64,000 nt of DNA from Ignavibacteriota bacterium. GTDB lineage: Bacteria; Bacteroidota; Ignavibacteria; Ignavibacteriales; Melioribacteraceae. The position numbers were made by a program, and so were the translations under genes. Below are positions 1 through 64,000 of the stretch, one piece after another. Where the stretch lies: NCBI GenBank assembly GCA_002698995.1, contig PAAX01000027.1:62001-126000 (forward strand). Reading direction: 5' to 3'. The notes beneath the pieces were generated by a model. The model searched no databases, was not told the origin of the DNA, and was given only the letters and a program-made list of their open reading frames with translations. Each line of letters starts with the position of its first letter. The stretch's first letter is position 1.

Positions 1-2
1 TT

Positions 3-920
3 TTACTTATCATTACCGGCTCTTGCTTCACTTTTTCCTTCTTTAATATTGTCATAAAATCTGGTTGTGGGATATGCAAAATCAATATCTTTTCTCAAAT
101 TGAATTGTTCAAGAATTTCTTCCCAAATTTTTTCTTTGGTTCCTCTTCTTGATCTTGCATGAACAAGATATCTCAAAGTAAGAACAACTCCGCTATCTTT
201 AACAGAAGTATAAACAATAGGAGTTAAATATTGATATGATATTAGAAATTTTTTGGCAGCTTCTTTAATTTGTCTTTCAGCTTCCTTTCCTAGGTGAATT
301 GCATGTTTTTCAACTGCATTTTTTAAGATTACTTTTGCTTCTTTCCAGTTGCTTTCAAAGGTTATCATAACTGGAATTTCATCCCAGATGTATTCAAATC
401 CCGCAGTATAGTTTGCCTGAAACTTAGAAAAAACTATTCCATTAGGAATATGAATAATTCTCCCGGTACTTTGGTCGGCATCAACCCAGTTACCAATTTC
501 AATAACAGAAAACTGAAATAATCTAATATCGATAACATCGCCGTCTATTCCGTCAATTTCAATTCTGTCTCCAACCTTAAAGGGTTCTCTTATTATAATA
601 AAAATCCAGCCGACAATATTCACAAGCAGGTCTTTAAGGGCAATCGCAAGTCCCGCAGAAACTAGTCCAAAGTATGTTCCTAAATTTGTGAAAGCACCAA
701 ACCAGACTCTTATAAGAATAAGAAGAACAAAAAATGCAATAAAGTACTTTATCCATTTTCCCCACAAATAGTGATGCTTAGGATCTTTCAGATTATCAAT
801 AATAAATTTTGTGAGGAGTCTTTGAATAATCCATGCGACGGATATAGTAACAAAAGTATTAAAAATTTTGAGTTGAAGATCGGGGTGAATACCCAGCCAT
901 TCATGAATAAATTCAATCAT
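3..920 (-). CDS. MscS-family mechanosensitive ion channel (first of two)
   Basis: A small-conductance mechanosensitive channel of the inner membrane, expected to open under hypo-osmotic stress. The 305-residue protein has hydrophobic segments near residues 17-37, 53-75 and 79-112. The last contains the Gly/Ala-rich pore helix (GLVSAGLAIALKDLLVNIVG). The soluble beta domain follows ('FKVGDRIEIDGIDGDV'), where MscS proteins carry PFxVGD. The C-terminal part 'FAYPTTRFYDN' matches the end of the MscS C-terminal domain. It is the last gene of a five-gene minus-strand run with corA and a second MscS, 9 bases after the DUF155 gene. Stop TAA lies at the window edge, so the gene is complete. Family assignment is firm; its gating and ion preference cannot be read. 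Confidence 0.9.
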   Translation of the reverse strand: MIEFIHEWLGIHPDLQLKIFNTFVTISVAWIIQRLLTKFIIDNLKDPKHHYLWGKWIKYFIAFFVLLILIRVWFGAFTNLGTYFGLVSAGLAIALKDLLVNIVGWIFIIIREPFKVGDRIEIDGIDGDVIDIRLFQFSVIEIGNWVDADQSTGRIIHIPNGIVFSKFQANYTAGFEYIWDEIPVMITFESNWKEAKVILKNAVEKHAIHLGKEAERQIKEAAKKFLISYQYLTPIVYTSVKDSGVVLTLRYLVHARSRRGTKEKIWEEILEQFNLRKDIDFAYPTTRFYDNIKEGKSEARAGNDK

Positions 921-929
921 TAATGTTCC

Positions 930-1748
930 TTAATGAATGTTTCGAATAAACATATCGTAAATAGTAAACATAATTTCTACAACAATAAGAATAACAATAT
1001 ACCATTCAACACGAAGTCCGCGTTGAGTTTGAAGCAGATCCAAAACAGTTTCGGCAGTTCTTGAAATCAATTCAATTTTTCTTTCAACTGCTTTATGCCT
1101 TTCTTGTAACTCAAATTCATCTTCCAGTCGGGCATAAAATCTTTCAAGTTCAGGATAATCCCACAATAATTCAGGTTTCTCGGTAACTTCAACTCTAGCA
1201 ACCATTTTATGAAGATGTAAAAGTGAAATGCCGATATGCTTAACAAGTTCTTTAGCTCCGGAAGTTAATTTGCTTTTTTCTTTCAGCATTTCAGCAATCG
1301 GTTCAATTGAATCAAAATTTGCTGAAACTTCCATTTCATAATGGGAAAGGACAACATTCTTAGCAAGAATTTCAGCAATTACCTGAAATCTTTTCACTTC
1401 ACTTTGCGAAATGAAAATGTTGTTTGTTATTATTCCTTCTTCTTTGATATTACCGTCGATTCTTATTTCAACTTCTTCAATTTCCGGTTTATCAAAGGGT
1501 TTTGAAATTAGTTCCTTTACTTTACCCAAGAAATCAATTTCTTCAATAGAGTCAACTTCAAAAAGAACTATAACACCATATTTGAATACCACTGCTAAGC
1601 CGAAATCTCTAACATTAAAAGTTAAGGGCATAGCTGCTAAAAGGCTTGTTGTTTCTAGAGTTTTAGTATCAATTCGTTCACCTAGATATAAAGCTCTGGC
1701 TTTTACAATATTCTTTTCCCTTAGAGGGAACAGCTCTTTAGTTTCCAT
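930..1748 (-). CDS. DUF155 / RMD1-YagE family protein with C-terminal membrane anchor
   Basis: The 272-residue protein resembles the DUF155 (RMD1/Sif2, YagE) family: an N-terminal alpha/beta part ('LAVVFKYGVIVLFEVD'), a central helical segment with 'VLSHYEMEV' and 'IGISLLHLHKMVARVEV', a 'PELLWDYPELERFYARLEDEFEL' block, and one C-terminal transmembrane helix (about residues 247-267, 'VEWYIVILIVVEIMFTIYDM'). These are features known from mitochondrial RMD1 relatives and bacterial homologues of poorly known function. The start ATG overlaps the stop of the upstream gene by one base, suggesting translational coupling. It sits between two MscS genes and downstream of corA, so a role in membrane or ion stress is an inference from context only. 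Confidence 0.75.
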   Translation of the reverse strand: METKELFPLREKNIVKARALYLGERIDTKTLETTSLLAAMPLTFNVRDFGLAVVFKYGVIVLFEVDSIEEIDFLGKVKELISKPFDKPEIEEVEIRIDGNIKEEGIITNNIFISQSEVKRFQVIAEILAKNVVLSHYEMEVSANFDSIEPIAEMLKEKSKLTSGAKELVKHIGISLLHLHKMVARVEVTEKPELLWDYPELERFYARLEDEFELQERHKAVERKIELISRTAETVLDLLQTQRGLRVEWYIVILIVVEIMFTIYDMFIRNIH

Positions 1749-2257
1749 CAGTCATTATTTTTTTTTGTAAGTGCAGAGATAATTTTAAATATACCATAAG
1801 CAGCAACTGAAGCACCAATAATTTTACCGGTATTTTTCACTAAATTAGAATTAGCTAAATCTTCTAGGTTTAATCCCGATCCGATCTGTTTCATTTCATT
1901 ATCACTGTAAACAGAAGAAATAAACTCTACACGGTCTTTAAGAGAGTGAAAAGCTAAACTGAAATTAGAAAAATCACTACGCGGATAAAATTTAATAGCA
2001 CACTTTTCCGGTTGGGTTTCATCAATATCTTCAAGTTCTTCAAACTCCCATTTACCCCTAAATACAGCGTAATTTATTACTGCTCTTCTTTCTCGGCTGT
2101 ATAATGGATCTTGAAATACTAATACCTTATTCCCCTTTTCGTCAACTTCCTGCTCGTACAAAAATTGAGTATCATCATTCGAATCTTCTATAAGTGATTC
2201 AGAAAGTTTTTCGGAAGATTTTGCTCTCTTTTTTAGGATGTCTCTAACTTTTGGCAT
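1748..2257 (-). CDS. Conserved-looking hypothetical protein with C-terminal hydrophobic helix
   Basis: I do not recognise this 169-residue protein. The N-terminus is highly charged and Ser/Lys rich ('ILKKRAKSSEKLSESL'), the middle looks like a mixed alpha/beta domain, and residues about 143-163 ('GKIIGASVAAYGIFKIISAL') form a glycine-containing hydrophobic helix that could sit in the membrane. No signal peptide is visible. It lies 27 bases after an MscS gene and shares one base with the DUF155 gene, so it is almost certainly co-transcribed in the corA-mscS run. A partner or accessory of one of those membrane proteins is possible but unproven. Confidence 0.6.
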   Translation of the reverse strand: MPKVRDILKKRAKSSEKLSESLIEDSNDDTQFLYEQEVDEKGNKVLVFQDPLYSRERRAVINYAVFRGKWEFEELEDIDETQPEKCAIKFYPRSDFSNFSLAFHSLKDRVEFISSVYSDNEMKQIGSGLNLEDLANSNLVKNTGKIIGASVAAYGIFKIISALTKKNND

Positions 2258-2284
2258 ATATATTCTTCTATTGTTTATTAAAAT

Positions 2285-3349
2285 TTATGTAGTGATATCT
2301 TGTGAACTTTTTACTTTACTATTAATATGCAATGTTTGAGTCGGATAAGCAAACTCAATTCCTTCCTTTTCAAATGCTTCGTATATTTTTAGATTAATAT
2401 TTTGATGAATATCCATGTATTTTATGTAATCATTCCCTTCAACAAAATAAACAGTTTCAAAATCCAAACTGTGCGGACCGTAATTGAAAAAATGTGATCT
2501 GTCAAAAGCAACATCATCATTACTTTCTACAATTTCCTTTATAATTGCGGGAATTTTTTTAATTTTTTCTAATTTGGTTTGATAAACAACACCGATTATA
2601 AAAGCAACTCTTCTTCTCTGCATCTGCTTATAATTATGAACTCTTGCATTAGTCAGGTTGGAATTAGAAACAACCAAAACTTCCCCCGTTATCGATCTTA
2701 TTTTTGTAGTTTTGATTCCTATTTTTTCTACCGTTCCTCTTTTATCATCAAAAATTACAAAGTCACCTATCTCAAAAGGCTTATCGAAATAGATTACAAA
2801 GTAGCTGAATAAATCCCCCAGAATAGCTTGTGCTGCAAGAGCAACGGCAATACCTCCTATTCCAAGTCCTGTAATTACGGTATTTATCTGAAACCCTAGA
2901 TTATCAAGTATGAATAAAAATCCTAATACCCAGATTAAAAAATTTATAAATGCCGTAAGCGGAGTAATTCTGTTTGATGTATCTTCTTTGCCTATTTTAG
3001 CTACGTATCTTCTTATTAAAAATGAAATTGCTGCGTTTGCCAATCTTATTAAAAATATTGTTGATATTATCAGATAAGCGGTATTCAATATTTTTTGAAT
3101 GTTCTCTTTAATATCGAGAAGAGAAACTGCATAATAGACTATAACCAAGTACAGAAAGGGAAATATAAATTTCCGGATTGATTTTTGTATAAATTCATAC
3201 CAAGTATTACCGGATAATTTTTTAGCAAATAGTTTGAATAAAAGCATCTTAACTAAATTCAAAATTATGATGCCTATAACTATTAATCCGAATGATATAA
3301 GATAGTCTTGCAAACTATTTCCATAAAAAACGGTTTTTAAAATTTCCAT
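2285..3349 (-). CDS. MscS-family mechanosensitive ion channel (second)
   Basis: A 354-residue MscS-type channel with more N-terminal membrane segments than the first copy: about residues 15-38, 65-83, 90-110, 133-150 and the pore helix near 155-190 ('GLGIGGIAVALAAQAILGDLFSYF'). The beta domain begins with 'DKPFEIGDFVIF', matching the PFxxGD motif. It ends with 'FAYPTQTLHI', the usual MscS C-terminal signature. Two different MscS genes in one operon suggests channels of different conductance or threshold. It lies 15 bases downstream of corA. The family call is strong; the physiological split between the two copies is unknown. Confidence 0.9.
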   Translation of the reverse strand: MEILKTVFYGNSLQDYLISFGLIVIGIIILNLVKMLLFKLFAKKLSGNTWYEFIQKSIRKFIFPFLYLVIVYYAVSLLDIKENIQKILNTAYLIISTIFLIRLANAAISFLIRRYVAKIGKEDTSNRITPLTAFINFLIWVLGFLFILDNLGFQINTVITGLGIGGIAVALAAQAILGDLFSYFVIYFDKPFEIGDFVIFDDKRGTVEKIGIKTTKIRSITGEVLVVSNSNLTNARVHNYKQMQRRRVAFIIGVVYQTKLEKIKKIPAIIKEIVESNDDVAFDRSHFFNYGPHSLDFETVYFVEGNDYIKYMDIHQNINLKIYEAFEKEGIEFAYPTQTLHINSKVKSSQDITT

Positions 3350-3364
3350 AAAACAATAGCTCCT

Positions 3365-4435
3365 TTACATCCAATCTTTTTTCTTGAAATAAATTATTAA
3401 TATCAAAGTAATTAAAAACATCACCAGCAATGTTAACGGGTAACCCCAATGCCATTTTAGTTCAGGCATAAATTCAAAGTTCATTCCATATAAGCCGGCA
3501 ATAAATGTCAGCGGTATAAAAATAGTAGCAATAATTGTAAGTACTTTCATCACTTCATTCATTTTATTGTTAATGCTTGAAAGATAAATTTCCATTAAAC
3601 TGCTTACCATTTCCCTGCTTGCTTCAAGTGTATCATTTAATTGAAGCTGATGGTCTAAAGTATCTCTAAAGTAAACAACTGCTCCCTCAGAAATAAAATT
3701 CGATTCTCTTCTGACTAATGAATTTAATATTTCTCTCGTCGGCCAAAGTGACTGCCTTATTGCCTGTACTGTTTTCTTCAATTCTTGAATTGATGATAGA
3801 TCTTCTTTAACCGGCTCATAAATCAGTTTCTCTTCCAAAGCTTCCGATTTTTCTTGAAATTCCTCAAAAACCAGCAAATAATTATCTACAGATAAATCAA
3901 GCAAAACATAGAGCAGATAATCAGTTTTCATTTTTCTGAAAACATTCAACCCGTTTTTAATTCTCTCTGTTATATCCTTATAAAAATCATTTTCTGCATC
4001 TTGAATTGAAATCAATAATCTATCATTCATTATGTAGGAGTTATGTTCAATAGAATAATCATCATTATTGTAATAAGGTCTTTTGGTAACTACAAAAAGA
4101 AAATCGTGATTAATTTCGATTTTTGGTCTTTGATAACTATTCAACACATCTTCCAGAATGAGATTGCTAATTTTAAAGTGCTCTCCTAGAAGTTTTAAAA
4201 ACTCTATATCTTTTACACCGATTATATTAATCCACTTAACCGATTCTTCTTTTGTTTTTGACAACAATTCTTTTAAGTTATTAAAGGAATTTATTTCATG
4301 TACTTCAAATATATCTTCATCATAAACGGTTAAAGTAACTTTGGAATCCTTTATAGCTTTATTCCCCAGATATAATAAGGTTCCCGGCGGTTTTCCTATT
4401 TTACTTTTTATATGACTTTTCTTTGACATACTCAT
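3365..4435 (-). CDS. corA: CorA-family magnesium/cobalt transporter
   Basis: CorA forms a pentameric inner-membrane channel for Mg2+ and Co2+. The 356-residue length is usual. The N-terminal cytoplasmic alpha/beta domain ('SVKWINIIGVKDIEFLKLLGEHF') leads to a long helix and two C-terminal membrane helices (about residues 293-313 and 327-348). Between them is the diagnostic 'YGMN' pore motif in 'IAGLYGMNFEFMPEL'. The protein ends in a short basic tail ('YFKKKDWM'), as CorA does. It is the first gene of the minus-strand run leading into mscS. A likely promoter lies just upstream. The start ATG at 4435 fits; a second Met two codons later is possible. Confidence 0.93.
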   Translation of the reverse strand: MSMSKKSHIKSKIGKPPGTLLYLGNKAIKDSKVTLTVYDEDIFEVHEINSFNNLKELLSKTKEESVKWINIIGVKDIEFLKLLGEHFKISNLILEDVLNSYQRPKIEINHDFLFVVTKRPYYNNDDYSIEHNSYIMNDRLLISIQDAENDFYKDITERIKNGLNVFRKMKTDYLLYVLLDLSVDNYLLVFEEFQEKSEALEEKLIYEPVKEDLSSIQELKKTVQAIRQSLWPTREILNSLVRRESNFISEGAVVYFRDTLDHQLQLNDTLEASREMVSSLMEIYLSSINNKMNEVMKVLTIIATIFIPLTFIAGLYGMNFEFMPELKWHWGYPLTLLVMFLITLILIIYFKKKDWM

Positions 4436-4457
4436 CCTCTCATCTATTTTTTTAAAC

Positions 4458-4486
4458 CAAAAATATTCGTTGTATTCATGTTCAAA
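4458..4486 (-). promoter_or_regulatory. Possible Bacteroidetes-type promoter of the corA operon
   Basis: On the minus strand a perfect TAnnTTTG element (TATTTTTG, plus positions 4458-4465) lies about 23 bases upstream of the corA ATG. A TTTG at 4483-4486 is 17 bases further upstream, slightly closer than the usual 19-20. The match of the -7 element is good but the -33 spacing is off, so this is tentative. Confidence 0.3.
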
Positions 4487-4545
4487 ATTTATTCGTATAA
4501 TGAATATTCATGAAAACAAATATCTGCCAGATTTTTATAAATATA

Positions 4546-5955
4546 TCAAAAATATTTTATTAGCAAATCTATTAGTTTATTAATCTGCCTTGTGTAGGGA
4601 GGATAAAAAAGTAAATTAGCAGAATACTTCGGCTGTTTAAAAATACCTTTGGCATTTGTGAATTCATAAAATCCGAATTTACCATGCGCTTTACCAATGC
4701 CGCTTTGATTTACTCCGCCAAAAGGTAAATTGGGATGACTGAAATGAACCACAACATCATTAATTGCCAGTGCTCCGCTTTTTATTCTATTCCGAATTTT
4801 ATTAATGAATTCTTTTTTTGAAGAGAAGATATACAAAGCAAGTGGATTCGAATTTTCATCAACTATTTCTTCTAATTCATTATAGGATTTATATGTAAGT
4901 ATGGGAAGTATTGGACCAAAAATCTCTTCCTTCATAATTGCATTTGATCTATCTACATTTGACAAAACAGTAAACTCGAAAAATCTTTTTTCTTTGTTTC
5001 TTTTTCCGCCGAATTCTATTACTGCCCCTTCTGCCGTGCTTTGTTCTAAAAGAAAATTCAATTTCTCAAAATGTGAGTCATTAATTATATGACTATACTC
5101 ATAGTTCTCTTTACTATTTTCACTAAATTTTTCAGAATATATTTTAAGATATTTCACAAATTCTTTTAGCTTTAATTCATTGATTAATACATAATCCGGG
5201 GCAACGCAAGTCTGACCAGCATTCATAAACTTTCCCCAGACAATTCTTCTTGCAGCATTTTTTAAATCATAATCAGAATCAACAATACATGGAGATTTTC
5301 CGCCAAGTTCTAATGTAACACTAGTTAAATTTTGTGAAGCCGATTTCATTATTTGTTTCCCTACAGAAGTTCCTCCTGTAAAGAAAATATGATCGAATGG
5401 CAGAGATGTTAGAAATTTTGATACATCTGCATTTCCCAAAACAACGTAAGCTTCTTCTTTAGGAAATAATTCAGTAATCATTTTTTTTAAGAAGTCGGAA
5501 GTAGTGCTTGAATATTCAGAAGGTTTTAAAATAACGGGACAACCTGCAGCTACGGCTGAAATAAATGGTCCGATTAAAAGTTGAAAAGGAAAATTCCAAG
5601 GAGAAATTATTAATGATACCCCTTTAGGTTCTCTGTATATTTTAGCAGATGATCCGAAAAATGTTAAAGGCATTCCAACTCTCTCAGGTTTCATCCATTT
5701 ATTTAGATGTCTTATTACATGCCTGATTTCGGAAGTAACCGGAAAGATTTCTGTCAGTTTAACTTCAGCAGAAGGTTTCTTGAAATCATTGAAAACTACA
5801 TTTTCAATATCAGTTGAATGATCAATTACATAGTTAAGGATTCTCTTTAATTTCTCTTTTCTAACTTTTGCAGAAGTTTCTGCTAATGATTTTCTATTAA
5901 GCTGTTGAAGTTCGAAAACAGATTTAATTTCTTCACTTAGTAATTGATCAACCAT
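4546..5955 (-). CDS. NAD(P)-dependent aldehyde dehydrogenase, class-3 (ALDH3) type
   Basis: Oxidises an aldehyde to its acid with NAD(P)+; the substrate cannot be read from sequence. The 469-residue protein shows the family landmarks in order: 'ISPWNFPFQLLIGP' (cofactor entry), 'LKPSEYSS', 'FFTGGTSVGKQI', the 'VTLELGGKSPCIVD' block with the catalytic Glu, 'NAGQTCVAPDYV' with catalytic Cys250, and 'KEEIFGPILPIL'. The short N-terminus and the C-terminal 'YPPYTRQINKLIDLLIKYF', a hydrophobic tail after a PPY motif, are typical of ALDH3 and may attach it to the membrane. It is 13 bases after an esterase gene. A general aldehyde detoxification or lipid-aldehyde role is inferred. Confidence 0.9.
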   Translation of the reverse strand: MVDQLLSEEIKSVFELQQLNRKSLAETSAKVRKEKLKRILNYVIDHSTDIENVVFNDFKKPSAEVKLTEIFPVTSEIRHVIRHLNKWMKPERVGMPLTFFGSSAKIYREPKGVSLIISPWNFPFQLLIGPFISAVAAGCPVILKPSEYSSTTSDFLKKMITELFPKEEAYVVLGNADVSKFLTSLPFDHIFFTGGTSVGKQIMKSASQNLTSVTLELGGKSPCIVDSDYDLKNAARRIVWGKFMNAGQTCVAPDYVLINELKLKEFVKYLKIYSEKFSENSKENYEYSHIINDSHFEKLNFLLEQSTAEGAVIEFGGKRNKEKRFFEFTVLSNVDRSNAIMKEEIFGPILPILTYKSYNELEEIVDENSNPLALYIFSSKKEFINKIRNRIKSGALAINDVVVHFSHPNLPFGGVNQSGIGKAHGKFGFYEFTNAKGIFKQPKYSANLLFYPPYTRQINKLIDLLIKYF

Positions 5956-5968
5956 AAATTCACCAAAA

Positions 5969-6703
5969 TTATTTTATGTATTCCCCTAAAAAGTACGGAA
6001 GCATTTTTCTCCAAGTCGGCCAATCGTGAGTAATATCATCTCCCCACAAATCAAGCCAATGCTTTATTCCTTTAGAATGAAGAATATTTGAAAGCTCAAT
6101 CGCTCCCTCCGGATCTTCGTAATCGCCTTGTCCGGATGCAATAATAATTCCCATATTATTACGCATTAAATTGAGGTAATCTTCATCAGTTATATTCGGC
6201 AGAAAATCTGTTGGTGAATTAAAATATACATGATCATCGAAATAACCTTTACTGTAATACTTAAGACTATAAACACCGCTCATTCCAATTGTACCTCTGA
6301 AAATATCGGGCTTCTTAAAAAACATATTAACAGCATGATAAGCGCCCAGCGAAGCTCCGGTTGTAATAATCGGAGTTTTTCCATTACAATCGTTATAGAT
6401 AAAAGGAACAACTTCGGTCAGAATATAATTGTTGTATTGTCCATGTCTTAATGATTTATGAGGAGGCCAGACTTGGTTATTCAGCCAGCTTTCATTATTT
6501 ATACTATTTATAGAATAGACTTTAATTTTTCCATTATCAATAAACCATTTTATAGAATCGATTAATTGGAATCTTTCGTATTCTAAAAAATCGGCTCCGG
6601 CAGTTGGAAACATTAAAAATGGTAGTCCGTAATGTCCGTAAACAACTATCTCCATCTGCTTATTTAAAGCCGGGCTGTGCCAATGATGTATTTCTCTTCT
6701 CAT
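5969..6703 (-). CDS. Alpha/beta-hydrolase, esterase family protein
   Basis: A cytoplasmic alpha/beta hydrolase of the bacterial 'esterase family' (related to putative esterase D/COG4947 proteins). The 244-residue sequence starts 'MRREIHHWHSPALNKQMEIVVYG', with no signal peptide. The nucleophile elbow is 'TTGASLGAYHA' (G-A-S-L-G), and the likely catalytic His is in 'DDITHDWPTWRKMLPYFL' near the C-terminus. Both fit the family. Its substrate is unknown. It lies between an ALDH (13 bases downstream) and an M1 aminopeptidase (19 bases upstream) on the same strand, so the three may be co-transcribed. Confidence 0.8.
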   Translation of the reverse strand: MRREIHHWHSPALNKQMEIVVYGHYGLPFLMFPTAGADFLEYERFQLIDSIKWFIDNGKIKVYSINSINNESWLNNQVWPPHKSLRHGQYNNYILTEVVPFIYNDCNGKTPIITTGASLGAYHAVNMFFKKPDIFRGTIGMSGVYSLKYYSKGYFDDHVYFNSPTDFLPNITDEDYLNLMRNNMGIIIASGQGDYEDPEGAIELSNILHSKGIKHWLDLWGDDITHDWPTWRKMLPYFLGEYIK

Positions 6704-6722
6704 TAAGTTTAATTTCCTTTAT

Positions 6723-8606
6723 CTAATTTATGCTTCCTTCAATTTTATTATTGCTTCTATCTGCATCCGGAATGTGAGCATTGCCCAATTCAAATCTAAC
6801 CAGTTCTTTATCGGATGCCAATTCAATTTCAATTTCAGAATTACCATCTTTCCAAACTCTTGCATTTTTTTCTACTTCAATAAATTCACCATCTGCTGAA
6901 TAAGCTTTAATATATACTCTTGTCGGGATAACACCATTTTTTCTAATGGTTACTTTATAATTGTTTTCTGATTTGGAAACATCTGCAAGACATAAATCAG
7001 GATATCCAAAATCATAGAACCAAGCTTTCCAAAACCAGTTAAGATCTTCTTTCATATAATCATTTATTGAATAAAAGAAATCATTGGGAAGAGGATGTTT
7101 ACCAATCCATCTATTCATGTATTCAAGAACAGCATTCTTAAAATTTTCTCTACCCAGCAATTCCATCATTTCAAAATAAGCAACTGCAGGACGGTTATAA
7201 AAATTCGTTCGCGTTTGGCCCCCCTTAACACTGTATGAAGGAACAATCATCGGAAGTTCTCCTTCTTGTCCGGCACCGGCTTCATAACCTTTTATTCTTT
7301 CTGCTAAATAATCATATTCTTCGGCATATTTCTCAACAATTTCTCTTGGATAAAAAGATGCCCATCCTTCATCCATCCATGCATATTTTCTTTCATTATT
7401 TCCCATCATAAAAGGGAAATAATTATGTGCAATTTCATGAAAAATTAATCCAATATGCCCATATAAAGTAAATGGTTCCCCGTTATTAGCCATCATTGGA
7501 GTTTCCATTCCACCGCTTGAATTTTTATTAGCAAAAGAGGTCATCTCGGGATACTGATAAGGAAATCCGGGAAGTTCTTCAGACATATATTCCAAAGTGT
7601 ATTTTGAATATAAAGCAGCATTTTCATAATGTCGGGCACTATCGCCGTATGCTGCTTGGGCAAGTACTTTTCTATTGTTTGATCGATCTACTATTGCCGC
7701 AACTCCGTCCCAATTATAATTGTCGCTTACGGCAAATGAAAAATCGGGTACTTTTTCTGCTAAAATTTTATAAGTAATCTCATTTTCGTTTTTAAATATC
7801 GAATTATTTTTATGATCGTCTTGAGTTACTATTTTAACTACATCTTCAGATTCTTTTGCTTTTTCAAATCTGTTAACTATTTCTTCCGAAAATATTTCAT
7901 TCATGTTTTGAATGACACCTGTAGACCATAATAAATATTTTGGAGGAAGTTTAATTTCAACATCAAAGTTGTTTATATCATTATAAAATTCGACAATTCC
8001 GTTATAATCTATTAAATCCCATCCTTCAACGTCATCATAAACTGCAATTTGAGGATACCAGTAAGCAATAAAAATCTCTCCTTCACCATAATTTCCCATT
8101 CTAATTGCATTAATTATCGGAATCTTCAAACTCCATTCTACTTCTACTGTAAGATTGTTTTGGGGCTCAAGTTTTTCATTCAGACTAACTATTAAATTTG
8201 TTGCAGTATATCTTTGCTTGGTCAAATCTATTTCTTTGTCATTTATTTTTAATGATGAGATTATTACTTCATCAAAATCACCGTTGGCACTTAACGACCA
8301 GTCACGAGCGCTTCCTTTTCTTAAAACATTTTGATATAAGCGTAAAACTAATCTGTCAAGACTATCAGGACTTTCATTAAAATATTTTATTTCTGCTTTA
8401 CCTTTTAATAAGCTTTCGTTTACAATTAATTCCGCTTGAATTTTATAATCAGAATAATTCTGCCAATAATTTATTCCCGGTTTTCCATCTTTTGATCTGG
8501 TTTGCTTTTCATATGCTTTTTGAATTTCAAATGGAGTGTACAATTCGGTTTGGGCATTAATAGTTATAATAAGGAAGAAAAATATTCCTAGTATTCTTTG
8601 CAGCAT
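6723..8606 (-). CDS. Secreted M1-family zinc metallopeptidase
   Basis: An exported zinc aminopeptidase-like enzyme. A signal peptide is evident (about residues 1-18, 'LGIFFFLIITINAQ'). The zinc site is 'HEIAHNYFPF' (His390, Glu391, His394), with the third ligand Glu in 'YAWMDEGWASFYPREI', as in gluzincins. The upstream 'NKNSSGGMETPMM' block contains the GxMEN-like substrate-binding segment, here GGMETP. The N-terminal beta domain is of the leukotriene-A4-hydrolase type, and a C-terminal extension after the helical domain is rich in beta strands. At 627 residues it is of usual size. Function in peptide scavenging in the periplasm or outside is inferred. GGMETP instead of the canonical GAMEN may change exopeptidase behaviour. 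Confidence 0.9.
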   Translation of the reverse strand: MLQRILGIFFFLIITINAQTELYTPFEIQKAYEKQTRSKDGKPGINYWQNYSDYKIQAELIVNESLLKGKAEIKYFNESPDSLDRLVLRLYQNVLRKGSARDWSLSANGDFDEVIISSLKINDKEIDLTKQRYTATNLIVSLNEKLEPQNNLTVEVEWSLKIPIINAIRMGNYGEGEIFIAYWYPQIAVYDDVEGWDLIDYNGIVEFYNDINNFDVEIKLPPKYLLWSTGVIQNMNEIFSEEIVNRFEKAKESEDVVKIVTQDDHKNNSIFKNENEITYKILAEKVPDFSFAVSDNYNWDGVAAIVDRSNNRKVLAQAAYGDSARHYENAALYSKYTLEYMSEELPGFPYQYPEMTSFANKNSSGGMETPMMANNGEPFTLYGHIGLIFHEIAHNYFPFMMGNNERKYAWMDEGWASFYPREIVEKYAEEYDYLAERIKGYEAGAGQEGELPMIVPSYSVKGGQTRTNFYNRPAVAYFEMMELLGRENFKNAVLEYMNRWIGKHPLPNDFFYSINDYMKEDLNWFWKAWFYDFGYPDLCLADVSKSENNYKVTIRKNGVIPTRVYIKAYSADGEFIEVEKNARVWKDGNSEIEIELASDKELVRFELGNAHIPDADRSNNKIEGSIN

Positions 8607-8641
8607 CAGCTTAATCCTTATGTTGATTGTATATTTTATAA

Positions 8642-9577
8642 TTAGTAATTATTCTTTAATAAATTATTCACTTTACTTATCATACCTTTATTTCCTTGAA
8701 TTCCTCCGGTATGAAGCAGAACTATTTTAGTTCCTTTAGAGAAATATTCTTGTTTCAATAATTCTCTAATACCATAAAACATCTTAGAGGTGTAAATATA
8801 ATCAAGTTTGAAACTATTAATCGATTCAAATTCATTAATAAAATTAATTAATGAAATATCAATTTTTGCATAACCTCCAAAGTGATACTCAGTAATAAGT
8901 TTCCAGTTATTATAAGATTGGCTGCTTCTTTCAGTAACTAATTCTCTGATATCATTCTCTAAAAATTCTCCCCCTTTCAGGGCAGGAAATCCTAGTATTT
9001 TCTTTTCCCCTTTTAAGGACGAAATTATTCCGGCAATAGTGCCTCCGGTTCCGCATGCCGTGCATATATAATCAAAATTAGTTTTAATGTGATTTACTAT
9101 TTCTTCAGTTCCCATTAATGCAAGCTGATTTGTTCCTCCTTCTGGTATCATATAAGGATTATCAAACTTTATCTTTAACTTTTCTTGAAATGCTTTATCG
9201 TTTCTATTTTTATATTCAGCTCTATTTAGATAGAACAATTTCATCCCGCAATCAACTGCAAACTGCAGCGTTGGATTTAACGGGAAATATTCTTCTCCTC
9301 TAATAATCCCAATAGTATCAAATCCAAATTCTTTACCGGCAGAAGCAACTGCATAAATATGATTAGAATAAGCTCCTCCGAAAGTAATCAAAGTTTTGTG
9401 ATTAAGTTTCTCGGCTTCAATTAAATTGTACTTTAATTTAAACCATTTATTTCCACTTATTTCCCGATGAAGTTTATCAATTCGTAAAACAAAAATTTTA
9501 AAATCGCTTGTAGAAATCCCCGGAAACTTAACTTCTTCTAAATCAACTTCATTTATTTCAAATAATTTACTAAGCAT
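8642..9577 (-). CDS. PLP-dependent D-cysteine desulfhydrase / ACC deaminase family enzyme
   Basis: A fold-type II pyridoxal-phosphate enzyme of the 1-aminocyclopropane-1-carboxylate deaminase/D-cysteine desulfhydrase group. The PLP lysine lies in 'ISGNKWFKLKYNL', corresponding to the GNKxRKL motif. 'LITFGGAYSNHIYAVA' matches the family's GGxQSNH motif, with Tyr replacing Gln. 'TACGTGGTIAGII' is the glycine-rich phosphate-binding loop. The 311 residues end in 'VLLHTGGIQGNKGM', as usual. D-cysteine desulfhydrase is more likely than ACC deaminase in a non-plant-associated organism, but the specificity-determining residues cannot be assigned with confidence. No signal peptide. The gene begins the 4546-9577 minus-strand run. 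Confidence 0.82.
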   Translation of the reverse strand: MLSKLFEINEVDLEEVKFPGISTSDFKIFVLRIDKLHREISGNKWFKLKYNLIEAEKLNHKTLITFGGAYSNHIYAVASAGKEFGFDTIGIIRGEEYFPLNPTLQFAVDCGMKLFYLNRAEYKNRNDKAFQEKLKIKFDNPYMIPEGGTNQLALMGTEEIVNHIKTNFDYICTACGTGGTIAGIISSLKGEKKILGFPALKGGEFLENDIRELVTERSSQSYNNWKLITEYHFGGYAKIDISLINFINEFESINSFKLDYIYTSKMFYGIRELLKQEYFSKGTKIVLLHTGGIQGNKGMISKVNNLLKNNY

Positions 9578-9653
9578 AGTTCAATTTACTAAAAAGGGAT
9601 AAAACTCAAATAGGACAATGTGTATACAAATGGTTTAATTTTAACAGAATTCC

Positions 9654-9686
9654 CTTGCAAAAATTTCACTTTTTTTCATATTTTAA
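9654..9686 (+). promoter_or_regulatory. Possible promoter of the 9739 gene
   Basis: CTTG (9654-9657) and TATTTTAA (9679-9686) are 21 bases apart, a loose match to the TTTG/TAnnTTTG pattern. It lies in the region that an upstream-extended reading frame would cover, which favours the downstream ATG at 9739. Confidence 0.25.
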
Positions 9687-9738
9687 GATGCGATTATATT
9701 ATTTAATAAAATTTGCGGCAACATACTTGGAGGCTATA

Positions 9739-10467
9739 ATGCAAGAGGCAGTACAAAATAATTTACAATTTCCACAAGTTTATCAATCCGAAGAATTAGC
9801 ATCGATTCCCGGATTTCTAAATACCGAAAAAGGAAAAGCCAAATTATCTCAATTAGAAAAAGCAAAAAACACAACTACTTGGGTTTCCAGAATTGGTTTG
9901 GGTATTTTAGCATTACTAGTTTTAATTACATGGATTGATCAAGGCTTCTTTTCAGCACTTATTTTTGGTGTAATTCTATTTTTAATTTACGGAGCTGTTT
10001 ACTGGGTTTTTGAAAAAATAGAAAAAGGAGTTGAAAAAAGCTATTACAATACTAGATGGGATCACGCAGTTCAATTAGGTGAAAAATTATATCCGGTTCT
10101 CGGTTCATACTATTATGTAACAATTTACGGTGAAGTATTTTTATATAATGATAATGCATGTGCTATTGTTGATGTTGATAACGGTTCAGTACAAACTTTT
10201 AGTGTAAATGATCTTAAAGATGTTCAAATAAAAGAAGTTAATTTAGGAAGTGAAACTACAACTGAAACAAAACATAAAGGTAATGTTTATTCAGGTATGT
10301 TCTCAGATAAATACAGAGGTACTTCTTCAACTAAATCTTCTACTGTTAACTTTTTTGCTTGGAGATTAGAAGCATATACAAGAGTGCCGGCATATCCTAG
10401 CTTTACAATTGATTTTGGTGAAGATTCAGAAGCTGCTAAACAAGCTTATGGTTTGTTAAAACAATAA
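9739..10467 (+). CDS. Hypothetical membrane protein with two central transmembrane helices
   Basis: I do not recognise the family. The 242-residue protein has a soluble N-terminus, two adjacent hydrophobic helices (about residues 55-92, 'IGLGILALLVLITWI' and 'FSALIFGVILFLIYGAVYWVF'), and a cytoplasmic-looking C-terminal domain. That domain has beta strands around 'YYVTIYGEVFLYNDNACAIVDVDNG' and 'TYPSFTIDFGE'-like elements near the end. The start at 9739 is chosen because it has a good ribosome-binding site (TTGGAGG, 9727-9733). An in-frame TTG at 9655 would place a probable promoter inside the gene. It is a single-gene unit ending at a strong terminator shared with the convergent amidohydrolase. 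No function is proposed. Confidence 0.7.
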   Translation: MQEAVQNNLQFPQVYQSEELASIPGFLNTEKGKAKLSQLEKAKNTTTWVSRIGLGILALLVLITWIDQGFFSALIFGVILFLIYGAVYWVFEKIEKGVEKSYYNTRWDHAVQLGEKLYPVLGSYYYVTIYGEVFLYNDNACAIVDVDNGSVQTFSVNDLKDVQIKEVNLGSETTTETKHKGNVYSGMFSDKYRGTSSTKSSTVNFFAWRLEAYTRVPAYPSFTIDFGEDSEAAKQAYGLLKQ

Positions 10468-10494
10468 TGTACAAATTTTGTATTTAGTAAAAAG

Positions 10495-10524
10495 AAGGCT
10501 GCCAGAAATGACAGCCTTTTTTTT
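10495..10524. terminator. Bidirectional rho-independent terminator
   Basis: Stem AAGGCTG (10495-10501) pairs with CAGCCTT (10512-10518), followed by an unbroken T run to 10524 on the plus strand. The minus strand also has a T-rich stretch after the stem (TCTTTTTA). It lies between convergent genes ending at 10467 and 10523 and overlaps the stop codon of the latter. Confidence 0.85.
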
Positions 10525-12262
10525 ATTCTTCTGATTCCGGTTTCTGGTAAACTATTTTTCCCCCTACAACAGTATAAAGAACTTCTGTACTTAAAATCTC
10601 ATCTTCAGAACAATTCATTAAATCATTTGATAATACAACTATGTCGGCAAGTTTCCCTTTAGTTATACTTCCTTTAATTTTTTCTTCGAAGGCTGCATAA
10701 GCACCATTTAATGTATATGATTTTAATGCTTCTTCTCTCGTCATTCTCTGCTCAAGATAAAAAACTGTTCCGTCCTTAGATTTTCTTGTTACTGCAGAAT
10801 AAATATTTTCAAATGGATTAACTTTTTCAACAGGAGCATCTGTTCCGGAACATATTACAGCATTTGCATCAAGAAGATTTCGCCATACATATGCTCCTTC
10901 TTCTGCTCTTTGATTTCCAAGTCTTTTAGGAACGAATACTGCATCAGAGGTACAATGAACAGGCTGCATCGCCGCAATAACACCAAGTCTGCCGAATCTT
11001 GGAATATCTTTTTCGTTCAAATGCTGAGCATGTTCAATTCTCCATCTCAATTCATTAGATTGATTTTGAGATATAAATTTCTCATAAAGATTAAGAACTT
11101 CTCTATTTGCCTTATCACCTATTGCATGCGTACAAAGTTGAAATCCGTTTTTTACGGCAAGATTTGCAGTTTCTTCTAATTCACTTAAAGGTGTTACACT
11201 TTGTCCGACATATTCCGAAGTATCGTCGTCAACAATTTTATACTTCAAATCATCGTATGGTTCAAGTAGCCAAGCACCTCTTGATCCAAGTGCTCCATCA
11301 GAATATTTTTTAATTGCTCTGACAGTTAAAAAATTATTTCCGTAACCGATCATTCTGTAATCGCTCATTTTCTTATTGAGCATTTCATTACTTTCGCCAA
11401 GCATTAAGTATAATCTTACTTTAAAATAATTATCATCAGCCAATTTTTTGTAAAGATCAATTTCATCAAATGTAGAACCGGCATCATGAAAAGAAGTAAT
11501 TCCATATTTTATACACTCTTCTGTTGCTTTATCTATTTCTTTAATCAAATCATCTTGAACTTCTTTTTCAGTTCTTTTGGATAAGTAGTTATCAAGAGAT
11601 TTTTGAATCAGCAGCTCTGCCTCTTCTTCAAAAACACCAATTGCTTTTCCCAAACTATCTCTAACGATTACTCCGCCATTTGGATTATCTGTAGAATCTG
11701 TAATTCCAGATAATTCCATTGCTAATTGATTTGCAAACATTGCATGTCCGCTGGCATGTTTAAGAAAAACCGGATTTCTTGGTGTCGCTCTGCTTAGCTC
11801 ATTATGAAAAGGATAACCATTAACATTTTCCAATGGTTTAGGATCCCACTTTTCTTGATGCCAGCCTCTTCCGATTATCCATTCACCAGGTCTGGCATTC
11901 TCAGCAGCAGATGAAACAAGATAAATTATTTCGCTCCAATTTTTTGCTTCACTTAAATCAATATTAATTTTAGATTGACCAATACCTAAGAAGTGTGCAT
12001 GACTTTCAATAAATCCAGGCATTACAAATTTACCTTTAAGATCTATTACTTTTGTTGAATCATCGGAAAGCTGAGATGCACCATCATTTGTCCCTACGTA
12101 TAAAATCGAATCCCCTTTAATTGCAATGGCTTCTGCTGTTGGATTTGATTCATCGACAGTATAGATATTGCCGTTAATCAAAATTAAATCTGCATTCATA
12201 TTTTTCTCACTGCAAGAAATTATAAGCAAAGATAAAACTACTGTGAAAATTAATCTTAGCAT
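10523..12262 (-). CDS. Amidohydrolase-superfamily lipoprotein (YtcJ-like)
   Basis: A metal-dependent amidohydrolase of the YtcJ/amidohydro_3 type. The N-terminus is a lipoprotein signal ('VVLSLLIISCSEKN', lipobox Cys about 17), placing it in the envelope. The N-terminal composite domain ('LILINGNIYTVDESNPTAEAIAIKGDSILYVG') is typical, followed by 'FVMPGFIESHAHFLGIG' with the HxH metal ligands, then 'CTHAIGDKANREVLNLYE' and 'RWRIEHAQHL'. Near the end 'ICSGTDAPVEKVNPF' carries the conserved Asp. At 579 residues the length is normal. The substrate is unknown, as for nearly all YtcJ homologues. It is 30 bases downstream of a porin gene on the same strand, so it may process a compound taken up by that porin, which is an inference. 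Confidence 0.87.
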   Translation of the reverse strand: MLRLIFTVVLSLLIISCSEKNMNADLILINGNIYTVDESNPTAEAIAIKGDSILYVGTNDGASQLSDDSTKVIDLKGKFVMPGFIESHAHFLGIGQSKINIDLSEAKNWSEIIYLVSSAAENARPGEWIIGRGWHQEKWDPKPLENVNGYPFHNELSRATPRNPVFLKHASGHAMFANQLAMELSGITDSTDNPNGGVIVRDSLGKAIGVFEEEAELLIQKSLDNYLSKRTEKEVQDDLIKEIDKATEECIKYGITSFHDAGSTFDEIDLYKKLADDNYFKVRLYLMLGESNEMLNKKMSDYRMIGYGNNFLTVRAIKKYSDGALGSRGAWLLEPYDDLKYKIVDDDTSEYVGQSVTPLSELEETANLAVKNGFQLCTHAIGDKANREVLNLYEKFISQNQSNELRWRIEHAQHLNEKDIPRFGRLGVIAAMQPVHCTSDAVFVPKRLGNQRAEEGAYVWRNLLDANAVICSGTDAPVEKVNPFENIYSAVTRKSKDGTVFYLEQRMTREEALKSYTLNGAYAAFEEKIKGSITKGKLADIVVLSNDLMNCSEDEILSTEVLYTVVGGKIVYQKPESEE

Positions 12263-12292
12263 TTATTCTCCTTTAATAAACGAAAGAATTAT

Positions 12293-13408
12293 TTAAAATC
12301 TCAATTCAACTGCAAACTCAAAAAATTCGTAATCTTTAGTTCCTAAATTAATATCATTGCGTCTATCGTAACCAAGAAACAATTTGTTCTTTCCTAAAAA
12401 GTAATAAGCAATGCCTCCAATAAAACCTTCTTTTTTAGAAATCATACTAATTCTATCTTGATTAAATCTATCATATCTACCTATCAAGCTGGTATTAATT
12501 TCATGAATTTTTAGTTCACCAAAAATTGAATAACCATCTTGTTCATAAGAATTACCCATGGCATCAACTGAAGTTCCATTTTCAAAACCTTTTCCTTTAT
12601 AGTATTGTCCGGTTAAAACTCCTCTTTCAGTTTCGACAGAAATAAATCCGGCATTAATATAATAATCAGGTTGAGCAGCAGTATTTCCCTTTCCCCATAA
12701 TCCGTTATAAGAGAGTTGCAGTCCTGGAAACAAATTAGGCAAAGGACGCAAAGATAATCTTCCTTCTATAGCTTTATTATTATTGTACTCAATTGCGTGA
12801 TAACCGCCGCCATTAAATACTCCCAAAGCAAAACTTCCGAATTTTCCATTGTAATTACTATTTACATTTTTCTGAAACTCTTGATCAACCGAACCGCCAA
12901 AATTTGTCAGAAAGATAACTCCGTAATCAGCTGAGCTTGTAAGTCTGTATCTTTCCAAAAACATTGTACCTTGAAGTCTGTAACGATTTATCTTCTGTTC
13001 AAAATCGAGCCACGCTCTTCTAACCAAACCGAATTCAATTTGAGGTTTTGTGAAAAATCCAAAATTATCAAAGCTGTATCTTATAAATAAATACTTAAGC
13101 CGAAGTTCAATATCTCCTTCTCCGTCACCATCTCTATCTACTGCAATATCTTGAGTTACTCTTGCAGATATTCTATCGGAAAACTTTTTCTCAATGGTTA
13201 AGTAACCCCTTTTTAAAAGAAATTCATTATGTTTTTCTGAATTAAATTCACCGTTTTGATAACTTAAAAACCACTGTCCCGATATCGAAAGTCCATTAAA
13301 AAGTTTATTGAATGCATCCTTTATTTCACCTTCACTTATTCTTACATCCTCTTCTTGTGCGTTAGTGATTATAAAAAGAAATAAAAACAAGATCAAAATT
13401 CTACGCAT
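12293..13408 (-). CDS. Porin-like outer-membrane beta-barrel protein (OprO/P type)
   Basis: A 371-residue outer-membrane protein with a signal peptide (about residues 1-17, 'LILFLFLFIITNAQ'). The mature part resembles phosphate-selective porin O/P-like barrels: many alternating amphipathic strands ('KYLFIRYSFDNFGFFTKPQIEFGLVRRAW', 'ISARVTQDIAVDRDGDGEGD') and a terminal strand ending in aromatic plus Arg-Phe ('YEFFEFAVELRF'), which is the usual outer-membrane insertion signal. The acidic 'DRDGDGEGD' loop could bind cations. It precedes the amidohydrolase by 30 bases and they are probably transcribed together. Substrate unknown. A short intergenic region (13409-13625) separates it from the divergent acyl-CoA synthetase gene. 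Confidence 0.75.
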   Translation of the reverse strand: MRRILILFLFLFIITNAQEEDVRISEGEIKDAFNKLFNGLSISGQWFLSYQNGEFNSEKHNEFLLKRGYLTIEKKFSDRISARVTQDIAVDRDGDGEGDIELRLKYLFIRYSFDNFGFFTKPQIEFGLVRRAWLDFEQKINRYRLQGTMFLERYRLTSSADYGVIFLTNFGGSVDQEFQKNVNSNYNGKFGSFALGVFNGGGYHAIEYNNNKAIEGRLSLRPLPNLFPGLQLSYNGLWGKGNTAAQPDYYINAGFISVETERGVLTGQYYKGKGFENGTSVDAMGNSYEQDGYSIFGELKIHEINTSLIGRYDRFNQDRISMISKKEGFIGGIAYYFLGKNKLFLGYDRRNDINLGTKDYEFFEFAVELRF

Positions 13409-13625
13409 TTATCCTCCAATTTTTCCATATCCCAATTTTAATAATAATGAATTTTATCAAATTTTAACCGATAATGAATAATTGTTTATTGATAGAACAA
13501 ACCACATGATTACATTTTAAAAGAATTTTACATAGTTCTTTTGAATAAGTATTAAAATCAATTCGAAGAAAAAAAATAAATTCCATAACTTTATAGATAA
13601 TTAAATCTCATTTAATGGAATTGAT

Positions 13626-15701
13626 ATGCAAAATCCTATCTACAATTTTTTCTATCCAAAATCAGTTTGTATTGTTGGTGCTTCAACAAAAGAAAAGTCA
13701 ATCGGTTATGAAATAATTAAAAATATAAAGTCATATGGTTTTAAGGGAAATCTTTATCCCATAAATCCCAAAGCTGATACCGTGCTTGATTATAAGTGTT
13801 ATCATACTATTGAAGAGGTATCAGAGAAAATTGATTTAGCTATTATAGTTGTTCCAAAACAATTTGTTGAAAGCAGTATTGATTCACTTATGGAAAAAAA
13901 TGTAAAATCAATAATACTAATTACAGCCGGATTTAGAGAAATTGGGGAAGAAGGGGAAAAGCTTGAGAAGAAAATTATAGAAAAAATTAAATCTGCAAAT
14001 GCCCGGTTAGTTGGGCCAAACTGCATGGGAGTCATAAGTTCTCTGAATGAAGTAAAATTTAATGCGACTTTTGTTGCAGAGCAGCCTGAGGTTGGTTCAA
14101 CCGGATTTTTATCCCAAAGCGGTGCCCTTGGTGCTGCCGTTCTTAATTCTCTAAGAGAAACCGATATTAAGTTTGCTCATTTTATCAGTGTGGGAAATAA
14201 AGCTGATATAAATGAAAATGATATAATAACTTTCTGGGAAAATGATAATAACATAAAAACCATTGCCTTATATCTGGAAAGCTTTGTAAATGGTTCAGAA
14301 TTACTAGAACTTCTGATAAACCGGAAAATTACCAAACCTGTTATTGTACTTAAGGCTGGTAAAACTGCAAGTGGACAAAAAGCAGCTTCATCTCATACCG
14401 GTGCATTAAGTTCGAGCGATAAAGTTGTTGATGCCGTATTAAAGCAGTTTGGAATTATAAGGGTAAATGATTTGAATGAACTTTTTAATACAGCAAAGGG
14501 ATTTGAGAATTTTAAAATTCCTAAGGGAGTTAGAACTGCTGTAATAACAAATGCCGGAGGTCCTGGAATTTTAGCTGTTGATGCAATTGAAAAAGAAGGA
14601 CTTACGCTTGCTCAATTATCTAAAGAGACAAAATCTAAATTGAGAGAAGTTATTCATCCAGAAGGAAGTGTTGAAAATCCCGTTGATCTTTTACCCGGAG
14701 CAACTGCAGAGATTTATAAAAAAGTAAATGAAATTATTTCTGATGACGAAAATGTTGATTCAATAATATCAATTTTTGTTGAGCCTGTAATGGTAAAACC
14801 GTTTGATGTAATCGAAGGTATAAATGAAATCAAATCAATTAAGCCTATTTATCAAATTGCAATGCCCCTTCCCGAATTCTGGGATAATTACAAGACCAAT
14901 TCAAAGAGAAATATCCCGGTTTTTAAAAATCCAGAAGATCCATCAGAAATTATATCAAACATAAATTTTTACATCAAAAAGAAGAGGAAATTAGAAATTA
15001 ATAATGATCAATATCTGCAAGCTCTTTCCCAATCCGATAAAAAAATCATTAAAAATGAAAAAGGATTTTTACCACAAGATGTGGTTAATAATTTGGCTCT
15101 AAATTATAATATTCCCGTTGTTTCAAATGAATTATTAAAACGAGATGAGATTTATAATTATAAAGGAACTTTGTACCCTATAGTAATTAAAGGAATAAGT
15201 GAACAAGTAGTTCATAAATCAGAATTAAACGCTGTTAAGCTTAATATAAAAAGTAAGGATGATTTAATAAAAAGTGCCGAGAAGATTATCAATAATTTTA
15301 AAAATCATAATTACGAAGTAGATCAGTTTTTAATTCAGCCTTTTATAAAAATGAAGCATGAAATTTTAATTGGTGGATATAGAGATCAATCATTCGGACC
15401 AATGATTATGTTTGGTTTAGGAGGTAAATATGTAGAAGTTTTTGAGGATACATCTATTCGCTCTGCTTATTTATGTGATGAAGATATTTTCGAAATGATT
15501 GATGAAACAAAAATCGGAAAAATCTTAAAAGGTGTTAGAGGTGAATCAGCAGCAGACATTAATAAAATAAAAGATATTATTAAATCATCTGCTTTAATGT
15601 TGATTGAGAATACGAATATAGAAGAATTCGATCTTAATCCATTAATAATTACTGATGATAATTCAATTTTTGCTGTTGATATAAGAATTAAAATAAACTA
15701 A
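13626..15701 (+). CDS. ADP-forming acetate/acyl-CoA ligase, fused alpha and beta domains
   Basis: Converts an acyl-CoA, ADP and phosphate into the acid, ATP and CoA (or the reverse). The 691-residue single chain begins with a CoA-binding Rossmann domain ('VCIVGASTKEKSIGYEIIKNIKSYGFKGNLYPINP') and two succinyl-CoA-ligase-like domains. The phospho-accepting His sits in 'KAASSHTGALSSSD', and 'TNAGGPGILAVDA' follows. The last third is an ATP-grasp domain ('YPIVIKGISEQVVHKSELNAVKL', 'LIQPFIKMKHEILIGGYRD', 'EFDLNPLIIT'). This fused architecture is that of bacterial and archaeal ACD/Pat-like proteins. No lysine-acetyltransferase GNAT domain is present, so it is not a Pat acetyltransferase. It is 12 bases from the following dipeptidase gene. 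Confidence 0.9.
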   Translation: MQNPIYNFFYPKSVCIVGASTKEKSIGYEIIKNIKSYGFKGNLYPINPKADTVLDYKCYHTIEEVSEKIDLAIIVVPKQFVESSIDSLMEKNVKSIILITAGFREIGEEGEKLEKKIIEKIKSANARLVGPNCMGVISSLNEVKFNATFVAEQPEVGSTGFLSQSGALGAAVLNSLRETDIKFAHFISVGNKADINENDIITFWENDNNIKTIALYLESFVNGSELLELLINRKITKPVIVLKAGKTASGQKAASSHTGALSSSDKVVDAVLKQFGIIRVNDLNELFNTAKGFENFKIPKGVRTAVITNAGGPGILAVDAIEKEGLTLAQLSKETKSKLREVIHPEGSVENPVDLLPGATAEIYKKVNEIISDDENVDSIISIFVEPVMVKPFDVIEGINEIKSIKPIYQIAMPLPEFWDNYKTNSKRNIPVFKNPEDPSEIISNINFYIKKKRKLEINNDQYLQALSQSDKKIIKNEKGFLPQDVVNNLALNYNIPVVSNELLKRDEIYNYKGTLYPIVIKGISEQVVHKSELNAVKLNIKSKDDLIKSAEKIINNFKNHNYEVDQFLIQPFIKMKHEILIGGYRDQSFGPMIMFGLGGKYVEVFEDTSIRSAYLCDEDIFEMIDETKIGKILKGVRGESAADINKIKDIIKSSALMLIENTNIEEFDLNPLIITDDNSIFAVDIRIKIN

Positions 15702-15713
15702 AGAGGCATTGTT

Positions 15714-16370
15714 ATGAAAACAATTTTACTCCTATTGTTTTTTTCATTACCGGTATTTTCTCAAAGTGCTGATGATGAATTAATCAATCCCAAAGAATTA
15801 ATACCAGATCTGGTTGTTGATTTAAGATACACAGCCAATGATCACTATTTTTTGAATCTGCCAAACGGTGATGTAAAACTTCCAAAATTTTATACTAATA
15901 ACGAAACCCTTGTTATTTTAAGAGCAGCAAAGATGTTGAAGACTGCTCAAGACAGCTTGCGTAATATAAAATCATTCAATGGTAATAGTTATCCTGAAGG
16001 AATTGGACTAAAAATCTGGGATGGTTACAGACCTAGATCGGTTCAATATTTATTGTTTGAGATTTTTCCCAATCCCGTTTATGTAGCTGATCCCAATTCA
16101 GGATCGATGCATAACAGAGGAGGCGCAATAGATCTAACTTTAATTGATTTATCAACCGGAGAAGAATTGGAAATGCCGACTGAGTTTGATGATTTTAGTG
16201 ATGCTGCCGGATTAGGATACAATGATCTTCCTCAAAACGTTATTAATAATAGAGAAATGTTAAAATCAGTAATGCAGTATGCCGGATTTTTAACGTACTC
16301 GGCTGAATGGTGGCATTATAATGTTCCGGGCGCAAACACTTATCCACTTAGAGATTATCAATTAAAGTAA
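15714..16370 (+). CDS. D-alanyl-D-alanine dipeptidase, VanX/DdpX-type (M15D)
   Basis: Hydrolyses D-Ala-D-Ala dipeptide, usually to recycle it. A signal peptide (residues 1-16, 'TILLLLFFSLPVFSQ') places it in the periplasm, unlike cytoplasmic VanX. The zinc site is visible: 'SMHNRGGAIDLTL' gives the SxHxxGxAxD motif (His and Asp ligands), and 'SAEWWHYNV' gives the catalytic Glu and the third ligand His. 'KIWDGYRPRSVQ' matches the conserved VWDxYRP block. The 218 residues are normal. No vanH/vanA ligases are nearby, so a vancomycin-resistance role is not supported; a cell-wall recycling role is more likely. It lies 12 bases after the acyl-CoA ligase and 7 bases before the type IX cargo protein. 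Confidence 0.9.
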   Translation: MKTILLLLFFSLPVFSQSADDELINPKELIPDLVVDLRYTANDHYFLNLPNGDVKLPKFYTNNETLVILRAAKMLKTAQDSLRNIKSFNGNSYPEGIGLKIWDGYRPRSVQYLLFEIFPNPVYVADPNSGSMHNRGGAIDLTLIDLSTGEELEMPTEFDDFSDAAGLGYNDLPQNVINNREMLKSVMQYAGFLTYSAEWWHYNVPGANTYPLRDYQLK

Positions 16371-16377
16371 GAGGAAG

Positions 16378-18657
16378 ATGATGAAAAAGTTTCTAATAAT
16401 ATTTTTTGTTTGTTCAATTTTAATAAATGCTCAAACAGAAATTTTGGTTAACACTTATCAAGATACAACTCAGCAGACTCCGGTAATTGCAAGAGACGGT
16501 GAAGGAAATTATGTAATTGCATGGAGTTCACTATATCAAATAAGCAAGGAGAAAGAGAGCGAAATTTATTTTTCAGCTTATGATTTTAATGATAACAGAA
16601 CTATAGACAATATAATTGTAAATGATATAACTGAAGGCAATCAAGAAAAACCGGCAGTTGCACAGAACAGCAGTTCAAAAGTTGTTTTTACTTGGAGCAG
16701 CAACAGCGATTTTGAAAGTATTTACGATATAAAAGCAAAAGTAATTAATGCCGGAATAGCTGATTCCGAATTTCTTGTAAATACAACTACTGAAAATTCT
16801 CAGACAAATTCTTCAGTTGATGTAAATGAAAACGGAGGATTTGTAATAGCATGGGATTCTTGGGATCAAGATGGCGGTGACCGTGGAGTTTATGCCAAAA
16901 TTTATGATCAAGATAACCAAGTTTTGAAAGATGAATTTCTCGTGAATCAGACCACTGCATACAGTCAGGCAAAACCAAGTGTTAAGTTTTTCCCAAACGG
17001 AAATATTATTGTTATTTGGGAAAGCTGGAAGCAGGACATTGCAACTCCAAGCGGATATGGTATTTTCGGAAGAATTTTTGACGGTAATGGAAATCCATTA
17101 ACTAATGAATTCCAGATAAACACATACACTAACGATTATCAATGGTTTGGAGATGTTGAAGTTTTTGATGATAATACTTTTGTAACTGTTTGGTGTAGCT
17201 GGGAACAAGATGGTTTTGATGGCGGAATCTATTTGAGAATTTATGATGAATCCGGAAATCCATTAACAGGTGAAGGAAAAGTAAATACATCAACTTCACA
17301 ATATCAGTGGATTCCTAAAGTTACCAAAATGAATGGAGACAGATTTGCAGTTGTTTGGAGCAGCTGGCTGCAAGACGGAGACAGAGAAGGTGTTTATTTC
17401 AAGGTATTCAGAAAAAGTGATTTGAAAGAATTATCATTCGAAACAAGAGTGAACGATTATACTTCAAGCTTTCAATGGGAACCTGATGTTATATACGGCG
17501 GTAATGATGACCTTATTGTAACTTATTCAACTTGGGGACAGTTCAGCAGCAATAATTATGATATAGCCGCAAAGAGAGTAAATTATATCGGTCCGCAAGG
17601 AGGAATTATTTCTCAAAATTATGAACATACAAGCGGTGTTTCTACATCTGAATTTATAGTTCATATAATTGATTCAACAGCTGTAACCGGAAATGAATAT
17701 GAAGTCAGTTTTACTAAACCCGACGAAGCTGCAGCTCCTTTTGCAAATGTTAAGAACTTAACTACCAACACCAATCTTATTGAAAATTTTCCGTTAGATA
17801 AAGGAGATGATTTCTTTTACTTGACAAATACTTTTGAAGGAATTGCAATTCAGTTTTTGCCCGATTCAAAATTTGAATTGGATATTGACGGTTCATATTT
17901 TATCAACAATTCAAATTCAGATTTGATATTAACTCCAAGAGCCCCGGCTTCTTCAGGATCCGCTGTATTGGCTCCAATTGATATTGAAATAATTTTTGGT
18001 AATCCGGATACACTCTCTGACGGAACTTATGCAAATCCCCTAGATACAGCTTACAGCAATACTGGACAGTTAACAATTTTAACCCCTTTCAAAGCTTGGA
18101 ATATTACAGATAACAAACCGATTGATATGTTTATTATTGAACCGACTCTCTCAAAGAACAATCAATGGGATCCGGGCGAAATTATTACTCTCTTAACTCC
18201 TCCCGAATATCAAACAAGTTTCCCAAATTTTCATGGTGAAATTGTTACTTCTATGATTTCCGGGGGAAAGCTTCCAATAGAAGGTGATAGTTTTATGCTT
18301 CTCACTAAACGTCCATTAACCGAAGAAGATAAATTTACTTTTATCACTTCTATGAATAATGTTACTTCTACAAAAGATGATTTAGTACTTAACGATTACA
18401 AACTTTATCAAAATTACCCGAATCCTTTTAATCCTGTTACAACCATAAAGTATGAAATCCCAAAAGAAAGCATAGTTAATCTTAAGATTTATAATATACT
18501 TGGTGAAGAGGTCTCTGTTCTTGTAAATCAAATACAAAAACCTGGTGTACATAAGACTTTATTTAATGCTTCGCATTTAGCAAGCGGAGTATATTTTTAC
18601 AGAATAATGATTGATAATAAATTGGTTCAGACCAAGAAACTTATGCTTATTAAGTAG
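16378..18657 (+). CDS. Large secreted repeat protein with type IX (Por) C-terminal sorting domain
   Basis: A 759-residue exported protein: signal peptide (residues 1-19, 'FLIIFFVCSILINAQ'), then an N-terminal half of about 60-75-residue repeats. Each has a core like 'VIAWDSWDQDGGDRGVYAKIYD', seen near residues 155, 215, 275 and 325, and probably forms a propeller or beta-solenoid. A middle beta-rich region follows. The last about 85 residues are a classic type IX secretion sorting domain ('LYQNYPNPFNPVTTIKYEIP', 'VNLKIYNILGEEVSVLV', 'SGVYFYRI', 'KKLMLIK'). It is predicted to cross the outer membrane by the Por system and attach to the surface. Ligand and function are unknown. It is followed by a strong terminator. 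Confidence 0.85.
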   Translation: MMKKFLIIFFVCSILINAQTEILVNTYQDTTQQTPVIARDGEGNYVIAWSSLYQISKEKESEIYFSAYDFNDNRTIDNIIVNDITEGNQEKPAVAQNSSSKVVFTWSSNSDFESIYDIKAKVINAGIADSEFLVNTTTENSQTNSSVDVNENGGFVIAWDSWDQDGGDRGVYAKIYDQDNQVLKDEFLVNQTTAYSQAKPSVKFFPNGNIIVIWESWKQDIATPSGYGIFGRIFDGNGNPLTNEFQINTYTNDYQWFGDVEVFDDNTFVTVWCSWEQDGFDGGIYLRIYDESGNPLTGEGKVNTSTSQYQWIPKVTKMNGDRFAVVWSSWLQDGDREGVYFKVFRKSDLKELSFETRVNDYTSSFQWEPDVIYGGNDDLIVTYSTWGQFSSNNYDIAAKRVNYIGPQGGIISQNYEHTSGVSTSEFIVHIIDSTAVTGNEYEVSFTKPDEAAAPFANVKNLTTNTNLIENFPLDKGDDFFYLTNTFEGIAIQFLPDSKFELDIDGSYFINNSNSDLILTPRAPASSGSAVLAPIDIEIIFGNPDTLSDGTYANPLDTAYSNTGQLTILTPFKAWNITDNKPIDMFIIEPTLSKNNQWDPGEIITLLTPPEYQTSFPNFHGEIVTSMISGGKLPIEGDSFMLLTKRPLTEEDKFTFITSMNNVTSTKDDLVLNDYKLYQNYPNPFNPVTTIKYEIPKESIVNLKIYNILGEEVSVLVNQIQKPGVHKTLFNASHLASGVYFYRIMIDNKLVQTKKLMLIK

Positions 18658-18691
18658 ATGCTTATAAATAATATATCCAAAAAATTATTTT

Positions 18692-18718
18692 AGGGATACA
18701 AAACTGTATCCCTTTTTT
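18692..18718 (+). terminator. Rho-independent terminator
   Basis: A stem of AGGGATACA (18692-18700) with TGTATCCCT (18705-18713), four-base loop, and a T run to 18718. It ends the 13626-18657 transcript. Confidence 0.88.
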
Positions 18719-18728
18719 ATGAGTAATT

Positions 18729-19382
18729 ATGAAAAATGTTAGAATTAAAATTTGCTGTATAAGCAGTCTTAGTGAAGCCGAAACTGCTTGGAAATATAAT
18801 ATTAATGCAGTAGGCTTAGTTGGTAATATGCCGAGCGGACCTGGAGTAATTTCTGATGATTTAATTAAAATGATTTCTAATGCTGCTCCACCTTCTGTTT
18901 CAACATTTTTATTAACTAGTGAAACAACTTCTGAAAAAATCATCAAACATCAGAAAAAAGTTGGTGCAAGCACTATTCAGATAGTTGATAAAATAGTATC
19001 GGGTACTTTTCAGGAAATTAGAAATGAATGCCGCGGTATTAAGCTTGTGCAGGTAATTCATGTAATTGATGAAACATCTTTAGAAGAAGCACTCTCTTAT
19101 ACTAATGATGCTGATGCACTTTTGCTTGACAGCGGTAATCCTAATTTATCGATTAAAGAATTGGGTGGAACAGGAAGAATTCACAATTGGGAAATCAGTC
19201 GTGAAATTTGCAGTAAATCTACTATCCCGGTTTTTCTTGCAGGAGGATTAAATCCGCAAAATGTAAAATCTGCAATTGAATTTGTTAATCCTTTTGGTGT
19301 TGATGTATGCTCAGGAGTAAGATCTAATGGGAAATTGGATGAAAACAAGCTTATTCAATTTATAAATGAAGTAAAAAACTGA
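18729..19382 (+). CDS. TrpF-like (phosphoribosylanthranilate isomerase family) protein, divergent orphan
   Basis: A (beta/alpha)8 barrel of the TrpF family, 217 residues, no signal peptide. The N-terminal 'RIKICCISSLSEA' corresponds to KICGIT, keeping the catalytic Cys (Cys9) but changing the following Gly to Cys. The catalytic Asp is present (Asp134, 'DALLLDS'). The phosphate loops 'LGGTGRIHNW', 'VFLAGGLNPQNV' and 'GVDVCSGVR' are well kept. However, the segment equivalent to the SxR motif after beta strand 2 reads 'NMPSGPGVISDDL', and the Arg that contacts the anthranilate carboxylate in known TrpF structures appears absent. No other trp gene is nearby. It may be a paralogue with a different sugar-phosphate substrate. 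It reads toward the riboswitch but has its own position behind a terminator. Confidence 0.75.
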   Translation: MKNVRIKICCISSLSEAETAWKYNINAVGLVGNMPSGPGVISDDLIKMISNAAPPSVSTFLLTSETTSEKIIKHQKKVGASTIQIVDKIVSGTFQEIRNECRGIKLVQVIHVIDETSLEEALSYTNDADALLLDSGNPNLSIKELGGTGRIHNWEISREICSKSTIPVFLAGGLNPQNVKSAIEFVNPFGVDVCSGVRSNGKLDENKLIQFINEVKN

Positions 19383-19419
19383 TTTGTTTTACAATCTAAA
19401 ATAAAATACTAATAAAGTT

Positions 19420-19450
19420 TTTGTGAAATCAAATTAAAGAATTACATTTG
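19420..19450 (+). promoter_or_regulatory. Bacteroidetes-type promoter upstream of cobalamin riboswitch
   Basis: TTTG (19420-19423), 19 bases, then TACATTTG (19443-19450): an exact fit to TTTG-N19-TAnnTTTG. Transcription would start near 19456, about 15 bases before the riboswitch aptamer. Confidence 0.6.
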
Positions 19451-19470
19451 TTCAGTTCTTTAAAATTAAT

Positions 19471-19625
19471 CTAAAGGTTCCAAGTAAGGATTAATAGGGA
19501 ATCCGGTGTAATTCCGGAACTGTTCCCGCAACTGTAAACTGTTGTAGTCTTAAAATAATACCACTGTCTAAATTGATGGGAAGGATTTTAAGATGTGCAG
19601 TAAGTCAGGAGACCTGCCTTAAGAT
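19471..19625 (+). ncRNA. Cobalamin (B12) riboswitch aptamer
   Basis: The conserved order of cobalamin riboswitch elements is visible: a 5' strand 'AAAGGTTCC', 'AGGGAATCCGGTG', 'AATTCCGGAACTGTTCCCGC' with 'AACTGTAA', a variable arm, the box 'ACCACTGTC' with 'GATGGGAAGG', and the 3' box 'GTAAGTCAGGAGACCTGCC'. These match the adenosylcobalamin-type aptamer, so vitamin B12 binding is well supported. It leads the transcript of the BtuG-like lipoprotein gene at 19747. The 5' and 3' limits are approximate to a few bases. Confidence 0.95.
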
Positions 19626-19704
19626 AAAGAACGTTAGCTTTCGGGAGTTGGGGCTAACTAAGTAATTATATTTACTTTTACTTATTACCTTCTCTAACTT
19701 ACCG

Positions 19705-19744
19705 TAAGCTTCCATTTAACTAATTTAATTTCATTGGGAGCTTA
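19705..19744 (+). promoter_or_regulatory. Ribosome-site sequestering hairpin (riboswitch expression platform)
   Basis: TAAGCTTCC (19705-19713) can pair with GGGAGCTTA (19736-19744): nine base pairs with one G-U. The second arm contains the whole Shine-Dalgarno GGGAG (19736-19740), six bases before the ATG at 19747. The loop is 22 bases. No U-run follows, so control at translation rather than termination is the simpler reading. Coupling to the aptamer is inferred. Confidence 0.55.
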
Positions 19745-19746
19745 TT

Positions 19747-20814
19747 ATGAAAAACAAATTTTATTTAGTCACTCTATTTTTTCTTTTATTAATAATTGGA
19801 TGCACAGATAATACTACTGGTCCCGAAGATCCGCCGCCAAATGTAAAAAAAGGACTTCTTATAGTTAACGAGGGACTTTTTGCACAGAATAATTCTTCCC
19901 TAACTTTTTTCAGCTTGGATGAATACAAACTTTATCCTGATGTTTATAAATCTTCAAATAACAATAACAGTTTAGGTGATACGGCAAATGATCTTTATTC
20001 ATATGATGGTAAAGCTTATATCACTGTTGATCTTTCGAATAAAATTGAGGTTGTTGATATAAATACTTTTAAGTCGGAAGGATTTATTGATCTCGGCTCG
20101 AACTCAGGACCAAGAGAAGTTATCATAATGAATAAAAACGAAGGCTATGTTACTTCCGGAGGAAGAGATGCCGTAATTAAATTTAATCCTGAAAGTAAAA
20201 CTCAACTTATTGAAATAAAGGTTGGTTCCAGACCGGAAGGAATTGAGTTTTACCAAGATAGAATCTTTGCTGCAAATTCAGGTTTTGGAAGTGACAGTAC
20301 CGTTAGTGTTATTAGAAATGATCAAAAGGTTGAAGATATAGTACTATGGTCAAATCCAAGAATTATTCTTAAGGATAATGATTTTATTTATGTAGTCTGT
20401 TCAGGTAATTACTTTGATGCGGAAGGAACAGGAGCTGTGTTTAAAATTAATCCATTAACATACGATGTTATTAATGAAATTAAAATAACGGGTAATCCTG
20501 GAGAAGCTGTTCTATCAGGAGATGGTTATATGTACATTGTTAATAATGAAGGAATTATAAAACTCGACTTAAATACTTTCAAACTTATTCCCAATTATAT
20601 AATTGAAGGAACGAGAGTAAATCCTTCGATGGGAATTATTTACTCAATTTCATACGACTTTTTTGAAAGAAGAATTATCGCAGGTAATCCTAAAGATTTT
20701 ATGCAGAACGGAGAAGTAGTTATTTTTGAAGAAAACGGAACCGAAGTTACACGATTCGATACTGGAATAAATCCCGGAACTGTTTCTATAATTGATCAGA
20801 TCATAACCGATTAA
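19747..20814 (+). CDS. btuG: BtuG-like beta-propeller lipoprotein (cobalamin capture)
   Basis: A 355-residue lipoprotein: signal with lipobox Cys ('LFFLLLIIGCTDN'), Pro-rich linker, then a YncE/DUF5074-type propeller. The start 'GLLIVNEGLFAQNNSSLTFF' and 'GDTANDLYSYDGKAYITVDL' with 'NKIEVVDINTFKSEGFIDLG' closely resemble the known pattern of BtuG, the surface lipoprotein of Bacteroides that binds B12 tightly and passes it to BtuB. The cobalamin riboswitch directly upstream agrees. Unlike in Bacteroides, no btuB follows immediately; the next gene is a porin-like barrel 152 bases on. A TonB-dependent receptor at 61306 is not under a visible riboswitch. Family and B12 link are strong, exact orthology is likely. 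Confidence 0.85.
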   Translation: MKNKFYLVTLFFLLLIIGCTDNTTGPEDPPPNVKKGLLIVNEGLFAQNNSSLTFFSLDEYKLYPDVYKSSNNNNSLGDTANDLYSYDGKAYITVDLSNKIEVVDINTFKSEGFIDLGSNSGPREVIIMNKNEGYVTSGGRDAVIKFNPESKTQLIEIKVGSRPEGIEFYQDRIFAANSGFGSDSTVSVIRNDQKVEDIVLWSNPRIILKDNDFIYVVCSGNYFDAEGTGAVFKINPLTYDVINEIKITGNPGEAVLSGDGYMYIVNNEGIIKLDLNTFKLIPNYIIEGTRVNPSMGIIYSISYDFFERRIIAGNPKDFMQNGEVVIFEENGTEVTRFDTGINPGTVSIIDQIITD

Positions 20815-20822
20815 GTAAATTT

Positions 20823-20857
20823 AATTCTGCTGATGGAATTTTTTCATCGGCAGAATT
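20823..20857 (+). terminator. Long hairpin after the BtuG-like gene, probable terminator
   Basis: AATTCTGCTGATG (20823-20835) pairs with CATCGGCAGAATT (20845-20857), 13 pairs with one wobble and a nine-base T-rich loop. No clear T run follows, so termination strength is uncertain. The rest of the 152-base gap up to 20966 is AT-rich with no other clear element. Confidence 0.45.
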
Positions 20858-20966
20858 GAATCAATTCTAATTAAACAACATCATATCTTATTCGATAATA
20901 ATATTTGCGGTATTAATTTATTATCTTTTTAAAGAAAGCAAATTCAGAATAAAATAAGGATATGTT

Positions 20967-22007
20967 ATGAAAAAATATTTTTCATTTTTTATAATTCTTT
21001 TATTAATAACATCGATGACAAGCTTAAATGCTCAAACCGGCGATTTCAGTCCTAAATTTTTTGGTTATGTTAAATCTTTTCATCAAAGTGATTTAACCGA
21101 TGGACAAGGACAATTTTCAGTTGTTCATGCTCGTTTAGGTGTGCGTGGTAATCTAAATGAAAATGTAAGTTATAGAATATTTACAGATTACGCACGACTT
21201 CTAGGTGCGAGTGTGGTAGGCACCGACTCTGACGGTGACGGTGAATTAAACAGTGCACGATTAAATCTTCGTTCAATTTTACTTGATGCTTTTTTCAATA
21301 TGAAACTTACTGATAGATTAAGTTTTTCAATCGGGCAGTATAAAATTCCATTCAGTACATCAAATTTAAGAAGTCCGGTTGAAATGGAATTTGTAAACAG
21401 ACCTTTAACTACATCGGTAACTCCTGCTCTTCGCGATGTAGGTTTAACAGTTTATTACAAGAATAAGGAAGTTCTTCCGATTGATGCGGCATTAGGTGTT
21501 TTTAACGGAAGCGGTGAGAATGTTAATGAAAACAACAAAACTATGAATTATTCTGCTCGTGTTGTTGCATCTCCAATAAACGAAATTAAGATTTCGGGAA
21601 ACTACTATGGCGGCAAAATCAATAATGCTGATGTTAATATTTTTGATATAGGTGTTCATGCTAAGTTTAATAATATTTTGTTTGACGGCGAATTTGTATC
21701 AAGAAAAAATGATATTCCCAACGTATTAGAGTTTACCTCCACAGGATACTTTGTTTATACCGGATATATTTTTGCAACTGATTTCTGGGTTGTAAATTCT
21801 ATAACTCCTTTAGTGAGATATGAAAACTTTGATCCTTCTACTAATATTAATGATGATCAATTAACCAGATTTACAGCAGGTATTAATTTTGGTCTAGCAG
21901 ATAAAAATTTTACCGGAATAAGACTTAATTACGAAAACAGAGATACTAAAAATCCCATTTTCAATTCTAATGATTATTTCTATGCTTCTTTTCAGGTGGT
22001 CTTTTAA
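20967..22007 (+). CDS. Porin-like outer-membrane beta-barrel protein (OprO/P type)
   Basis: A 346-residue outer-membrane barrel with a signal peptide (about residues 1-22, 'IILLLITSMTSLNAQ'). It resembles phosphate-selective porins: 'PKFFGYVKSFHQSD' at the mature start, 'VVHARLGVRGNLNENVSYRIFTDYA', 'FNMKLTDRLSFSIGQYKIPFS', 'RDVGLTVYY', and a final 'DYFYASFQVVF' strand ending in Phe. A 'DSDGDGELN' loop is acidic, similar to the loop in the porin at 12293. It stands alone between the BtuG-like gene's hairpin and a strong convergent terminator. Whether it belongs to the riboswitch transcript depends on whether the 20823 hairpin terminates. Substrate unknown. Confidence 0.75.
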   Translation: MKKYFSFFIILLLITSMTSLNAQTGDFSPKFFGYVKSFHQSDLTDGQGQFSVVHARLGVRGNLNENVSYRIFTDYARLLGASVVGTDSDGDGELNSARLNLRSILLDAFFNMKLTDRLSFSIGQYKIPFSTSNLRSPVEMEFVNRPLTTSVTPALRDVGLTVYYKNKEVLPIDAALGVFNGSGENVNENNKTMNYSARVVASPINEIKISGNYYGGKINNADVNIFDIGVHAKFNNILFDGEFVSRKNDIPNVLEFTSTGYFVYTGYIFATDFWVVNSITPLVRYENFDPSTNINDDQLTRFTAGINFGLADKNFTGIRLNYENRDTKNPIFNSNDYFYASFQVVF

Positions 22008-22015
22008 GGTATGAT

Positions 22016-22062
22016 TTTAGAGACGTACATTTAGATTTGTACGTCTCTAAAGTTTAATTTTT
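22016..22062. terminator. Strong terminator between convergent genes
   Basis: A perfect 14-base-pair stem, TTTAGAGACGTACA (22016-22029) with TGTACGTCTCTAAA (22038-22051), and an eight-base loop. On the plus strand it is followed by GTTTAATTTTT. It separates the porin from the convergent DUF3078 gene and may serve both. Confidence 0.85.
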
Positions 22063-22912
22063 AAAAGAGATTAAAAGTAACTCCAATTTGCAATGCCTGT
22101 TTTAACTGAGTTTTCAAAGTTTCATCTGCATCATACACTACAACTACGTTTAAATTAACATTCAAATAACTATTTATTTTTGCAGTTATTGTATTATCAA
22201 ACAAAACATCCCATGTATCTAAATGCTTGAATGATGAAAAAAGACGAAGTTTAGAATTTAAAAGCAGATTTTCATCTAAGGTATATTTTGCTTCTGTAAC
22301 CGACTCAATACCTGTCTCCATTTTAAATTTCTCAATTTCATTTGGAGTATCGGGATCATCAGAATACTTTCTAAATTTGTTTGTTAATGTCTGCTCAATA
22401 GCAACACCAAGACGACTGGTAATATTTTCGGATCTGTTATAGGTGAAACCTACTGCTTCGGTAATGTATCCGGGATCAAAAAATGAAGAGATTTGTGTTT
22501 CTGTTGAATCTGTATATTCAAAACCATTTGCAACAACTGTTCTAACTGTTAAAGCAACATAAGGATCAACTGCCCAGCCGATATTTTTCGAAAGAACAGA
22601 TTCAAAATATAGCTCATTATCTGTAGTTCTATAGCCTCTTTCCCCTACTTTCATTCTTCCGTAAGCCAACTTCAATCCGTTTACCCAAGTCCAATCTTCA
22701 TGGTTATATTTAAGTCCCATATTCAGAATATTATTCCAGGTTAATGAGTTATCTCCCCCTTTAGACCAATTTGAAAATGAGATTTGACTTAAATTTATTC
22801 CTAATGTTCCGGTTGGTTTCCAGTCACTTTTCTTTGCTTCGGGGGCTGCTGCATCCTGTGCAAATAAAGTTGATAATGATAAAAGTAAAACAATAGTTAA
22901 AAGTTTTCGCAT
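22061..22912 (-). CDS. DUF3078 domain-containing outer-membrane-like protein
   Basis: A 283-residue exported protein: signal peptide (residues 1-18, 'LLTIVLLLSLSTLFAQ'), short Ala-rich linker, then 'DWKPTGTLGINLSQISFSNW' and 'GGDNSLTWNNILNMGLKYN', the hallmark opening of DUF3078 proteins, which occur in Bacteroidota and relatives. Alternating strands and the final 'ALQIGVTFNLF' suggest an outer-membrane barrel. Function is unknown. The gene is monocistronic, divergent from the Fur/zinc operon with 192 bases between starts, and ends at the 22016 terminator. It could in principle share metal control with its divergent neighbour, but no operator near its start is visible. Confidence 0.8.
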   Translation of the reverse strand: MRKLLTIVLLLSLSTLFAQDAAAPEAKKSDWKPTGTLGINLSQISFSNWSKGGDNSLTWNNILNMGLKYNHEDWTWVNGLKLAYGRMKVGERGYRTTDNELYFESVLSKNIGWAVDPYVALTVRTVVANGFEYTDSTETQISSFFDPGYITEAVGFTYNRSENITSRLGVAIEQTLTNKFRKYSDDPDTPNEIEKFKMETGIESVTEAKYTLDENLLLNSKLRLFSSFKHLDTWDVLFDNTITAKINSYLNVNLNVVVVYDADETLKTQLKQALQIGVTFNLF

Positions 22913-23051
22913 AAAATATTCTCCCTAAATTGTAAAAAATTCAATCTGTAAAATAACTAATTACTTTTAGAACTTCGATTTTCTCTCTTAAATAAAATGA
23001 GAACTAATGATAACTCAAAAACATCTTGGATAATTCAATTTCACTATAAAT

Positions 23052-23093
23052 ATTCTAAATGCAAGCAGCTTGCATTTACGGTTTCTTTAGAAT
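23052..23093. promoter_or_regulatory. Nested inverted repeats, probable Fur/Zur-family operator
   Basis: An inner dyad with arms AAATGCAAGC (23057-23066) and GCTTGCATTT (23068-23077) around one central A is perfect over ten bases per arm. An outer pair ATTCTAAA (23052-23059) and TTTAGAAT (23086-23093) encloses it. The inner dyad covers the -33 element of the promoter at 23069-23100. Operators of Fur-family repressors are commonly such AT-rich dyads over promoters, and the gene after it encodes one, so metal-dependent autorepression is inferred. Confidence 0.6.
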
Positions 23094-23100
23094 ATTTTTG
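23069..23100 (+). promoter_or_regulatory. Bacteroidetes-type promoter of the fur-znuACB operon
   Basis: CTTG (23069-23072), 20 bases, TATTTTTG (23093-23100); the -7 element is a perfect TAnnTTTG. Transcription would begin about 23105, the same place as the best start codon of the Fur-family gene, implying a leaderless or nearly leaderless message. Confidence 0.55.
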
Positions 23101-23104
23101 TTAC

Positions 23105-23497
23105 ATGAAATTTCATTTAAATAAAATAAAAGAAGCGGGCTATAAACTTACCAGACAAAGAAAAAATGTAGTTGAAATATTAGCCGAGAAAAGAAAACCT
23201 CTTACATTAAATGAAATTTTTGATGAATGTAATCAAATAGATTTTGCCAGTGTTTATAGAATTATTCAATTGCTTACCGAACTTAAAATTGTTGAAGAAG
23301 TTAATCTTGGTGAAAGACAAAAAAGGTATGAATTGATTTTGGATAAACATCATCATCATATATTGTGCAAAACATGCGGTAAAATTGATAGAATAGATTA
23401 CTGCATTCTTGATAAAATAAAAGACTTAACTAATTATAATATATTAAATCATTCAATTGAGTTTATTGGAATATGTCCGGATTGTCAAAAAAATTAG
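23105..23497 (+). CDS. Fur-family metalloregulator, probably Zur
   Basis: A 130-residue regulator (from Met at 23105). The winged-helix DNA-binding domain reads 'AGYKLTRQRKNVVEILAEKRKPLTLNEIFDECNQIDFASVYRIIQLL'. The dimer domain has the His cluster 'LDKHHHHILCKTCGKIDRID' with CxxC, and a second CxxC near the end ('GICPDCQKN'), forming the structural zinc site. An in-frame ATG at 22997 would add 36 residues of no family similarity and would put the dyad and promoter inside the gene, so 23105 is preferred. Its neighbours are an ABC metal importer; its 3' end overlaps the binding-protein gene by 25 bases. Zur is the most likely role, Mn-sensing Mur or Fur is possible. Confidence 0.85.
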   Translation: MKFHLNKIKEAGYKLTRQRKNVVEILAEKRKPLTLNEIFDECNQIDFASVYRIIQLLTELKIVEEVNLGERQKRYELILDKHHHHILCKTCGKIDRIDYCILDKIKDLTNYNILNHSIEFIGICPDCQKN

Positions 23498-24318
23498 TAC
23501 TAATTATGCTTCTCGTTTTGTTAATTTCATGCAAAGATGAACCGAAGCAGAAACTTACAAATGAAAAAATTAAAGCGGTTGTTTCTATTCTTCCGATGAA
23601 ATTTATTGCTGAACAAATTGGAAAAGATAAAATAATTATTGAATCTATCATTCCAAATGGAAGTGATCCTCATACTTTTGATCCTTCACCAAGAGTTATA
23701 AAGAAAATTCATGATTCGGATATTTTCTTTTTGATTGGTGATAGTTTTGTATTCGAAAAAAATATTGTAAACGGAATTGAAAGCAGAAATAAAACTGCTC
23801 TAGCTGATTGCTCCAAGAATGTAAATCTTATAAATAACGATCCGCATATTTGGCTTGGAATGGATGAATCAAAAATTATTGCTTCAAATATTGCCTCTAA
23901 ATTAATTGAGCAGGATAAAGCCAATCAATCTTTTTATGAGAATAATTTAATGGAATTTAAAAGCAAAGTTGATTCATTAAAAAATATAATTGAGAACAGA
24001 TTATCTGGATTGGAAAATAAAATGATGCTTGTTTATCATCCTGCATGGAGATATTTTCTAAAACCTTTCGGAATAAAAGAAGAATCTGTTGAAAGAGAAG
24101 GAAAGCATCCTAAAGCCGGCGACTTAAAAGAGATAATTGCAGAATCTAAATATCAAAATGTAAAAGCAATATTTATAGAAGAGCAATTTAATCCTGATGC
24201 AGCAAAATCAATTGCAGAGGAATTAGAAATAAAAGTAGTAAAAATTAATCCGTTAACAGATAATTTATTATATGAATGGGATCAATTCTCAACTAAATTA
24301 GCAGAGAATTTAAATTGA
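23473..24318 (+). CDS. znuA: Zinc/manganese ABC transporter substrate-binding lipoprotein (ZnuA/TroA family)
   Basis: A cluster A-I metal-binding protein, 281 residues. The N-terminus is a lipoprotein signal with lipobox 'LVLLISCKDE' (Cys about 20). Metal ligands expected for the family are seen in 'IPNGSDPHTFDPSPR' (His), 'NNDPHIWLGMDES' (His), and 'LVYHPAWRYFLKPFG' (His), with an acidic ligand region near 'IFIEEQFNPDAAK'. It lacks the long His-rich loop of typical Gram-negative ZnuA, which leaves Zn versus Mn open. The start overlaps the Fur-family gene and the stop overlaps the TTG start of the ATPase gene (TTGA), so translation is coupled through the operon. Confidence 0.88.
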   Translation: MSGLSKKLVLIMLLVLLISCKDEPKQKLTNEKIKAVVSILPMKFIAEQIGKDKIIIESIIPNGSDPHTFDPSPRVIKKIHDSDIFFLIGDSFVFEKNIVNGIESRNKTALADCSKNVNLINNDPHIWLGMDESKIIASNIASKLIEQDKANQSFYENNLMEFKSKVDSLKNIIENRLSGLENKMMLVYHPAWRYFLKPFGIKEESVEREGKHPKAGDLKEIIAESKYQNVKAIFIEEQFNPDAAKSIAEELEIKVVKINPLTDNLLYEWDQFSTKLAENLN

Positions 24319-25073
24319 AAACAGCATTAAAAATTGAATCACTTTCATTTCATTTCGATGAATTAAAAATTCTTGAGGATATTAATCTATCTTTACCGGA
24401 GAAAGAATTCATTGGAATAATTGGTCCTAATGGAGGAGGAAAAACTACTCTTCTAAAATTAATTCTTGGAATTCTTGAACCAACATCAGGTAAAATATTA
24501 ATATTTGACAAACCAATTAAGTATCAGAAAAAGCTTGTCGGTTATGTCCCTCAGTATTCTAACTTCGATACTCATTTCCCTATCACAGTTTGGGATGTTG
24601 TTCTTTCTGCCCGCTTAGGTAAATCAAGTTTATTAGCAAGATTTACAAAAAGTGACCATGAAATTGTTTCTGACTCTTTGGATAAAGTAAACATCCTTGA
24701 TCTTAAAAATGAACTGATTGGAAATCTTTCCGGCGGACAAAAACAAAGGGTTCTAATTGCGAGAGCTTTGGCGACCGAACCAAAAATTTTACTTCTTGAT
24801 GAACCGACTGCCAGTATAGACACAAAAGCCGGTAAATCATTTTATGATCTGCTTCATCAGTTAAATCAAACAATTACCATTATTTTAGTTTCACATGATA
24901 TCGGAGCAGTTTCTCAATACGTAAATAAGATTGCATGCTTAAATAAAAAAATGATTTTCCATGATTCAAAAGAAATAACTAATGAAATGCTCGAAGCAAC
25001 TTATGAATGTCCGGTTGATTTAATAGCACATGGAATTCCACATAGAGTATTTCACGAGCACAACCATGATTGA
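24315..25073 (+). CDS. znuC: Zinc/manganese ABC transporter ATP-binding protein
   Basis: ATPase of the metal importer, 252 residues, cytoplasmic. Walker A 'GPNGGGKTTLLKLI', Q-loop 'VPQYSNFDTHFP', signature 'NLSGGQKQRVLIARALATEPKILLLDEPTASID' (signature, Walker B and D-loop) and H-loop 'ILVSHDIGAV' are all present. A C-terminal 'HRVFHEHNHD' tail is His-rich. It starts with TTG, overlapping the stop of the substrate-binding gene. Its end overlaps the start of the permease gene by eight bases. The family, with permease and Zur-like regulator beside it, supports Zn or Mn uptake. Confidence 0.92.
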   Translation: MKTALKIESLSFHFDELKILEDINLSLPEKEFIGIIGPNGGGKTTLLKLILGILEPTSGKILIFDKPIKYQKKLVGYVPQYSNFDTHFPITVWDVVLSARLGKSSLLARFTKSDHEIVSDSLDKVNILDLKNELIGNLSGGQKQRVLIARALATEPKILLLDEPTASIDTKAGKSFYDLLHQLNQTITIILVSHDIGAVSQYVNKIACLNKKMIFHDSKEITNEMLEATYECPVDLIAHGIPHRVFHEHNHD

Positions 25074-25884
25074 AATATTTCAATATGATTTTATGATAAA
25101 TGCAATAATTGCAAGTGTATTGGCATCAATAGCATTTGGAATTGTTGGGACTTATGTAGTAGTAAAAAGAATAGTTTTTATCAGCGGCGGCATTTCCCAT
25201 TCTGCTTATGGTGGAATTGGTTTAGCCTTTTTAGTCGGTTTTAATCCTTTAGTAGGTGGAATTTTATTTAGTATTGGTTCAGCGGGAATTATAGCTTATC
25301 TACGTAAAAAAGGAATTCAATTTGAAGATACTTTGATTGGAATTCTTTGGGCTTTTGGAATGGCATTGGGTGTTATTTTTATTGATTTAGCTCCGGGTTA
25401 TGCACCAAATTTAATGAGCTATTTATTTGGAAATATTTTAACAATCGGAGTAAGTGAACTATACTTAATCTTATCTCTTGATTTAATTATTTTGCTGATA
25501 GTTGGAATTTTCTTCAGACAGTTTCAAGCAGTTACATTTGATGAAGAATTTGCCTCTACAATTGGACTTCCGGTAAATTTAATTTATACACTTTTACTTA
25601 TTGTTATTGCATTAACTACGGTTATACTAATTCGTTTAGTCGGAATTATTCTGGTTGTTGCTCTTTTATCAATTCCTTCAGCAATAAGCATTAACTTTGC
25701 CAAAAGCCTTAAGCGTATGATGTTTTTATCTACACTATTAGGATTGATTTTTACTATTTTTGGTCTGATATTGTCATTTTACTTAAATTTAGCTTCCGGT
25801 GCAGCAATAATTGTTGTATCGGTAATAGGATATTTGATTTCACTTCTTCTGAAATCAAAGAAAATATTTATAAAAAACAGATGA
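25066..25884 (+). CDS. znuB: Zinc/manganese ABC transporter permease (ZnuB family)
   Basis: Inner-membrane channel subunit of the importer, 272 residues from Met at 25066, with about eight membrane helices. Family marks include 'IAFGIVGTYVVVKRIVFISGGISHSAYGGIGLAF' near the start and 'FDEEFASTIGLPVNLIYTLLLIVIALTTVILIRLVGIILVVALLSIPSAIS', the coupling region with Glu. The frame also opens at 25030, but 25066 overlaps the ATPase stop in the usual way and gives the normal N-terminus 'MIEIFQYDFMINAII'. It completes the fur-znuACB operon. Confidence 0.9.
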   Translation: MIEIFQYDFMINAIIASVLASIAFGIVGTYVVVKRIVFISGGISHSAYGGIGLAFLVGFNPLVGGILFSIGSAGIIAYLRKKGIQFEDTLIGILWAFGMALGVIFIDLAPGYAPNLMSYLFGNILTIGVSELYLILSLDLIILLIVGIFFRQFQAVTFDEEFASTIGLPVNLIYTLLLIVIALTTVILIRLVGIILVVALLSIPSAISINFAKSLKRMMFLSTLLGLIFTIFGLILSFYLNLASGAAIIVVSVIGYLISLLLKSKKIFIKNR

Positions 25885-25891
25885 GGTAAGT

Positions 25892-26707
25892 TTGATTATA
25901 TGGGATGTGAGTCCGGAAATTTTTAGTTTTGGTCCTTTCTCAATCGGCTCTTTAAATCTTGGTCCTTTCTCGGTTAGATGGTATGGTTTACTTTTTGCCG
26001 CATCGTTTGTAATTGGTTTTCAGATAATGAATTGGATTTTTAAGATAGAAAAAAAATCCGAAAAGGATTTAAATGATTTAGTCTGGTACATGATTTTAGG
26101 AACAGTTATTGGCGCTAGATTAGGTCACTGTTTATTTTATAACCCCGAATATTATCTAAGCAATCCGCTTGAGATTCTAAAAATTTGGCAGGGAGGTTTA
26201 GCTAGTCATGGAGCTGCCGTTGGCATTTTAACTGCGATGTATCTCTATTCAAAAAAGAAAGTCGGTCAATCATTCCTTTGGATTTTAGATAGAGTTGTAA
26301 TTACAGTTGCTTTAGCCGGTTCATTAATAAGATTGGGAAATTTATTCAATTCTGAAATAATTGGTATTCCTACTGATATGCCTTGGGGATTTGTATTTAC
26401 ATTAATTGATGAAATTCCTCGTCATCCTGCGCAATTATATGAATCAATCTTTTACTTAATTTCATTTTTTATTCTTATTAATATTTACAGAAAAAAGACA
26501 ACCAAAACGGAACAAGGATTGATATTCGGATTGTTTCTAATACTGATCTTTGGGTTTAGAATTTTTGTGGAATTCATAAAAGAAGACCAAACTGCTTTTG
26601 AACAAGGAATGATTTTGAATATGGGGCAGATTTTAAGTATTCCTCTTGTTGCATACGGGGGATATTTAATTTATAAAATCAAATCTCTAAATCAATTAAA
26701 GAAGTAA
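25892..26707 (+). CDS. lgt: Prolipoprotein diacylglyceryl transferase
   Basis: Transfers diacylglycerol from phosphatidylglycerol to the lipobox Cys of prolipoproteins in the inner membrane. The 271-residue protein has about seven membrane helices. Family blocks seen: 'FSVRWYGLLFAASFVIGF', 'LGTVIGARLGHCLFYNPEYY', 'WQGGLASHGAAVG' (with the essential His), and 'SLIRLGNLFNSEIIG', near the Lgt signature. 'PRHPAQLYESI' also fits. It starts with TTG seven bases after the znuB stop, so it may be co-transcribed with the metal operon. Its many likely client lipoproteins occur across the window. 26708-26745 holds only the next gene's ribosome site. Confidence 0.93.
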   Translation: MIIWDVSPEIFSFGPFSIGSLNLGPFSVRWYGLLFAASFVIGFQIMNWIFKIEKKSEKDLNDLVWYMILGTVIGARLGHCLFYNPEYYLSNPLEILKIWQGGLASHGAAVGILTAMYLYSKKKVGQSFLWILDRVVITVALAGSLIRLGNLFNSEIIGIPTDMPWGFVFTLIDEIPRHPAQLYESIFYLISFFILINIYRKKTTKTEQGLIFGLFLILIFGFRIFVEFIKEDQTAFEQGMILNMGQILSIPLVAYGGYLIYKIKSLNQLKK

Positions 26708-26745
26708 CTTCTATTTATCTATAACATTATAAAGGAATAAACATA

Positions 26746-27846
26746 TTGAATAGATTAATACTAATTATCATTTTGTTTTCTTTAATCCTTTTCGGATGCA
26801 ATGTAAAGCAGGAAACTGTATATAAACCTGAAACCGATTCATTGCGGTTTGAAGGGGAAAAACATTTAAGGAACATTAAACAGTTAACCTTTGGCGGAAA
26901 TAACGCAGAGGCATACTGGAGTTTTGACAATAAACAATTAGTTTTTCAAAGTGATTGGAATGAAATTAATTCACAAGGCTGTGATCAGATTTTTATAATG
27001 AATGCAGATGGAACTGATTTAAGGGCTGGTGAAAAATATAGAATGATTTCAACCGGAACTGGAAGAACAACATGCGCTTACTTTTTAAAGGATGGCAGAA
27101 TTGTTTTTGGTTCAACTCATGAAGCCGATGCTGAATGTCCGAATACTCCAATGTTTGTTGAAGGAAGATACGTCTGGGCAATTTATGATACTTATGATAT
27201 TTATGTAGCCGATGCAAATGGAGATAATTTGAGCCTATTAATTGGTGGAGAAGGTTATGATGCCGAAGCAACTGTTTCTCCCGATGGCAAATATATAATT
27301 TTTACTTCTACTAGATCCGGCGATTTAGAACTATGGAGATATGAAATTGAGACCGGAGAATATCTTCAACTGACAGATGAACTTGGTTATGACGGCGGAG
27401 CTTTCTTCTCATTTGATTCTAAAAAGATTGTCTGGCGTGCTAGTCGTCCGCAAGGAGAAGAAGCTGAATCATACAAAGAATTATTAAAGCAGGGTTTAGT
27501 TGAACCAAAGGCATTAAATATTTTTGTTGCAGATATTGACGGCAAAAATGTTACTCAAGTTACAGATTTACCGGGAGCAAACTGGGCGCCGTTTTTCCAT
27601 CCATCTGATAAGAAAGTTTTATTCTCGTCAAACCATCACTCAATGGAACAAGGTGGAAGATTATTTGATATCTTTATGATTAATCTTGACGGAACAGGTT
27701 TAGAACAAATAACTCACAGCGGTACATTTGATGCTTTCCCAATGTTTTCATTTGACGGTAAAAAATTAGTCTTCGCCTCTAACAGAAGAGTTGATAGACA
27801 ACCTTCTAGAGAGACTAATGTTTTTGTAGCTGATTGGGTTGAGTAA
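26746..27846 (+). CDS. TolB-like WD40/PD40 beta-propeller lipoprotein
   Basis: A 366-residue exported propeller, starting with TTG. The lipoprotein signal is 'LIIILFSLILFGCNVK' (lipobox Cys about 18). Repeats of the PD40 kind follow: 'NAEAYWSFDNKQLVFQSD', 'DAEATVSPDGKYIIFTSTR', 'GGAFFSFDSKKIVWRASR', 'NWAPFFHPSDKKVLFSSNHH' and 'FDAFPMFSFDGKKLVFASNRR', at least five blades. This is the TolB/PD40 pattern, but the N-terminal TolB domain is missing, so it is not TolB itself. Its binding partner is unknown. It is followed by a probable terminator. Confidence 0.85.
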   Translation: MNRLILIIILFSLILFGCNVKQETVYKPETDSLRFEGEKHLRNIKQLTFGGNNAEAYWSFDNKQLVFQSDWNEINSQGCDQIFIMNADGTDLRAGEKYRMISTGTGRTTCAYFLKDGRIVFGSTHEADAECPNTPMFVEGRYVWAIYDTYDIYVADANGDNLSLLIGGEGYDAEATVSPDGKYIIFTSTRSGDLELWRYEIETGEYLQLTDELGYDGGAFFSFDSKKIVWRASRPQGEEAESYKELLKQGLVEPKALNIFVADIDGKNVTQVTDLPGANWAPFFHPSDKKVLFSSNHHSMEQGGRLFDIFMINLDGTGLEQITHSGTFDAFPMFSFDGKKLVFASNRRVDRQPSRETNVFVADWVE

Positions 27847-27871
27847 TTTAAGATAAATTTAAGATTATAAG

Positions 27872-27927
27872 ATTCCGGTATTGTTGATAATAAATTTCAG
27901 CAAACCGGAATAACTTATTATTATTTT
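27872..27927 (+). terminator. Probable terminator after the PD40 lipoprotein gene
   Basis: ATTCCGGT (27872-27879) pairs with ACCGGAAT (27904-27911), with further weak pairing inside the loop (GTTGA with TCAGC). A T-rich stretch (TTATTATTATTTTG) follows to about 27927. The remainder of the gap to 27988 holds a short GGAATG/CATTCC inverted repeat (27930-27955) and the next ribosome site. Confidence 0.5.
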
Positions 27928-27988
27928 GTCATTCCGATTGATGCCAAGTGGAATGGCGGATTCTAAAGGAAGCATAAAAGTAAGCAAT

Positions 27989-28414
27989 ATGACAGAAAAA
28001 GAATTTCAAAATATTTGGAGAGAAAAACTAAAAGAAAATCTAAAAGATTTTCCTAATGATTTTATTACTGATGAAGAAACAACTGAAATTCTACTTCCAC
28101 CAAAACCATTAATTATTGCTAATGAATTGTTCGGTAATTATGAAATTTCCGATCTTGATGATAATGTAGTTTATACAACAGATAATTACTCTAAAGTAAA
28201 ATATATTTTGTATGCAAACCGCGTGAGACCAAGTTCAATCAAAATTCCTATAGATCAGAATAACATTGAAAAACTATTGAAGTTATATGAAAAGACAGTA
28301 GATACATTTCTCAAGGTTATGAATGATGAGTTTAAAAAGGAATTTCCAAATTCTAAATCATTTCCATCCGTTTCCAATTCCATTTTAACTTCTCTCAATC
28401 TAAAAAGACTTTGA
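27989..28414 (+). CDS. Small hypothetical protein
   Basis: I do not recognise this 141-residue soluble protein. It is acidic with Lys-rich stretches ('FQNIWREKLKENLKDFPNDF') and lacks signal peptide or membrane segments. The middle 'EILLPPKPLIIANELFGNYEISDLDDNVVYTTDNYSKVKYILYANR' may be a compact alpha/beta fold. The start at 27989 is preferred over 27926, because the extra 21 residues would come from an inverted-repeat region. Its stop overlaps the TTG start of the RsmF-like gene (TTGA), so it is probably translated with the methyltransferase and could be an accessory of it. That link is context only. Confidence 0.55.
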   Translation: MTEKEFQNIWREKLKENLKDFPNDFITDEETTEILLPPKPLIIANELFGNYEISDLDDNVVYTTDNYSKVKYILYANRVRPSSIKIPIDQNNIEKLLKLYEKTVDTFLKVMNDEFKKEFPNSKSFPSVSNSILTSLNLKRL

Positions 28415-29832
28415 TTGAATTAAGCAAAAATATTGCTGATTATCTCGAATCATTATACGATAGAGATTTTGTTGAAAATTACAGAAAGTATATAGAATCC
28501 TATCCTAATCAGTATATAAGAATTGATCCTTTTTCAGATCATCAATCATTAATTGAAAGATTAAAGAATTATGGAATCGAATTAGAGAAAACCGTTCTCC
28601 CCTTTGCCTATAAGGTTTTGAAAGGTTCTGATAAAATTGGCAAGACTTTGGAATTTACTTTGGGACTTTATTATGTACAAAGTTTATCATCAATGATTCC
28701 CCCCCATATCTTAAATCCGACTTATAACGATTTAACATTGGATTTATGTGCTGCACCGGGTTCAAAAACTACACAACTAGCAGAGTTAATGGAACGAAAA
28801 GGGACATTAATTGCGAATGAAGTAAATCAGCAAAGAGTTGGAAGTCTGAACTTTAACGTAGATAAAATGAATCTAAGCTGCATTGGTGTAATGAAGCAGA
28901 AAGGTGAATTAATCAGCAAAACGTTTGACAATTTCTTTGACAAAATTTTAGTTGATGCCCCTTGTTCTGCTTTGGGAATTGTTCAGAAGAAAAATGAAGT
29001 GAGCAATTGGTGGAATTTAGAACAGGCAGAAAAGATTGCTGAAGTTCAATTCAAACTTTTGGTTAGTGCAATTAAGGCGGCTAAAGTAGGTGCCGAAATT
29101 ATTTACTCAACTTGTACATTAACTATTGAAGAAAATGAATTTGTCCTTGATAAAATTCTGAAAAAATATCCTGTGGAAATTGAAGAATTTGATCTGCCGT
29201 TGAAACATGTTCCCGGATTTACAAAGTTCGGCGAGTTCGAGAATCCCAAGCTCGCTTTAGCTAAAAGAATAATTCCATGGGATAATGATTCCGAAGGTTT
29301 CTTTGTAGCAAAGCTTAGAAAAAAATCCGAAACCGAACCATTAGTTCAAAGTAATTACAGTAAATCTCATAAAATATTTTTTATTCATGATCATAAATTC
29401 ATCAAACCTTATTTGAATCAGCTTCACGAATATTTTGGAATAGAGAAAGATATACTTGCACGATTCAAATACATTCAAAGCAGAAGTGATCTGCTGTTTG
29501 TAAATAAAGACTGGGTGGTAGAAGAAAATTCATATTTCATAAAACTCGGTTTGAAACTTGGAGTTATTGATAGAAAAGACAAACTCAATCTTCATTCAGA
29601 TGCTGCAAGAACTTTTGGAAAATTTGCGACAAAAAATAAAATTGTTATTGATTCAAAAGAAGATTTGGAAATTTATCTTAATGGTTCTACAATAAAAAAA
29701 GAGCTTGATGCCTTGGGGCAAAAAATAGTTGAATATGAAGGAATGATTTTAGGAAGTGCCGTGCAAACCAAAGAAGGATTGAAAAGTCAATTCCCCCGCA
29801 ACTTAAGAACTAACGAGATTTTACTCCAATAA
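28411..29832 (+). CDS. rsmF: RsmF-like rRNA (cytosine-5) methyltransferase (NOL1/NOP2/Sun family)
   Basis: Methylates cytosine C5 in rRNA (C1407 of 16S in E. coli RsmF). The 473 residues match RsmF length rather than shorter RsmB. Catalytic-domain motifs: 'YYVQSLSSMIPPHIL', SAM-binding 'DLCAAPGSKTTQLAE', 'VDAPCSALG' (PC with catalytic-site Cys), and 'IIYSTCTLTIEENEFVL' (catalytic TC). The C-terminal extension after residue 300 is the RsmF-like PUA-type region ('KLGLKLGVIDRKDKLNLHSDAARTFG'). It starts with TTG overlapping the stop of the small unknown gene. The exact target base in this organism is inferred from family. Confidence 0.85.
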   Translation: MIELSKNIADYLESLYDRDFVENYRKYIESYPNQYIRIDPFSDHQSLIERLKNYGIELEKTVLPFAYKVLKGSDKIGKTLEFTLGLYYVQSLSSMIPPHILNPTYNDLTLDLCAAPGSKTTQLAELMERKGTLIANEVNQQRVGSLNFNVDKMNLSCIGVMKQKGELISKTFDNFFDKILVDAPCSALGIVQKKNEVSNWWNLEQAEKIAEVQFKLLVSAIKAAKVGAEIIYSTCTLTIEENEFVLDKILKKYPVEIEEFDLPLKHVPGFTKFGEFENPKLALAKRIIPWDNDSEGFFVAKLRKKSETEPLVQSNYSKSHKIFFIHDHKFIKPYLNQLHEYFGIEKDILARFKYIQSRSDLLFVNKDWVVEENSYFIKLGLKLGVIDRKDKLNLHSDAARTFGKFATKNKIVIDSKEDLEIYLNGSTIKKELDALGQKIVEYEGMILGSAVQTKEGLKSQFPRNLRTNEILLQ

Positions 29833-29886
29833 TTTGATCATTATCTAAATCCAAAAATAAAGCCTTTATTTGCATTTATAATCTGT

Positions 29887-29933
29887 ATAATAATAAGAAA
29901 GCTCCGCCGAAATACAAAACCGACAGAGCTTCC
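29887..29933 (-). terminator. Terminator of the lrp-glnA transcript
   Basis: On the minus strand GGAAGCTCTGTCG (plus 29921-29933) pairs with CGGCGGAGCTTTC (plus 29897-29909), 13 pairs with several G-U, loop 11 bases. TTATTATTAT follows. It starts 26 bases beyond the glnA stop. The rest of the gap between 29833 and 29958 holds nothing recognisable. Confidence 0.7.
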
Positions 29934-29958
29934 AATGAGGTGATTAATGCAATTTCAA

Positions 29959-31392
29959 TTAAACATCATAGTACATATGAAATTCATACGGATGAGGCTG
30001 TAATGCCATTGGTTTAATTTCTTTATTGATCTTGTAATTAATCCAAGCATGAATAACTTCTTCGGTAAATACATCCCCTTTCAATAAAAACTCATGGTCA
30101 TTCTCAAGAGCTTTTAATGCAGCACCTAATGATTCAGGAGTTGAAGGAATATTTTTCAATTCTTCCGGAGGCATATCATAAATATCTTTATCAAGCGGAT
30201 CACCCGGATCAATTCTATTTAGAATACCATCTAAACCTGCCATTAAAATTGCTGAGAAAGCCAAATAAGGATTTGCAGAAGGATCAGGACATCTAAACTC
30301 TACTCTTTTAGATTTCGGACTTGATGAATACATCGGAATTCTAATTGATGCTGATCTATTTCTTTGAGAATAAGCTAAGTTAACAGGAGCTTCAAATCCC
30401 GGTACTAATCTTTTATAAGAATTTGTAGTTGGATTTGTAAAAGCTAAAAGAGCCGGGGCATGTTTCAGTAATCCACCGATAAAGTAAAGAGCCATTTCAC
30501 TCAATCCAGCATAACCATTTCCGGCAAATAACGGTTTTCCGCTTTTCCACAAACTTACGTGAACATGCATACCACTGCCGTTATCTCCTTGAATCGGTTT
30601 AGGCATATATGTTACTGTCTTATTCCATTCTCTTGCAGTATTTTTTACAACATACTTGAACTTAAGAAGATTATCGGCTGCCAAAAGCAACGGTTGAAAT
30701 CTTAAATCGATTTCGCACTGTCCGCCGCTTGCAACTTCATGATGCTGAGCTTCAACATGAATGCCCATATCCTGAAGTTTAAGAACCATTGCATTTCTTA
30801 AATCCATTAACGAATCGGTTGGAGGAACAGGGAAATATCCCTCTTTAAATCTTGGTTTGTAAGCAAGGTTCGGACCTTCATCTCTTCCGGTATTCCATCT
30901 TCCTTCTGAAGAATCTACCATATAAAATGATGAATTTTGATTAACTTCGAAACGAACATCATCAAAAACAAAAAATTCAGCTTCCGGTCCAAAAAAGGAA
31001 GTATCCGCAATTCCGGTTGATTTTAAGTATTCATTTGCTTTTTGTGCAATATTTCTAGGACATCTTGCATATTTTTCTTTTGTGGCTGGTTCATAAACAT
31101 CGCAAACCATTGAGATTGTAGGAGCTTCAACAAATGGATCAACAAACATAGTTGATGCATCAGGAATAATGAGCATATCACTTTCATTTATATTTTTCCA
31201 TCCTCTTAAAGATGAACCGTCAAATCCGAATCCGTTTTCAAAGCTGTCAATTGAAAATTCACTTACCGGATATGTGCAGTGCTGCCATTGGCCCGGAAAA
31301 TCCATGAATTTCAAATCGACAAATTGAATTCCATTTTTCTTTATAAAATCTATAACATTTTGTTCCGGACTTTTAGCCTTGGCTTTTGCCAT
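29959..31392 (-). CDS. glnA: Glutamine synthetase, type I
   Basis: Makes glutamine from glutamate, ammonia and ATP; forms a dodecamer in the cytoplasm. 477 residues, normal GS-I length. Visible blocks: '[16 protein letters not shown]', '[19 protein letters not shown]', '[14 protein letters not shown]' (metal-binding Glu), '[12 protein letters not shown]' (active-site His region), '[20 protein letters not shown]' and 'RSASIRIP'. '[11 protein letters not shown]' matches the adenylylation loop of GS-Ibeta (Tyr present), though I see no GlnE in the window. It is four bases downstream of an Lrp/AsnC-family regulator gene, so the two are one transcript. A short basic N-terminal extension '[10 protein letters not shown]' is unlike the E. 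coli enzyme. Confidence 0.95.
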
Positions 31393-31396
31393 AAAT

Positions 31397-31855
31397 TTAC
31401 TCCTCTTTTTTAATGTTTAATTTCGTTGTCTCTTTTACCGCAGATAGGACAAAACTTGTAACAGTTCTTGTTACTCCGGGCCACGATTGTATTTTGTTCA
31501 AAAGCTGCTCCAAAGCAAAGCTATCCTTAACCACAGCTTTCATAATATGAGAGCCTTCACCAAGAACTGCATAACATTCTAAAATTTCGGGTGTCTTTTT
31601 TACATTATCAGAGAGCTTTGAAAAATTTTTTGAAGAATCCATTACAACCTGAACAAAAGCCATTATATCAAAATTGAAATGCTTTCTGTTGAGTTTTGTG
31701 TAGTATCCTTCAATTACGCCATGTTCTTCCAGCTTCTTAATTCTTTCACTTAATGATGGAACTGATAAACCAACCATATCGGCAAGTTCATTCCTTTTCG
31801 TTCTTCCTCTTTCCTGCAGAACTTCTAAAATCTTAATATCTAAGGCATCAAGCAT
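31397..31855 (-). CDS. Lrp/AsnC-family transcriptional regulator
   Basis: A 152-residue regulator: N-terminal helix-turn-helix ('[47 protein letters not shown]') and C-terminal RAM (AsnC ligand-binding) domain ('[46 protein letters not shown]'). The family usually senses amino acids. Being the first gene in a transcript with glnA, it plausibly controls glutamine synthesis in response to an amino acid such as glutamine, which is an inference. A good Bacteroidetes-type promoter lies upstream at 31897-31928, leaving a leader of about 36 bases. Confidence 0.9.
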
Positions 31856-31896
31856 GTTTTTTCTTATTTATTTAGGAATAATTAAAATAATAGCTC

Positions 31897-31928
31897 AAAA
31901 TATAAGTCTGCTAATTTTCTTATGCAAA
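31897..31928 (-). promoter_or_regulatory. Bacteroidetes-type promoter of lrp-glnA
   Basis: On the minus strand TTTG (plus 31925-31928), 20 bases, TATATTTT followed by G (plus 31897-31904). Seven of eight bases match TAnnTTTG at the -7 element. The remainder of the region 31856-32016 is AT-rich without another recognisable feature. Confidence 0.5.
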
Positions 31929-32016
31929 TTTATTTTTTCTTTTTTCTAATTACGGTAGTAATTGTTTAATTTGACTTTAATTAAAACAGATATGTGATAC
32001 TTACTTTACAGATTTA

Positions 32017-32727
32017 TTACTTGTATGAAATTTTACTTTTAATTTCTGATCTGATTTCATCAATCCCTTTCAGATTTAATTCTTTTACTCCTTCTCTAAC
32101 CAACTGCATAAATCTATCTCCTGGATCATATTTTACAGTTCTGTATTCATCATTTATTTCAAGCCAAAGTTTGTGTCCTTCAAATTCCCTGTATTCGTGA
32201 TGACCTATCAAGTATTCAATTGAGGGATATTTATTTTTAAGATACTTTATTAACTCTATATTTGCTTCCACTTGATCATTCGTAAGATTATCAATATTAT
32301 TTCCACCGCCAACATTTTCAAATCCGATTGCATTGTAATTTAATCCGATTACATGCCGTGCCATCCATGTCTCCGGCATTAATCTATATATTTCTCCGTC
32401 TCTTGCAACTAAAAATTGAATAGAAACATTAACTTGGGAATTTGATTCAGTCATTAAATCTGGTCTTGAGTTCTCTAAAGTTTCTCTATTAAAAATATCA
32501 AAGCATTCGTTAAAATCATCAACAGCAGTCCAATGCAGTACTATTATCTTCGGATTAATTTCTATGTTCTCAACAGAAATGTTGTAATGATCTTGAATAT
32601 ATTGTTTTGTTAAATCAATTCTTGTTTCGGAAAAGCTTATTGGTTTATCTATTACATTAAAACTTGTGCATGAAGTTAATAAGATTAAAGAAGCTGTAAG
32701 AATATAGAAATTGATTTTTTTTGTCAT
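32017..32727 (-). CDS. N-acetylmuramoyl-L-alanine amidase (amidase_2/PGRP-type) lipoprotein
   Basis: Cleaves the bond between N-acetylmuramate and L-alanine in peptidoglycan. The 236-residue protein has a lipoprotein signal ('LILLTSCTSFNV', lipobox Cys about 20), so it is anchored in the envelope. Zinc ligands fit 'KIIVLHWTAVDDF' (His) and 'YLIGHHEYREFEGHKLWLE' (second His near the end), with 'AIGFENVGGGN' in the middle replacing the family's 'SIGIELVG'. 'TVKYDPGDRFMQLVREGV' replaces the common 'KxDPG' signature with DPG intact. The third His ligand usually lies before DPG ('KxDPG' with preceding His or Cys); here it is not clear, so activity is likely but should be tested. Monocistronic. Confidence 0.8.
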   Translation of the reverse strand: MTKKINFYILTASLILLTSCTSFNVIDKPISFSETRIDLTKQYIQDHYNISVENIEINPKIIVLHWTAVDDFNECFDIFNRETLENSRPDLMTESNSQVNVSIQFLVARDGEIYRLMPETWMARHVIGLNYNAIGFENVGGGNNIDNLTNDQVEANIELIKYLKNKYPSIEYLIGHHEYREFEGHKLWLEINDEYRTVKYDPGDRFMQLVREGVKELNLKGIDEIRSEIKSKISYK

Positions 32728-32812
32728 AGTTAAACTTTTATTTGTAAGTGTAATAAACTAATGAAATCTCTTGTAATATAACAATTTTATTGTGGTGATA
32801 CTTTCTTCTTAG

Positions 32813-32844
32813 ATTGATATCTTTCATAATCATAAAATAATTTG
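32813..32844 (+). promoter_or_regulatory. Possible promoter of the SDR / signalling operon
   Basis: ATTG (32813-32816), 20 bases, ATAATTTG (32837-32844): each element departs from TTTG/TAnnTTTG by one base. Transcription would begin about 32849, at the ATG of the SDR gene (32848), so the message may be leaderless. Tentative. Confidence 0.3.
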
Positions 32845-32847
32845 TGT

Positions 32848-33660
32848 ATGAAGAATAGAAAAATATTAATTACCGGTGCAACGGATGGAATTGGTAAAAC
32901 AACTGCTGTAAAATTGGCGGAAATGGGGCACTCAATTATTGTCCATGGAAGATCGGAAGAAAAATGCAAATCGGTTTTACATGAAATAAAAAGCAAAAAT
33001 TCTTCTTATGTAGTTGGAGATCTTTCTTCATTTGAAGAGATATATAAAATATCCGAACAACTTCACAGCAGCCACGAAAAGATAGATACATTATTAAACA
33101 ATGCCGGCGTTTATATGAACAGCAGAAAACCAACTAAAGAAGGTTATGAAATGACTTTTGCTGTTAATCATCTATCGGTTTTTCTTTTAACTCATCTTTT
33201 ATTTGATTTAATCAAAAAGTCATCATCGGGAAGAATTGTGACTGTATCTTCACTTGCAAACGTAAGAGGGAGAATTGATTTTAAAGATTTAAACGGGAAA
33301 AATTACGAAAGCTACAAAGCATATTCTCAATCTAAATTGGCAAACATTCTTTTTGCTTTCGAATTATCGGAGCGAATTAAAAATAATAATATCACTTCAA
33401 ATGCACTTCATCCCGGAGTAATTACAACAAAGCTTTTGGAAACCGGTTTTAACATTAAAGGGAAATCAACAGATGAAGGGGCAAAAACTTCAATTTATCT
33501 TTCGGTTTCTGATGAAGTAAAAAATGTTTCCGGTAAATATTTTGATAACCTTAAAGAAGCACCATATAATCCCGCAGCAGATGATATAAATTTAAGAAAA
33601 GAACTTTGGAGAGTTTCAGAAGAATTAACTAATATAGATTCAGCTAAATTTCTCAATTAA
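32848..33660 (+). CDS. Short-chain dehydrogenase/reductase (SDR)
   Basis: An NAD(P)-dependent Rossmann-fold oxidoreductase. The coenzyme motif is 'ILITGATDGIGKTTAVKLA' (TGxxxGIG), followed by 'HGRSEEKCKSV', whose Arg favours NADP. 'TLLNNAGVY' (NNAG) and 'RIVTVSSLAN' (catalytic Ser) are clear. The catalytic YxxxK is 'YKAYSQSKLANILF', as in retinol-dehydrogenase-like SDRs, and the C-terminal 'NALHPGVITTKL' matches that group. The start ATG at 32848 is preferred to an upstream TTG two codons earlier. It is 14 bases from the outer-membrane protein gene, so it may be the first gene of the signalling operon, though its role there is unclear. Substrate unknown. Confidence 0.9.
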   Translation: MKNRKILITGATDGIGKTTAVKLAEMGHSIIVHGRSEEKCKSVLHEIKSKNSSYVVGDLSSFEEIYKISEQLHSSHEKIDTLLNNAGVYMNSRKPTKEGYEMTFAVNHLSVFLLTHLLFDLIKKSSSGRIVTVSSLANVRGRIDFKDLNGKNYESYKAYSQSKLANILFAFELSERIKNNNITSNALHPGVITTKLLETGFNIKGKSTDEGAKTSIYLSVSDEVKNVSGKYFDNLKEAPYNPAADDINLRKELWRVSEELTNIDSAKFLN

Positions 33661-33674
33661 ATTCTGTTGAAATT

Positions 33675-34814
33675 ATGATTATGAAAAAAATTAAAATTAC
33701 TTTCTTTGCTCTTTGGTTTGCTGTTAATTTATCAGCTCAAGTTGAGGAAGGTCCGATTAAAATTTTTGGATACTTTCAAACTACTTTTACTTATTTGAAC
33801 ACATACCAAATACAAACTACTTCATCATTCAGTATGCAGCAGATGAATATGTTCTTTCAGAAAGATTTGGCTGAGGGATGGACTGCATTAACTAACTTTC
33901 AATTTATTAATAGTTTTTCATCTGAAAGATTCTGGGGGAATTTTAATCTGGAAGAAGTTTGGGTTAGATATAGACTTAATCAACAGTTAAATATTAAAGC
34001 CGGTTTGCAGACTCCAATTTTTAATAATCTAAATGAAATTAACAACAGAACTCCTCTCCTACCATATATAATAAGACCTTTAGCTTATGAAACTTCCTTC
34101 TCGGAATTTATAAATGTAGAAGAGTACGTACCAAACAGAACATTTCTTCAAATGTATGGAATTATTCCCGCCGGAAATTTTAAAATTGATTATGCTCTTC
34201 ATCTTGGCAACAGTCCAAATATTTCCTCAAAAAATTTATTTGGTACACCGGCTCATTCTAATCAATCTGGAGTAGATACAACAGCAACTTTTTCTTACGG
34301 CGGAAGATTAGGTTTAAGATTTGGTGATATAAAATCGGGATTTTCATTTACTTATGACAGAACTAATTTATTTAAAGGACTTGATACGGCTATAGGTCTG
34401 CCGAAAAATACTTTTGAAGAAATTCCAAGACTAAGATACGGAGCTGATCTATCATTTCATTGGAATAGATTTTATTTTGAATCAGAATTGATTCATGTTA
34501 TTTATGACGATGATGTTGATATTTTTGATAAGGATAAACAGTTCTACTACGGAACATTGGGATATAACATTTTTGATAATCTCTTTATCTTCGGAAGTAT
34601 TTGGTACATCAAAGAAGATTATTACATAAAATCCATTTTCCTTTTTGAGAATGATGTAAAAATAAGAGTGTACAATGCAGGTTTAGCTTATGATTTTACC
34701 GAACGTATAAGATTAAAACTGCATGCAGCAACTGTAGATATTGATGTACTAAATGATAGAAGTCAGTCTAACGAATCCTTTTATATAGCAACAGCAATTT
34801 CGGTATTCTTTTAG
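33675..34814 (+). CDS. Outer-membrane beta-barrel protein of a sensory operon
   Basis: A 379-residue outer-membrane protein with a signal peptide (about residues 1-22, 'ITFFALWFAVNLSAQ'). The mature part is strand-rich with many aromatic residues at strand ends ('IFGYFQTTFTYLNTYQIQ', 'EEVWVRYRLNQQLNIKAGLQTPIFNNL', 'FSYGGRLGLRFGDIKSGFSF'), and ends 'SFYIATAISVFF', a barrel end signal. It resembles porin-like barrels but I do not recognise a specific family. It ends directly against the start codon of the periplasmic binding protein gene (no gap), which ties it to the sensory set. It may let the sensed molecule into the periplasm. Confidence 0.7.
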   Translation: MIMKKIKITFFALWFAVNLSAQVEEGPIKIFGYFQTTFTYLNTYQIQTTSSFSMQQMNMFFQKDLAEGWTALTNFQFINSFSSERFWGNFNLEEVWVRYRLNQQLNIKAGLQTPIFNNLNEINNRTPLLPYIIRPLAYETSFSEFINVEEYVPNRTFLQMYGIIPAGNFKIDYALHLGNSPNISSKNLFGTPAHSNQSGVDTTATFSYGGRLGLRFGDIKSGFSFTYDRTNLFKGLDTAIGLPKNTFEEIPRLRYGADLSFHWNRFYFESELIHVIYDDDVDIFDKDKQFYYGTLGYNIFDNLFIFGSIWYIKEDYYIKSIFLFENDVKIRVYNAGLAYDFTERIRLKLHAATVDIDVLNDRSQSNESFYIATAISVFF

Positions 34815-35231
34815 ATGATTAAAAAATCAATTTACATAGTCAGTTTAGTTTTTCTTTGTGTCTCTATTCAAGCACAAGTTGCCGTTATTGCAAACAAAAG
34901 TGTTCCGGTAAATCAACTTAAAAAAAGTGATCTCATTGATATTTATTCAGGAGAAGTAAGATACTGGAGCAATGGAGATCCTATTTATGTTTTTGATCTG
35001 GAAACAGAAATAGAAATACGAGATGAATTTTACAATTTAATCGGCAGATCATCTACAAGAATGAAATCAATTTGGATGAAAAAACTACTTTTGGGAGAAG
35101 GTGATCCGCCGAAAGAATTTTCCTCACAAGAATTACTTATCAATAAAATTGCTTCAACAAAAGGTGCAATCGGTTTTGTTGCAGTTAATAAAGTTACTAA
35201 CGAAGTAAAAGTTATAAAAATTTTACAATGA
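34815..35231 (+). CDS. Small PstS-like periplasmic substrate-binding protein
   Basis: A 138-residue exported protein (signal peptide about residues 1-20, 'SLVFLCVSIQAQ') that matches the compact PBP-like domain related to phosphate-binding PstS: 'VAVIANKSVPVNQLKKSDLIDIYSGEVRYWSNGDPIYVFDL' and 'RMKSIWMKKLLLGEGDPPKEFSSQELLINKIASTKGAIGFVAV'. The 'IYSGEVRYWSNG' and 'KGAIGFV' segments are typical of PstS. It is about half the length of PstS and lacks a transporter beside it. Placed between an outer-membrane barrel and a histidine kinase, it is more likely a ligand-sensing partner than a transport component. It overlaps the kinase start by four bases (ATGA). Ligand, perhaps phosphate or another oxyanion, is inferred. 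Confidence 0.75.
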   Translation: MIKKSIYIVSLVFLCVSIQAQVAVIANKSVPVNQLKKSDLIDIYSGEVRYWSNGDPIYVFDLETEIEIRDEFYNLIGRSSTRMKSIWMKKLLLGEGDPPKEFSSQELLINKIASTKGAIGFVAVNKVTNEVKVIKILQ

Positions 35232-36994
35232 GATTAAAAAATCTTCCTCTTAAAAAGAAACAGCATCTAAGCTTTGGTATTGTGCTGCTGCTTATGACTA
35301 TTGCAAGCATCTTTTCTATTTACAGAATGTCTGTAATTAAAGATGCACTTGATGATGTTACATCAAACTGGATGAAAAGAGCAAACACAATTTCTACCCT
35401 TAACTTAAATTGCGCCGAACTTAGAATTAAACAGCTTCAGCATGTTTATACTTTTGATGAAACAGATATTAAAACATTAGAGTACGAAATAATAAACTTG
35501 ATTGACCAGATAAATAACAATATCGATGAGTATGAAAAACTAAAAAAGAAATCAATCAAAAAAGAACTCTACACAAAATCGGAAAAGAAGATTTATTCTG
35601 ATTTTAATGACGCATGGGAATCTTACCAGGATTACAGTCTGGATTTTTTTCTTCTATCTAGAAATAATCAGAAACAGGAAGCTGTTCAACTTCTTAATAA
35701 TGAAGCACAAAAAACTTATAATGAACTCAGCAATTCATTGCTTGCACTTGTTGGTTTAAGTAATTCTAATTCAATTGATGCAGCAAAAGAAGCCGAGAAA
35801 GTTTTCAAACGTACAAGAAGTTTTACCATTACTATTTCTATAATTACAATTATTATTTCTATACTATTTGCCGGTTTTATAACTGAAAGAATTATGAATC
35901 CAATTACCCAATTGGAAATTGCAGCAGGAGCCGTAGGCCGCGGAGATTTTGATATTCAAATTGATATTGATAGTAAAGATGAACTGGGCAGATTATTAAA
36001 AGCATTTAAAAAAATGGCTGTATCATTAAAAGAAGTAAATAACAGAAACGAGCAGCAGGCTTTCCAGTTAATAGCAAAGCAGAATGAACTTCAATTCAAG
36101 AATAATCAGCTTAAAGAAAAAACAGAATCTTTGGAAACTCAGAAAAAGGAAATTGAAGCGAAAAATCTTGAGATTGAAAATACAATGCATCAATTAAAAG
36201 AAGCACAAAATCAATTGATTCAATCGGAAAAGATGGCTTCGTTAGGACAGTTAACAGCAGGCATTGCACACGAAATCAATAATCCCGTTAATTTTGTTTT
36301 AAGCAGTATTAATCCGCTTAAAATTGACTTGGAAGAAATAATAATTCTTTTGGAAAAATATCAAACGGTAATTCAAAACAAAAATTTATTTTCTACTTTT
36401 GAAGAAGTTGAAGAGTTCAAAAAAGAAATTGATTACGATTATTTAATTTCCGAAATACATTCTCTGCTAAAAGGAATTGAAGAAGGAGGAAGAAGAACTT
36501 CCGAAATTGTAAAGGGATTAAGAAACTTTTCTAGATTAGATGAAGAGGAAAAGAAACTCGCAAATATTCATGACGGAATTGAATCAACATTATTGATGCT
36601 GCGTAATCAATACAAAAACAGAATTGAGATAATTAAAGAATACGGCAATGTACCCGAATTTCCTTGTTATCCGGGAAAGTTAAATCAAGTTTTTATGAAT
36701 GTACTTAGCAATGCAATTCAAGCTATCCCGGATAAAGGAGAAATTAAAATCACAACATTTCTTCAAGAAGAAACTGCTGTAATTAAGATTATAGACAGCG
36801 GAACAGGAATTTCCGAACAGGATAAACAGAAAATTTTTGAACCGTTTTTTACTACTAAAGATGTCGGCAAAGGAACCGGACTAGGTTTATCAATCAGTTA
36901 CGGAATTATTAAAGATCATAATGGTGATGTTGAAGTAACTTCTGTTCCGGACAACGGTACCGAGTTTATCATAAAACTACCTATTAATAAATAA
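35228..36994 (+). CDS. Sensor histidine kinase with periplasmic helical domain, HAMP and coiled coil
   Basis: A membrane-bound two-component kinase of 588 residues. First membrane helix about 13-33, periplasmic four-helix-bundle-like region 34-195 ('[34 protein letters not shown]'), second membrane helix about 198-218, HAMP 219-272 ('[33 protein letters not shown]'), a long coiled coil 280-335, then HisKA with phospho-accepting His348 ('[15 protein letters not shown]'). The ATPase domain shows '[16 protein letters not shown]' (N box), '[24 protein letters not shown]' (G1/F) and '[20 protein letters not shown]' (G2). It overlaps the binding-protein gene and is followed 10 bases later by a response regulator with a cyclase domain, its likely partner. 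Confidence 0.9.
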
Positions 36995-37004
36995 GAGTTG
37001 ATTT

Positions 37005-38096
37005 ATGAAAGAAAAAGATTTTACAATTTTATACGTAGATGACGAAGAAAATAATCTGTTTTCCTTTAAAGCAGCATTCAGAAGACATTATAATATACTT
37101 ACTGCCATAAGTGGTGAAGAAGGAATTGAATTATTGAGAAACAATCCGGTTAATCTAATTATAACAGATCAAAGAATGCCCGGGATGACAGGCATTGAGT
37201 TTCTTGAAAATGTAATTCCAGAATACCCGGATATAATCAGAATGATCTTAACAGGATTTAGTGATGTTGAAGCCATAATAAATGCTATAAATACCGGTAG
37301 AGTTTATAGATATATAACCAAACCTTGGGATGAAAATGAATTAAGAATGACAATTGAAAATGCAAGACAGTTATGGAATTTACAGCAGAAGAATAAAGAG
37401 CTAATGCATAACCTTCAGCAGAAAGTTAAAGATCAAGAAAAAACACTTCAGTTATTTGTAAAGTATGTTCCGCAGCCGGTAATTGAAAAGGCTTTAGAAT
37501 CAACAGAAGAAACTATTTTTGACGGCGAACAGAGATATGTTACTGTTCTATTTTGTGATATTAGAGGTTTCACAAATTTCAGCGATTCTGTTCCCCCAAA
37601 AAATGTGGTTTCACTTCTTAATGAATATTATTCATCTATGACCCAAGTAATTAATAAATTTGATGGATCGGTAATTCAATATGTAGGTGATGAAATTTTT
37701 GCTGCTTTCGGAGCTCCTATTGCAACTGAATTATGCGAAGAAAAAGCTGTTAGATGTGCTCTTGAAATGAGAAATCAATTGAATCTTCTGAATGAACAGT
37801 ATAAAGATAAATTTAAATGGGAAGTACGAGTTGGTATTGGAATTAACAGCGGCGAAGTTATTGCCGGTAATCTTGGTTCCGATGATAAAATAAATTATGC
37901 TATAACCGGTGACACAGTAAATACAGGTAAAAGAATTGAAACTATTACCAAGGATGAAATTAACAGAATTCTTATAAGTAATTCGGTTTATGAAAAAGTT
38001 AAAGATAAATTTGAGTTGAAATCACTCCCTGAAATAGAATTAAAAGGGAAAAGAAATAAAATTAATGTTTATGAAGTTTTGGATTATAAAAAATAG
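37005..38096 (+). CDS. Response regulator with class III adenylate/guanylate cyclase output
   Basis: A 363-residue two-domain protein. The receiver (residues 5-120) has the acid pair in 'ILYVDDEENN', phospho-acceptor Asp55 in 'IITDQRMPGMTG', and Lys in 'YRYITKPWDENEL'. A coiled coil (120-165) leads to a class III cyclase domain. Metal-binding Asp185 ('LFCDIRGFTNF') and Asp229 ('YVGDEIFAAFGAP') are present, as are transition-state residues Asn306 and Arg310 ('GDTVNTGKRIE'). The two residues that normally select the purine are unusual: Gln225 where Lys is common, and Ala299 where Asp/Thr is common. The product (cAMP, cGMP or another cyclic nucleotide) is therefore open. Partner of the kinase at 35228. 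Confidence 0.9.
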   Translation: MKEKDFTILYVDDEENNLFSFKAAFRRHYNILTAISGEEGIELLRNNPVNLIITDQRMPGMTGIEFLENVIPEYPDIIRMILTGFSDVEAIINAINTGRVYRYITKPWDENELRMTIENARQLWNLQQKNKELMHNLQQKVKDQEKTLQLFVKYVPQPVIEKALESTEETIFDGEQRYVTVLFCDIRGFTNFSDSVPPKNVVSLLNEYYSSMTQVINKFDGSVIQYVGDEIFAAFGAPIATELCEEKAVRCALEMRNQLNLLNEQYKDKFKWEVRVGIGINSGEVIAGNLGSDDKINYAITGDTVNTGKRIETITKDEINRILISNSVYEKVKDKFELKSLPEIELKGKRNKINVYEVLDYKK

Positions 38097-38104
38097 GAGA
38101 TGTT

Positions 38105-38767
38105 TTGAAAGATTTAATTTCGAAAATTGCTGAAGAAGAAAGTATAGATTTAGGATTATCTGCAAATGATTTTATTCTTTTTGCCGAAAAAGGGGCAGAA
38201 ATTAAATTTAATAAATCGCTTGAAGAAGCTATTGAACAGAAAAGTAACGAACTTGAAGATATAGTTGAAATAAGTAATTTCATTTTAGAGCTGGTAACAA
38301 TTGGAGCAGATAATTTAAGAAGCGGATTTGAAAAAACCCAAACTGAAAAATTTAATGAAGCCGAAGTTATTGCAAAAGAGCTTTTGGGTAAAGTTTATTT
38401 TGAAACCAGAATCCAGCCCCTTTCAATTTTAATTGTAGAACTGGCAAAGGAAATTGGATTGGATACCAAACTTGCTAAAATTTGTGCGCTTCTTAAAGAT
38501 GCATATCTTAAGGACAAATCAATACTAAATTTTATTCAAACTAAATTTGGTCTTGAAGTTGTAAATACAATTAAGCTTTTTCATGAAACTGAGAATATGT
38601 ATGATTTGATTTCAACTAATGAAATTGCCAAGCTAATATTTGCCGCAGAAGTTATCAGCAAATATGAAAACGAAAAAAACAGCGATTCTTTGAATGAAGA
38701 GATCCAAATTGCAGATAGTTACGATTTGTTTCCTTACTTAATAAAAGAACATGTGTTTAAAGTCTAA
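38105..38767 (+). CDS. Helical protein with degenerate RelA/SpoT-type HD domain (proposed)
   Basis: A 220-residue soluble protein, starting with TTG eight bases after the cyclase gene. The N-terminal third is helical ('SLEEAIEQKSNELEDIVEISNFILELVTIG'). Residues about 85-190 line up by eye with the HD domain of Rel/Spo enzymes: 'TRIQPLSILIVELAKEIGLDTKLAKICALLKDA' stands where Rel has 'YITHPxxVAxIL...LDxxTxxAALLHD', and 'NFIQTKFGLEVVNTIKLF' where Rel has 'xxFGxxVxxLVxGVTK'. The His of HP is Gln104 and the HD pair is Lys131-Asp132, so metal binding and (p)ppGpp hydrolysis look lost. A regulatory or nucleotide-binding role is possible. Homology was judged by eye only. Confidence 0.55.
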   Translation: MKDLISKIAEEESIDLGLSANDFILFAEKGAEIKFNKSLEEAIEQKSNELEDIVEISNFILELVTIGADNLRSGFEKTQTEKFNEAEVIAKELLGKVYFETRIQPLSILIVELAKEIGLDTKLAKICALLKDAYLKDKSILNFIQTKFGLEVVNTIKLFHETENMYDLISTNEIAKLIFAAEVISKYENEKNSDSLNEEIQIADSYDLFPYLIKEHVFKV

Positions 38768-38863
38768 TTACATATAATTAAAATTTAGTTTAGACTAATG
38801 TTTTAACTTTTTTTGTCGATAATAATAATTGTAAAATAACACTTTAATAGGCTCTTGTAATAC

Positions 38864-41800
38864 ATGAAAAGAATTTTAGCATCCTTACTATTTTTGGTTG
38901 TAATAACTTCTGCGCAGGAATTTAACTTCATTAAATTTGCGACTGAAAACGGACTAAGCCTTTCGCAGGTTTCTGCTTTGGAAGAACATCCTAACGGTAC
39001 AATTATAATTGGAACATACGGCGGAGGCATTGATTTTTATGACGGTTCGCAATTCCAAAATATCAGCATTAAAGATGGTTTGTCAAGTAATCTTATTTAT
39101 TCATTAATTCTTACTGATCAAAACAATTTACTTATTGGTACCTCAAAGGGATTAGATTCTTATTCTTCTAACGGAACAGTAAAAAGATATTTATTCAAAG
39201 AGTTTAATGAAAATATCATCTGGAAATTTATTAAGGATGATAACAAAATTTGGATTTGTTCCGAAAACGGACTTTTCCAGCTTCAAAATGATTCATTAAA
39301 AAGTATAATTAAAGATGTCAGAATTTTTGATGCTGTTAAAACAGATTCAACTATTCTTTTTACTTCCAACAAAGGCTTAATTAGTTTAAGAGACCAAAAT
39401 GATTATGTAATCCTCGATAAATTCAAAAATGAATTTATTATATCAATAGTTCATTCAAGAAGCGGTAAAATTTATTTAGGGACAAGCAACGGACTTATCG
39501 AATATTATAATAAATCAATTAAACGATATACAACTAAGGATGGATTGATTCATGATGATATTTATTCTCTTACCGAAGACAGCAAAGGAAATTTGTGGGT
39601 TGGCACCGAAAAGGGACTTGATAAGTTAGTTGATGGAAAGTTTGATGACATAAATAGAAATCAAGGAATTAATGAATATAGAATCTGGACAATACTTGAA
39701 GATAAAAATTTAGGTTTATGGTTTGGCACCGATGCCGGACTTTATTATCTGTATGATGATAACTTTAAATTATACAGACAGTTTAACAACATTCCTTTAG
39801 ATGTTTGGTCGATTGCTAAACATGATCAACTCTATTTTGGAACCCATCAGCAAGGTATACTTAAATTTGACGGGAATAATTTCACCAAGCTTAAATCCGG
39901 TAATTTATTTGACGGCAAAATTATTAGAACTATCTGCTTCGATAAAACTAGAAATAATATGCTTATAGGAACCGACAGAGGATTTTATAAATATTCGTTA
40001 AATGATAACAGCTTTGAAAAAATTGAGTATCCTCAAGATAAGCTTGATTACGATATTATAAATATTTTTGTTGATTCAAAAAGCCGCATCTGGATTTCTA
40101 CTATTTTTAACGGATTGTATAGAATTAGTAATAACAATCTTTTACAAAAATTTTCTTCAGTTGACTCTATAACTCTAAACTCATCATATAAAATTCAAGA
40201 AGATGAAAATAATATTTTGTGGATTGCAACTGAAGCCGGAATAGTAAAATTCAAGAATGATAATTTTTCTATCCCAAAATCTTTAGAAGAGTTTAAGCAT
40301 AAAGAAATTCTTTCGATAAAACTGGGGAAAGATAACCGGTTGTGGGCAGGCTGTTATTCTGAAGGTGTTTATGAAATTGATATTTCTGATACTGATAATC
40401 CTCATGTTGTTAGATTAATTTCAACTAAGGATGGATTGAACGATAATTCTATTTTAGCTTTATTGGAAGATAATGATAAACTGTGGGTAGGGACAAATTT
40501 CGGCATTAACCTTATTGATCTTAACTTATACAACAATGACAAAAACTTTATAAAATCATTTACAAAGTATAATGGATTTCCCGGATTGGAATTTGTGCAG
40601 AATGTTATCTTCAAAGAAAATGAAAATTCAATTTGGTTTGGTACTATAAAAGGATTAGTAAATTTTGATCCGAACAAAATTGAAGTCAGCAAATCATCGC
40701 CCAACATTTACATATCAAAATTTGTTGTAAAAAGTCAAGAGAGTGAAATAAGCTATTTAAAAAATCCTTTAGCTTCAACTTTACTTTCTGAAGAGATAGA
40801 ATTAGATCACAAACAGAATAACATATCAATTGAGTTTAAAAGTGCCTCCTTTCCTGTATCGGAAAATATATTATATCAATACAGAATGGGGGATGATTCT
40901 TGGTCTAAACCAACAAATGAAAGTTCGGTAAATTTTTATAATCTCCCGCCAAAAGATTATTCTTTTGAAGTCCGCTCAATTAAAGATGGAATAACAAGTG
41001 TAAACTCTTCATTGATTAAGTTCTCAATTGCAACACCGTTTTGGCTATCCACTTGGTTTTATATTCTGCTCACCGGTATTTTAATGATAGTTGCATATTT
41101 TGCGTACATTTATAGGGTAAATCTTTTAAGTGCTAAAAACAAAGAATTGCAGCGTAGAATTGAGGAAAGAAAAAAATATCAAGAGCAGTTAGAAATTTGG
41201 CAGAAAGAATTAATTTCTGCAAAAGAATTGGCAGAGAAATCTGATAGATTGAAATCGGAATTCTTAGCGCAAATGTCGCATGAAATAAGAACTCCGATAA
41301 ACTCAATACTAAACTTCTCCTATTTGCTAAAAGAAAGTCTTTCCGATAAAGTAGATGAGGATTTAAGAGAAGCATTCTCAATTATTGATAGAGGCGGCAA
41401 AAGATTAATCCGTACAATAGATTCAATACTTAATATGTCTCAGATTCAAGTCGGAAGTTTTGAAACAAAAATGGAAAGATTAAATCTATTAGATATAATT
41501 GAGGGACTGTATCTGGAATTTAAGCAAAGCATTGTAGATAAAGGCTTATCCTTAAAATTAAATAACCATTGCAAATCTTCAATAATTATTGCCGATGAAT
41601 ACACATCATCACAAATTTTTGCAAACTTGTTTGATAATGCTTTCAAATATACACCAAGCGGTTCAATAGAAATAACAGTATTTAATCCTGATGATAAGCA
41701 TGTTGCTGTAAGCATTAAAGATACTGGAATTGGTATTTCCGAAGAGAAAATTGAAACTGTATTCCATCCATTTTCTCAAGAGGAAAGCGGTTATACAAGA

Positions 41801-41944
41801 AAGTACGAAGGTGTTGGATTAGGTTTGGCTTTAGTAAAAAAATATTGTGAGTTAAATGATTCTGAGATTTCGGTAAAAAGTAAAAAAGGAGTTGGGACAA
41901 CTTTTACTGTTACATATAAGCTGCCCCAAAATTCTTTAGAATAA
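38864..41944 (+). CDS. Reg_prop / Y_Y_Y sensor histidine kinase without receiver domain
   Basis: A 1026-residue membrane kinase. Signal peptide (residues 1-17, 'LASLLFLVVITSAQ'), then a periplasmic propeller pair built from Reg_prop repeats ('GTYGGGIDFYDG', 'LWVGTEKGLDKL', 'LWFGTDAGLYYL', 'IWISTIFNGLYRI', 'LWVGTNFGINLID'), a Y_Y_Y domain (about 620-720, 'YQYRMGDDSWSKP'), one membrane helix (about 727-747), coiled coil, HisKA with His806 ('QMSHEIRTPINSIL') and ATPase ('FDNAFKYTPSGSI', 'IKDTGIGISEEK', 'GVGLGLALVKKYCEL'). Bacteroidetes hybrid relatives add a receiver and AraC-type domain; neither is present here, so a separate regulator is needed. The stimulus, often a polysaccharide, is inferred from family. 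Confidence 0.9.
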   Translation: MKRILASLLFLVVITSAQEFNFIKFATENGLSLSQVSALEEHPNGTIIIGTYGGGIDFYDGSQFQNISIKDGLSSNLIYSLILTDQNNLLIGTSKGLDSYSSNGTVKRYLFKEFNENIIWKFIKDDNKIWICSENGLFQLQNDSLKSIIKDVRIFDAVKTDSTILFTSNKGLISLRDQNDYVILDKFKNEFIISIVHSRSGKIYLGTSNGLIEYYNKSIKRYTTKDGLIHDDIYSLTEDSKGNLWVGTEKGLDKLVDGKFDDINRNQGINEYRIWTILEDKNLGLWFGTDAGLYYLYDDNFKLYRQFNNIPLDVWSIAKHDQLYFGTHQQGILKFDGNNFTKLKSGNLFDGKIIRTICFDKTRNNMLIGTDRGFYKYSLNDNSFEKIEYPQDKLDYDIINIFVDSKSRIWISTIFNGLYRISNNNLLQKFSSVDSITLNSSYKIQEDENNILWIATEAGIVKFKNDNFSIPKSLEEFKHKEILSIKLGKDNRLWAGCYSEGVYEIDISDTDNPHVVRLISTKDGLNDNSILALLEDNDKLWVGTNFGINLIDLNLYNNDKNFIKSFTKYNGFPGLEFVQNVIFKENENSIWFGTIKGLVNFDPNKIEVSKSSPNIYISKFVVKSQESEISYLKNPLASTLLSEEIELDHKQNNISIEFKSASFPVSENILYQYRMGDDSWSKPTNESSVNFYNLPPKDYSFEVRSIKDGITSVNSSLIKFSIATPFWLSTWFYILLTGILMIVAYFAYIYRVNLLSAKNKELQRRIEERKKYQEQLEIWQKELISAKELAEKSDRLKSEFLAQMSHEIRTPINSILNFSYLLKESLSDKVDEDLREAFSIIDRGGKRLIRTIDSILNMSQIQVGSFETKMERLNLLDIIEGLYLEFKQSIVDKGLSLKLNNHCKSSIIIADEYTSSQIFANLFDNAFKYTPSGSIEITVFNPDDKHVAVSIKDTGIGISEEKIETVFHPFSQEESGYTRKYEGVGLGLALVKKYCELNDSEISVKSKKGVGTTFTVTYKLPQNSLE

Positions 41945-42391
41945 TCCTCTTCCGTTTGAATAAAAAGGCCAAGGAATTCCGACAATAATTAAGATAACTG
42001 CTATCGTAAAATAAACTGCAGCAGCTTTGAATTTCTTTATATCTTCCGATGCTTTTTTGATTTTGATCCTTCCAACATGTGCAATAATGATTGCAATAAG
42101 CATAATGGTAATATGTTCAACAGCCCAATATCTTAACATAGAGTCTTTCATTGCTCCGCCGAAATCCTCAAATGCAAGTTTGGTTAAGGGACTAAATATT
42201 CCGTAAAGCAAGAGTCCGATTAGTAATTGTATATCAAGTGAAATTGTAAAGAATAGAGAGAATTTTTCAACTGATTCATCCCAGCTTTTTTTCTGCATAA
42301 ATCCTTGCCAAGCTTTAATTAAAACTATTGCTGCAAGAATTATCACCAAATACCTAAGCCAGCTATGAAATACTAACAGAAATTCATACAT
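41936..42391 (-). CDS. Small four-helix membrane protein, function unknown
   Basis: A 151-residue membrane protein with four hydrophobic segments (about 10-28, 45-68, 88-110, 122-143) and no signal cleavage site. Conserved-looking His residues near membrane ends ('LLVFHSWLRYLVI', 'YWAVEHITIMLIAIIIAHVGRIK') might bind haem, as similar small proteins of Bacteroidota with a 'HSWLRY' start have been described as cytochrome-like, but I cannot confirm this. Its 3' end overlaps that of the convergent Reg_prop kinase by nine bases. The 144-base gap to 42535 contains a short hairpin (CGGATT/AATCCG around 42478-42500) and nothing else recognisable. Confidence 0.65.
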   Translation of the reverse strand: MYEFLLVFHSWLRYLVIILAAIVLIKAWQGFMQKKSWDESVEKFSLFFTISLDIQLLIGLLLYGIFSPLTKLAFEDFGGAMKDSMLRYWAVEHITIMLIAIIIAHVGRIKIKKASEDIKKFKAAAVYFTIAVILIIVGIPWPFYSNGRGLF

Positions 42392-42535
42392 AATTTATTT
42401 CCTTTATATTTTTCTCTAAATAGTAGTTAAAAAGTAATCTCAAATTAATGATTTCTGTATAGAGTTTCACATTGAATCGGATTTGTAAAGAGAATCCGCA
42501 AGGGAATAAAAAAACAACTTTTCATCAACTTATTT

Positions 42536-43654
42536 TCATAAAAGTTTTTCTTTTAGTTTCATTATTCTGTTGTAAGAATCGTTAATTCTTTCTTTTGATA
42601 TTTTCCCTTCTTCAACAAGCTTTTTGATAATATCAACACCTTTAACCGCAATCTGTTCATCATAAATTAAGTTGTTTGCAAAGATTAAAATATCTACACC
42701 GGCATTAATTGATTTTTCAATTGCAGTTTCTAAACCATAGTGTTGTGAAATTGCCGACATATTCATATCATCACTGATAATAACTCCGGTAAAGTTTAAT
42801 TGTTCTCTTAATATTTTTGTCATTATTTTATTTGATAATGTTGCCGGATATTCGCCATCTAAGTTCTGATTATAAATATGTGCTGTCATTACAAAATCAG
42901 CAAAACTATTATCGATAAGCATTCGGTAAGGTTCTAACTCAACTGACTGCCAAGTATTTGTTATATCCGTAAATCCTAAATGTGAATCCGATTCTGCACT
43001 TCCATGTCCCGGAAAATGTTTTAAAGCATTTAAGAGATTTCTTTTATGATGTTCTTCAATAACAATTTTTGAATGATTATAAACTATATTCGGATCGGCA
43101 GAGAAACTCCTTTCAATATTTCCGATTGCGGGAGAAGTTGGATTTATATTCAAGTCAACTACAGGAGAAAAATTTACATTAATTCCCAGCGAACTTAAAG
43201 TTGCTGCAGTGCGCTCAGCATAAAATCTTGTTGAATCATTATTATTCAATTGACCAAGATATTGCTGCGAAACAGTTTTAGGAAACCCGAATCGTTCTTT
43301 AAGTCTGTTTACTCTTCCTCCTTCCTGATCGATTGCAACAAACAAAGGAATTTCCGAATGCTGCTGAATTGAAGCAACTAAATTTTTTACTTGTTCAGGT
43401 GATTCGATATTTCTAACATTTGTTTGTAGTTCAACATCTCTATCGAAAAGAATTATCCCACCAATTCTTCCTTCTTTAGCATCTTTTACTATTTGATCAT
43501 TTGGCGTAACCGATAAACCTCTAAATCCAATTAAAAGCATTTGACCTATTTTAGTATCAATATCTGTTTCATCAATCGGTTCTGTATTATCGGTTGGATT
43601 TGAACAAGAAAGCATTAAAAGTGAAATGAGTAAGAACAATAAAATATTTTTCAT
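42536..43654 (-). CDS. nagZ: Glycoside hydrolase family 3 beta-N-acetylhexosaminidase (NagZ-like) lipoprotein
   Basis: Removes N-acetylglucosamine from peptidoglycan-derived muropeptides. 372 residues from Met at 43654; the frame extends five codons up, but this start gives the lipoprotein signal 'LFLLISLLMLSCSNPT' directly. The GH3 marks are clear: 'LFVAIDQEGGRVNRLKERFG', 'KHFPGHGSAESDSHLGFTDI' (His/Asp acid-base loop of NagZ) and 'GVIISDDMNMSAISQHYG' (nucleophile Asp in SDDM). E. coli NagZ is cytoplasmic; the lipoprotein form is known in Bacteroidetes and elsewhere and would act in the periplasm. The gene is preceded by the terminator of its upstream neighbour. Confidence 0.9.
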   Translation of the reverse strand: MKNILLFLLISLLMLSCSNPTDNTEPIDETDIDTKIGQMLLIGFRGLSVTPNDQIVKDAKEGRIGGIILFDRDVELQTNVRNIESPEQVKNLVASIQQHSEIPLFVAIDQEGGRVNRLKERFGFPKTVSQQYLGQLNNNDSTRFYAERTAATLSSLGINVNFSPVVDLNINPTSPAIGNIERSFSADPNIVYNHSKIVIEEHHKRNLLNALKHFPGHGSAESDSHLGFTDITNTWQSVELEPYRMLIDNSFADFVMTAHIYNQNLDGEYPATLSNKIMTKILREQLNFTGVIISDDMNMSAISQHYGLETAIEKSINAGVDILIFANNLIYDEQIAVKGVDIIKKLVEEGKISKERINDSYNRIMKLKEKLL

Positions 43655-43694
43655 TATAAGTCCATGCAAGTATCTGAATAGGTATTAATTTTAA

Positions 43695-43715
43695 CTGCGG
43701 GAGCTTGTCCCGCAG
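43695..43715 (-). terminator. Probable terminator of the BNR-repeat protein gene
   Basis: A perfect eight-pair GC-rich stem, CTGCGGGA (43695-43702) with TCCCGCAG (43708-43715), five-base loop. On the minus strand TTAAAATTAA follows, so the T run is weak. It lies between the stop at 43733 and nagZ start at 43654. Confidence 0.5.
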
Positions 43716-43732
43716 CTTTTAATTAACTCAAA

Positions 43733-46700
43733 TTATTTTTGAAATTCCGGAATTCTTCCTTCTGTATAAGGAGCTTTCAGCATTTCCAATTTTTCTTCCA
43801 TCGGTTTTATTTCAGAATTTAGAATATTCTTTAATTCATTTAATACAGGAGGAAATTCTTCAACTAATATTTTATATGCTGTTCTTTCATTATTAGTTAC
43901 ATTGGCAGATGATCTCCAGTGTGTATATGAAAGAACTCCTAATCTATCCATAAATGTTGGATGTGACGGAGGATTTTCTTCTGCACTAGGATATTTAGAA
44001 TCACGATTGAACTTTAGACTAATATCCTTAAGTTTTTTAGAAATTTTATCAGTCTCTTGAAGCATATCAAAAGATGCTTCCGGAGTTTTCATTATAACTT
44101 GCTTTAATGTTTCTGTACGCTTCATCAAATCTTCTAAGAAAACTTCAGCACCAAGTATTGATCTTGTTAACTCATTTGCATTCTTTTGGAAAGCAACTAA
44201 TTCTTCTCTGCTTTCAGCAGGAAGAGTATTGTTCTCTAAAATTTTTGCAGTAAAGTTGACGGGACCGGATATTTCTTTCATTCCATCTCTAGTTATCATT
44301 GCCATCGAAACTGAATATTTGCCAGGCAAAGCAAGAGTTGAACTTCTTCCCTTTTCAGTAGGATTGAATTCATCTATTGTTTTTTGTGGATTTACTGATT
44401 CGTACCTTAAATCCCAGTTAATTCTATTAACTCCTTTTGATGCACTGGTTGTTAATTTACGAACTACATTACCGGCTTCATCTTTAATTGTAAATATCAA
44501 ATAAGGTGATTTCTCTTTATCTTCAGCAATTAATTCATCATTGCTCGGCTGTGGAATTGGTTTAGAATCTTTGAATAATTCTTTTTCCTTTTCCTTTCTA
44601 ATTTGTTTTAAAGTTTTTGGTACTTCTTTTATATAATAACTAAACTGAGCACCAAATTCCGGATTAGGAGCTTTAAAGTATGTTTCACCTTGTCCGTATC
44701 TTCCGCCGCTTTGGTGATACATAAGTGCATCTTTAATTGGGAAAATATATCCCTCTTTTTCCATTAGCTCATCATTCAAATCTCTTAAAGGTGAATAATC
44801 ATCTAATATGTAGAAACCTCTACCAAACGTAGCTAAAACTAAATCACTTTCTCTTGTTTGAAGAACTACATCTTTTACTGCTATTGTTGGAATTCCACTT
44901 TTTAGCTGAATCCAATTTTCACCTTCATCAACTGTAAAGAAAATACCGAATTCAGTTCCAACAAAAAGTAATTTTGGATTTACAAAATCTTGTTCAATTG
45001 AGTGAACTGTTCCATTAACTGGAAGATTTGAACTTATCATCTTCCATGATTTACCTTTATCTTCACTTTTTAGTACATAAGGTTTGAAGTCATCTCTCTT
45101 TAAGTTATCGAAAGAAGCATAAACAACATTCTCATCAAATTTAGAAGGACAAATATCACTTACATAAGTGTATTCCGGCACACCGTTAAACTCTGAAATT
45201 TTTCTCCAAGTTTTTCCGTCTTCGGTAACTTGAATTAATCCATCATCAGTTCCGGCGTATAGTAAGTTTTCTTTAACAGGAGATTCGGCTAAAGAAATTA
45301 TTGTACCAAACAATGAAGTTGATCTATCTTTTGCAACAGCATCAATGCTCCAATATTTTCCCATTGCCATAAAACTGTTTCTATCAATCTGTCTAGTTAA
45401 ATCATCACTTATAACTTCCCATGTTTCTCCTCTATCGTCACTTCTAAAAACTTTATTTGCAGCACAGTACAATCTTGTATTTTTATGTGGACTAATAAAC
45501 AACGGAGTGTTCCAATTCCATTTATAAGTCAATTCTCCTTTACCCGGTTCAGGTCTAATATCTAAAGCTTCTCCACTCGCTCTATCATAACGTACCATAT
45601 TTCCATATTGAGCTTCTGCATACACTATGTTGGGATTTTCAGGATCGACAGCAGTCCAGAAACCATCACCGCCATTTGTAATAAACCAATCGTCATTTAC
45701 AATTCCATCACGACTTATAGTTGCAGAAGGTCCACCCATACTGTTGTTGTCTTGAGTTCCGCCAAATACATAATAAAAAGGATAGCTGTTATCAACATTT
45801 ACTCTGTAGAACTGTGTTATAGGGAGATTTTCTTTGAAGTCATAAGTAGTTCCACCATCAAAAGTTTCGTAAATTCCACCGTCTCCACCGATTAGAAAAT
45901 GATCGGTAAAATCTGGATCGATCCACATTGCGTGATCATCAACATGTCTGTTGCTAAGTCCTATTGCATTCCAAGTCTTACCTCCATCCAATGTAACTTT
46001 GGAAACAACATCCATTGAATATACTTTATCGATATTTTTTGGATCACAGAAAATTTCATTGAAGTATTGACCAGAAGCTGTGTAATCATTCATCTTCTGC
46101 CAAGTTGCACCTCTATTTGTAGATCTAAAAAATCCTCCCTTATTTTCTGCTGCTTCCATAATTAAATAAACAACATCAGGATTAACCGGAGAAACTGCTA
46201 TATCCATTCCGCCAATATCAACACTTAGCAAACCGGACATAATTTTATTCCATGATTCACCGGCATCTTCCGATTTATAAACCGCTGATTCTGGTCCGCC
46301 CCCAATTTTAGTGTAAACATGTCTTCTTCTCTGTTCCGAAGTTGCATACATAACGTCAGGATTTCTAGGATCAATTACTACATTGTTAACCCCTGTGTTC
46401 TCACTTATATCCAAAACTTTTTTCCAGGTATTACCGCCGTCTAAAGTTTTATATAAACCTCTTTCGCCACCCGGTCCCCAAGCCGAACCTTCTGCAGCAA
46501 CAAAAACTATATTCGAATTTCTTGGATCGGTTAATATTTCACCAATCTGACGAGATTCTTTTAATCCCATATTTTTCCAAGATTTTCCACCGTCAGTTGA
46601 CTTATAAACGCCATCACCATAACCAAGAGCTCTTTGATGATTATTCTCTCCTGTTCCAGCCCAGATCACAAAAGGATTATTCGGATCTAGAGCTAAACAA

Positions 46701-46993
46701 CCAATTGAGTAAGCACCATAATCATCGAAAATTGGTTCAAACGTAGTTCCAGAATTGGATGTTTTCCAAATATTACCTGAAGATACTGCGATGTAATATT
46801 CTGCATGATTATTAGGATTAACTGCAAAGTCTGATATTCTACCTGAGCAAAAAGCTGGACCAATATTTCTAAATTTTAATCCGCTTACAGCAGCTTGCAG
46901 AGGTGACTTTTCTTTGGATTCTTCATTTTGTGCAAATGAGATTGTAGCAATAATTAATAAAATTAATACCGATGAGATAAGTTTTTTAATCAT
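43733..46993 (-). CDS. Large exported BNR/VPS10-like propeller protein (sortilin/Xyloglucanase-like)
   Basis: A 1086-residue protein of the WD40/YVTN/BNR-repeat (VPS10-like, 'glycosyl hydrolase' in many annotations) family. Signal peptide (about residues 1-21, 'VLILLIIATISFAQ'). BNR Asp-boxes recur: 'IWKTSNSGTTFEPI', 'VYKSTDGGKSWKNM', 'LYKTLDGGNTWKKV', 'VYKSEDAGESWNKI', 'FFRSTNRGATWQKM', 'VFRSDDRGETWEVI' and 'VTEDGKTWRKI', consistent with two seven-bladed propellers. After residue 780 a beta-sandwich-like and helical C-terminal part follows ('VVRKLTTSASKGVNRINWDLRYE'), typical for the group. No type IX sorting domain is seen. Hydrolase activity is uncertain; no catalytic pair is evident to me. 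Monocistronic, 183 bases from the divergent acyltransferase gene (that gap shows no clear feature). Confidence 0.85.
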   Translation of the reverse strand: MIKKLISSVLILLIIATISFAQNEESKEKSPLQAAVSGLKFRNIGPAFCSGRISDFAVNPNNHAEYYIAVSSGNIWKTSNSGTTFEPIFDDYGAYSIGCLALDPNNPFVIWAGTGENNHQRALGYGDGVYKSTDGGKSWKNMGLKESRQIGEILTDPRNSNIVFVAAEGSAWGPGGERGLYKTLDGGNTWKKVLDISENTGVNNVVIDPRNPDVMYATSEQRRRHVYTKIGGGPESAVYKSEDAGESWNKIMSGLLSVDIGGMDIAVSPVNPDVVYLIMEAAENKGGFFRSTNRGATWQKMNDYTASGQYFNEIFCDPKNIDKVYSMDVVSKVTLDGGKTWNAIGLSNRHVDDHAMWIDPDFTDHFLIGGDGGIYETFDGGTTYDFKENLPITQFYRVNVDNSYPFYYVFGGTQDNNSMGGPSATISRDGIVNDDWFITNGGDGFWTAVDPENPNIVYAEAQYGNMVRYDRASGEALDIRPEPGKGELTYKWNWNTPLFISPHKNTRLYCAANKVFRSDDRGETWEVISDDLTRQIDRNSFMAMGKYWSIDAVAKDRSTSLFGTIISLAESPVKENLLYAGTDDGLIQVTEDGKTWRKISEFNGVPEYTYVSDICPSKFDENVVYASFDNLKRDDFKPYVLKSEDKGKSWKMISSNLPVNGTVHSIEQDFVNPKLLFVGTEFGIFFTVDEGENWIQLKSGIPTIAVKDVVLQTRESDLVLATFGRGFYILDDYSPLRDLNDELMEKEGYIFPIKDALMYHQSGGRYGQGETYFKAPNPEFGAQFSYYIKEVPKTLKQIRKEKEKELFKDSKPIPQPSNDELIAEDKEKSPYLIFTIKDEAGNVVRKLTTSASKGVNRINWDLRYESVNPQKTIDEFNPTEKGRSSTLALPGKYSVSMAMITRDGMKEISGPVNFTAKILENNTLPAESREELVAFQKNANELTRSILGAEVFLEDLMKRTETLKQVIMKTPEASFDMLQETDKISKKLKDISLKFNRDSKYPSAEENPPSHPTFMDRLGVLSYTHWRSSANVTNNERTAYKILVEEFPPVLNELKNILNSEIKPMEEKLEMLKAPYTEGRIPEFQK

Positions 46994-47176
46994 GTTGCAT
47001 ATCTGAATTTAGTGATTAAATTAACATTTAATTGTTTACAGCATATAATTAACACAAAAAAGTCTTTTGTTAGACGAGAAACTAATTGAATAGTTATATT
47101 AAAAAGGAATCGGTAAATCATTTAATAAAATTATATTTTTTAGTGGATTAAACAAATAATTAAGTGAACATTAGTT

Positions 47177-47890
47177 ATGAAAAAATACAGAGATAAATCT
47201 CCCGAAGAAGTTATGAAGTTAGTAACTATTGAGATCATCGAAAGAGCAATAAAGCTTGGAAGAAAAAACAACAGAGAAATTTTTATTAGTAAAACTTCCG
47301 GCGGTAAAGGAGTTAATGTTGGCGAATTAAATCCCAATACCAATGAAGGGAAAGAAGCTCTTGAAAAATTTTTAACACCGATTAGAAGACATTATACTTT
47401 CTCCGGATTAGGATCACCGGAAGAAAATAATTCAATTAATTGGCGTGTGTTAAATCTACCTTATTGGAGAAGAACATTACTTCTTTTTCAGGTCGGAATT
47501 TCATTTTTCTTAAAAGGAAATCCATTTAAGAATAAGTTTTACAGATGGATGGGAGTTAATGTAAAAAAAGGGGCAGAAATAATGCAGCTTGTATGGCTTG
47601 ATCATTTTCGTCCCGAATTAATTTTTATTGGGGAAAATAGTTTGCTCGGTGCTTTTACACGTCTTACAGTGCATGCTTACGAAGGTTCGGGCAAATTTAG
47701 ATATGGACTAATTGAGATTGGAAATAACTGCACAATTGGTGCAGGTACAGGAATGGGACCAATTCAAATTGAGGATAATGTTAGAACTCTTCCGGGGGCA
47801 ACACTTTCACCTTACTTATCTAAAATAAAAAGTGGATCAGTTGTGGGATGGAATCCACCAAACGTAAAAGAACCAAAGGAAACTGAGTAA
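47177..47890 (+). CDS. Left-handed beta-helix (hexapeptide-repeat) acyltransferase-like protein
   Basis: A 237-residue soluble protein. Residues about 115-165 and 180-225 contain hexapeptide-like turns ('VNVKKGAEIMQLVWLDHFRPELIFIGENSLLGAFTRLTVHAYE', 'IEIGNNCTIGAGTGMGPIQIEDNVRTLPGATLSPYLSKIKSGSVVG'), the left-handed beta-helix of acetyltransferases of the LpxA/NodL kind. The N-terminal 'MKKYRDKSPEEVMKLVTIEIIERAIKLG' is helical and unrelated to common members. The catalytic His typical of acetyltransferases may be that in 'LTVHAYEG'. The acceptor is unknown. Single gene on plus strand between two minus-strand genes, with a bidirectional terminator shared with coaD. Confidence 0.75.
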   Translation: MKKYRDKSPEEVMKLVTIEIIERAIKLGRKNNREIFISKTSGGKGVNVGELNPNTNEGKEALEKFLTPIRRHYTFSGLGSPEENNSINWRVLNLPYWRRTLLLFQVGISFFLKGNPFKNKFYRWMGVNVKKGAEIMQLVWLDHFRPELIFIGENSLLGAFTRLTVHAYEGSGKFRYGLIEIGNNCTIGAGTGMGPIQIEDNVRTLPGATLSPYLSKIKSGSVVGWNPPNVKEPKETE

Positions 47891-47933
47891 ATTTATATAA
47901 TCATCTTACTTTCTATTTGTTTTAAAAATAAAA

Positions 47934-47952
47934 AGGCACTGTGTTAGTGCCT
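47934..47952. terminator. Bidirectional terminator
   Basis: AGGCACT (47934-47940) pairs with AGTGCCT (47946-47952), five-base loop. The minus-strand side is followed by TTTTATTTTTAAAA, the plus side by ATTTGTTGT. It ends coaD on the minus strand and probably the acyltransferase gene. Confidence 0.75.
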
Positions 47953-47996
47953 ATTTGTTGTAATCATAAAAATATTTTTCGAATTAGATTAATAAT

Positions 47997-48476
47997 TTAA
48001 AAGCCAAACTTCTCTTTGAGTTTATCCTCAACTATCTTGGGTACAAAATCACTAACATCCCCCTTAAACTGAGCTAGGTTTCTAATTATTGTAGAATTCA
48101 GGTAAGTAAATTTTTCATGCGGCATTAAGAAAATAGTACGCATATTTTCATTCAATTTTCTGTTCATCAAAGCCATTTGAAATTCATATTCAAAATCACT
48201 AATAGCTCTTAATCCTCTTATTATGCCAACTGCACCTACTTCCTGTGCATGATCAACAACTAATCCGTCAAATGCATCAACATGAACTTGAGGATAAACT
48301 TTTAAACTTTCGTTCAGCATTTCAACTCTTTCTGCAGTAGTAAACAAAGGTGTTTTGCCCGGATTTTTTGCTACTGTTACAATCACTTCATCAAATAAAT
48401 CAATTGCTCTTTTTACAATATCAATGTGTCCGTTTGTAACCGGATCAAATGTTCCCGGATAAATTACTTTTCTCAT
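47997..48476 (-). CDS. coaD: Pantetheine-phosphate adenylyltransferase (coenzyme A synthesis)
   Basis: Catalyses ATP plus 4'-phosphopantetheine to dephospho-CoA and diphosphate, the fourth step of CoA synthesis. From Met at 48476 it is 159 residues, as is usual. The nucleotidyl-transfer motif '(T/H)xGH' is in 'YPGTFDPVTNGHIDIVKRA'. 'DGLVVDHAQEVGAVGIIRGLRAISDFEYEFQMALMNR' carries the family Arg-rich block with 'RGLR'. 'YLNSTIIRNLAQFKGDVSDFVP' replaces the usual 'SSSxVRE' segment. An in-frame TTG at 48485 was rejected for the ATG. Single gene. Confidence 0.93.
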   Translation of the reverse strand: MRKVIYPGTFDPVTNGHIDIVKRAIDLFDEVIVTVAKNPGKTPLFTTAERVEMLNESLKVYPQVHVDAFDGLVVDHAQEVGAVGIIRGLRAISDFEYEFQMALMNRKLNENMRTIFLMPHEKFTYLNSTIIRNLAQFKGDVSDFVPKIVEDKLKEKFGF

Positions 48477-48539
48477 TTCTCTCAATTTTTATTGTTAAAA
48501 AAGAATAATGAAAAGTAAGTAAATGATTTTACCTATGCA

Positions 48540-49949
48540 TTATTTTTCTACAACTAACCCTGAACCAAATTCTTCTATTTCAATAACTTTTTCAACCGAT
48601 TTAGTTTCCGTATTTATAATACCTACATTTCCAATATTTCCTTCGCCGTTTACTTTTATACTTGGCTTAAAATTTCCGTTTTGATTTCTTGAAGAGACAT
48701 AAAGATATTTATCATCGGAAGTTAAATCGCAACCGTGAAGCTGACTGAAAGCAGGGTGCGTTATGGTTCCGGTAATATTCCAATTCTGTTCTGATTTAGT
48801 TATTTCGGTAACATTACTGTTCATCATAGATACAACATAAATTTCATTTCCATTTGAACTAACTGCTATCTGCATAGGCATTGCGGGAACATTCAGTGTA
48901 GAAATTATATTCGTCGTATTTAAATTCATTACAAGTAATTGATTAGTTCCTCTTGCAGATATATAAAGATAATTCTCATCGGGAGAAATTGTAGTCTGCA
49001 TTGGTTCGTAATTAACTCCCAATGAAATAGGATTAATCATTTCATCCGATTCCGCATCAATTACAAAAAGATAGTTTTTGATTAAGTCGGCACAGTATAA
49101 TCTTTCTCTATTTTTTGCTAATGCAATTCCATGAGGAACTCCAGTAATAACAAGGTCAATCTCACCTCTTAAAGTTAGATCACTCATATTTACAACATAA
49201 ATGGAGCTGTAATTACCGGGTGCTGTTGATGATCTTGAAACATATAACTTATTCTTCTCCGGGTACAACTCAATCATTCCCGGATATGATAAACCACTCA
49301 ATTCATCTACAATCTGTTGATCATCTTTTCTAATTTTTAATAACTTTCCTGCACTTATCATTGTAACATAAACATAATCTCCATACTCCTTAACCATATG
49401 CGGCGCTTCAATAGAATTGTTAAAGTTGAGGTCTATTATTCTGCTTACTATTTTGTTATCTCCATCAATAACAGAAACTGCGTCACCCGCTTGATTGCAG
49501 ACATAAACATTATATGATGAAGTGCTGAACGGGACTTCTCCTTTATTATTTTTGGCTCCGTTTTCAATCCATTTCTTTAATGCATTTTTTTCAACATCAT
49601 TTAAATAATTGGAATGATCTGGATTCAATTTTTCACTGTTGCCTGTTACTATTTGATACAATAAACTTTTCTGTGTACTAAAAGGAATAATTACTTCACC
49701 TGAGTAACTGCCATTATCTAACGGCCTATTTTTACTCCCTTTCATTAACAGTTCATAGTTTTCAACACTTAAACCATGTGCAAGTTCATTTCCGCCGTGG
49801 CAACCGGAAGAAGCACAGCTCTTAAACAAATCTGCTGTTTCTTGAGTCTCAAATCCGTTAAAATCATTCTGAACCTCTTCATCTTTCAATTCACATGAGT
49901 TAATTAGTATTAATAATAAAATCATGGAAAGCAGATACAAGTATTTCAA
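48540..49949 (-). CDS. YncE-like propeller lipoprotein with CX4CH cytochrome-like site
   Basis: A 469-residue lipoprotein (signal 'LLSMILLLILINSCELKD', lipobox Cys about 19). Residues about 35-130 form a small cytochrome-c-like region: 'FKSCASSGCHGGNELAHG' gives a CX4CH haem-type motif, and 'SLLYQIVTGNSEKLNPDHSNYLNDVEKNALKKWIENGAKNN' matches the end of planctomycete-type cytochrome-c-like domains. After residue 145 a YVTN/YncE-like propeller follows ('NVYVCNQAGDAVSVIDGDNKIVSRIIDLN', 'LYCADLIKNYLFVIDAESDEMI', 'LYISARGTNQLLVMNLNTTN', 'EIYVVSMMNSNVTEI'). It follows the LVIVD gene by 10 bases. Electron transfer or metal sensing is possible. Confidence 0.8.
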   Translation of the reverse strand: MKYLYLLSMILLLILINSCELKDEEVQNDFNGFETQETADLFKSCASSGCHGGNELAHGLSVENYELLMKGSKNRPLDNGSYSGEVIIPFSTQKSLLYQIVTGNSEKLNPDHSNYLNDVEKNALKKWIENGAKNNKGEVPFSTSSYNVYVCNQAGDAVSVIDGDNKIVSRIIDLNFNNSIEAPHMVKEYGDYVYVTMISAGKLLKIRKDDQQIVDELSGLSYPGMIELYPEKNKLYVSRSSTAPGNYSSIYVVNMSDLTLRGEIDLVITGVPHGIALAKNRERLYCADLIKNYLFVIDAESDEMINPISLGVNYEPMQTTISPDENYLYISARGTNQLLVMNLNTTNIISTLNVPAMPMQIAVSSNGNEIYVVSMMNSNVTEITKSEQNWNITGTITHPAFSQLHGCDLTSDDKYLYVSSRNQNGNFKPSIKVNGEGNIGNVGIINTETKSVEKVIEIEEFGSGLVVEK

Positions 49950-49959
49950 TTTATACCTC

Positions 49960-51921
49960 TTACTTTATCAAATTCATTTTAATTGTCTGTATAAAACTTT
50001 CGGCTCTCAGCTGAGCAATATAAATTCCGGAAGAAAGATTTTCAGCATCGAATGTTACAGAATACTTTCCTTTGGCTTTAACCCCACTTACAAGATTTTT
50101 AATTTCCTCTCCCATTAAATTATAAATTTTCAATTCAACAAATCCATCACTTGGAACGGAAAAAACAATTTGAGTAGATGGATTAAAAGGATTGGGATAA
50201 TTCTGCGTAAGTTCATATTTAAGTTCAGCAGGCTCATCCTTTACGGTTGTTGTCTGCTCAACATTTATGATATAAATCTTTTCAATAGATTTATAATCAT
50301 TGGTAATTATTAGTTTTACTGTATCGGTAACAGGTGGATTAACAAATGTTGTTGAATAAGTATAATCCTCCTTTTGAGAAACCGTTTGATCATTTTTTAT
50401 CCATTTATATTTAATTGGAAGAGATGTTGTATCCTCTGCCGAAACAGAAAAATTAATTTTTTCTCCTTTTACAATTGTAGTATCAGTAAAGTTATGAGAT
50501 AACTGATTAATAACCGGAGTTCCGGCAATTACAACTCTGTAAGAAAAAAATTCACTTGGTGGAACAGATCCGGCTGGATTAAGTCCTTCTCCACCTGAAG
50601 GTAAAGTAGTAACTTGATTCATATTATCTTTAGCCGCAAAGTAAAACTCTATTTTTGTCAAGTGTTCTTGTCCGGGAATTTGGAAATTGTAAACACCAAA
50701 TTTTCCTTGTGTAATTCCTTCAATAATTTGCCAATTACCAATTTCATCGTCAATTAAAGTTCTGTAAAACAAATTGGATTCCGTAATTTCAGAATCATCA
50801 ATAAATTTTGCCGAAATGTTTACCGGATTGCTGTTGAAAACTTCAAAATAATTATTGCTGTATTCAATCTGCGGTTTGATATCATCGGGAGAAAACTTTA
50901 ATACAAATAGTCCCCCTTGAATATCAGAAACAAGAATATTGCCGGATGGAAGAAAAGGATAACATCCCCAAGCTCCGTTATAACTAGAGTTATTAGATTG
51001 AGGATAAGTATCATAGTAACCTGCAATAATCGGATTTTCGGGATCGGAAATATTTAAAATAACATAACCTGATTCATAATAAGAAATATGAGCATAATCT
51101 CCATCTATAAAGAGATTATGAATTATGGTATTCTGTGGATAACCCCAGCTTCCAACAGCAATTTCCCACGTCGTTTTATCTTCCAAATTAAAAATGGTAA
51201 TATCTCTTTGATTGAATTCATCGGTGCCGTAAAAATATTTTTTGTCTTCAGTCATCCAACCGGAATGTGCATATCCCGGCAGATTTACACTCTGCGATAT
51301 TTTAACTGGATTACTTTTATCGGTTACATCAACCAGTGCATAATTATCTTCGGCACAAACTACAACAGTATCACTCCAAACATAAACATCATGAATATAT
51401 CCGCTTGCAGTATAATATGATTTTTCAACAGGATTGGTTGGATTGGATAAATCTAAAATATGCATTCCTCCAACTCCGGATGTACCAATTACATAAGCAA
51501 ATCCATTATCAATAAAAATATTATGTGCCGATGTAAATGTTGAATTATAAGTATTAACAAGAACGGCACTATTGGGAAGATTAGAAAGATCAATTATCTG
51601 CATACCGCTTCCTGAACCAAAACCTTCAGTAACTACATATGCATATTTATCATGGACTTTCATATCGCGCCAAATTGAATTTGGTCCGTCTATAAATGAA
51701 ATTTGCTCTGGATTTTGCGGATCAGTTACATCAATTATATATGTCCCGTTATAGTTGCCAAGAATTGCATATTCTCTGTTATTCTCATCCACGTAACCCC
51801 AAATATCACTATAATCACTATTTGAAGGCTTAAAAGTTGAAAGCAGTTCTACATTTTCTTGAGAAAACATTTTGCTGCTTATAAGAATTAATAAAAACAA
51901 AAGTGTAAATCTATTTTTCAA
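49960..51921 (-). CDS. LVIVD-repeat surface protein with type IX sorting domain
   Basis: A 653-residue exported protein. Signal peptide (residues 1-20, 'FTLLFLLILISSKMFSQ'). LVIVD-type repeats make up the propeller ('GYVDENNREYAILGNYNGTYIIDVTDPQNP', 'AYVVTEGFGSGSGMQIIDLSNLPN', 'AYVIGTSGVGGMHILDLSNPTNP', 'YALVDVTDKSNP', 'AHISYYESGYVILNISDPENP'), as in 'choice-of-anchor B' proteins. Ig-like beta domains lie in the middle. The C-terminus is a Por/type IX sorting domain ('QNYPNPFNPSTQIVFSVPS', 'FVELKIYNLMGEEIKNLV', 'SGIYIAQLRAE'). It precedes the YncE-like lipoprotein and both are probably co-transcribed and act at the surface. Ligand unknown. Confidence 0.87.
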   Translation of the reverse strand: MKNRFTLLFLLILISSKMFSQENVELLSTFKPSNSDYSDIWGYVDENNREYAILGNYNGTYIIDVTDPQNPEQISFIDGPNSIWRDMKVHDKYAYVVTEGFGSGSGMQIIDLSNLPNSAVLVNTYNSTFTSAHNIFIDNGFAYVIGTSGVGGMHILDLSNPTNPVEKSYYTASGYIHDVYVWSDTVVVCAEDNYALVDVTDKSNPVKISQSVNLPGYAHSGWMTEDKKYFYGTDEFNQRDITIFNLEDKTTWEIAVGSWGYPQNTIIHNLFIDGDYAHISYYESGYVILNISDPENPIIAGYYDTYPQSNNSSYNGAWGCYPFLPSGNILVSDIQGGLFVLKFSPDDIKPQIEYSNNYFEVFNSNPVNISAKFIDDSEITESNLFYRTLIDDEIGNWQIIEGITQGKFGVYNFQIPGQEHLTKIEFYFAAKDNMNQVTTLPSGGEGLNPAGSVPPSEFFSYRVVIAGTPVINQLSHNFTDTTIVKGEKINFSVSAEDTTSLPIKYKWIKNDQTVSQKEDYTYSTTFVNPPVTDTVKLIITNDYKSIEKIYIINVEQTTTVKDEPAELKYELTQNYPNPFNPSTQIVFSVPSDGFVELKIYNLMGEEIKNLVSGVKAKGKYSVTFDAENLSSGIYIAQLRAESFIQTIKMNLIK

Positions 51922-52005
51922 AAGAATCTCCTTTATTTTACATTATGTCCGATTTATGATCAGAACAAGAAATAAAAATAACATGATTAGTTTAATTATC
52001 TAAAA

Positions 52006-54066
52006 TTATTTTAAATAAATTACCGGATGAACAAATAACTGCTGATTATGATTTAACAAAACAATAAAATAATTTCCCGAAGATATTTCTGAAGGAGCAA
52101 AATAAAAGCTTTTAACTCCGGCTTCAATAAAGCCATCATAAATTGTTTTTAATCTTTCTCCGAGAATATTATAAACTGCTAAATTATACATTCCACTTTT
52201 TTCTAACTGTAAATTAATTATTGTACTGTTATTAAAGGGGTTAGGATAATTGGAAATTCCAACTTCATTTTTATGATTAATACTATTACTATATTCTACT
52301 TTTGTGATTAATTTATTTCTGTAAAAGTAAATTCCCCCTTTAATATTACCGATAAATAAATCCTCATCGCCGTCAGAATCAATATCAACAAGTGAAGGAA
52401 AAGAATCACCACCAAAATTTGACAGGAACTTTTCATCTTTCAAAACATAATTTCCGTTCTCTTTTTTAAAGAGCTTCAAATCTCCATCTCTATTTCCAAT
52501 TAGTAATTCCAGTTCTCCATCATTATCAATATCCGAAAAAGCCGGTGCGCTTTGTTCACCAACATCAATTTCTTCAAAGTAAGTGTCATCTTTTTGAAAT
52601 GAATAATTGAACTTACTGCCGTTGTTTCTATAAAGCTGGAGGCGTCCATTAAATCCACCTAAAACCAAATCCAAATCATCATCATTATCGATATCAATCA
52701 ATACCGGTCTAACAAAATTGCTGAACTTAATGTTATTTCCTAAATCATCTTTTAATGTATTAGGTTGAGAAAATGAATAACTTTGATTTGTACCTTCATT
52801 TATATAAATATCAATTTCACCTAAAAATCTCCCGATCAATAAATCATAATCACCATCAAAATCTATATCTACAAATGCCGGAGCAATCGATAGACTTGAT
52901 TGGATGTTACTAAAAAGAGAATCTTTAAAAATAAATTCCGGACTAAAATTATCTCCTTCATTTTCAAAGAAGTATAGAGTTCCATTCGGATTTTTTTCGG
53001 ACCCGATAAATAAATCTTTATCGCCATCGGCATCAATATCTACAAAAGCCGGAATACTTTTACTTCCTATATCAAGAGAATATAGAAAATCCTTTGTTAA
53101 TAATTTATAACCGCTTAAAGGATTAGAATCAATTCTTTCGTAATAAATTATGGTTTCGTCAATTGAAGCTTCATAAAGAACCGAAACAAAGAGTTCCAAA
53201 GTACCGTCTTTGTTGATATCAAATAACCGCGGCATATTAAATCCGGGAGTATTAATACTATCACTGTTGACTGGAAAAATATTACTCTTAAGATTTAGAT
53301 CGGGATTTTCAGGAGTTCCTTCATTTTCAAGAAAGTATAAGCTGTTGCTGAAAAAATCTCCCCACAAAATATCAAAATCGTTGTCGCTATCAATATCTCC
53401 AAACTCAAGAGAACTAGCGCCATGTTTTTGAATTTGGTTTTGTTTGGTACCAACAATTAAAATGTCATTCCAATTATTAGTTATAAATTTGAAAAGAAAA
53501 GAATCTGCCGTACCGATATTTTCATAAAAGGTTACTGTTCCGGCTTGGTTGCCGGAAATTAAATCGAAATCATTGTCGTTATCAATATCAACAAATACCG
53601 GATTTGAAACTGACTCACTAAAAATTGGTTCGTTATTATCATCTAAAACCGGTTCTAATTGCAAGCGAAAATTAGGATTGAATTTATCGCCGATATTCTC
53701 CCAATAGCTTAACTGATTATTTTCTGCGCCTGTAAAACAGTCATAATCATCATCATTATCAATATCAACAAAGAAAAACCAATTAGAAATTTTTAGTTCA
53801 GAGAAATAATTATCATTATATAATAAATTATTATTGTCGTTTATATAACTTATGAAAGTGCCGTCACTGCTAAGTATAAAAAGATCTGAGTTAGTATCAC
53901 CATTTATATCTATAAATTGAAACTCGGGGTTATTAACTCCGCCGTAGAAAATATTTTCCAATAATTTATTGTTCTTGAAAAAATCAATTGTAGAAATTTC
54001 TCTTTCAAATATTTGCGCATTTATTTGAATAAACGAAAATAATATTATGTAAAAGATGTACTTCAT
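52006..54066 (-). CDS. FG-GAP/VCBS-repeat surface protein with type IX sorting domain
   Basis: A 686-residue exported protein. Signal peptide (residues 1-17, 'FYIILFSFIQINAQ'). The body is a string of FG-GAP/VCBS blades, each with a DxDxDxD calcium-binding loop ('VDIDNDDDYDCFTG', 'VDIDNDNDFDLISG', 'GDIDSDNDFDILWG', 'VDIDADGDKDLFIG', 'VDIDFDGDYDLLIG', 'IDIDNDDDLDLVLG', 'SDIDNDGELELLIG', 'VDIDSDGDEDLFIG'). The last about 85 residues are a type IX sorting domain ('ISNYPNPFNNSTIINLQ', 'YNLAVYNILGERLKTIY'). A calcium-dependent adhesion or binding role at the surface is inferred. Its start codon overlaps the rsmD stop (ATGA). Confidence 0.88.
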   Translation of the reverse strand: MKYIFYIILFSFIQINAQIFEREISTIDFFKNNKLLENIFYGGVNNPEFQFIDINGDTNSDLFILSSDGTFISYINDNNNLLYNDNYFSELKISNWFFFVDIDNDDDYDCFTGAENNQLSYWENIGDKFNPNFRLQLEPVLDDNNEPIFSESVSNPVFVDIDNDNDFDLISGNQAGTVTFYENIGTADSFLFKFITNNWNDILIVGTKQNQIQKHGASSLEFGDIDSDNDFDILWGDFFSNSLYFLENEGTPENPDLNLKSNIFPVNSDSINTPGFNMPRLFDINKDGTLELFVSVLYEASIDETIIYYERIDSNPLSGYKLLTKDFLYSLDIGSKSIPAFVDIDADGDKDLFIGSEKNPNGTLYFFENEGDNFSPEFIFKDSLFSNIQSSLSIAPAFVDIDFDGDYDLLIGRFLGEIDIYINEGTNQSYSFSQPNTLKDDLGNNIKFSNFVRPVLIDIDNDDDLDLVLGGFNGRLQLYRNNGSKFNYSFQKDDTYFEEIDVGEQSAPAFSDIDNDGELELLIGNRDGDLKLFKKENGNYVLKDEKFLSNFGGDSFPSLVDIDSDGDEDLFIGNIKGGIYFYRNKLITKVEYSNSINHKNEVGISNYPNPFNNSTIINLQLEKSGMYNLAVYNILGERLKTIYDGFIEAGVKSFYFAPSEISSGNYFIVLLNHNQQLFVHPVIYLK

Positions 54067-54608
54067 AAGCTTAATTGATAAATTAAACTATCTCCCATTC
54101 TTTTAATCGGTTTCGATTGAAAAGCTTCAACGTCTTTTTCTTCCGTCTGAATTGAGCGTTCAATTATAAACAAACCTTCATCTTCTAAAAATCCATTTTT
54201 AAGGATATTTTTTGCAGTCTCATGAATATCATCTTTGAAGAATGGAGGATCTGCAAAAATTAAATCATATTTATCATGCTCTGTTAAAGCAGAAAATTTT
54301 AAAGCCGGCATTTTAAAAATTCTGCATTGCTTTTCAGCTCTTATTAATTCAATATTTTCCTGAAGAACTTTAATTACAGGGAAATTCATTTCAACAAAGT
54401 GAACTTCAGAAGCACCACGGCTTAAGGATTCTAACCCAAGAGCACCCGAACCAGCATAAATATCAAGTACTTTCATTTGATCAAAATCCAAAATATTATT
54501 TAGATAATTGAAAAGTGATTCTTTCATTTGATCTGTTGTAGGTCTTGTATATTTATCGGAAGGAACTTTAAGTTTTCTTCCTTTATGAAATCCGGAAATT
54601 ATTCTCAT
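54063..54608 (-). CDS. rsmD: 16S rRNA (guanine-966-N2) methyltransferase
   Basis: Methylates N2 of G966 in 16S rRNA. The 181-residue protein begins 'MRIISGFHKGRKLKVPSDKYTRPTTDQMKESLFNYL', the typical RsmD opening, with SAM-binding 'VLDIYAGSGALGLESLSRGA' and catalytic 'YDLIFADPPF' (DPPF, adenine/guanine amino-methyltransferase type). In many bacteria rsmD sits beside coaD; here coaD is about 6 kb away. Its stop overlaps the start of the FG-GAP protein gene, an odd partner, perhaps a result of gene insertion. The 90-base gap upstream (54609-54698) has no clear feature. Confidence 0.93.
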   Translation of the reverse strand: MRIISGFHKGRKLKVPSDKYTRPTTDQMKESLFNYLNNILDFDQMKVLDIYAGSGALGLESLSRGASEVHFVEMNFPVIKVLQENIELIRAEKQCRIFKMPALKFSALTEHDKYDLIFADPPFFKDDIHETAKNILKNGFLEDEGLFIIERSIQTEEKDVEAFQSKPIKRMGDSLIYQLSL

Positions 54609-54698
54609 AACAATTAGTATTATTTTATTTGATTAATGATTCTACTTAAAATAAAAAAATAGTTTGTGCAAAGTATAATTAATGTGTTTTCTATTTTT

Positions 54699-55619
54699 TT
54701 AGATCATACGAAGAGCAATACCGGCAGCGGCTGTAAATGAGTTGTAATCAATTGATTGGAGAAAATCTCTATCTATTTCATCGGATAAATTTATGTTTGC
54801 AAAAGGGTTAAATTTTACAAGAGAAATATCAAATTCATCTTTAACTTTTTGAAGCAGAAGATCGTCAACAAAAGAACCGGCAATATAATTTGTTAAGGCT
54901 TTACTTGAATCTACTCCGTTATTGTTAACGGAATCATATAAATTTAGTATAGCATCAAAAATTTCACTCTGGTCTTTCAAATTCAGTTTCTTGAAAAAGA
55001 AGGGATAATTAGAAGCCGAAGCAATCAATGAAATACTTTTGCTATCAGTATAAAGTGAAATAAAAAAATCATTTTTTGATTTAGGATTATCAATAACCAC
55101 AAAGGAATTAGCGGCTAAGTGAACATTATCAGCAAACCGAAGTTTTAATTTATTCTTCACGCAAAATTTATGAATATGCTGAAGAAGAGATTTTTGAGCA
55201 GCTATAATTATTACACTTTTGCTTTCTCTAAACCCCGATTTATCTACTTCAATTGCTCTAATAACAAAATCATCGGGACTATAATCTGGGAATAATTCCG
55301 AAATTTCCCATTTGTAGTGCTCTAATAAATCATTGCTTACTAAAGTTTTATCGTAAGGAATTTCAAATATTTTAAATACTTGATGCGGAAGTGAAAATGA
55401 AACTAAGTCTGTTTTAAGTGGTTTTCTTAAAATTAATTGATCGAAAGAATTCTGGAGAATATTGATGAATTTTTGTTCACTGAAATTTACATTCCAATTT
55501 TCAGAAAAAAATTCTTCATCAACATTCTCCAGCAAAAATTTATTTGAATAGTTCAGCTCTACAATTTGAAGCTTATCTTCAGTAATATTAAATCCAGCAT
55601 GACTTTCAAATAAAGGCAT
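54699..55619 (-). CDS. PilM-like actin-fold protein (type IV pilus/competence-related)
   Basis: A 306-residue soluble protein that I read as a PilM-like member of the actin/ASKHA fold. The beginning 'MPLFESHAGFNITEDKLQIVELNYSN' resembles the phosphate-1 region of PilM, which assembles at the inner face of type IV pilus systems. 'LVSFSLPHQVFKIFEIPYDK' and 'LLEHYKWEISELFPDYSPDDFVIRAIEV' match PilM subdomain patterns, and 'DYNSFTAAAGIALRMI' at the end matches its final block. Conservation is low. Genes for PilN/PilO/PilQ are not adjacent, but the 185-residue membrane protein just upstream could be a PilN/O-like partner. A pilus, competence or secretion role is inferred. Confidence 0.5.
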   Translation of the reverse strand: MPLFESHAGFNITEDKLQIVELNYSNKFLLENVDEEFFSENWNVNFSEQKFINILQNSFDQLILRKPLKTDLVSFSLPHQVFKIFEIPYDKTLVSNDLLEHYKWEISELFPDYSPDDFVIRAIEVDKSGFRESKSVIIIAAQKSLLQHIHKFCVKNKLKLRFADNVHLAANSFVVIDNPKSKNDFFISLYTDSKSISLIASASNYPFFFKKLNLKDQSEIFDAILNLYDSVNNNGVDSSKALTNYIAGSFVDDLLLQKVKDEFDISLVKFNPFANINLSDEIDRDFLQSIDYNSFTAAAGIALRMI

Positions 55620-55628
55620 TAAATTATA

Positions 55629-56186
55629 CTATTCCCAAGAAGCAGTATTTAATAAAGCTTGGTTAAATAAACTATCGCCAATTTGTCCAAATCCATCAGG
55701 ATCTTTAATGAAATAATGTTCGCCAATAGTAACTGTGCTGTCAATTCTCATTACTCTTCCTCTTCTGTCAATAACAGTATCCGGAATTATAAGAGTATCT
55801 ATTTTCATAAAATAGTTTTCCAAACTTCTCGGAGCATGGTAAAGGGAATCGGCATTAAAAGGACCGCTTACCAAGTCAATAAATGGATTTGTAGATCTTT
55901 GTGTTAAAGAATCGAAACCGTTTATTTTCTTTTGAACTGTTGTATCAGTCTTAATAAAATTAATTAATGAATCTAAGTTATCGGTATATTTTCCATTCAC
56001 ATCATCATATAAAATTTGAGCTTGTCTTAAATTAAGCATTCTGGCTCTTGATTCGCTTTTATAATATTTTTCAGTTTCAATAACTTCTGTCGGGTCTAAT
56101 ATTGCTACTCTTATCAAAACGTAAGATAGCACAACAATAATTACGTAAAGAACAGCATGTACATACCACGGTTCGTGTCTTGACAT
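55629..56186 (-). CDS. Hypothetical protein with N-terminal membrane anchor
   Basis: I do not recognise this 185-residue protein. One membrane helix (about residues 10-28, 'VHAVLYVIIVVLSYVLIRVAI') anchors a periplasmic part. Residues 30-110 are helical with 'RARMLNLRQAQILYDDVNGKYTDNLDSLINFIKTDT', a pattern seen in pilin-like and minor-pilin or general-secretion proteins, where a helix precedes a small beta domain. The C-terminal 'FIKDPDGFGQIGDSLFNQALLNTASWE' lacks known motifs. It lies nine bases before the PilM-like gene and 24 bases after the ComEA-like gene, so it may be part of a DNA-uptake or pilus set. Confidence 0.6.
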   Translation of the reverse strand: MSRHEPWYVHAVLYVIIVVLSYVLIRVAILDPTEVIETEKYYKSESRARMLNLRQAQILYDDVNGKYTDNLDSLINFIKTDTTVQKKINGFDSLTQRSTNPFIDLVSGPFNADSLYHAPRSLENYFMKIDTLIIPDTVIDRRGRVMRIDSTVTIGEHYFIKDPDGFGQIGDSLFNQALLNTASWE

Positions 56187-56210
56187 TTTTCCTCCAAGGG
56201 TTTTCGATTT

Positions 56211-56633
56211 TTACTCTAACGTTATAAACTTACTAATTTTATTTAACTTTGCCTCGCCAATTCCTTTTACCTCAAGCAGTTCTTCTAATTTACTAAACTT
56301 TCCTTTTAAACTTCGTAAATTGATAATTTTTTCTGCTGTTTTTTCCCCGATTCCGGGAAGAAGAACCAGTTCGTTTATTGAGGCAGTGTTAATATTTACA
56401 CTTGATTCTAAAAGAACTTTTTTATCTTCTATAGTTTTATCATCCTTACTAAAATCCAAAAGTTCCTGTTTAGAATCAACTACTTTTTCCATCAAATTTT
56501 TGTTATTGTCAGCTTCATAAGCCGAATTATACAGACTATCTTGTTTTTCGTAATTATAATTTTTGTACTCCCTGTATTCACTTTTGTATTTTAGATAGTA
56601 TCCGCCTAAACCTGCAAAAAAGAAAATCAGCAA
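56211..56633 (-). CDS. ComEA-like helix-hairpin-helix protein (start codon unclear)
   Basis: A membrane-anchored protein ending in a double helix-hairpin-helix ('VNINTASINELVLLPGIGEKTAEKIINLRSLKGKFSKLEELLEVKGIGEAKLNKISKFI'), the DNA-binding module of competence protein ComEA. The given start (TTG at 56633) falls inside the membrane helix. Reading on in frame to 56727 gives a plausible N-terminus, 'KIRKTFDQISKKFGLTRQEFSVVLFL', with no ATG, GTG or TTG; this stretch reaches the dnaJ stop in the same frame. An AGGA lies nine bases before an ATC codon (56703-56705), so a rare start is possible. A DNA-binding or uptake role is inferred. The gene is 93 bases after dnaJ. Confidence 0.7.
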   Translation of the reverse strand: MLIFFFAGLGGYYLKYKSEYREYKNYNYEKQDSLYNSAYEADNNKNLMEKVVDSKQELLDFSKDDKTIEDKKVLLESSVNINTASINELVLLPGIGEKTAEKIINLRSLKGKFSKLEELLEVKGIGEAKLNKISKFITLE

Positions 56634-56726
56634 AAATAATACTACCGAAAACTCCTGCCGAGTTAAACCAAACTTTTTAGATATTTGGTCAAATGTTTTT
56701 CTGATTTTAGATATTCCTATTTTATT

Positions 56727-57854
56727 TTATGTTTGAGGAACTCTTATATTAGGCTGTTTATCTAACTCTTTCAATAACTCTTTCTCTTTAGAAGATATTT
56801 TTTTAGGAATATGAATATTAATTTTTACTAATTGATCTCCGGCACCGTGTGAATTTAAATGCTGAATACCTTTCTCACGCATCTTTAAATATTTACCGGG
56901 CTCGGTTCCAGGTTCAATTTTTAACTTTGCTCTTCCGTTAAGAGTTGGGACTTCAACCTCTGTACCCATAACAGCTTCGGGATAACTTAAATACAAATCA
57001 TAAATTACATTATCTCCATCCCGCAAAAAATACTCATGTTGAATTTCTTGGAAAATTACTAATATATCTCCGCTAGGTCCGCCATTTTTACCTGCATTAC
57101 CTTCACCTCTTAAAGTCATGTAACTTCCCTCGCTAACCCCGGCAGGAACACTAACTTTAATTGTATCTTCTTCATATAATCTTCCATCACCACGGCAAGT
57201 ACCGCATGGACTTGAAATTGTTTTTCCAGTTCCGCTGCAGTTATTACAAGGACTAATATTTACAAACTGACCAAACAATGAACGAGATACTTGTCTAACT
57301 TCACCTGAACCGTTACAAACCGGACAAGTATTAAAGGAATTAGAATCTTTGGCTCCGGTTCCGGCGCAAGTACCGCACTTTCTATATCTCTTTAACTTTA
57401 TTTTTTTTGTTGTACCGGAAGCAATTTCTTCCATAGTTAACTTAAGAGTTACTTTTAGATCAGAGCCTGGAGTTCCTGTAGATTTTTGTCTCCCTCTCTG
57501 CGATTGACCACCGCCGAAGAAATCATCAAAAATTGAAGAACCGCCGCCTCCAAAAGCACTTCCAAAAATATCAGAGAAGTGACTAAAGATATCATTTGCA
57601 TCACTAAATCCATGAAAATCTTGTCCGCCTCTTAATCCGCTGTGACCAAATTTATCATACTTTGCTCTTTTATTGTCATCACTCAGTACTTCATAAGCTT
57701 CTGCAGCTTCTTTAAAATTCTCTTCAGCTTCTTTATCTCCAGGATTTCTATCCGGGTGAAACTTCATTGCCATTTTTCTGTATGCTTTTTTTATTTCATC
57801 TTTGGTTGCATTTTTCTGGAGTTCTAAAATTTCGTAATAATCTCTTTTTGCCAT
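56727..57854 (-). CDS. dnaJ: Chaperone protein DnaJ
   Basis: Hsp40 co-chaperone that delivers substrates to DnaK and stimulates its ATPase. The 375 residues include the J domain ('[36 protein letters not shown]' with HPD), a Gly/Phe-rich region ('[24 protein letters not shown]'), four CxxCxGxG zinc repeats ('CGTCAGTGA', 'CPVCNGSGE', 'CNNCSGTGK', 'CGTCRGDGR') and the C-terminal substrate domains. All are intact. It follows grpE by 36 bases in the hrcA-grpE-dnaJ run. dnaK is not in this run. Confidence 0.97.
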
Positions 57855-57890
57855 CTAACACCTATAAATTTTTAACATCAATCTTATTAA

Positions 57891-58508
57891 TTATGCTTCT
57901 ACTTCTTGACTTACAACAACTTTTGCATGTCTTATTACTTTATCTTTATACAAATAACCGGCTTCAACTTCTTCAATTACGGTATCAGGTTCAACCCCTT
58001 CAACAGGTTGTCTTAATAAAGCTTCATGAAGATTAAAATCAAACGGTGTTCCTTTGGCTTCAATTTTCTTTACACCTTGGGCATCCAGAGTTTTCGTAAA
58101 TTTATCATACACCATTTTAATTCCCTCTTTAATGGAATCGCTATTATCTCCTTTTTCAATATGCTGAAGCGATCTTCCAAGATCATCATAAATCTGAAGC
58201 ATTTTTACAATAAATGATTCGGCTGCATATTCAAGAAGACTCTCTTTTTCTTTTTCACTTCTTCTTTTATAATTTTCAAACTCTGCTGCTTTTCTTAATA
58301 ATGTATCTTTTAAATCGTTAATCTGCTGCTCTAATTGTTCTATTTTATTTTCCTCAAAATTTTCTTCTTCACTATTTGATTCCTCTATTATTCCTAATTC
58401 ATCTTGCATTTCATTTTTTTCTTCTGATGTTTCTAGCTTTGTTTCTTCTAATTGTTCATCATTTTTTTCGACTTCTTCCTCATTCGATTTTTTCTCTTTC
58501 ATTTTCAT
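57891..58508 (-). CDS. grpE: Nucleotide exchange factor GrpE
   Basis: Exchange factor for DnaK. The 205 residues start with a long acidic, Glu-rich extension (residues 1-60, 'EEKNEMQDELGIIEESNSEEENFEEN'), then the family long helix ('INDLKDTLLRKAAEFENYKRRSEKEKESLLEYAAESFIVKMLQIYDDLGRSLQH') and the beta domain ('IKMVYDKFTKTLDAQGVKKIEAKGTPFDFNLHEALLRQPVEGVEPDTVIEEVEAGYLYKDKVIRHAKVVVS'). 'FDFNLHEALL' matches the conserved FDPxxHEA motif with Asn in place of Pro. The N-terminal acidic part is longer than in E. coli. It is 12 bases after hrcA. Confidence 0.96.
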   Translation of the reverse strand: MKMKEKKSNEEEVEKNDEQLEETKLETSEEKNEMQDELGIIEESNSEEENFEENKIEQLEQQINDLKDTLLRKAAEFENYKRRSEKEKESLLEYAAESFIVKMLQIYDDLGRSLQHIEKGDNSDSIKEGIKMVYDKFTKTLDAQGVKKIEAKGTPFDFNLHEALLRQPVEGVEPDTVIEEVEAGYLYKDKVIRHAKVVVSQEVEA

Positions 58509-58520
58509 AATTCTCCTTTA

Positions 58521-59573
58521 TTAGCTGTTAGTTTTCTTTAATTCTTTTGATAATTGTTCTGCAACATATACAACTGCTGCAACAACCTTTGAATATTCCA
58601 TTCTTTTTGGTCCAACAATACCGAGCGTTCCACCAATTTGACCAACTTCATACTTTTTTGAAATTAGACTGTAATCGGAAAATTTTTGATCTTCGTTTTC
58701 TTCACCAATTCTTATAGCAATATTTCCTTCAATGCTGTTTGTATTTTTATCCATTATATGAATTATAACATCTTTGTTTTCAATCAATTCTATAATACTT
58801 TGGAAATGTTCTTGATCTCCAAATTCGGGATACTTAAGAATATGCTTTGCCCCGGTTATAATAGCCTTTTCTGAAATTTGTATATCTGTAAATATTTTAT
58901 CTACAGAATCAATAAATACTCTTATAATTGGTTTGGCATCATCGGTAACGGTATCTTTTATTCTTTCCTTAAATGTTGTTCTTATTTCAGAAAATTTTAA
59001 TCCCGAAAGTCTCTCATTCAAAATTCTCTGCACTTTTTCTAATCTAGATGAATCGACTTTAGAATTTATTTCAAGAGTAATTGTTCTAACTAATCCGGTT
59101 TTAACAGAAATTACTACCAAAACTCTTGAAGAAGAAAGCTGCACCATCTGAATTTTTTCTAATGTTGCATTATCAAACTTTGGATAAGTAACGCATGCAA
59201 GCTGATTTGTTAAATCACTTAAAATTAATGAAGTGATTTTTATTAATTCATCGGTTTCAGTATTTGCAGAATCAATAGAGTTTTTTATTAAATCTTTTTC
59301 CAGATCATTTAAATGGGTCGGTTCCATTAATGAATCAACATAAAATCTATATCCTTTATCAGTCGGAACTCTTCCGGCGGAAGTATGCGGATGCCCGAGA
59401 AAACCGGACTCTTCCAAATCCGACATAATATTTCTAATACTTGCCGGCGATAAACCAATATCGTACTTTTTAGATATGTTTCTTGATCCAACCGGTGAAG
59501 CGGTTAAAATAAATTGATGAATCACATATCTAAGTATTGATTTTTCTCTTTCGTTTAGTTCGTATAGTTCCAT
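58521..59573 (-). CDS. hrcA: Heat-inducible transcription repressor HrcA
   Basis: Winged-helix repressor of class I heat-shock genes, which normally binds CIRCE. The 350 residues show 'ELNEREKSILRYVIHQFILTASPVGSRNISKKYDIGLSPASIRNIMSDLEESGFLGHPHTSAGRVPTDKGYRFYVD', the typical DNA-binding N-terminal region, and GAF-like ligand domain with 'GTLGIVGPKRMEYSKVVAAVVYVAEQLSKEL' at the end. It is the first gene of the hrcA-grpE-dnaJ run. I could not find a TTAGCACTC-N9-GAGTGCTAA element in the 194 bases upstream. The start ATG at 59573 is supported by a TAnnTTTG element 12 bases upstream. Confidence 0.95.
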   Translation of the reverse strand: MELYELNEREKSILRYVIHQFILTASPVGSRNISKKYDIGLSPASIRNIMSDLEESGFLGHPHTSAGRVPTDKGYRFYVDSLMEPTHLNDLEKDLIKNSIDSANTETDELIKITSLILSDLTNQLACVTYPKFDNATLEKIQMVQLSSSRVLVVISVKTGLVRTITLEINSKVDSSRLEKVQRILNERLSGLKFSEIRTTFKERIKDTVTDDAKPIIRVFIDSVDKIFTDIQISEKAIITGAKHILKYPEFGDQEHFQSIIELIENKDVIIHIMDKNTNSIEGNIAIRIGEENEDQKFSDYSLISKKYEVGQIGGTLGIVGPKRMEYSKVVAAVVYVAEQLSKELKKTNS

Positions 59574-59584
59574 TCTGATAAAAC

Positions 59585-59616
59585 CAAAAATATTTAGCTT
59601 ATAAAAATACCTAAAA
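59585..59616 (-). promoter_or_regulatory. Possible promoter of the hrcA-grpE-dnaJ run
   Basis: On the minus strand TTTT (plus 59613-59616), 20 bases, TATTTTTG (plus 59585-59592), the -7 element being perfect. Transcription would start about six bases before the hrcA ATG. No heat-shock dyad is seen nearby. Confidence 0.35.
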
Positions 59617-59703
59617 TCGTATAAATTTTCACTTAATTAGATGTATTCTTATTATCGCCCGTTTCATAAAATGCGCTTTTTTAACAAAAACCGGGTAAAA
59701 AAG

Positions 59704-59735
59704 TTTCACTTTTCTTTTATAAGACAGTATCTTTA
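59704..59735 (+). promoter_or_regulatory. Possible promoter of purM
   Basis: TTTC (59704-59707), 20 bases, TATCTTTA (59728-59735): one mismatch in each element. A leader of about 28 bases with ribosome site AGGAG (59758-59762) follows before the TTG start. Confidence 0.35.
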
Positions 59736-59767
59736 AATTACTTAAATAAAATCACTTAGGAGTTGTT

Positions 59768-60763
59768 TTGGGGAATACGTATAAAGATTCCGGTGTAGAT
59801 ATTCAAGCCGGAGATGAAACAGTAAATAGAATTAAAAATTTAGTTAAATCTACCTTTAATAAGAATGTACTTTCCGGAATTGGTCATTTCGGAGCTTTTT
59901 TTGAAATTGACAAAAACAATTATAACAATCCCGTTTTAGTTAGCAGTGTTGATGGTGTAGGCACCAAACTTAAAGTTGCCTTCATGATGGATAAACATGA
60001 TACTGTCGGACAAGATTTAGTTAATCATTGTGTAAATGATATTGCAGTATGCGGCGCATCTCCAATGTATTTTATGGATTATTTAGCTTTCGGAAAATTA
60101 TTTCCCGATAAGGCAGAGCAAATAATCAAAGGATTTTCTATTGCTTGTAAAGAAAACGGAGTTGCATTAATTGGAGGCGAAACCGCTGAAATGCCCGGAC
60201 TTTATGATGAGAATGAATATGATATGTCCGGCACTATTGTAGGTATTGTTGAAAAAGAACAGATTATTGACGGAAGCAAAGTTGATAAAGGGAATGTGCT
60301 GATTGGTTTTCCTTCCAATGGACTTCATACAAATGGTTATTCACTTGCAAGAAAAGTTCTATTCCCTAAATTTAATGTTAATGATAAACCTGAAGGTTTG
60401 GAATTTTCAATTGGGGAGGAGCTTTTAAGAGTTCACAAATCTTATTTACATATCATAAACGAAATTAAAACTTTACCAGGATTAAAAGCGTTATCACATA
60501 TTACCGGAGGAGGAATTCTAGGAAATACGAAAAGAGTAATTCCGGAGGGAATGAATCTTAATATTGATTGGAAATCATGGAACTCACTTCCAATTTTCGA
60601 TTTAATTCAAAGAACCGGTAATATTTCTGATGAAGAAATGCGTTATGTATTTAATATTGGAATCGGTTTAATTGCTGTTGTTTCTAAAGATGATGCAGAT
60701 TTAGTCTTAGAGAAATCAAAATCATTAAATGAAAAAGCAATTGTTATTGGTGAAGTAATTTAA
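59768..60763 (+). CDS. purM: Phosphoribosylformylglycinamidine cyclo-ligase
   Basis: AIR synthase, fifth step of purine synthesis: FGAM plus ATP to AIR. The 331 residues start with TTG, preceded by AGGAG. Family blocks: 'YKDSGVDIQAGDETVNRIKNLV' (typical N-terminal opening), 'FGAFFEI', 'PVLVSSVDGVGTKLKVAFMM' (metal-binding), 'VNDIAVCGASPMYFMDYLA', 'ALIGGETAEMPGLY', 'VLIGFPSNGLHTNGYSLARK' and 'LSHITGGGILGNTKRVIPEG'. These match PurM in length and order. No other pur gene is in the window, and it is followed by an unrelated lipoprotein 34 bases on. Confidence 0.96.
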   Translation: MGNTYKDSGVDIQAGDETVNRIKNLVKSTFNKNVLSGIGHFGAFFEIDKNNYNNPVLVSSVDGVGTKLKVAFMMDKHDTVGQDLVNHCVNDIAVCGASPMYFMDYLAFGKLFPDKAEQIIKGFSIACKENGVALIGGETAEMPGLYDENEYDMSGTIVGIVEKEQIIDGSKVDKGNVLIGFPSNGLHTNGYSLARKVLFPKFNVNDKPEGLEFSIGEELLRVHKSYLHIINEIKTLPGLKALSHITGGGILGNTKRVIPEGMNLNIDWKSWNSLPIFDLIQRTGNISDEEMRYVFNIGIGLIAVVSKDDADLVLEKSKSLNEKAIVIGEVI

Positions 60764-60797
60764 TTTTCCTAAAACAATTTTGTGAAAGGTAAAATGT

Positions 60798-61313
60798 ATG
60801 AGATTTTTTCTTATAGGAATTTTACTATCCTTTCTCTTATTCGGCTGTGATAAAGGGCTTGAACCTCTTGATGAAGATACTTTAATCGGAACAGGATTTA
60901 CCGGAACAATAACTTTTAATGGTGAATGGCCCGACAGTGTTTTCAGAACCGTTGTAGTTTTATTTAAGGACAATTTAAATAGTCCGCTTGATTTCAACAT
61001 CGTAAACCTCAGATATATTAGCGAAGAAATTCCTTACGGAGTTAATTCGTATGAATATTCATCTCTGCAAAATTTTACTGTTGCAAATGTAACAGCTGGC
61101 GAGTACGCTTATCTTGCTGTAGCTCAATCAAAAACGGAAGAACTCTCTTTAGATAGAAAAGATTGGTATGTTGTAGGACTTTATGCTGCGGATGAAAGCC
61201 AGCAAAATCCAGCCATACTAAAAATTAACAACAATGAAGTTAAGCAGAATGTAAATATTGTCTGTGATTTCAACAATCCTCCAATACAACCACCGGGAGG
61301 AATAAGTGATTAG
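60798..61313 (+). CDS. Lipoprotein of unknown family paired with a TonB-dependent receptor
   Basis: A 171-residue lipoprotein (signal 'LIGILLSFLLFGCDKG', lipobox Cys about 17). The rest is beta-rich: 'GTGFTGTITFNGEWPDSVFRTVVVLFKDNLN' and 'FTVANVTAGEYAYLAVAQSK', possibly one immunoglobulin-like domain, with a Pro-rich tail ('PPIQPPGGISD'). I do not recognise the family. Its stop overlaps the GTG start of the receptor by eight bases, so the two are translated together, which suggests a surface capture partner for the receptor's substrate. The substrate cannot be told from sequence. Confidence 0.7.
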   Translation: MRFFLIGILLSFLLFGCDKGLEPLDEDTLIGTGFTGTITFNGEWPDSVFRTVVVLFKDNLNSPLDFNIVNLRYISEEIPYGVNSYEYSSLQNFTVANVTAGEYAYLAVAQSKTEELSLDRKDWYVVGLYAADESQQNPAILKINNNEVKQNVNIVCDFNNPPIQPPGGISD

Positions 61314-63462
61314 AATATTTCTATTATTACTTTTTGTGCTGATGAATATCAATGCCCAGCAGCACTCTCTAAGAGGATTTATTTATGATGAGAATGAAAA
61401 TCCTTTAATCGGTGCAAATATAATTATTAAGGGAACGGTTTACGGAACCTCTACTAATAATGACGGTTATTTTATTTTTGAAAACCTCGAACTTCCTAAA
61501 GTTGTTGTAGAAGTTTCCATGATAGGATTTGTAAAATTTACTTCTGAGGAACTTGATCTTACTGAAAATTCCGAATTAGAAATTACCTTAACACAATCCG
61601 ATTATGAACTAAATGAAGTAATTGTAACAGCTGGTAAATATAAACAGTCAATTAAAGATCTTCCGGTTAGTGCCGAAGTTTTAAGTGCTGAGTTTCTGAA
61701 TAAAAAAAATATTGTGAAATTTGATGATGCACTTAGATACGTTCCCGGGGTGCAGGTAACATTAGATCAAGTAAGTATAAGGGGTTCAAGCGGATACAGC
61801 CGAGGAGCAGGAACGCGTGTTCTCACTGCAATTGACGGAATTCCACTTTATACCGGAGATACCGGGGAAATAATCTGGGAAATTATTCCAGTACTAGATT
61901 TGGAAAGAGTTGAAGTTGTTAAAGGGGCAGCAAGTTCTATTTATGGATCTACTGCAATAGGTGGTGTTATAAATGTAATTACCAAGGATATTCCAAACAA
62001 GTCTTTAATCTCGGTTTCTACTTATCTTGGAGCTTATGATAAACCCTCATTCAGCCAATGGGACTGGTCAAACAAATATAGAACTTTTAACGGCATTTCC
62101 GTTTCTCATACAAATTCGATAACTGAAAAATTAGGAGTTTCATTTTCACTTTCTAGAAAAGAAGATTTAAGTTACAGACAAGGAGGATGGTTCCATCGTT
62201 ATTCTGGATATTTAAAATCAAAATATAATTTTGATGAAAACACATCCTTAACATTATTGGCTACTGGTTATAATCAAATAAGAGGAAATTTTAATTTTTG
62301 GAAAAATCTGAATAATGCTTTAGTTCCTCCGGATGGCGATCAAGGTATTACAGTTCCTTCAGAAAGATATATAATGGGTTTTTCATTAAATAAAAGATTA
62401 GATAATAAATTTAGTTATAAAATAACCGGAAGCTGGTATAGATCTATATGGAGCGATCAATCTGAATCCGATAATTCCTCTAACTCAAATTTATTTAGAG
62501 GAGAAGTTCAAACCGATTGGAATATTTCCGAATCACTTAAATTAATTAGCGGTACAGAGCTTCTTTGGGGAGAAGTAAACTCAAATATCTTTGGTAATCC
62601 AAACTCATCAAGTTTGGGATTTTATTCTCAACTTGAATTTCAATTGAACCGACAAATTAAATTATTTTCCGGCTTGAGATATGATCTCAATAAATTAGAT
62701 ACTCTAAAGTCTGAAAACTCAGTTTCACCTAAAATTGGTATAAACTATCAACCTACGGAAACAACGGCAATTAGAGCCAGTTTTGGCAAGGGCTTTAGGG
62801 CCCCTAGTCTTGCGGAAGCTTTTACTTCCACTATTACAAGCGGACTTGTAGTAAGACCAAATCCCCAGATTAAACCGGAGTATAATTATTCATACGAGTT
62901 TGGTATTAATCAAATTATATCAAAAAATATTTCTATAGATGCTGCATTTTTTCAGAATGATTATTTTGATATGATAGAGCCGGCATTCGAACCGGGAGGT
63001 CAATTTGTAATTTTTGATAATATAACAAAAGCAAGAATTCAAGGAACAGAATTAAATATTAAAACAGATATAGAATTTATTAATTCAATGTTCAGTATAA
63101 ATCATACTTACTTATGGGCGAGGGATTTAATCAATAATAAAGCATTAAAATATCGTCCAAGAAACCTCATTTATCTTAGTCTGGAAACCAATTTTAATTA
63201 TTTCGAAACAAGAATAGATTTCAGATATTGGAGCAGAGCAGAAGAAATTGATGACCAGCTTTCCAGAGTTGTTGCTGATGCACAATCTAGAGTTGAAGTT
63301 TTTGTAACCGATATTTCACTCGGAGCAAACTTATTTCAAATCGGAATACCCGGAAGAATCAATTTTGTTTTGAACAACATATTTAATTATAATTATGTAG
63401 AAATGATTGGAAATATTTCACCTATACGTAATATTTCAGTAAATTTAGATTTGTTATTTTAA
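61306..63462 (+). CDS. TonB-dependent outer-membrane receptor with N-terminal carboxypeptidase-regulatory-like domain
   Basis: A 718-residue active importer or sensor of the outer membrane. Start GTG at 61306, with ribosome site GGGAGG just upstream. Signal peptide (about residues 1-17, 'FLLLLFVLMNINAQ'), then a CarboxypepD_reg-like domain (about 20-95, 'LRGFIYDENENPLIGANIIIKGTVYGTSTNNDGYFIFENLEL'), a plug domain ('VRIRGSSGYSRGAGTRVLTAIDGIPLYTGDTGE'-like region and 'LERVEVVKGAASSIYGSTAIGGVINVITKD') and a 22-strand barrel with late 'KPEYNYSYEFGINQIIS' and final 'NISVNLDLLF'. The structure resembles BtuB/siderophore receptors; its ligand is unknown. A cobalamin ligand is possible given the BtuG-like gene in the window, but no riboswitch precedes it. 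Confidence 0.9.
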   Translation: MIRIFLLLLFVLMNINAQQHSLRGFIYDENENPLIGANIIIKGTVYGTSTNNDGYFIFENLELPKVVVEVSMIGFVKFTSEELDLTENSELEITLTQSDYELNEVIVTAGKYKQSIKDLPVSAEVLSAEFLNKKNIVKFDDALRYVPGVQVTLDQVSIRGSSGYSRGAGTRVLTAIDGIPLYTGDTGEIIWEIIPVLDLERVEVVKGAASSIYGSTAIGGVINVITKDIPNKSLISVSTYLGAYDKPSFSQWDWSNKYRTFNGISVSHTNSITEKLGVSFSLSRKEDLSYRQGGWFHRYSGYLKSKYNFDENTSLTLLATGYNQIRGNFNFWKNLNNALVPPDGDQGITVPSERYIMGFSLNKRLDNKFSYKITGSWYRSIWSDQSESDNSSNSNLFRGEVQTDWNISESLKLISGTELLWGEVNSNIFGNPNSSSLGFYSQLEFQLNRQIKLFSGLRYDLNKLDTLKSENSVSPKIGINYQPTETTAIRASFGKGFRAPSLAEAFTSTITSGLVVRPNPQIKPEYNYSYEFGINQIISKNISIDAAFFQNDYFDMIEPAFEPGGQFVIFDNITKARIQGTELNIKTDIEFINSMFSINHTYLWARDLINNKALKYRPRNLIYLSLETNFNYFETRIDFRYWSRAEEIDDQLSRVVADAQSRVEVFVTDISLGANLFQIGIPGRINFVLNNIFNYNYVEMIGNISPIRNISVNLDLLF

Positions 63463-63474
63463 TGAGACGAGATT

Positions 63475-64000
63475 ATGTTTATTGATACACATGCACATTT
63501 ATTCCTTCCTAATTTTAACGGTGAAGTTGATCAAGTAATTCAAAGAGCAAAAACTGCTGGTGTTGATTTTATAATTGTACCAGGCATCGATCTTGCTTCT
63601 TCAGCACAGGCAATCGATCTTGCTGAAAAGTATGATTTCATTTATGCTGCCGTGGGTGTTCATCCTCATGACACAAAAGAATGGGATGATTCTTTAATTG
63701 ACAAACTTGAAGAAATGTCAAAGCATCCTAAAGTTGTGGCAATTGGAGAAATAGGTTTGGATTACTATTATGATTTCTCTCCGAAAGAAATGCAGCTTCA
63801 TGCGTTTGAAAAGCAGATTGAACTTGCTCTTCGAGTCGATCTTCCAATTATTGTTCATAACAGAGAATCAAATGACGATATTATGGAATTTGCCAAAAGA
63901 TATAAAGATACAACTCTTCGTGCCCAGTACCATTGTTTCGCCGGCTCTATTGAAGATGCTAAAGAATTAATTGCTATGAAGCATTTCATATCTTTCCCGG
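63475..64000 (+). CDS. tatD: TatD-family metal-dependent deoxyribonuclease (5' part, cut by window end)
   Basis: The frame starts at ATG 63475 and is open through the end of the window, about 175 codons, so only the first two-thirds are present. The sequence starts 'MFIDTHAHLFLPNFNGEVD' with the HxH metal ligands of TatD/YcfH, followed by 'AAVGVHPHDTKEW', 'VAIGEIGLDYYYDFSP' (Glu ligand) and 'LPIIVHNRESNDDIMEFAKRY' (His ligand), then 'YHCFAGSIEDAKELI'. These match the TatD nuclease family, about 255 residues in full. It starts 12 bases after the receptor stop. The 3' end lies beyond the window. Confidence 0.9.
   Translation, partial: MFIDTHAHLFLPNFNGEVDQVIQRAKTAGVDFIIVPGIDLASSAQAIDLAEKYDFIYAAVGVHPHDTKEWDDSLIDKLEEMSKHPKVVAIGEIGLDYYYDFSPKEMQLHAFEKQIELALRVDLPIIVHNRESNDDIMEFAKRYKDTTLRAQYHCFAGSIEDAKELIAMKHFISFP

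Follow-up and report, generated by a model that had tools for sequence, protein, structure and literature searches.

BtuB and BtuG form a tight pair, and their genes lie side by side. A well-described example is BtuG2/BtuB2 of Bacteroides thetaiotaomicron (BT1954/BT1953), a riboswitch-controlled B12 locus whose BtuG surface lipoprotein shares fold and family with the one reported here. Stable complexes of BtuG with BtuB were described for B. thetaiotaomicron (PMC10404256), and 106 of 112 btuG genes of gut Bacteroidetes are located inside btuB operons (PMC6143338). For the translational riboswitches of E. coli btuB and env8 it was reported that the kissing loop stabilises P13, promoting formation of the ribosome-binding-site (RBS) hairpin (PMC10653944).

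The locus investigated here, located in a window of 64,000 nucleotides, combines elements of both systems. Similar to E. coli btuB and env8, its leader contains an L5-L13 kissing loop, a P13 element and a hairpin over the ribosome-binding site; those switches control a receptor, whereas the present one controls a capture lipoprotein. In contrast to BT1954/BT1953, where btuG adjoins btuB, the riboswitch is followed here by btuG alone, and btuB lies elsewhere, without a recognisable riboswitch. The parts are known and the arrangement is uncommon; a riboswitch-driven btuG separate from btuB was not found described in the literature searched. We read the locus as a single-gene unit in which B12 represses the translation of btuG through the riboswitch, with the receptor BtuB encoded remotely, and assign this reading a probability of about 80 %.

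Leader and lipoprotein gene

The features of the locus are the following, all on the forward strand:

19420..19450, +, promoter-like sequence of the Bacteroidota type, TTTG-N19-TACATTTG (consensus match only)
19458..19635, +, cobalamin riboswitch aptamer, RF00174 (117.4 bits, full length)
19523..19528, +, L5 loop UUCCCG, half of the kissing loop (fits the UCCCG consensus of PMC10653944; six contiguous pairs with L13)
19633..19658, +, P13 hairpin GUUAGC..GCUAAC with L13 CGGGAG at 19642-19647 (folding and complementarity)
19689..19704, +, in the alternative fold, pairing partner of the opened P13/L13 (19642-19653) (minimum free energy fold of 19640-19770 and constrained folds)
19704..19745, +, ribosome-site hairpin of 11 pairs covering the Shine-Dalgarno (SD) sequence GGGAG at 19736-19740 (folding)
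19747..20814, +, btuG, predicted seven-bladed propeller surface lipoprotein of 355 aa (sequence matches and predicted fold)
20819..20861, +, terminator-like hairpin of 20 bp 3' of btuG (z −7.9; weak T tract)

An earlier, sequence-only reading of this DNA had proposed a promoter, a cobalamin aptamer, a nine-pair hairpin at 19705-19744 hiding the whole SD, and a BtuG-like lipoprotein without a receptor behind it. The promoter-like sequence is the sole exact N19 match in the window when both strands are scanned. The aptamer was confirmed by the covariance model with a score far above the gathering score of 31.5 (E 8.7e-29, model positions 1-189 complete), and in a scan of the whole genome it was the single RF00174 copy above threshold. 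Its end lies 111 nt from the start codon of the lipoprotein. P13, which couples the aptamer to the hairpin and had been overlooked in that reading, follows directly 3' of the aptamer, and its loop is complementary to L5 over the six contiguous pairs. The proposed hairpin indeed buries the SD completely, but it consists of 11 pairs and not nine: 19704-19714 is paired with 19735-19745 around a loop of 20 nt (−13.5 kcal/mol), and the stem stops just 5' of the ATG. With a z score of −4.3 it was equalled in stability by 1 of 200 shuffled sequences. The leader carries the parts of a translational cobalamin switch, namely L5, P13/L13 and an SD-burying hairpin. A kissing contact between UGUAAUU in an aptamer loop and AAUUUCA in the ribosome-site hairpin was also considered and dropped, L5 being the UCCCG loop and P13 lying right behind the aptamer.

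The gene behind the riboswitch encodes a BtuG by sequence and predicted fold, for which corrinoid binding is predicted. It is the only btuG copy of the genome. The lipobox LIIGC is seen at residues 15-19, Pfam assigns DUF5074 (63.4 bits), and a single-sequence phmmer search matched the B. thetaiotaomicron BtuG chains in the PDB (E 4e-23). In a profile search BtuG1 was matched with E 2e-55, BtuG2 and BtuG3 were matched too, and the motif EGLFxQNNSSL is common to the lipoprotein and BtuG1. The AlphaFold (AF2) model (pLDDT 89) gave top Foldseek/VIA matches that are all BtuG structures (Z 37-40), the best being 8bmz, 8bmy, 8bai, 8okv and 8blw (VIA Z 39-40). The next-best fold relative, another propeller, reached Z 35. 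Because other propellers reach Z 30-35, the fold by itself is no proof of BtuG, and the sequence match decides.

No TonB receptor was found beside btuG among the open reading frames of the window and their Pfam matches, as the sequence-only reading had stated; the next gene, at 20967, encodes a Porin_O_P protein of 346 aa. A scan of the forward strand for consensus terminators found none, the hairpin at 20819-20861 with its weak T tract lying outside the consensus. Since this 20-bp hairpin stands behind the gene and is followed by the porin gene, btuG appears monocistronic, suggesting that it is transcribed alone.

Proposed switch mechanism

At high cellular cobalamin, the ligand-bound aptamer would present L5 (UUCCCG) for kissing with L13 (CGGGAG), keeping P13 closed. 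The strand 19704-19714 would then be free to pair with 19735-19745, the SD would be buried and BtuG would not be made. At low cobalamin, P13 would open, and the P13 strand together with L13 could pair with 19689-19709, in competition with the 5' arm of the ribosome-site hairpin, so that BtuG would be produced. The protein would serve as outer-membrane, B12-capturing lid for the BtuB encoded at G000:C7:250029-252158, a receptor without recognisable riboswitch.

Nearest-neighbour folding fits this picture. Exposure of the SD costs 11.8 kcal/mol with P13 and L13 held closed and 3.2 kcal/mol without constraint, the lower cost being due to 19689-19709, which offers the opened P13 strand a pairing partner. 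The match is not conclusive, as thermodynamics alone keep the SD closed: in unconstrained folding the SD hairpin is preferred even with P13 open, and the unpaired probability of the SD is about 0.01. The predicted ON state consequently needs cotranscriptional folding or competition by the ribosome. Across 54 riboswitches of the order, the runs of pairs formed by each riboswitch's own L5 and L13 had a mean of 4.69, exceeding all of 300 swaps (mean 4.39, maximum 4.65).

A switch acting mainly by transcription termination or Rho, with the ribosome-site hairpin in a secondary role, could be considered in view of terminator-like hairpins with T runs in the leaders of some relatives (e.g. L089, L092 and L124). 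We regard it as very improbable here: the stretch from aptamer to start codon showed no hairpin of terminator type with a T run, and its strongest hairpin is the one over the SD.

A hidden ribosome site is a common feature of leaders in the order, but the exact stem is not conserved. Another SD-covering stem, GTTAC..GTAAC, occurs in 31 of 58 riboswitch leaders of relatives, and the leaders of btuB-btuG operons are without it; the sequence of the window hairpin has no homologue in the relatives' leaders. The expectation of a hairpin conserved in relatives thus holds for the occlusion but not for the stem. As a separate observation, btuB leaders of the order (e.g. L105, L107, L119 and L120) share a CCCACGAAGTTAC stretch with two possible partners. 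Its partner can be L13 (CTTCGYGGG) or the GTAACTTC beside the SD, so that these leaders are readable as a two-state switch.

The remote receptor

To the sequence-only reading the isolated lipoprotein gene suggested a remote partner, with btuB to be looked for elsewhere under a second riboswitch. In the source genome (4.23 Mb, 36 contigs, 99.99 % complete) the counterpart of the btuG-operon receptors is P0002 on contig 7 (G000:C7:250029-252158), with up to 39 % identity and E 8e-143. Its best matches in relatives in the reverse search were exactly the riboswitch-controlled receptors beside btuG. In a receptor tree from a short search under a simple model, P0002 groups with the receptors of riboswitch-btuB-btuG operons (SH-aLRT 100), as the only receptor of the genome to do so. 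Its only NCBIfam match is TIGR01779 (TonB-B12) with 81.9 bits, below the equivalog cut-off of 599.7; the btuG-linked receptor of L082 likewise remains under this cut-off with 93.4 bits. By sequence comparison we assign the contig-7 receptor as the BtuB orthologue and predicted remote partner of BtuG. A TonB receptor within the window (61306-63462) had been considered as partner and was rejected, as its best NCBIfam family is of the heme type and it falls outside the btuG-linked set.

The expected partner was hence found and the second riboswitch was not. A divergent gene lies only 149 bp from the start of P0002, and upstream of the receptor no cobalamin riboswitch was matched with Rfam, even at E up to 1. 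Different control of BtuB and BtuG is awkward for a tight 1:1 complex. The remote receptor might also be B12-regulated through a diverged or non-riboswitch element, hence without any regulatory uncoupling, and operon 4 of B. thetaiotaomicron is indeed B12-regulated with no identifiable riboswitch (PMC12751083). Given that merely 149 bp are available upstream, with no cobalamin-riboswitch match at E up to 1, we consider such co-regulation doubtful.

A role of the lipoprotein as a B12 store, either soluble or on vesicles and with no receptor of its own, would agree with a transcript lacking a receptor and with the recurrence in the phylum of riboswitch-btuG units without nearby btuB. Further, Bacteroides has several B12-binding lipoproteins, some of them on vesicles (PMC12751083). 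The presence in the genome of a BtuB orthologous to the btuG-linked receptors and the stability of BtuG-BtuB complexes in B. thetaiotaomicron (PMC10404256) point the other way, leaving little likelihood for a store. The genome encodes several proteins with B12-binding domains, including open reading frames of 1250 and 735 aa, as well as a BtuF-like protein. In size the two frames match MetH and methylmalonyl-CoA mutase, names that are taken from size.

Gene order in the order and phylum

Cobalamin riboswitches occur in 56 of the 58 genomes sampled from the order, the window genome included. They usually stand before a gene of 640-740 aa, a TonB receptor where checked, and a nearby btuG, if any, follows the receptor gene. 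A survey of 164 genomes of the order gave a distance from riboswitch to btuG start of 2.1-3.6 kb, compared to 111 nt in the window; it covers btuG homologues sharing a contig with a listed riboswitch (about 35 relatives), with distances taken from the listed coordinates. The gene between riboswitch and btuG was btuB in the 15 fetched loci inspected. The riboswitch-btuB-btuG operons of the order (G044, G027, G025, G026, G013 and others) share with the window an orthologous btuG (35-44 % identity) and a cobalamin riboswitch; they differ by the btuB in between and by riboswitches that mostly belong to another aptamer group. With nothing between riboswitch and btuG, the window genome is the exception in its order. 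A scan of the genome collection revealed a single additional btuG, in L141 (Melioribacteraceae), close to a contig end; as far as readable, it is preceded by the C terminus of a receptor-like protein and not by a riboswitch. Adjacency to btuB, otherwise typical of BtuG, is absent here and present for the orthologues in the order; it is a genomic habit of the BtuG family and not a property of the protein.

The claim that an isolated riboswitch-btuG is uncommon holds within the order, where the window is unique among the sampled genomes, but the arrangement recurs in other families of the phylum. In 80 btuG loci sampled across the phylum, btuB is located just upstream in most. In at least seven of the 80, btuG comes immediately after the riboswitch and the 3.5 kb or so downstream contain no BtuB, as searched with a profile built from the window's order, which distant receptors could escape. 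These loci are L204, L210, L212, L215, L218 (one family), L221 and L225. Their open reading frame lists contain no same-strand, receptor-sized gene downstream, and the riboswitch was confirmed with Rfam in all seven, for L204 and L210 via the overlapping loci L184 and L190. They resemble the window in the riboswitch directly before btuG and in having no btuB nearby; they differ in belonging to other families and, for L204, L210 and L212, in the proteins with type IX secretion (T9SS) tails that follow btuG.

Two side observations concern exported proteins. After the stand-alone riboswitch-btuG of L204 (1166-2503, minus strand), L210 and L212 comes another DUF5074-like propeller that bears a T9SS tail, its domains having been checked for L204. 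Additionally, a protein of 285-340 aa lies beside btuG/btuB or behind a riboswitch in about 18 loci (L083:2818-3765, L086:12089-13027 and L204:100-1089, the latter two on the minus strand, L229, L245, L251, L263, L265, L270, L274 and others); several of its members bear a type IX secretion tail. A profile of this protein hit the BtuH-like domain of BtuG1 (8blw 430-497, E 5e-5), and the same chain came out as top PDB match of its model; it is probably a T9SS-exported, BtuH-type B12 binder.

As to the origin of the arrangement, the riboswitches of the order fall into two sets by their L5/P13 sequence. The first (n=46) mostly precedes btuB, with btuG present or absent; the second precedes nrdD, metE, a btuF-like gene and some receptors. 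Pfam identifies the gene behind the riboswitch as nrdD in L098, metE in L104 and btuF-like in L128, and nrdA was rejected as identity of these non-btuB genes; the nrdA labels of L110, L113 and L127 come from sequence inspection only. The window aptamer falls outside all 46 btuB-type riboswitches, the split between type 1 and type 2 plus window having support 100/97; an attachment of the window beside both aptamer groups was not rejected by the tree (p-AU 0.39). The grouping by L13 type had been noticed ahead of tree building.

One conceivable history starts from the usual riboswitch-btuB-btuG operon: btuB would have been cut out in situ, so that the riboswitch formerly in front of btuB now precedes btuG. 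The 111 nt from riboswitch to start resemble the btuB leaders of relatives (about 100-130 nt), and btuG is normally next after btuB. Excision is nevertheless improbable, given the 100/97 split, the L5 TTCCCG and P13 AGC..GCT here versus CCCCGC/CTTCGCGGG in btuB-type riboswitches, and the BtuB orthologue that persists elsewhere in the genome. With an aptamer that is not part of the order's btuB-type group, a placement of btuG behind a different riboswitch is a more likely history than deletion of btuB.

B12 homeostasis might operate here only through the capture lid: constitutive BtuB and riboswitch-regulated BtuG could let the ratio of lid to channel set the affinity of uptake, and the same uncoupling, with btuG behind a separate riboswitch, could have arisen repeatedly in the phylum; we offer this tentatively. 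With only the lid under recognisable B12 control, the locus lets one ask which half of the BtuB/BtuG pair limits uptake, and the window genome also raises the question of whether BtuB functions without its lid at plentiful B12. It further indicates that the usual pairing of a riboswitch with its genes can come apart and be combined anew.
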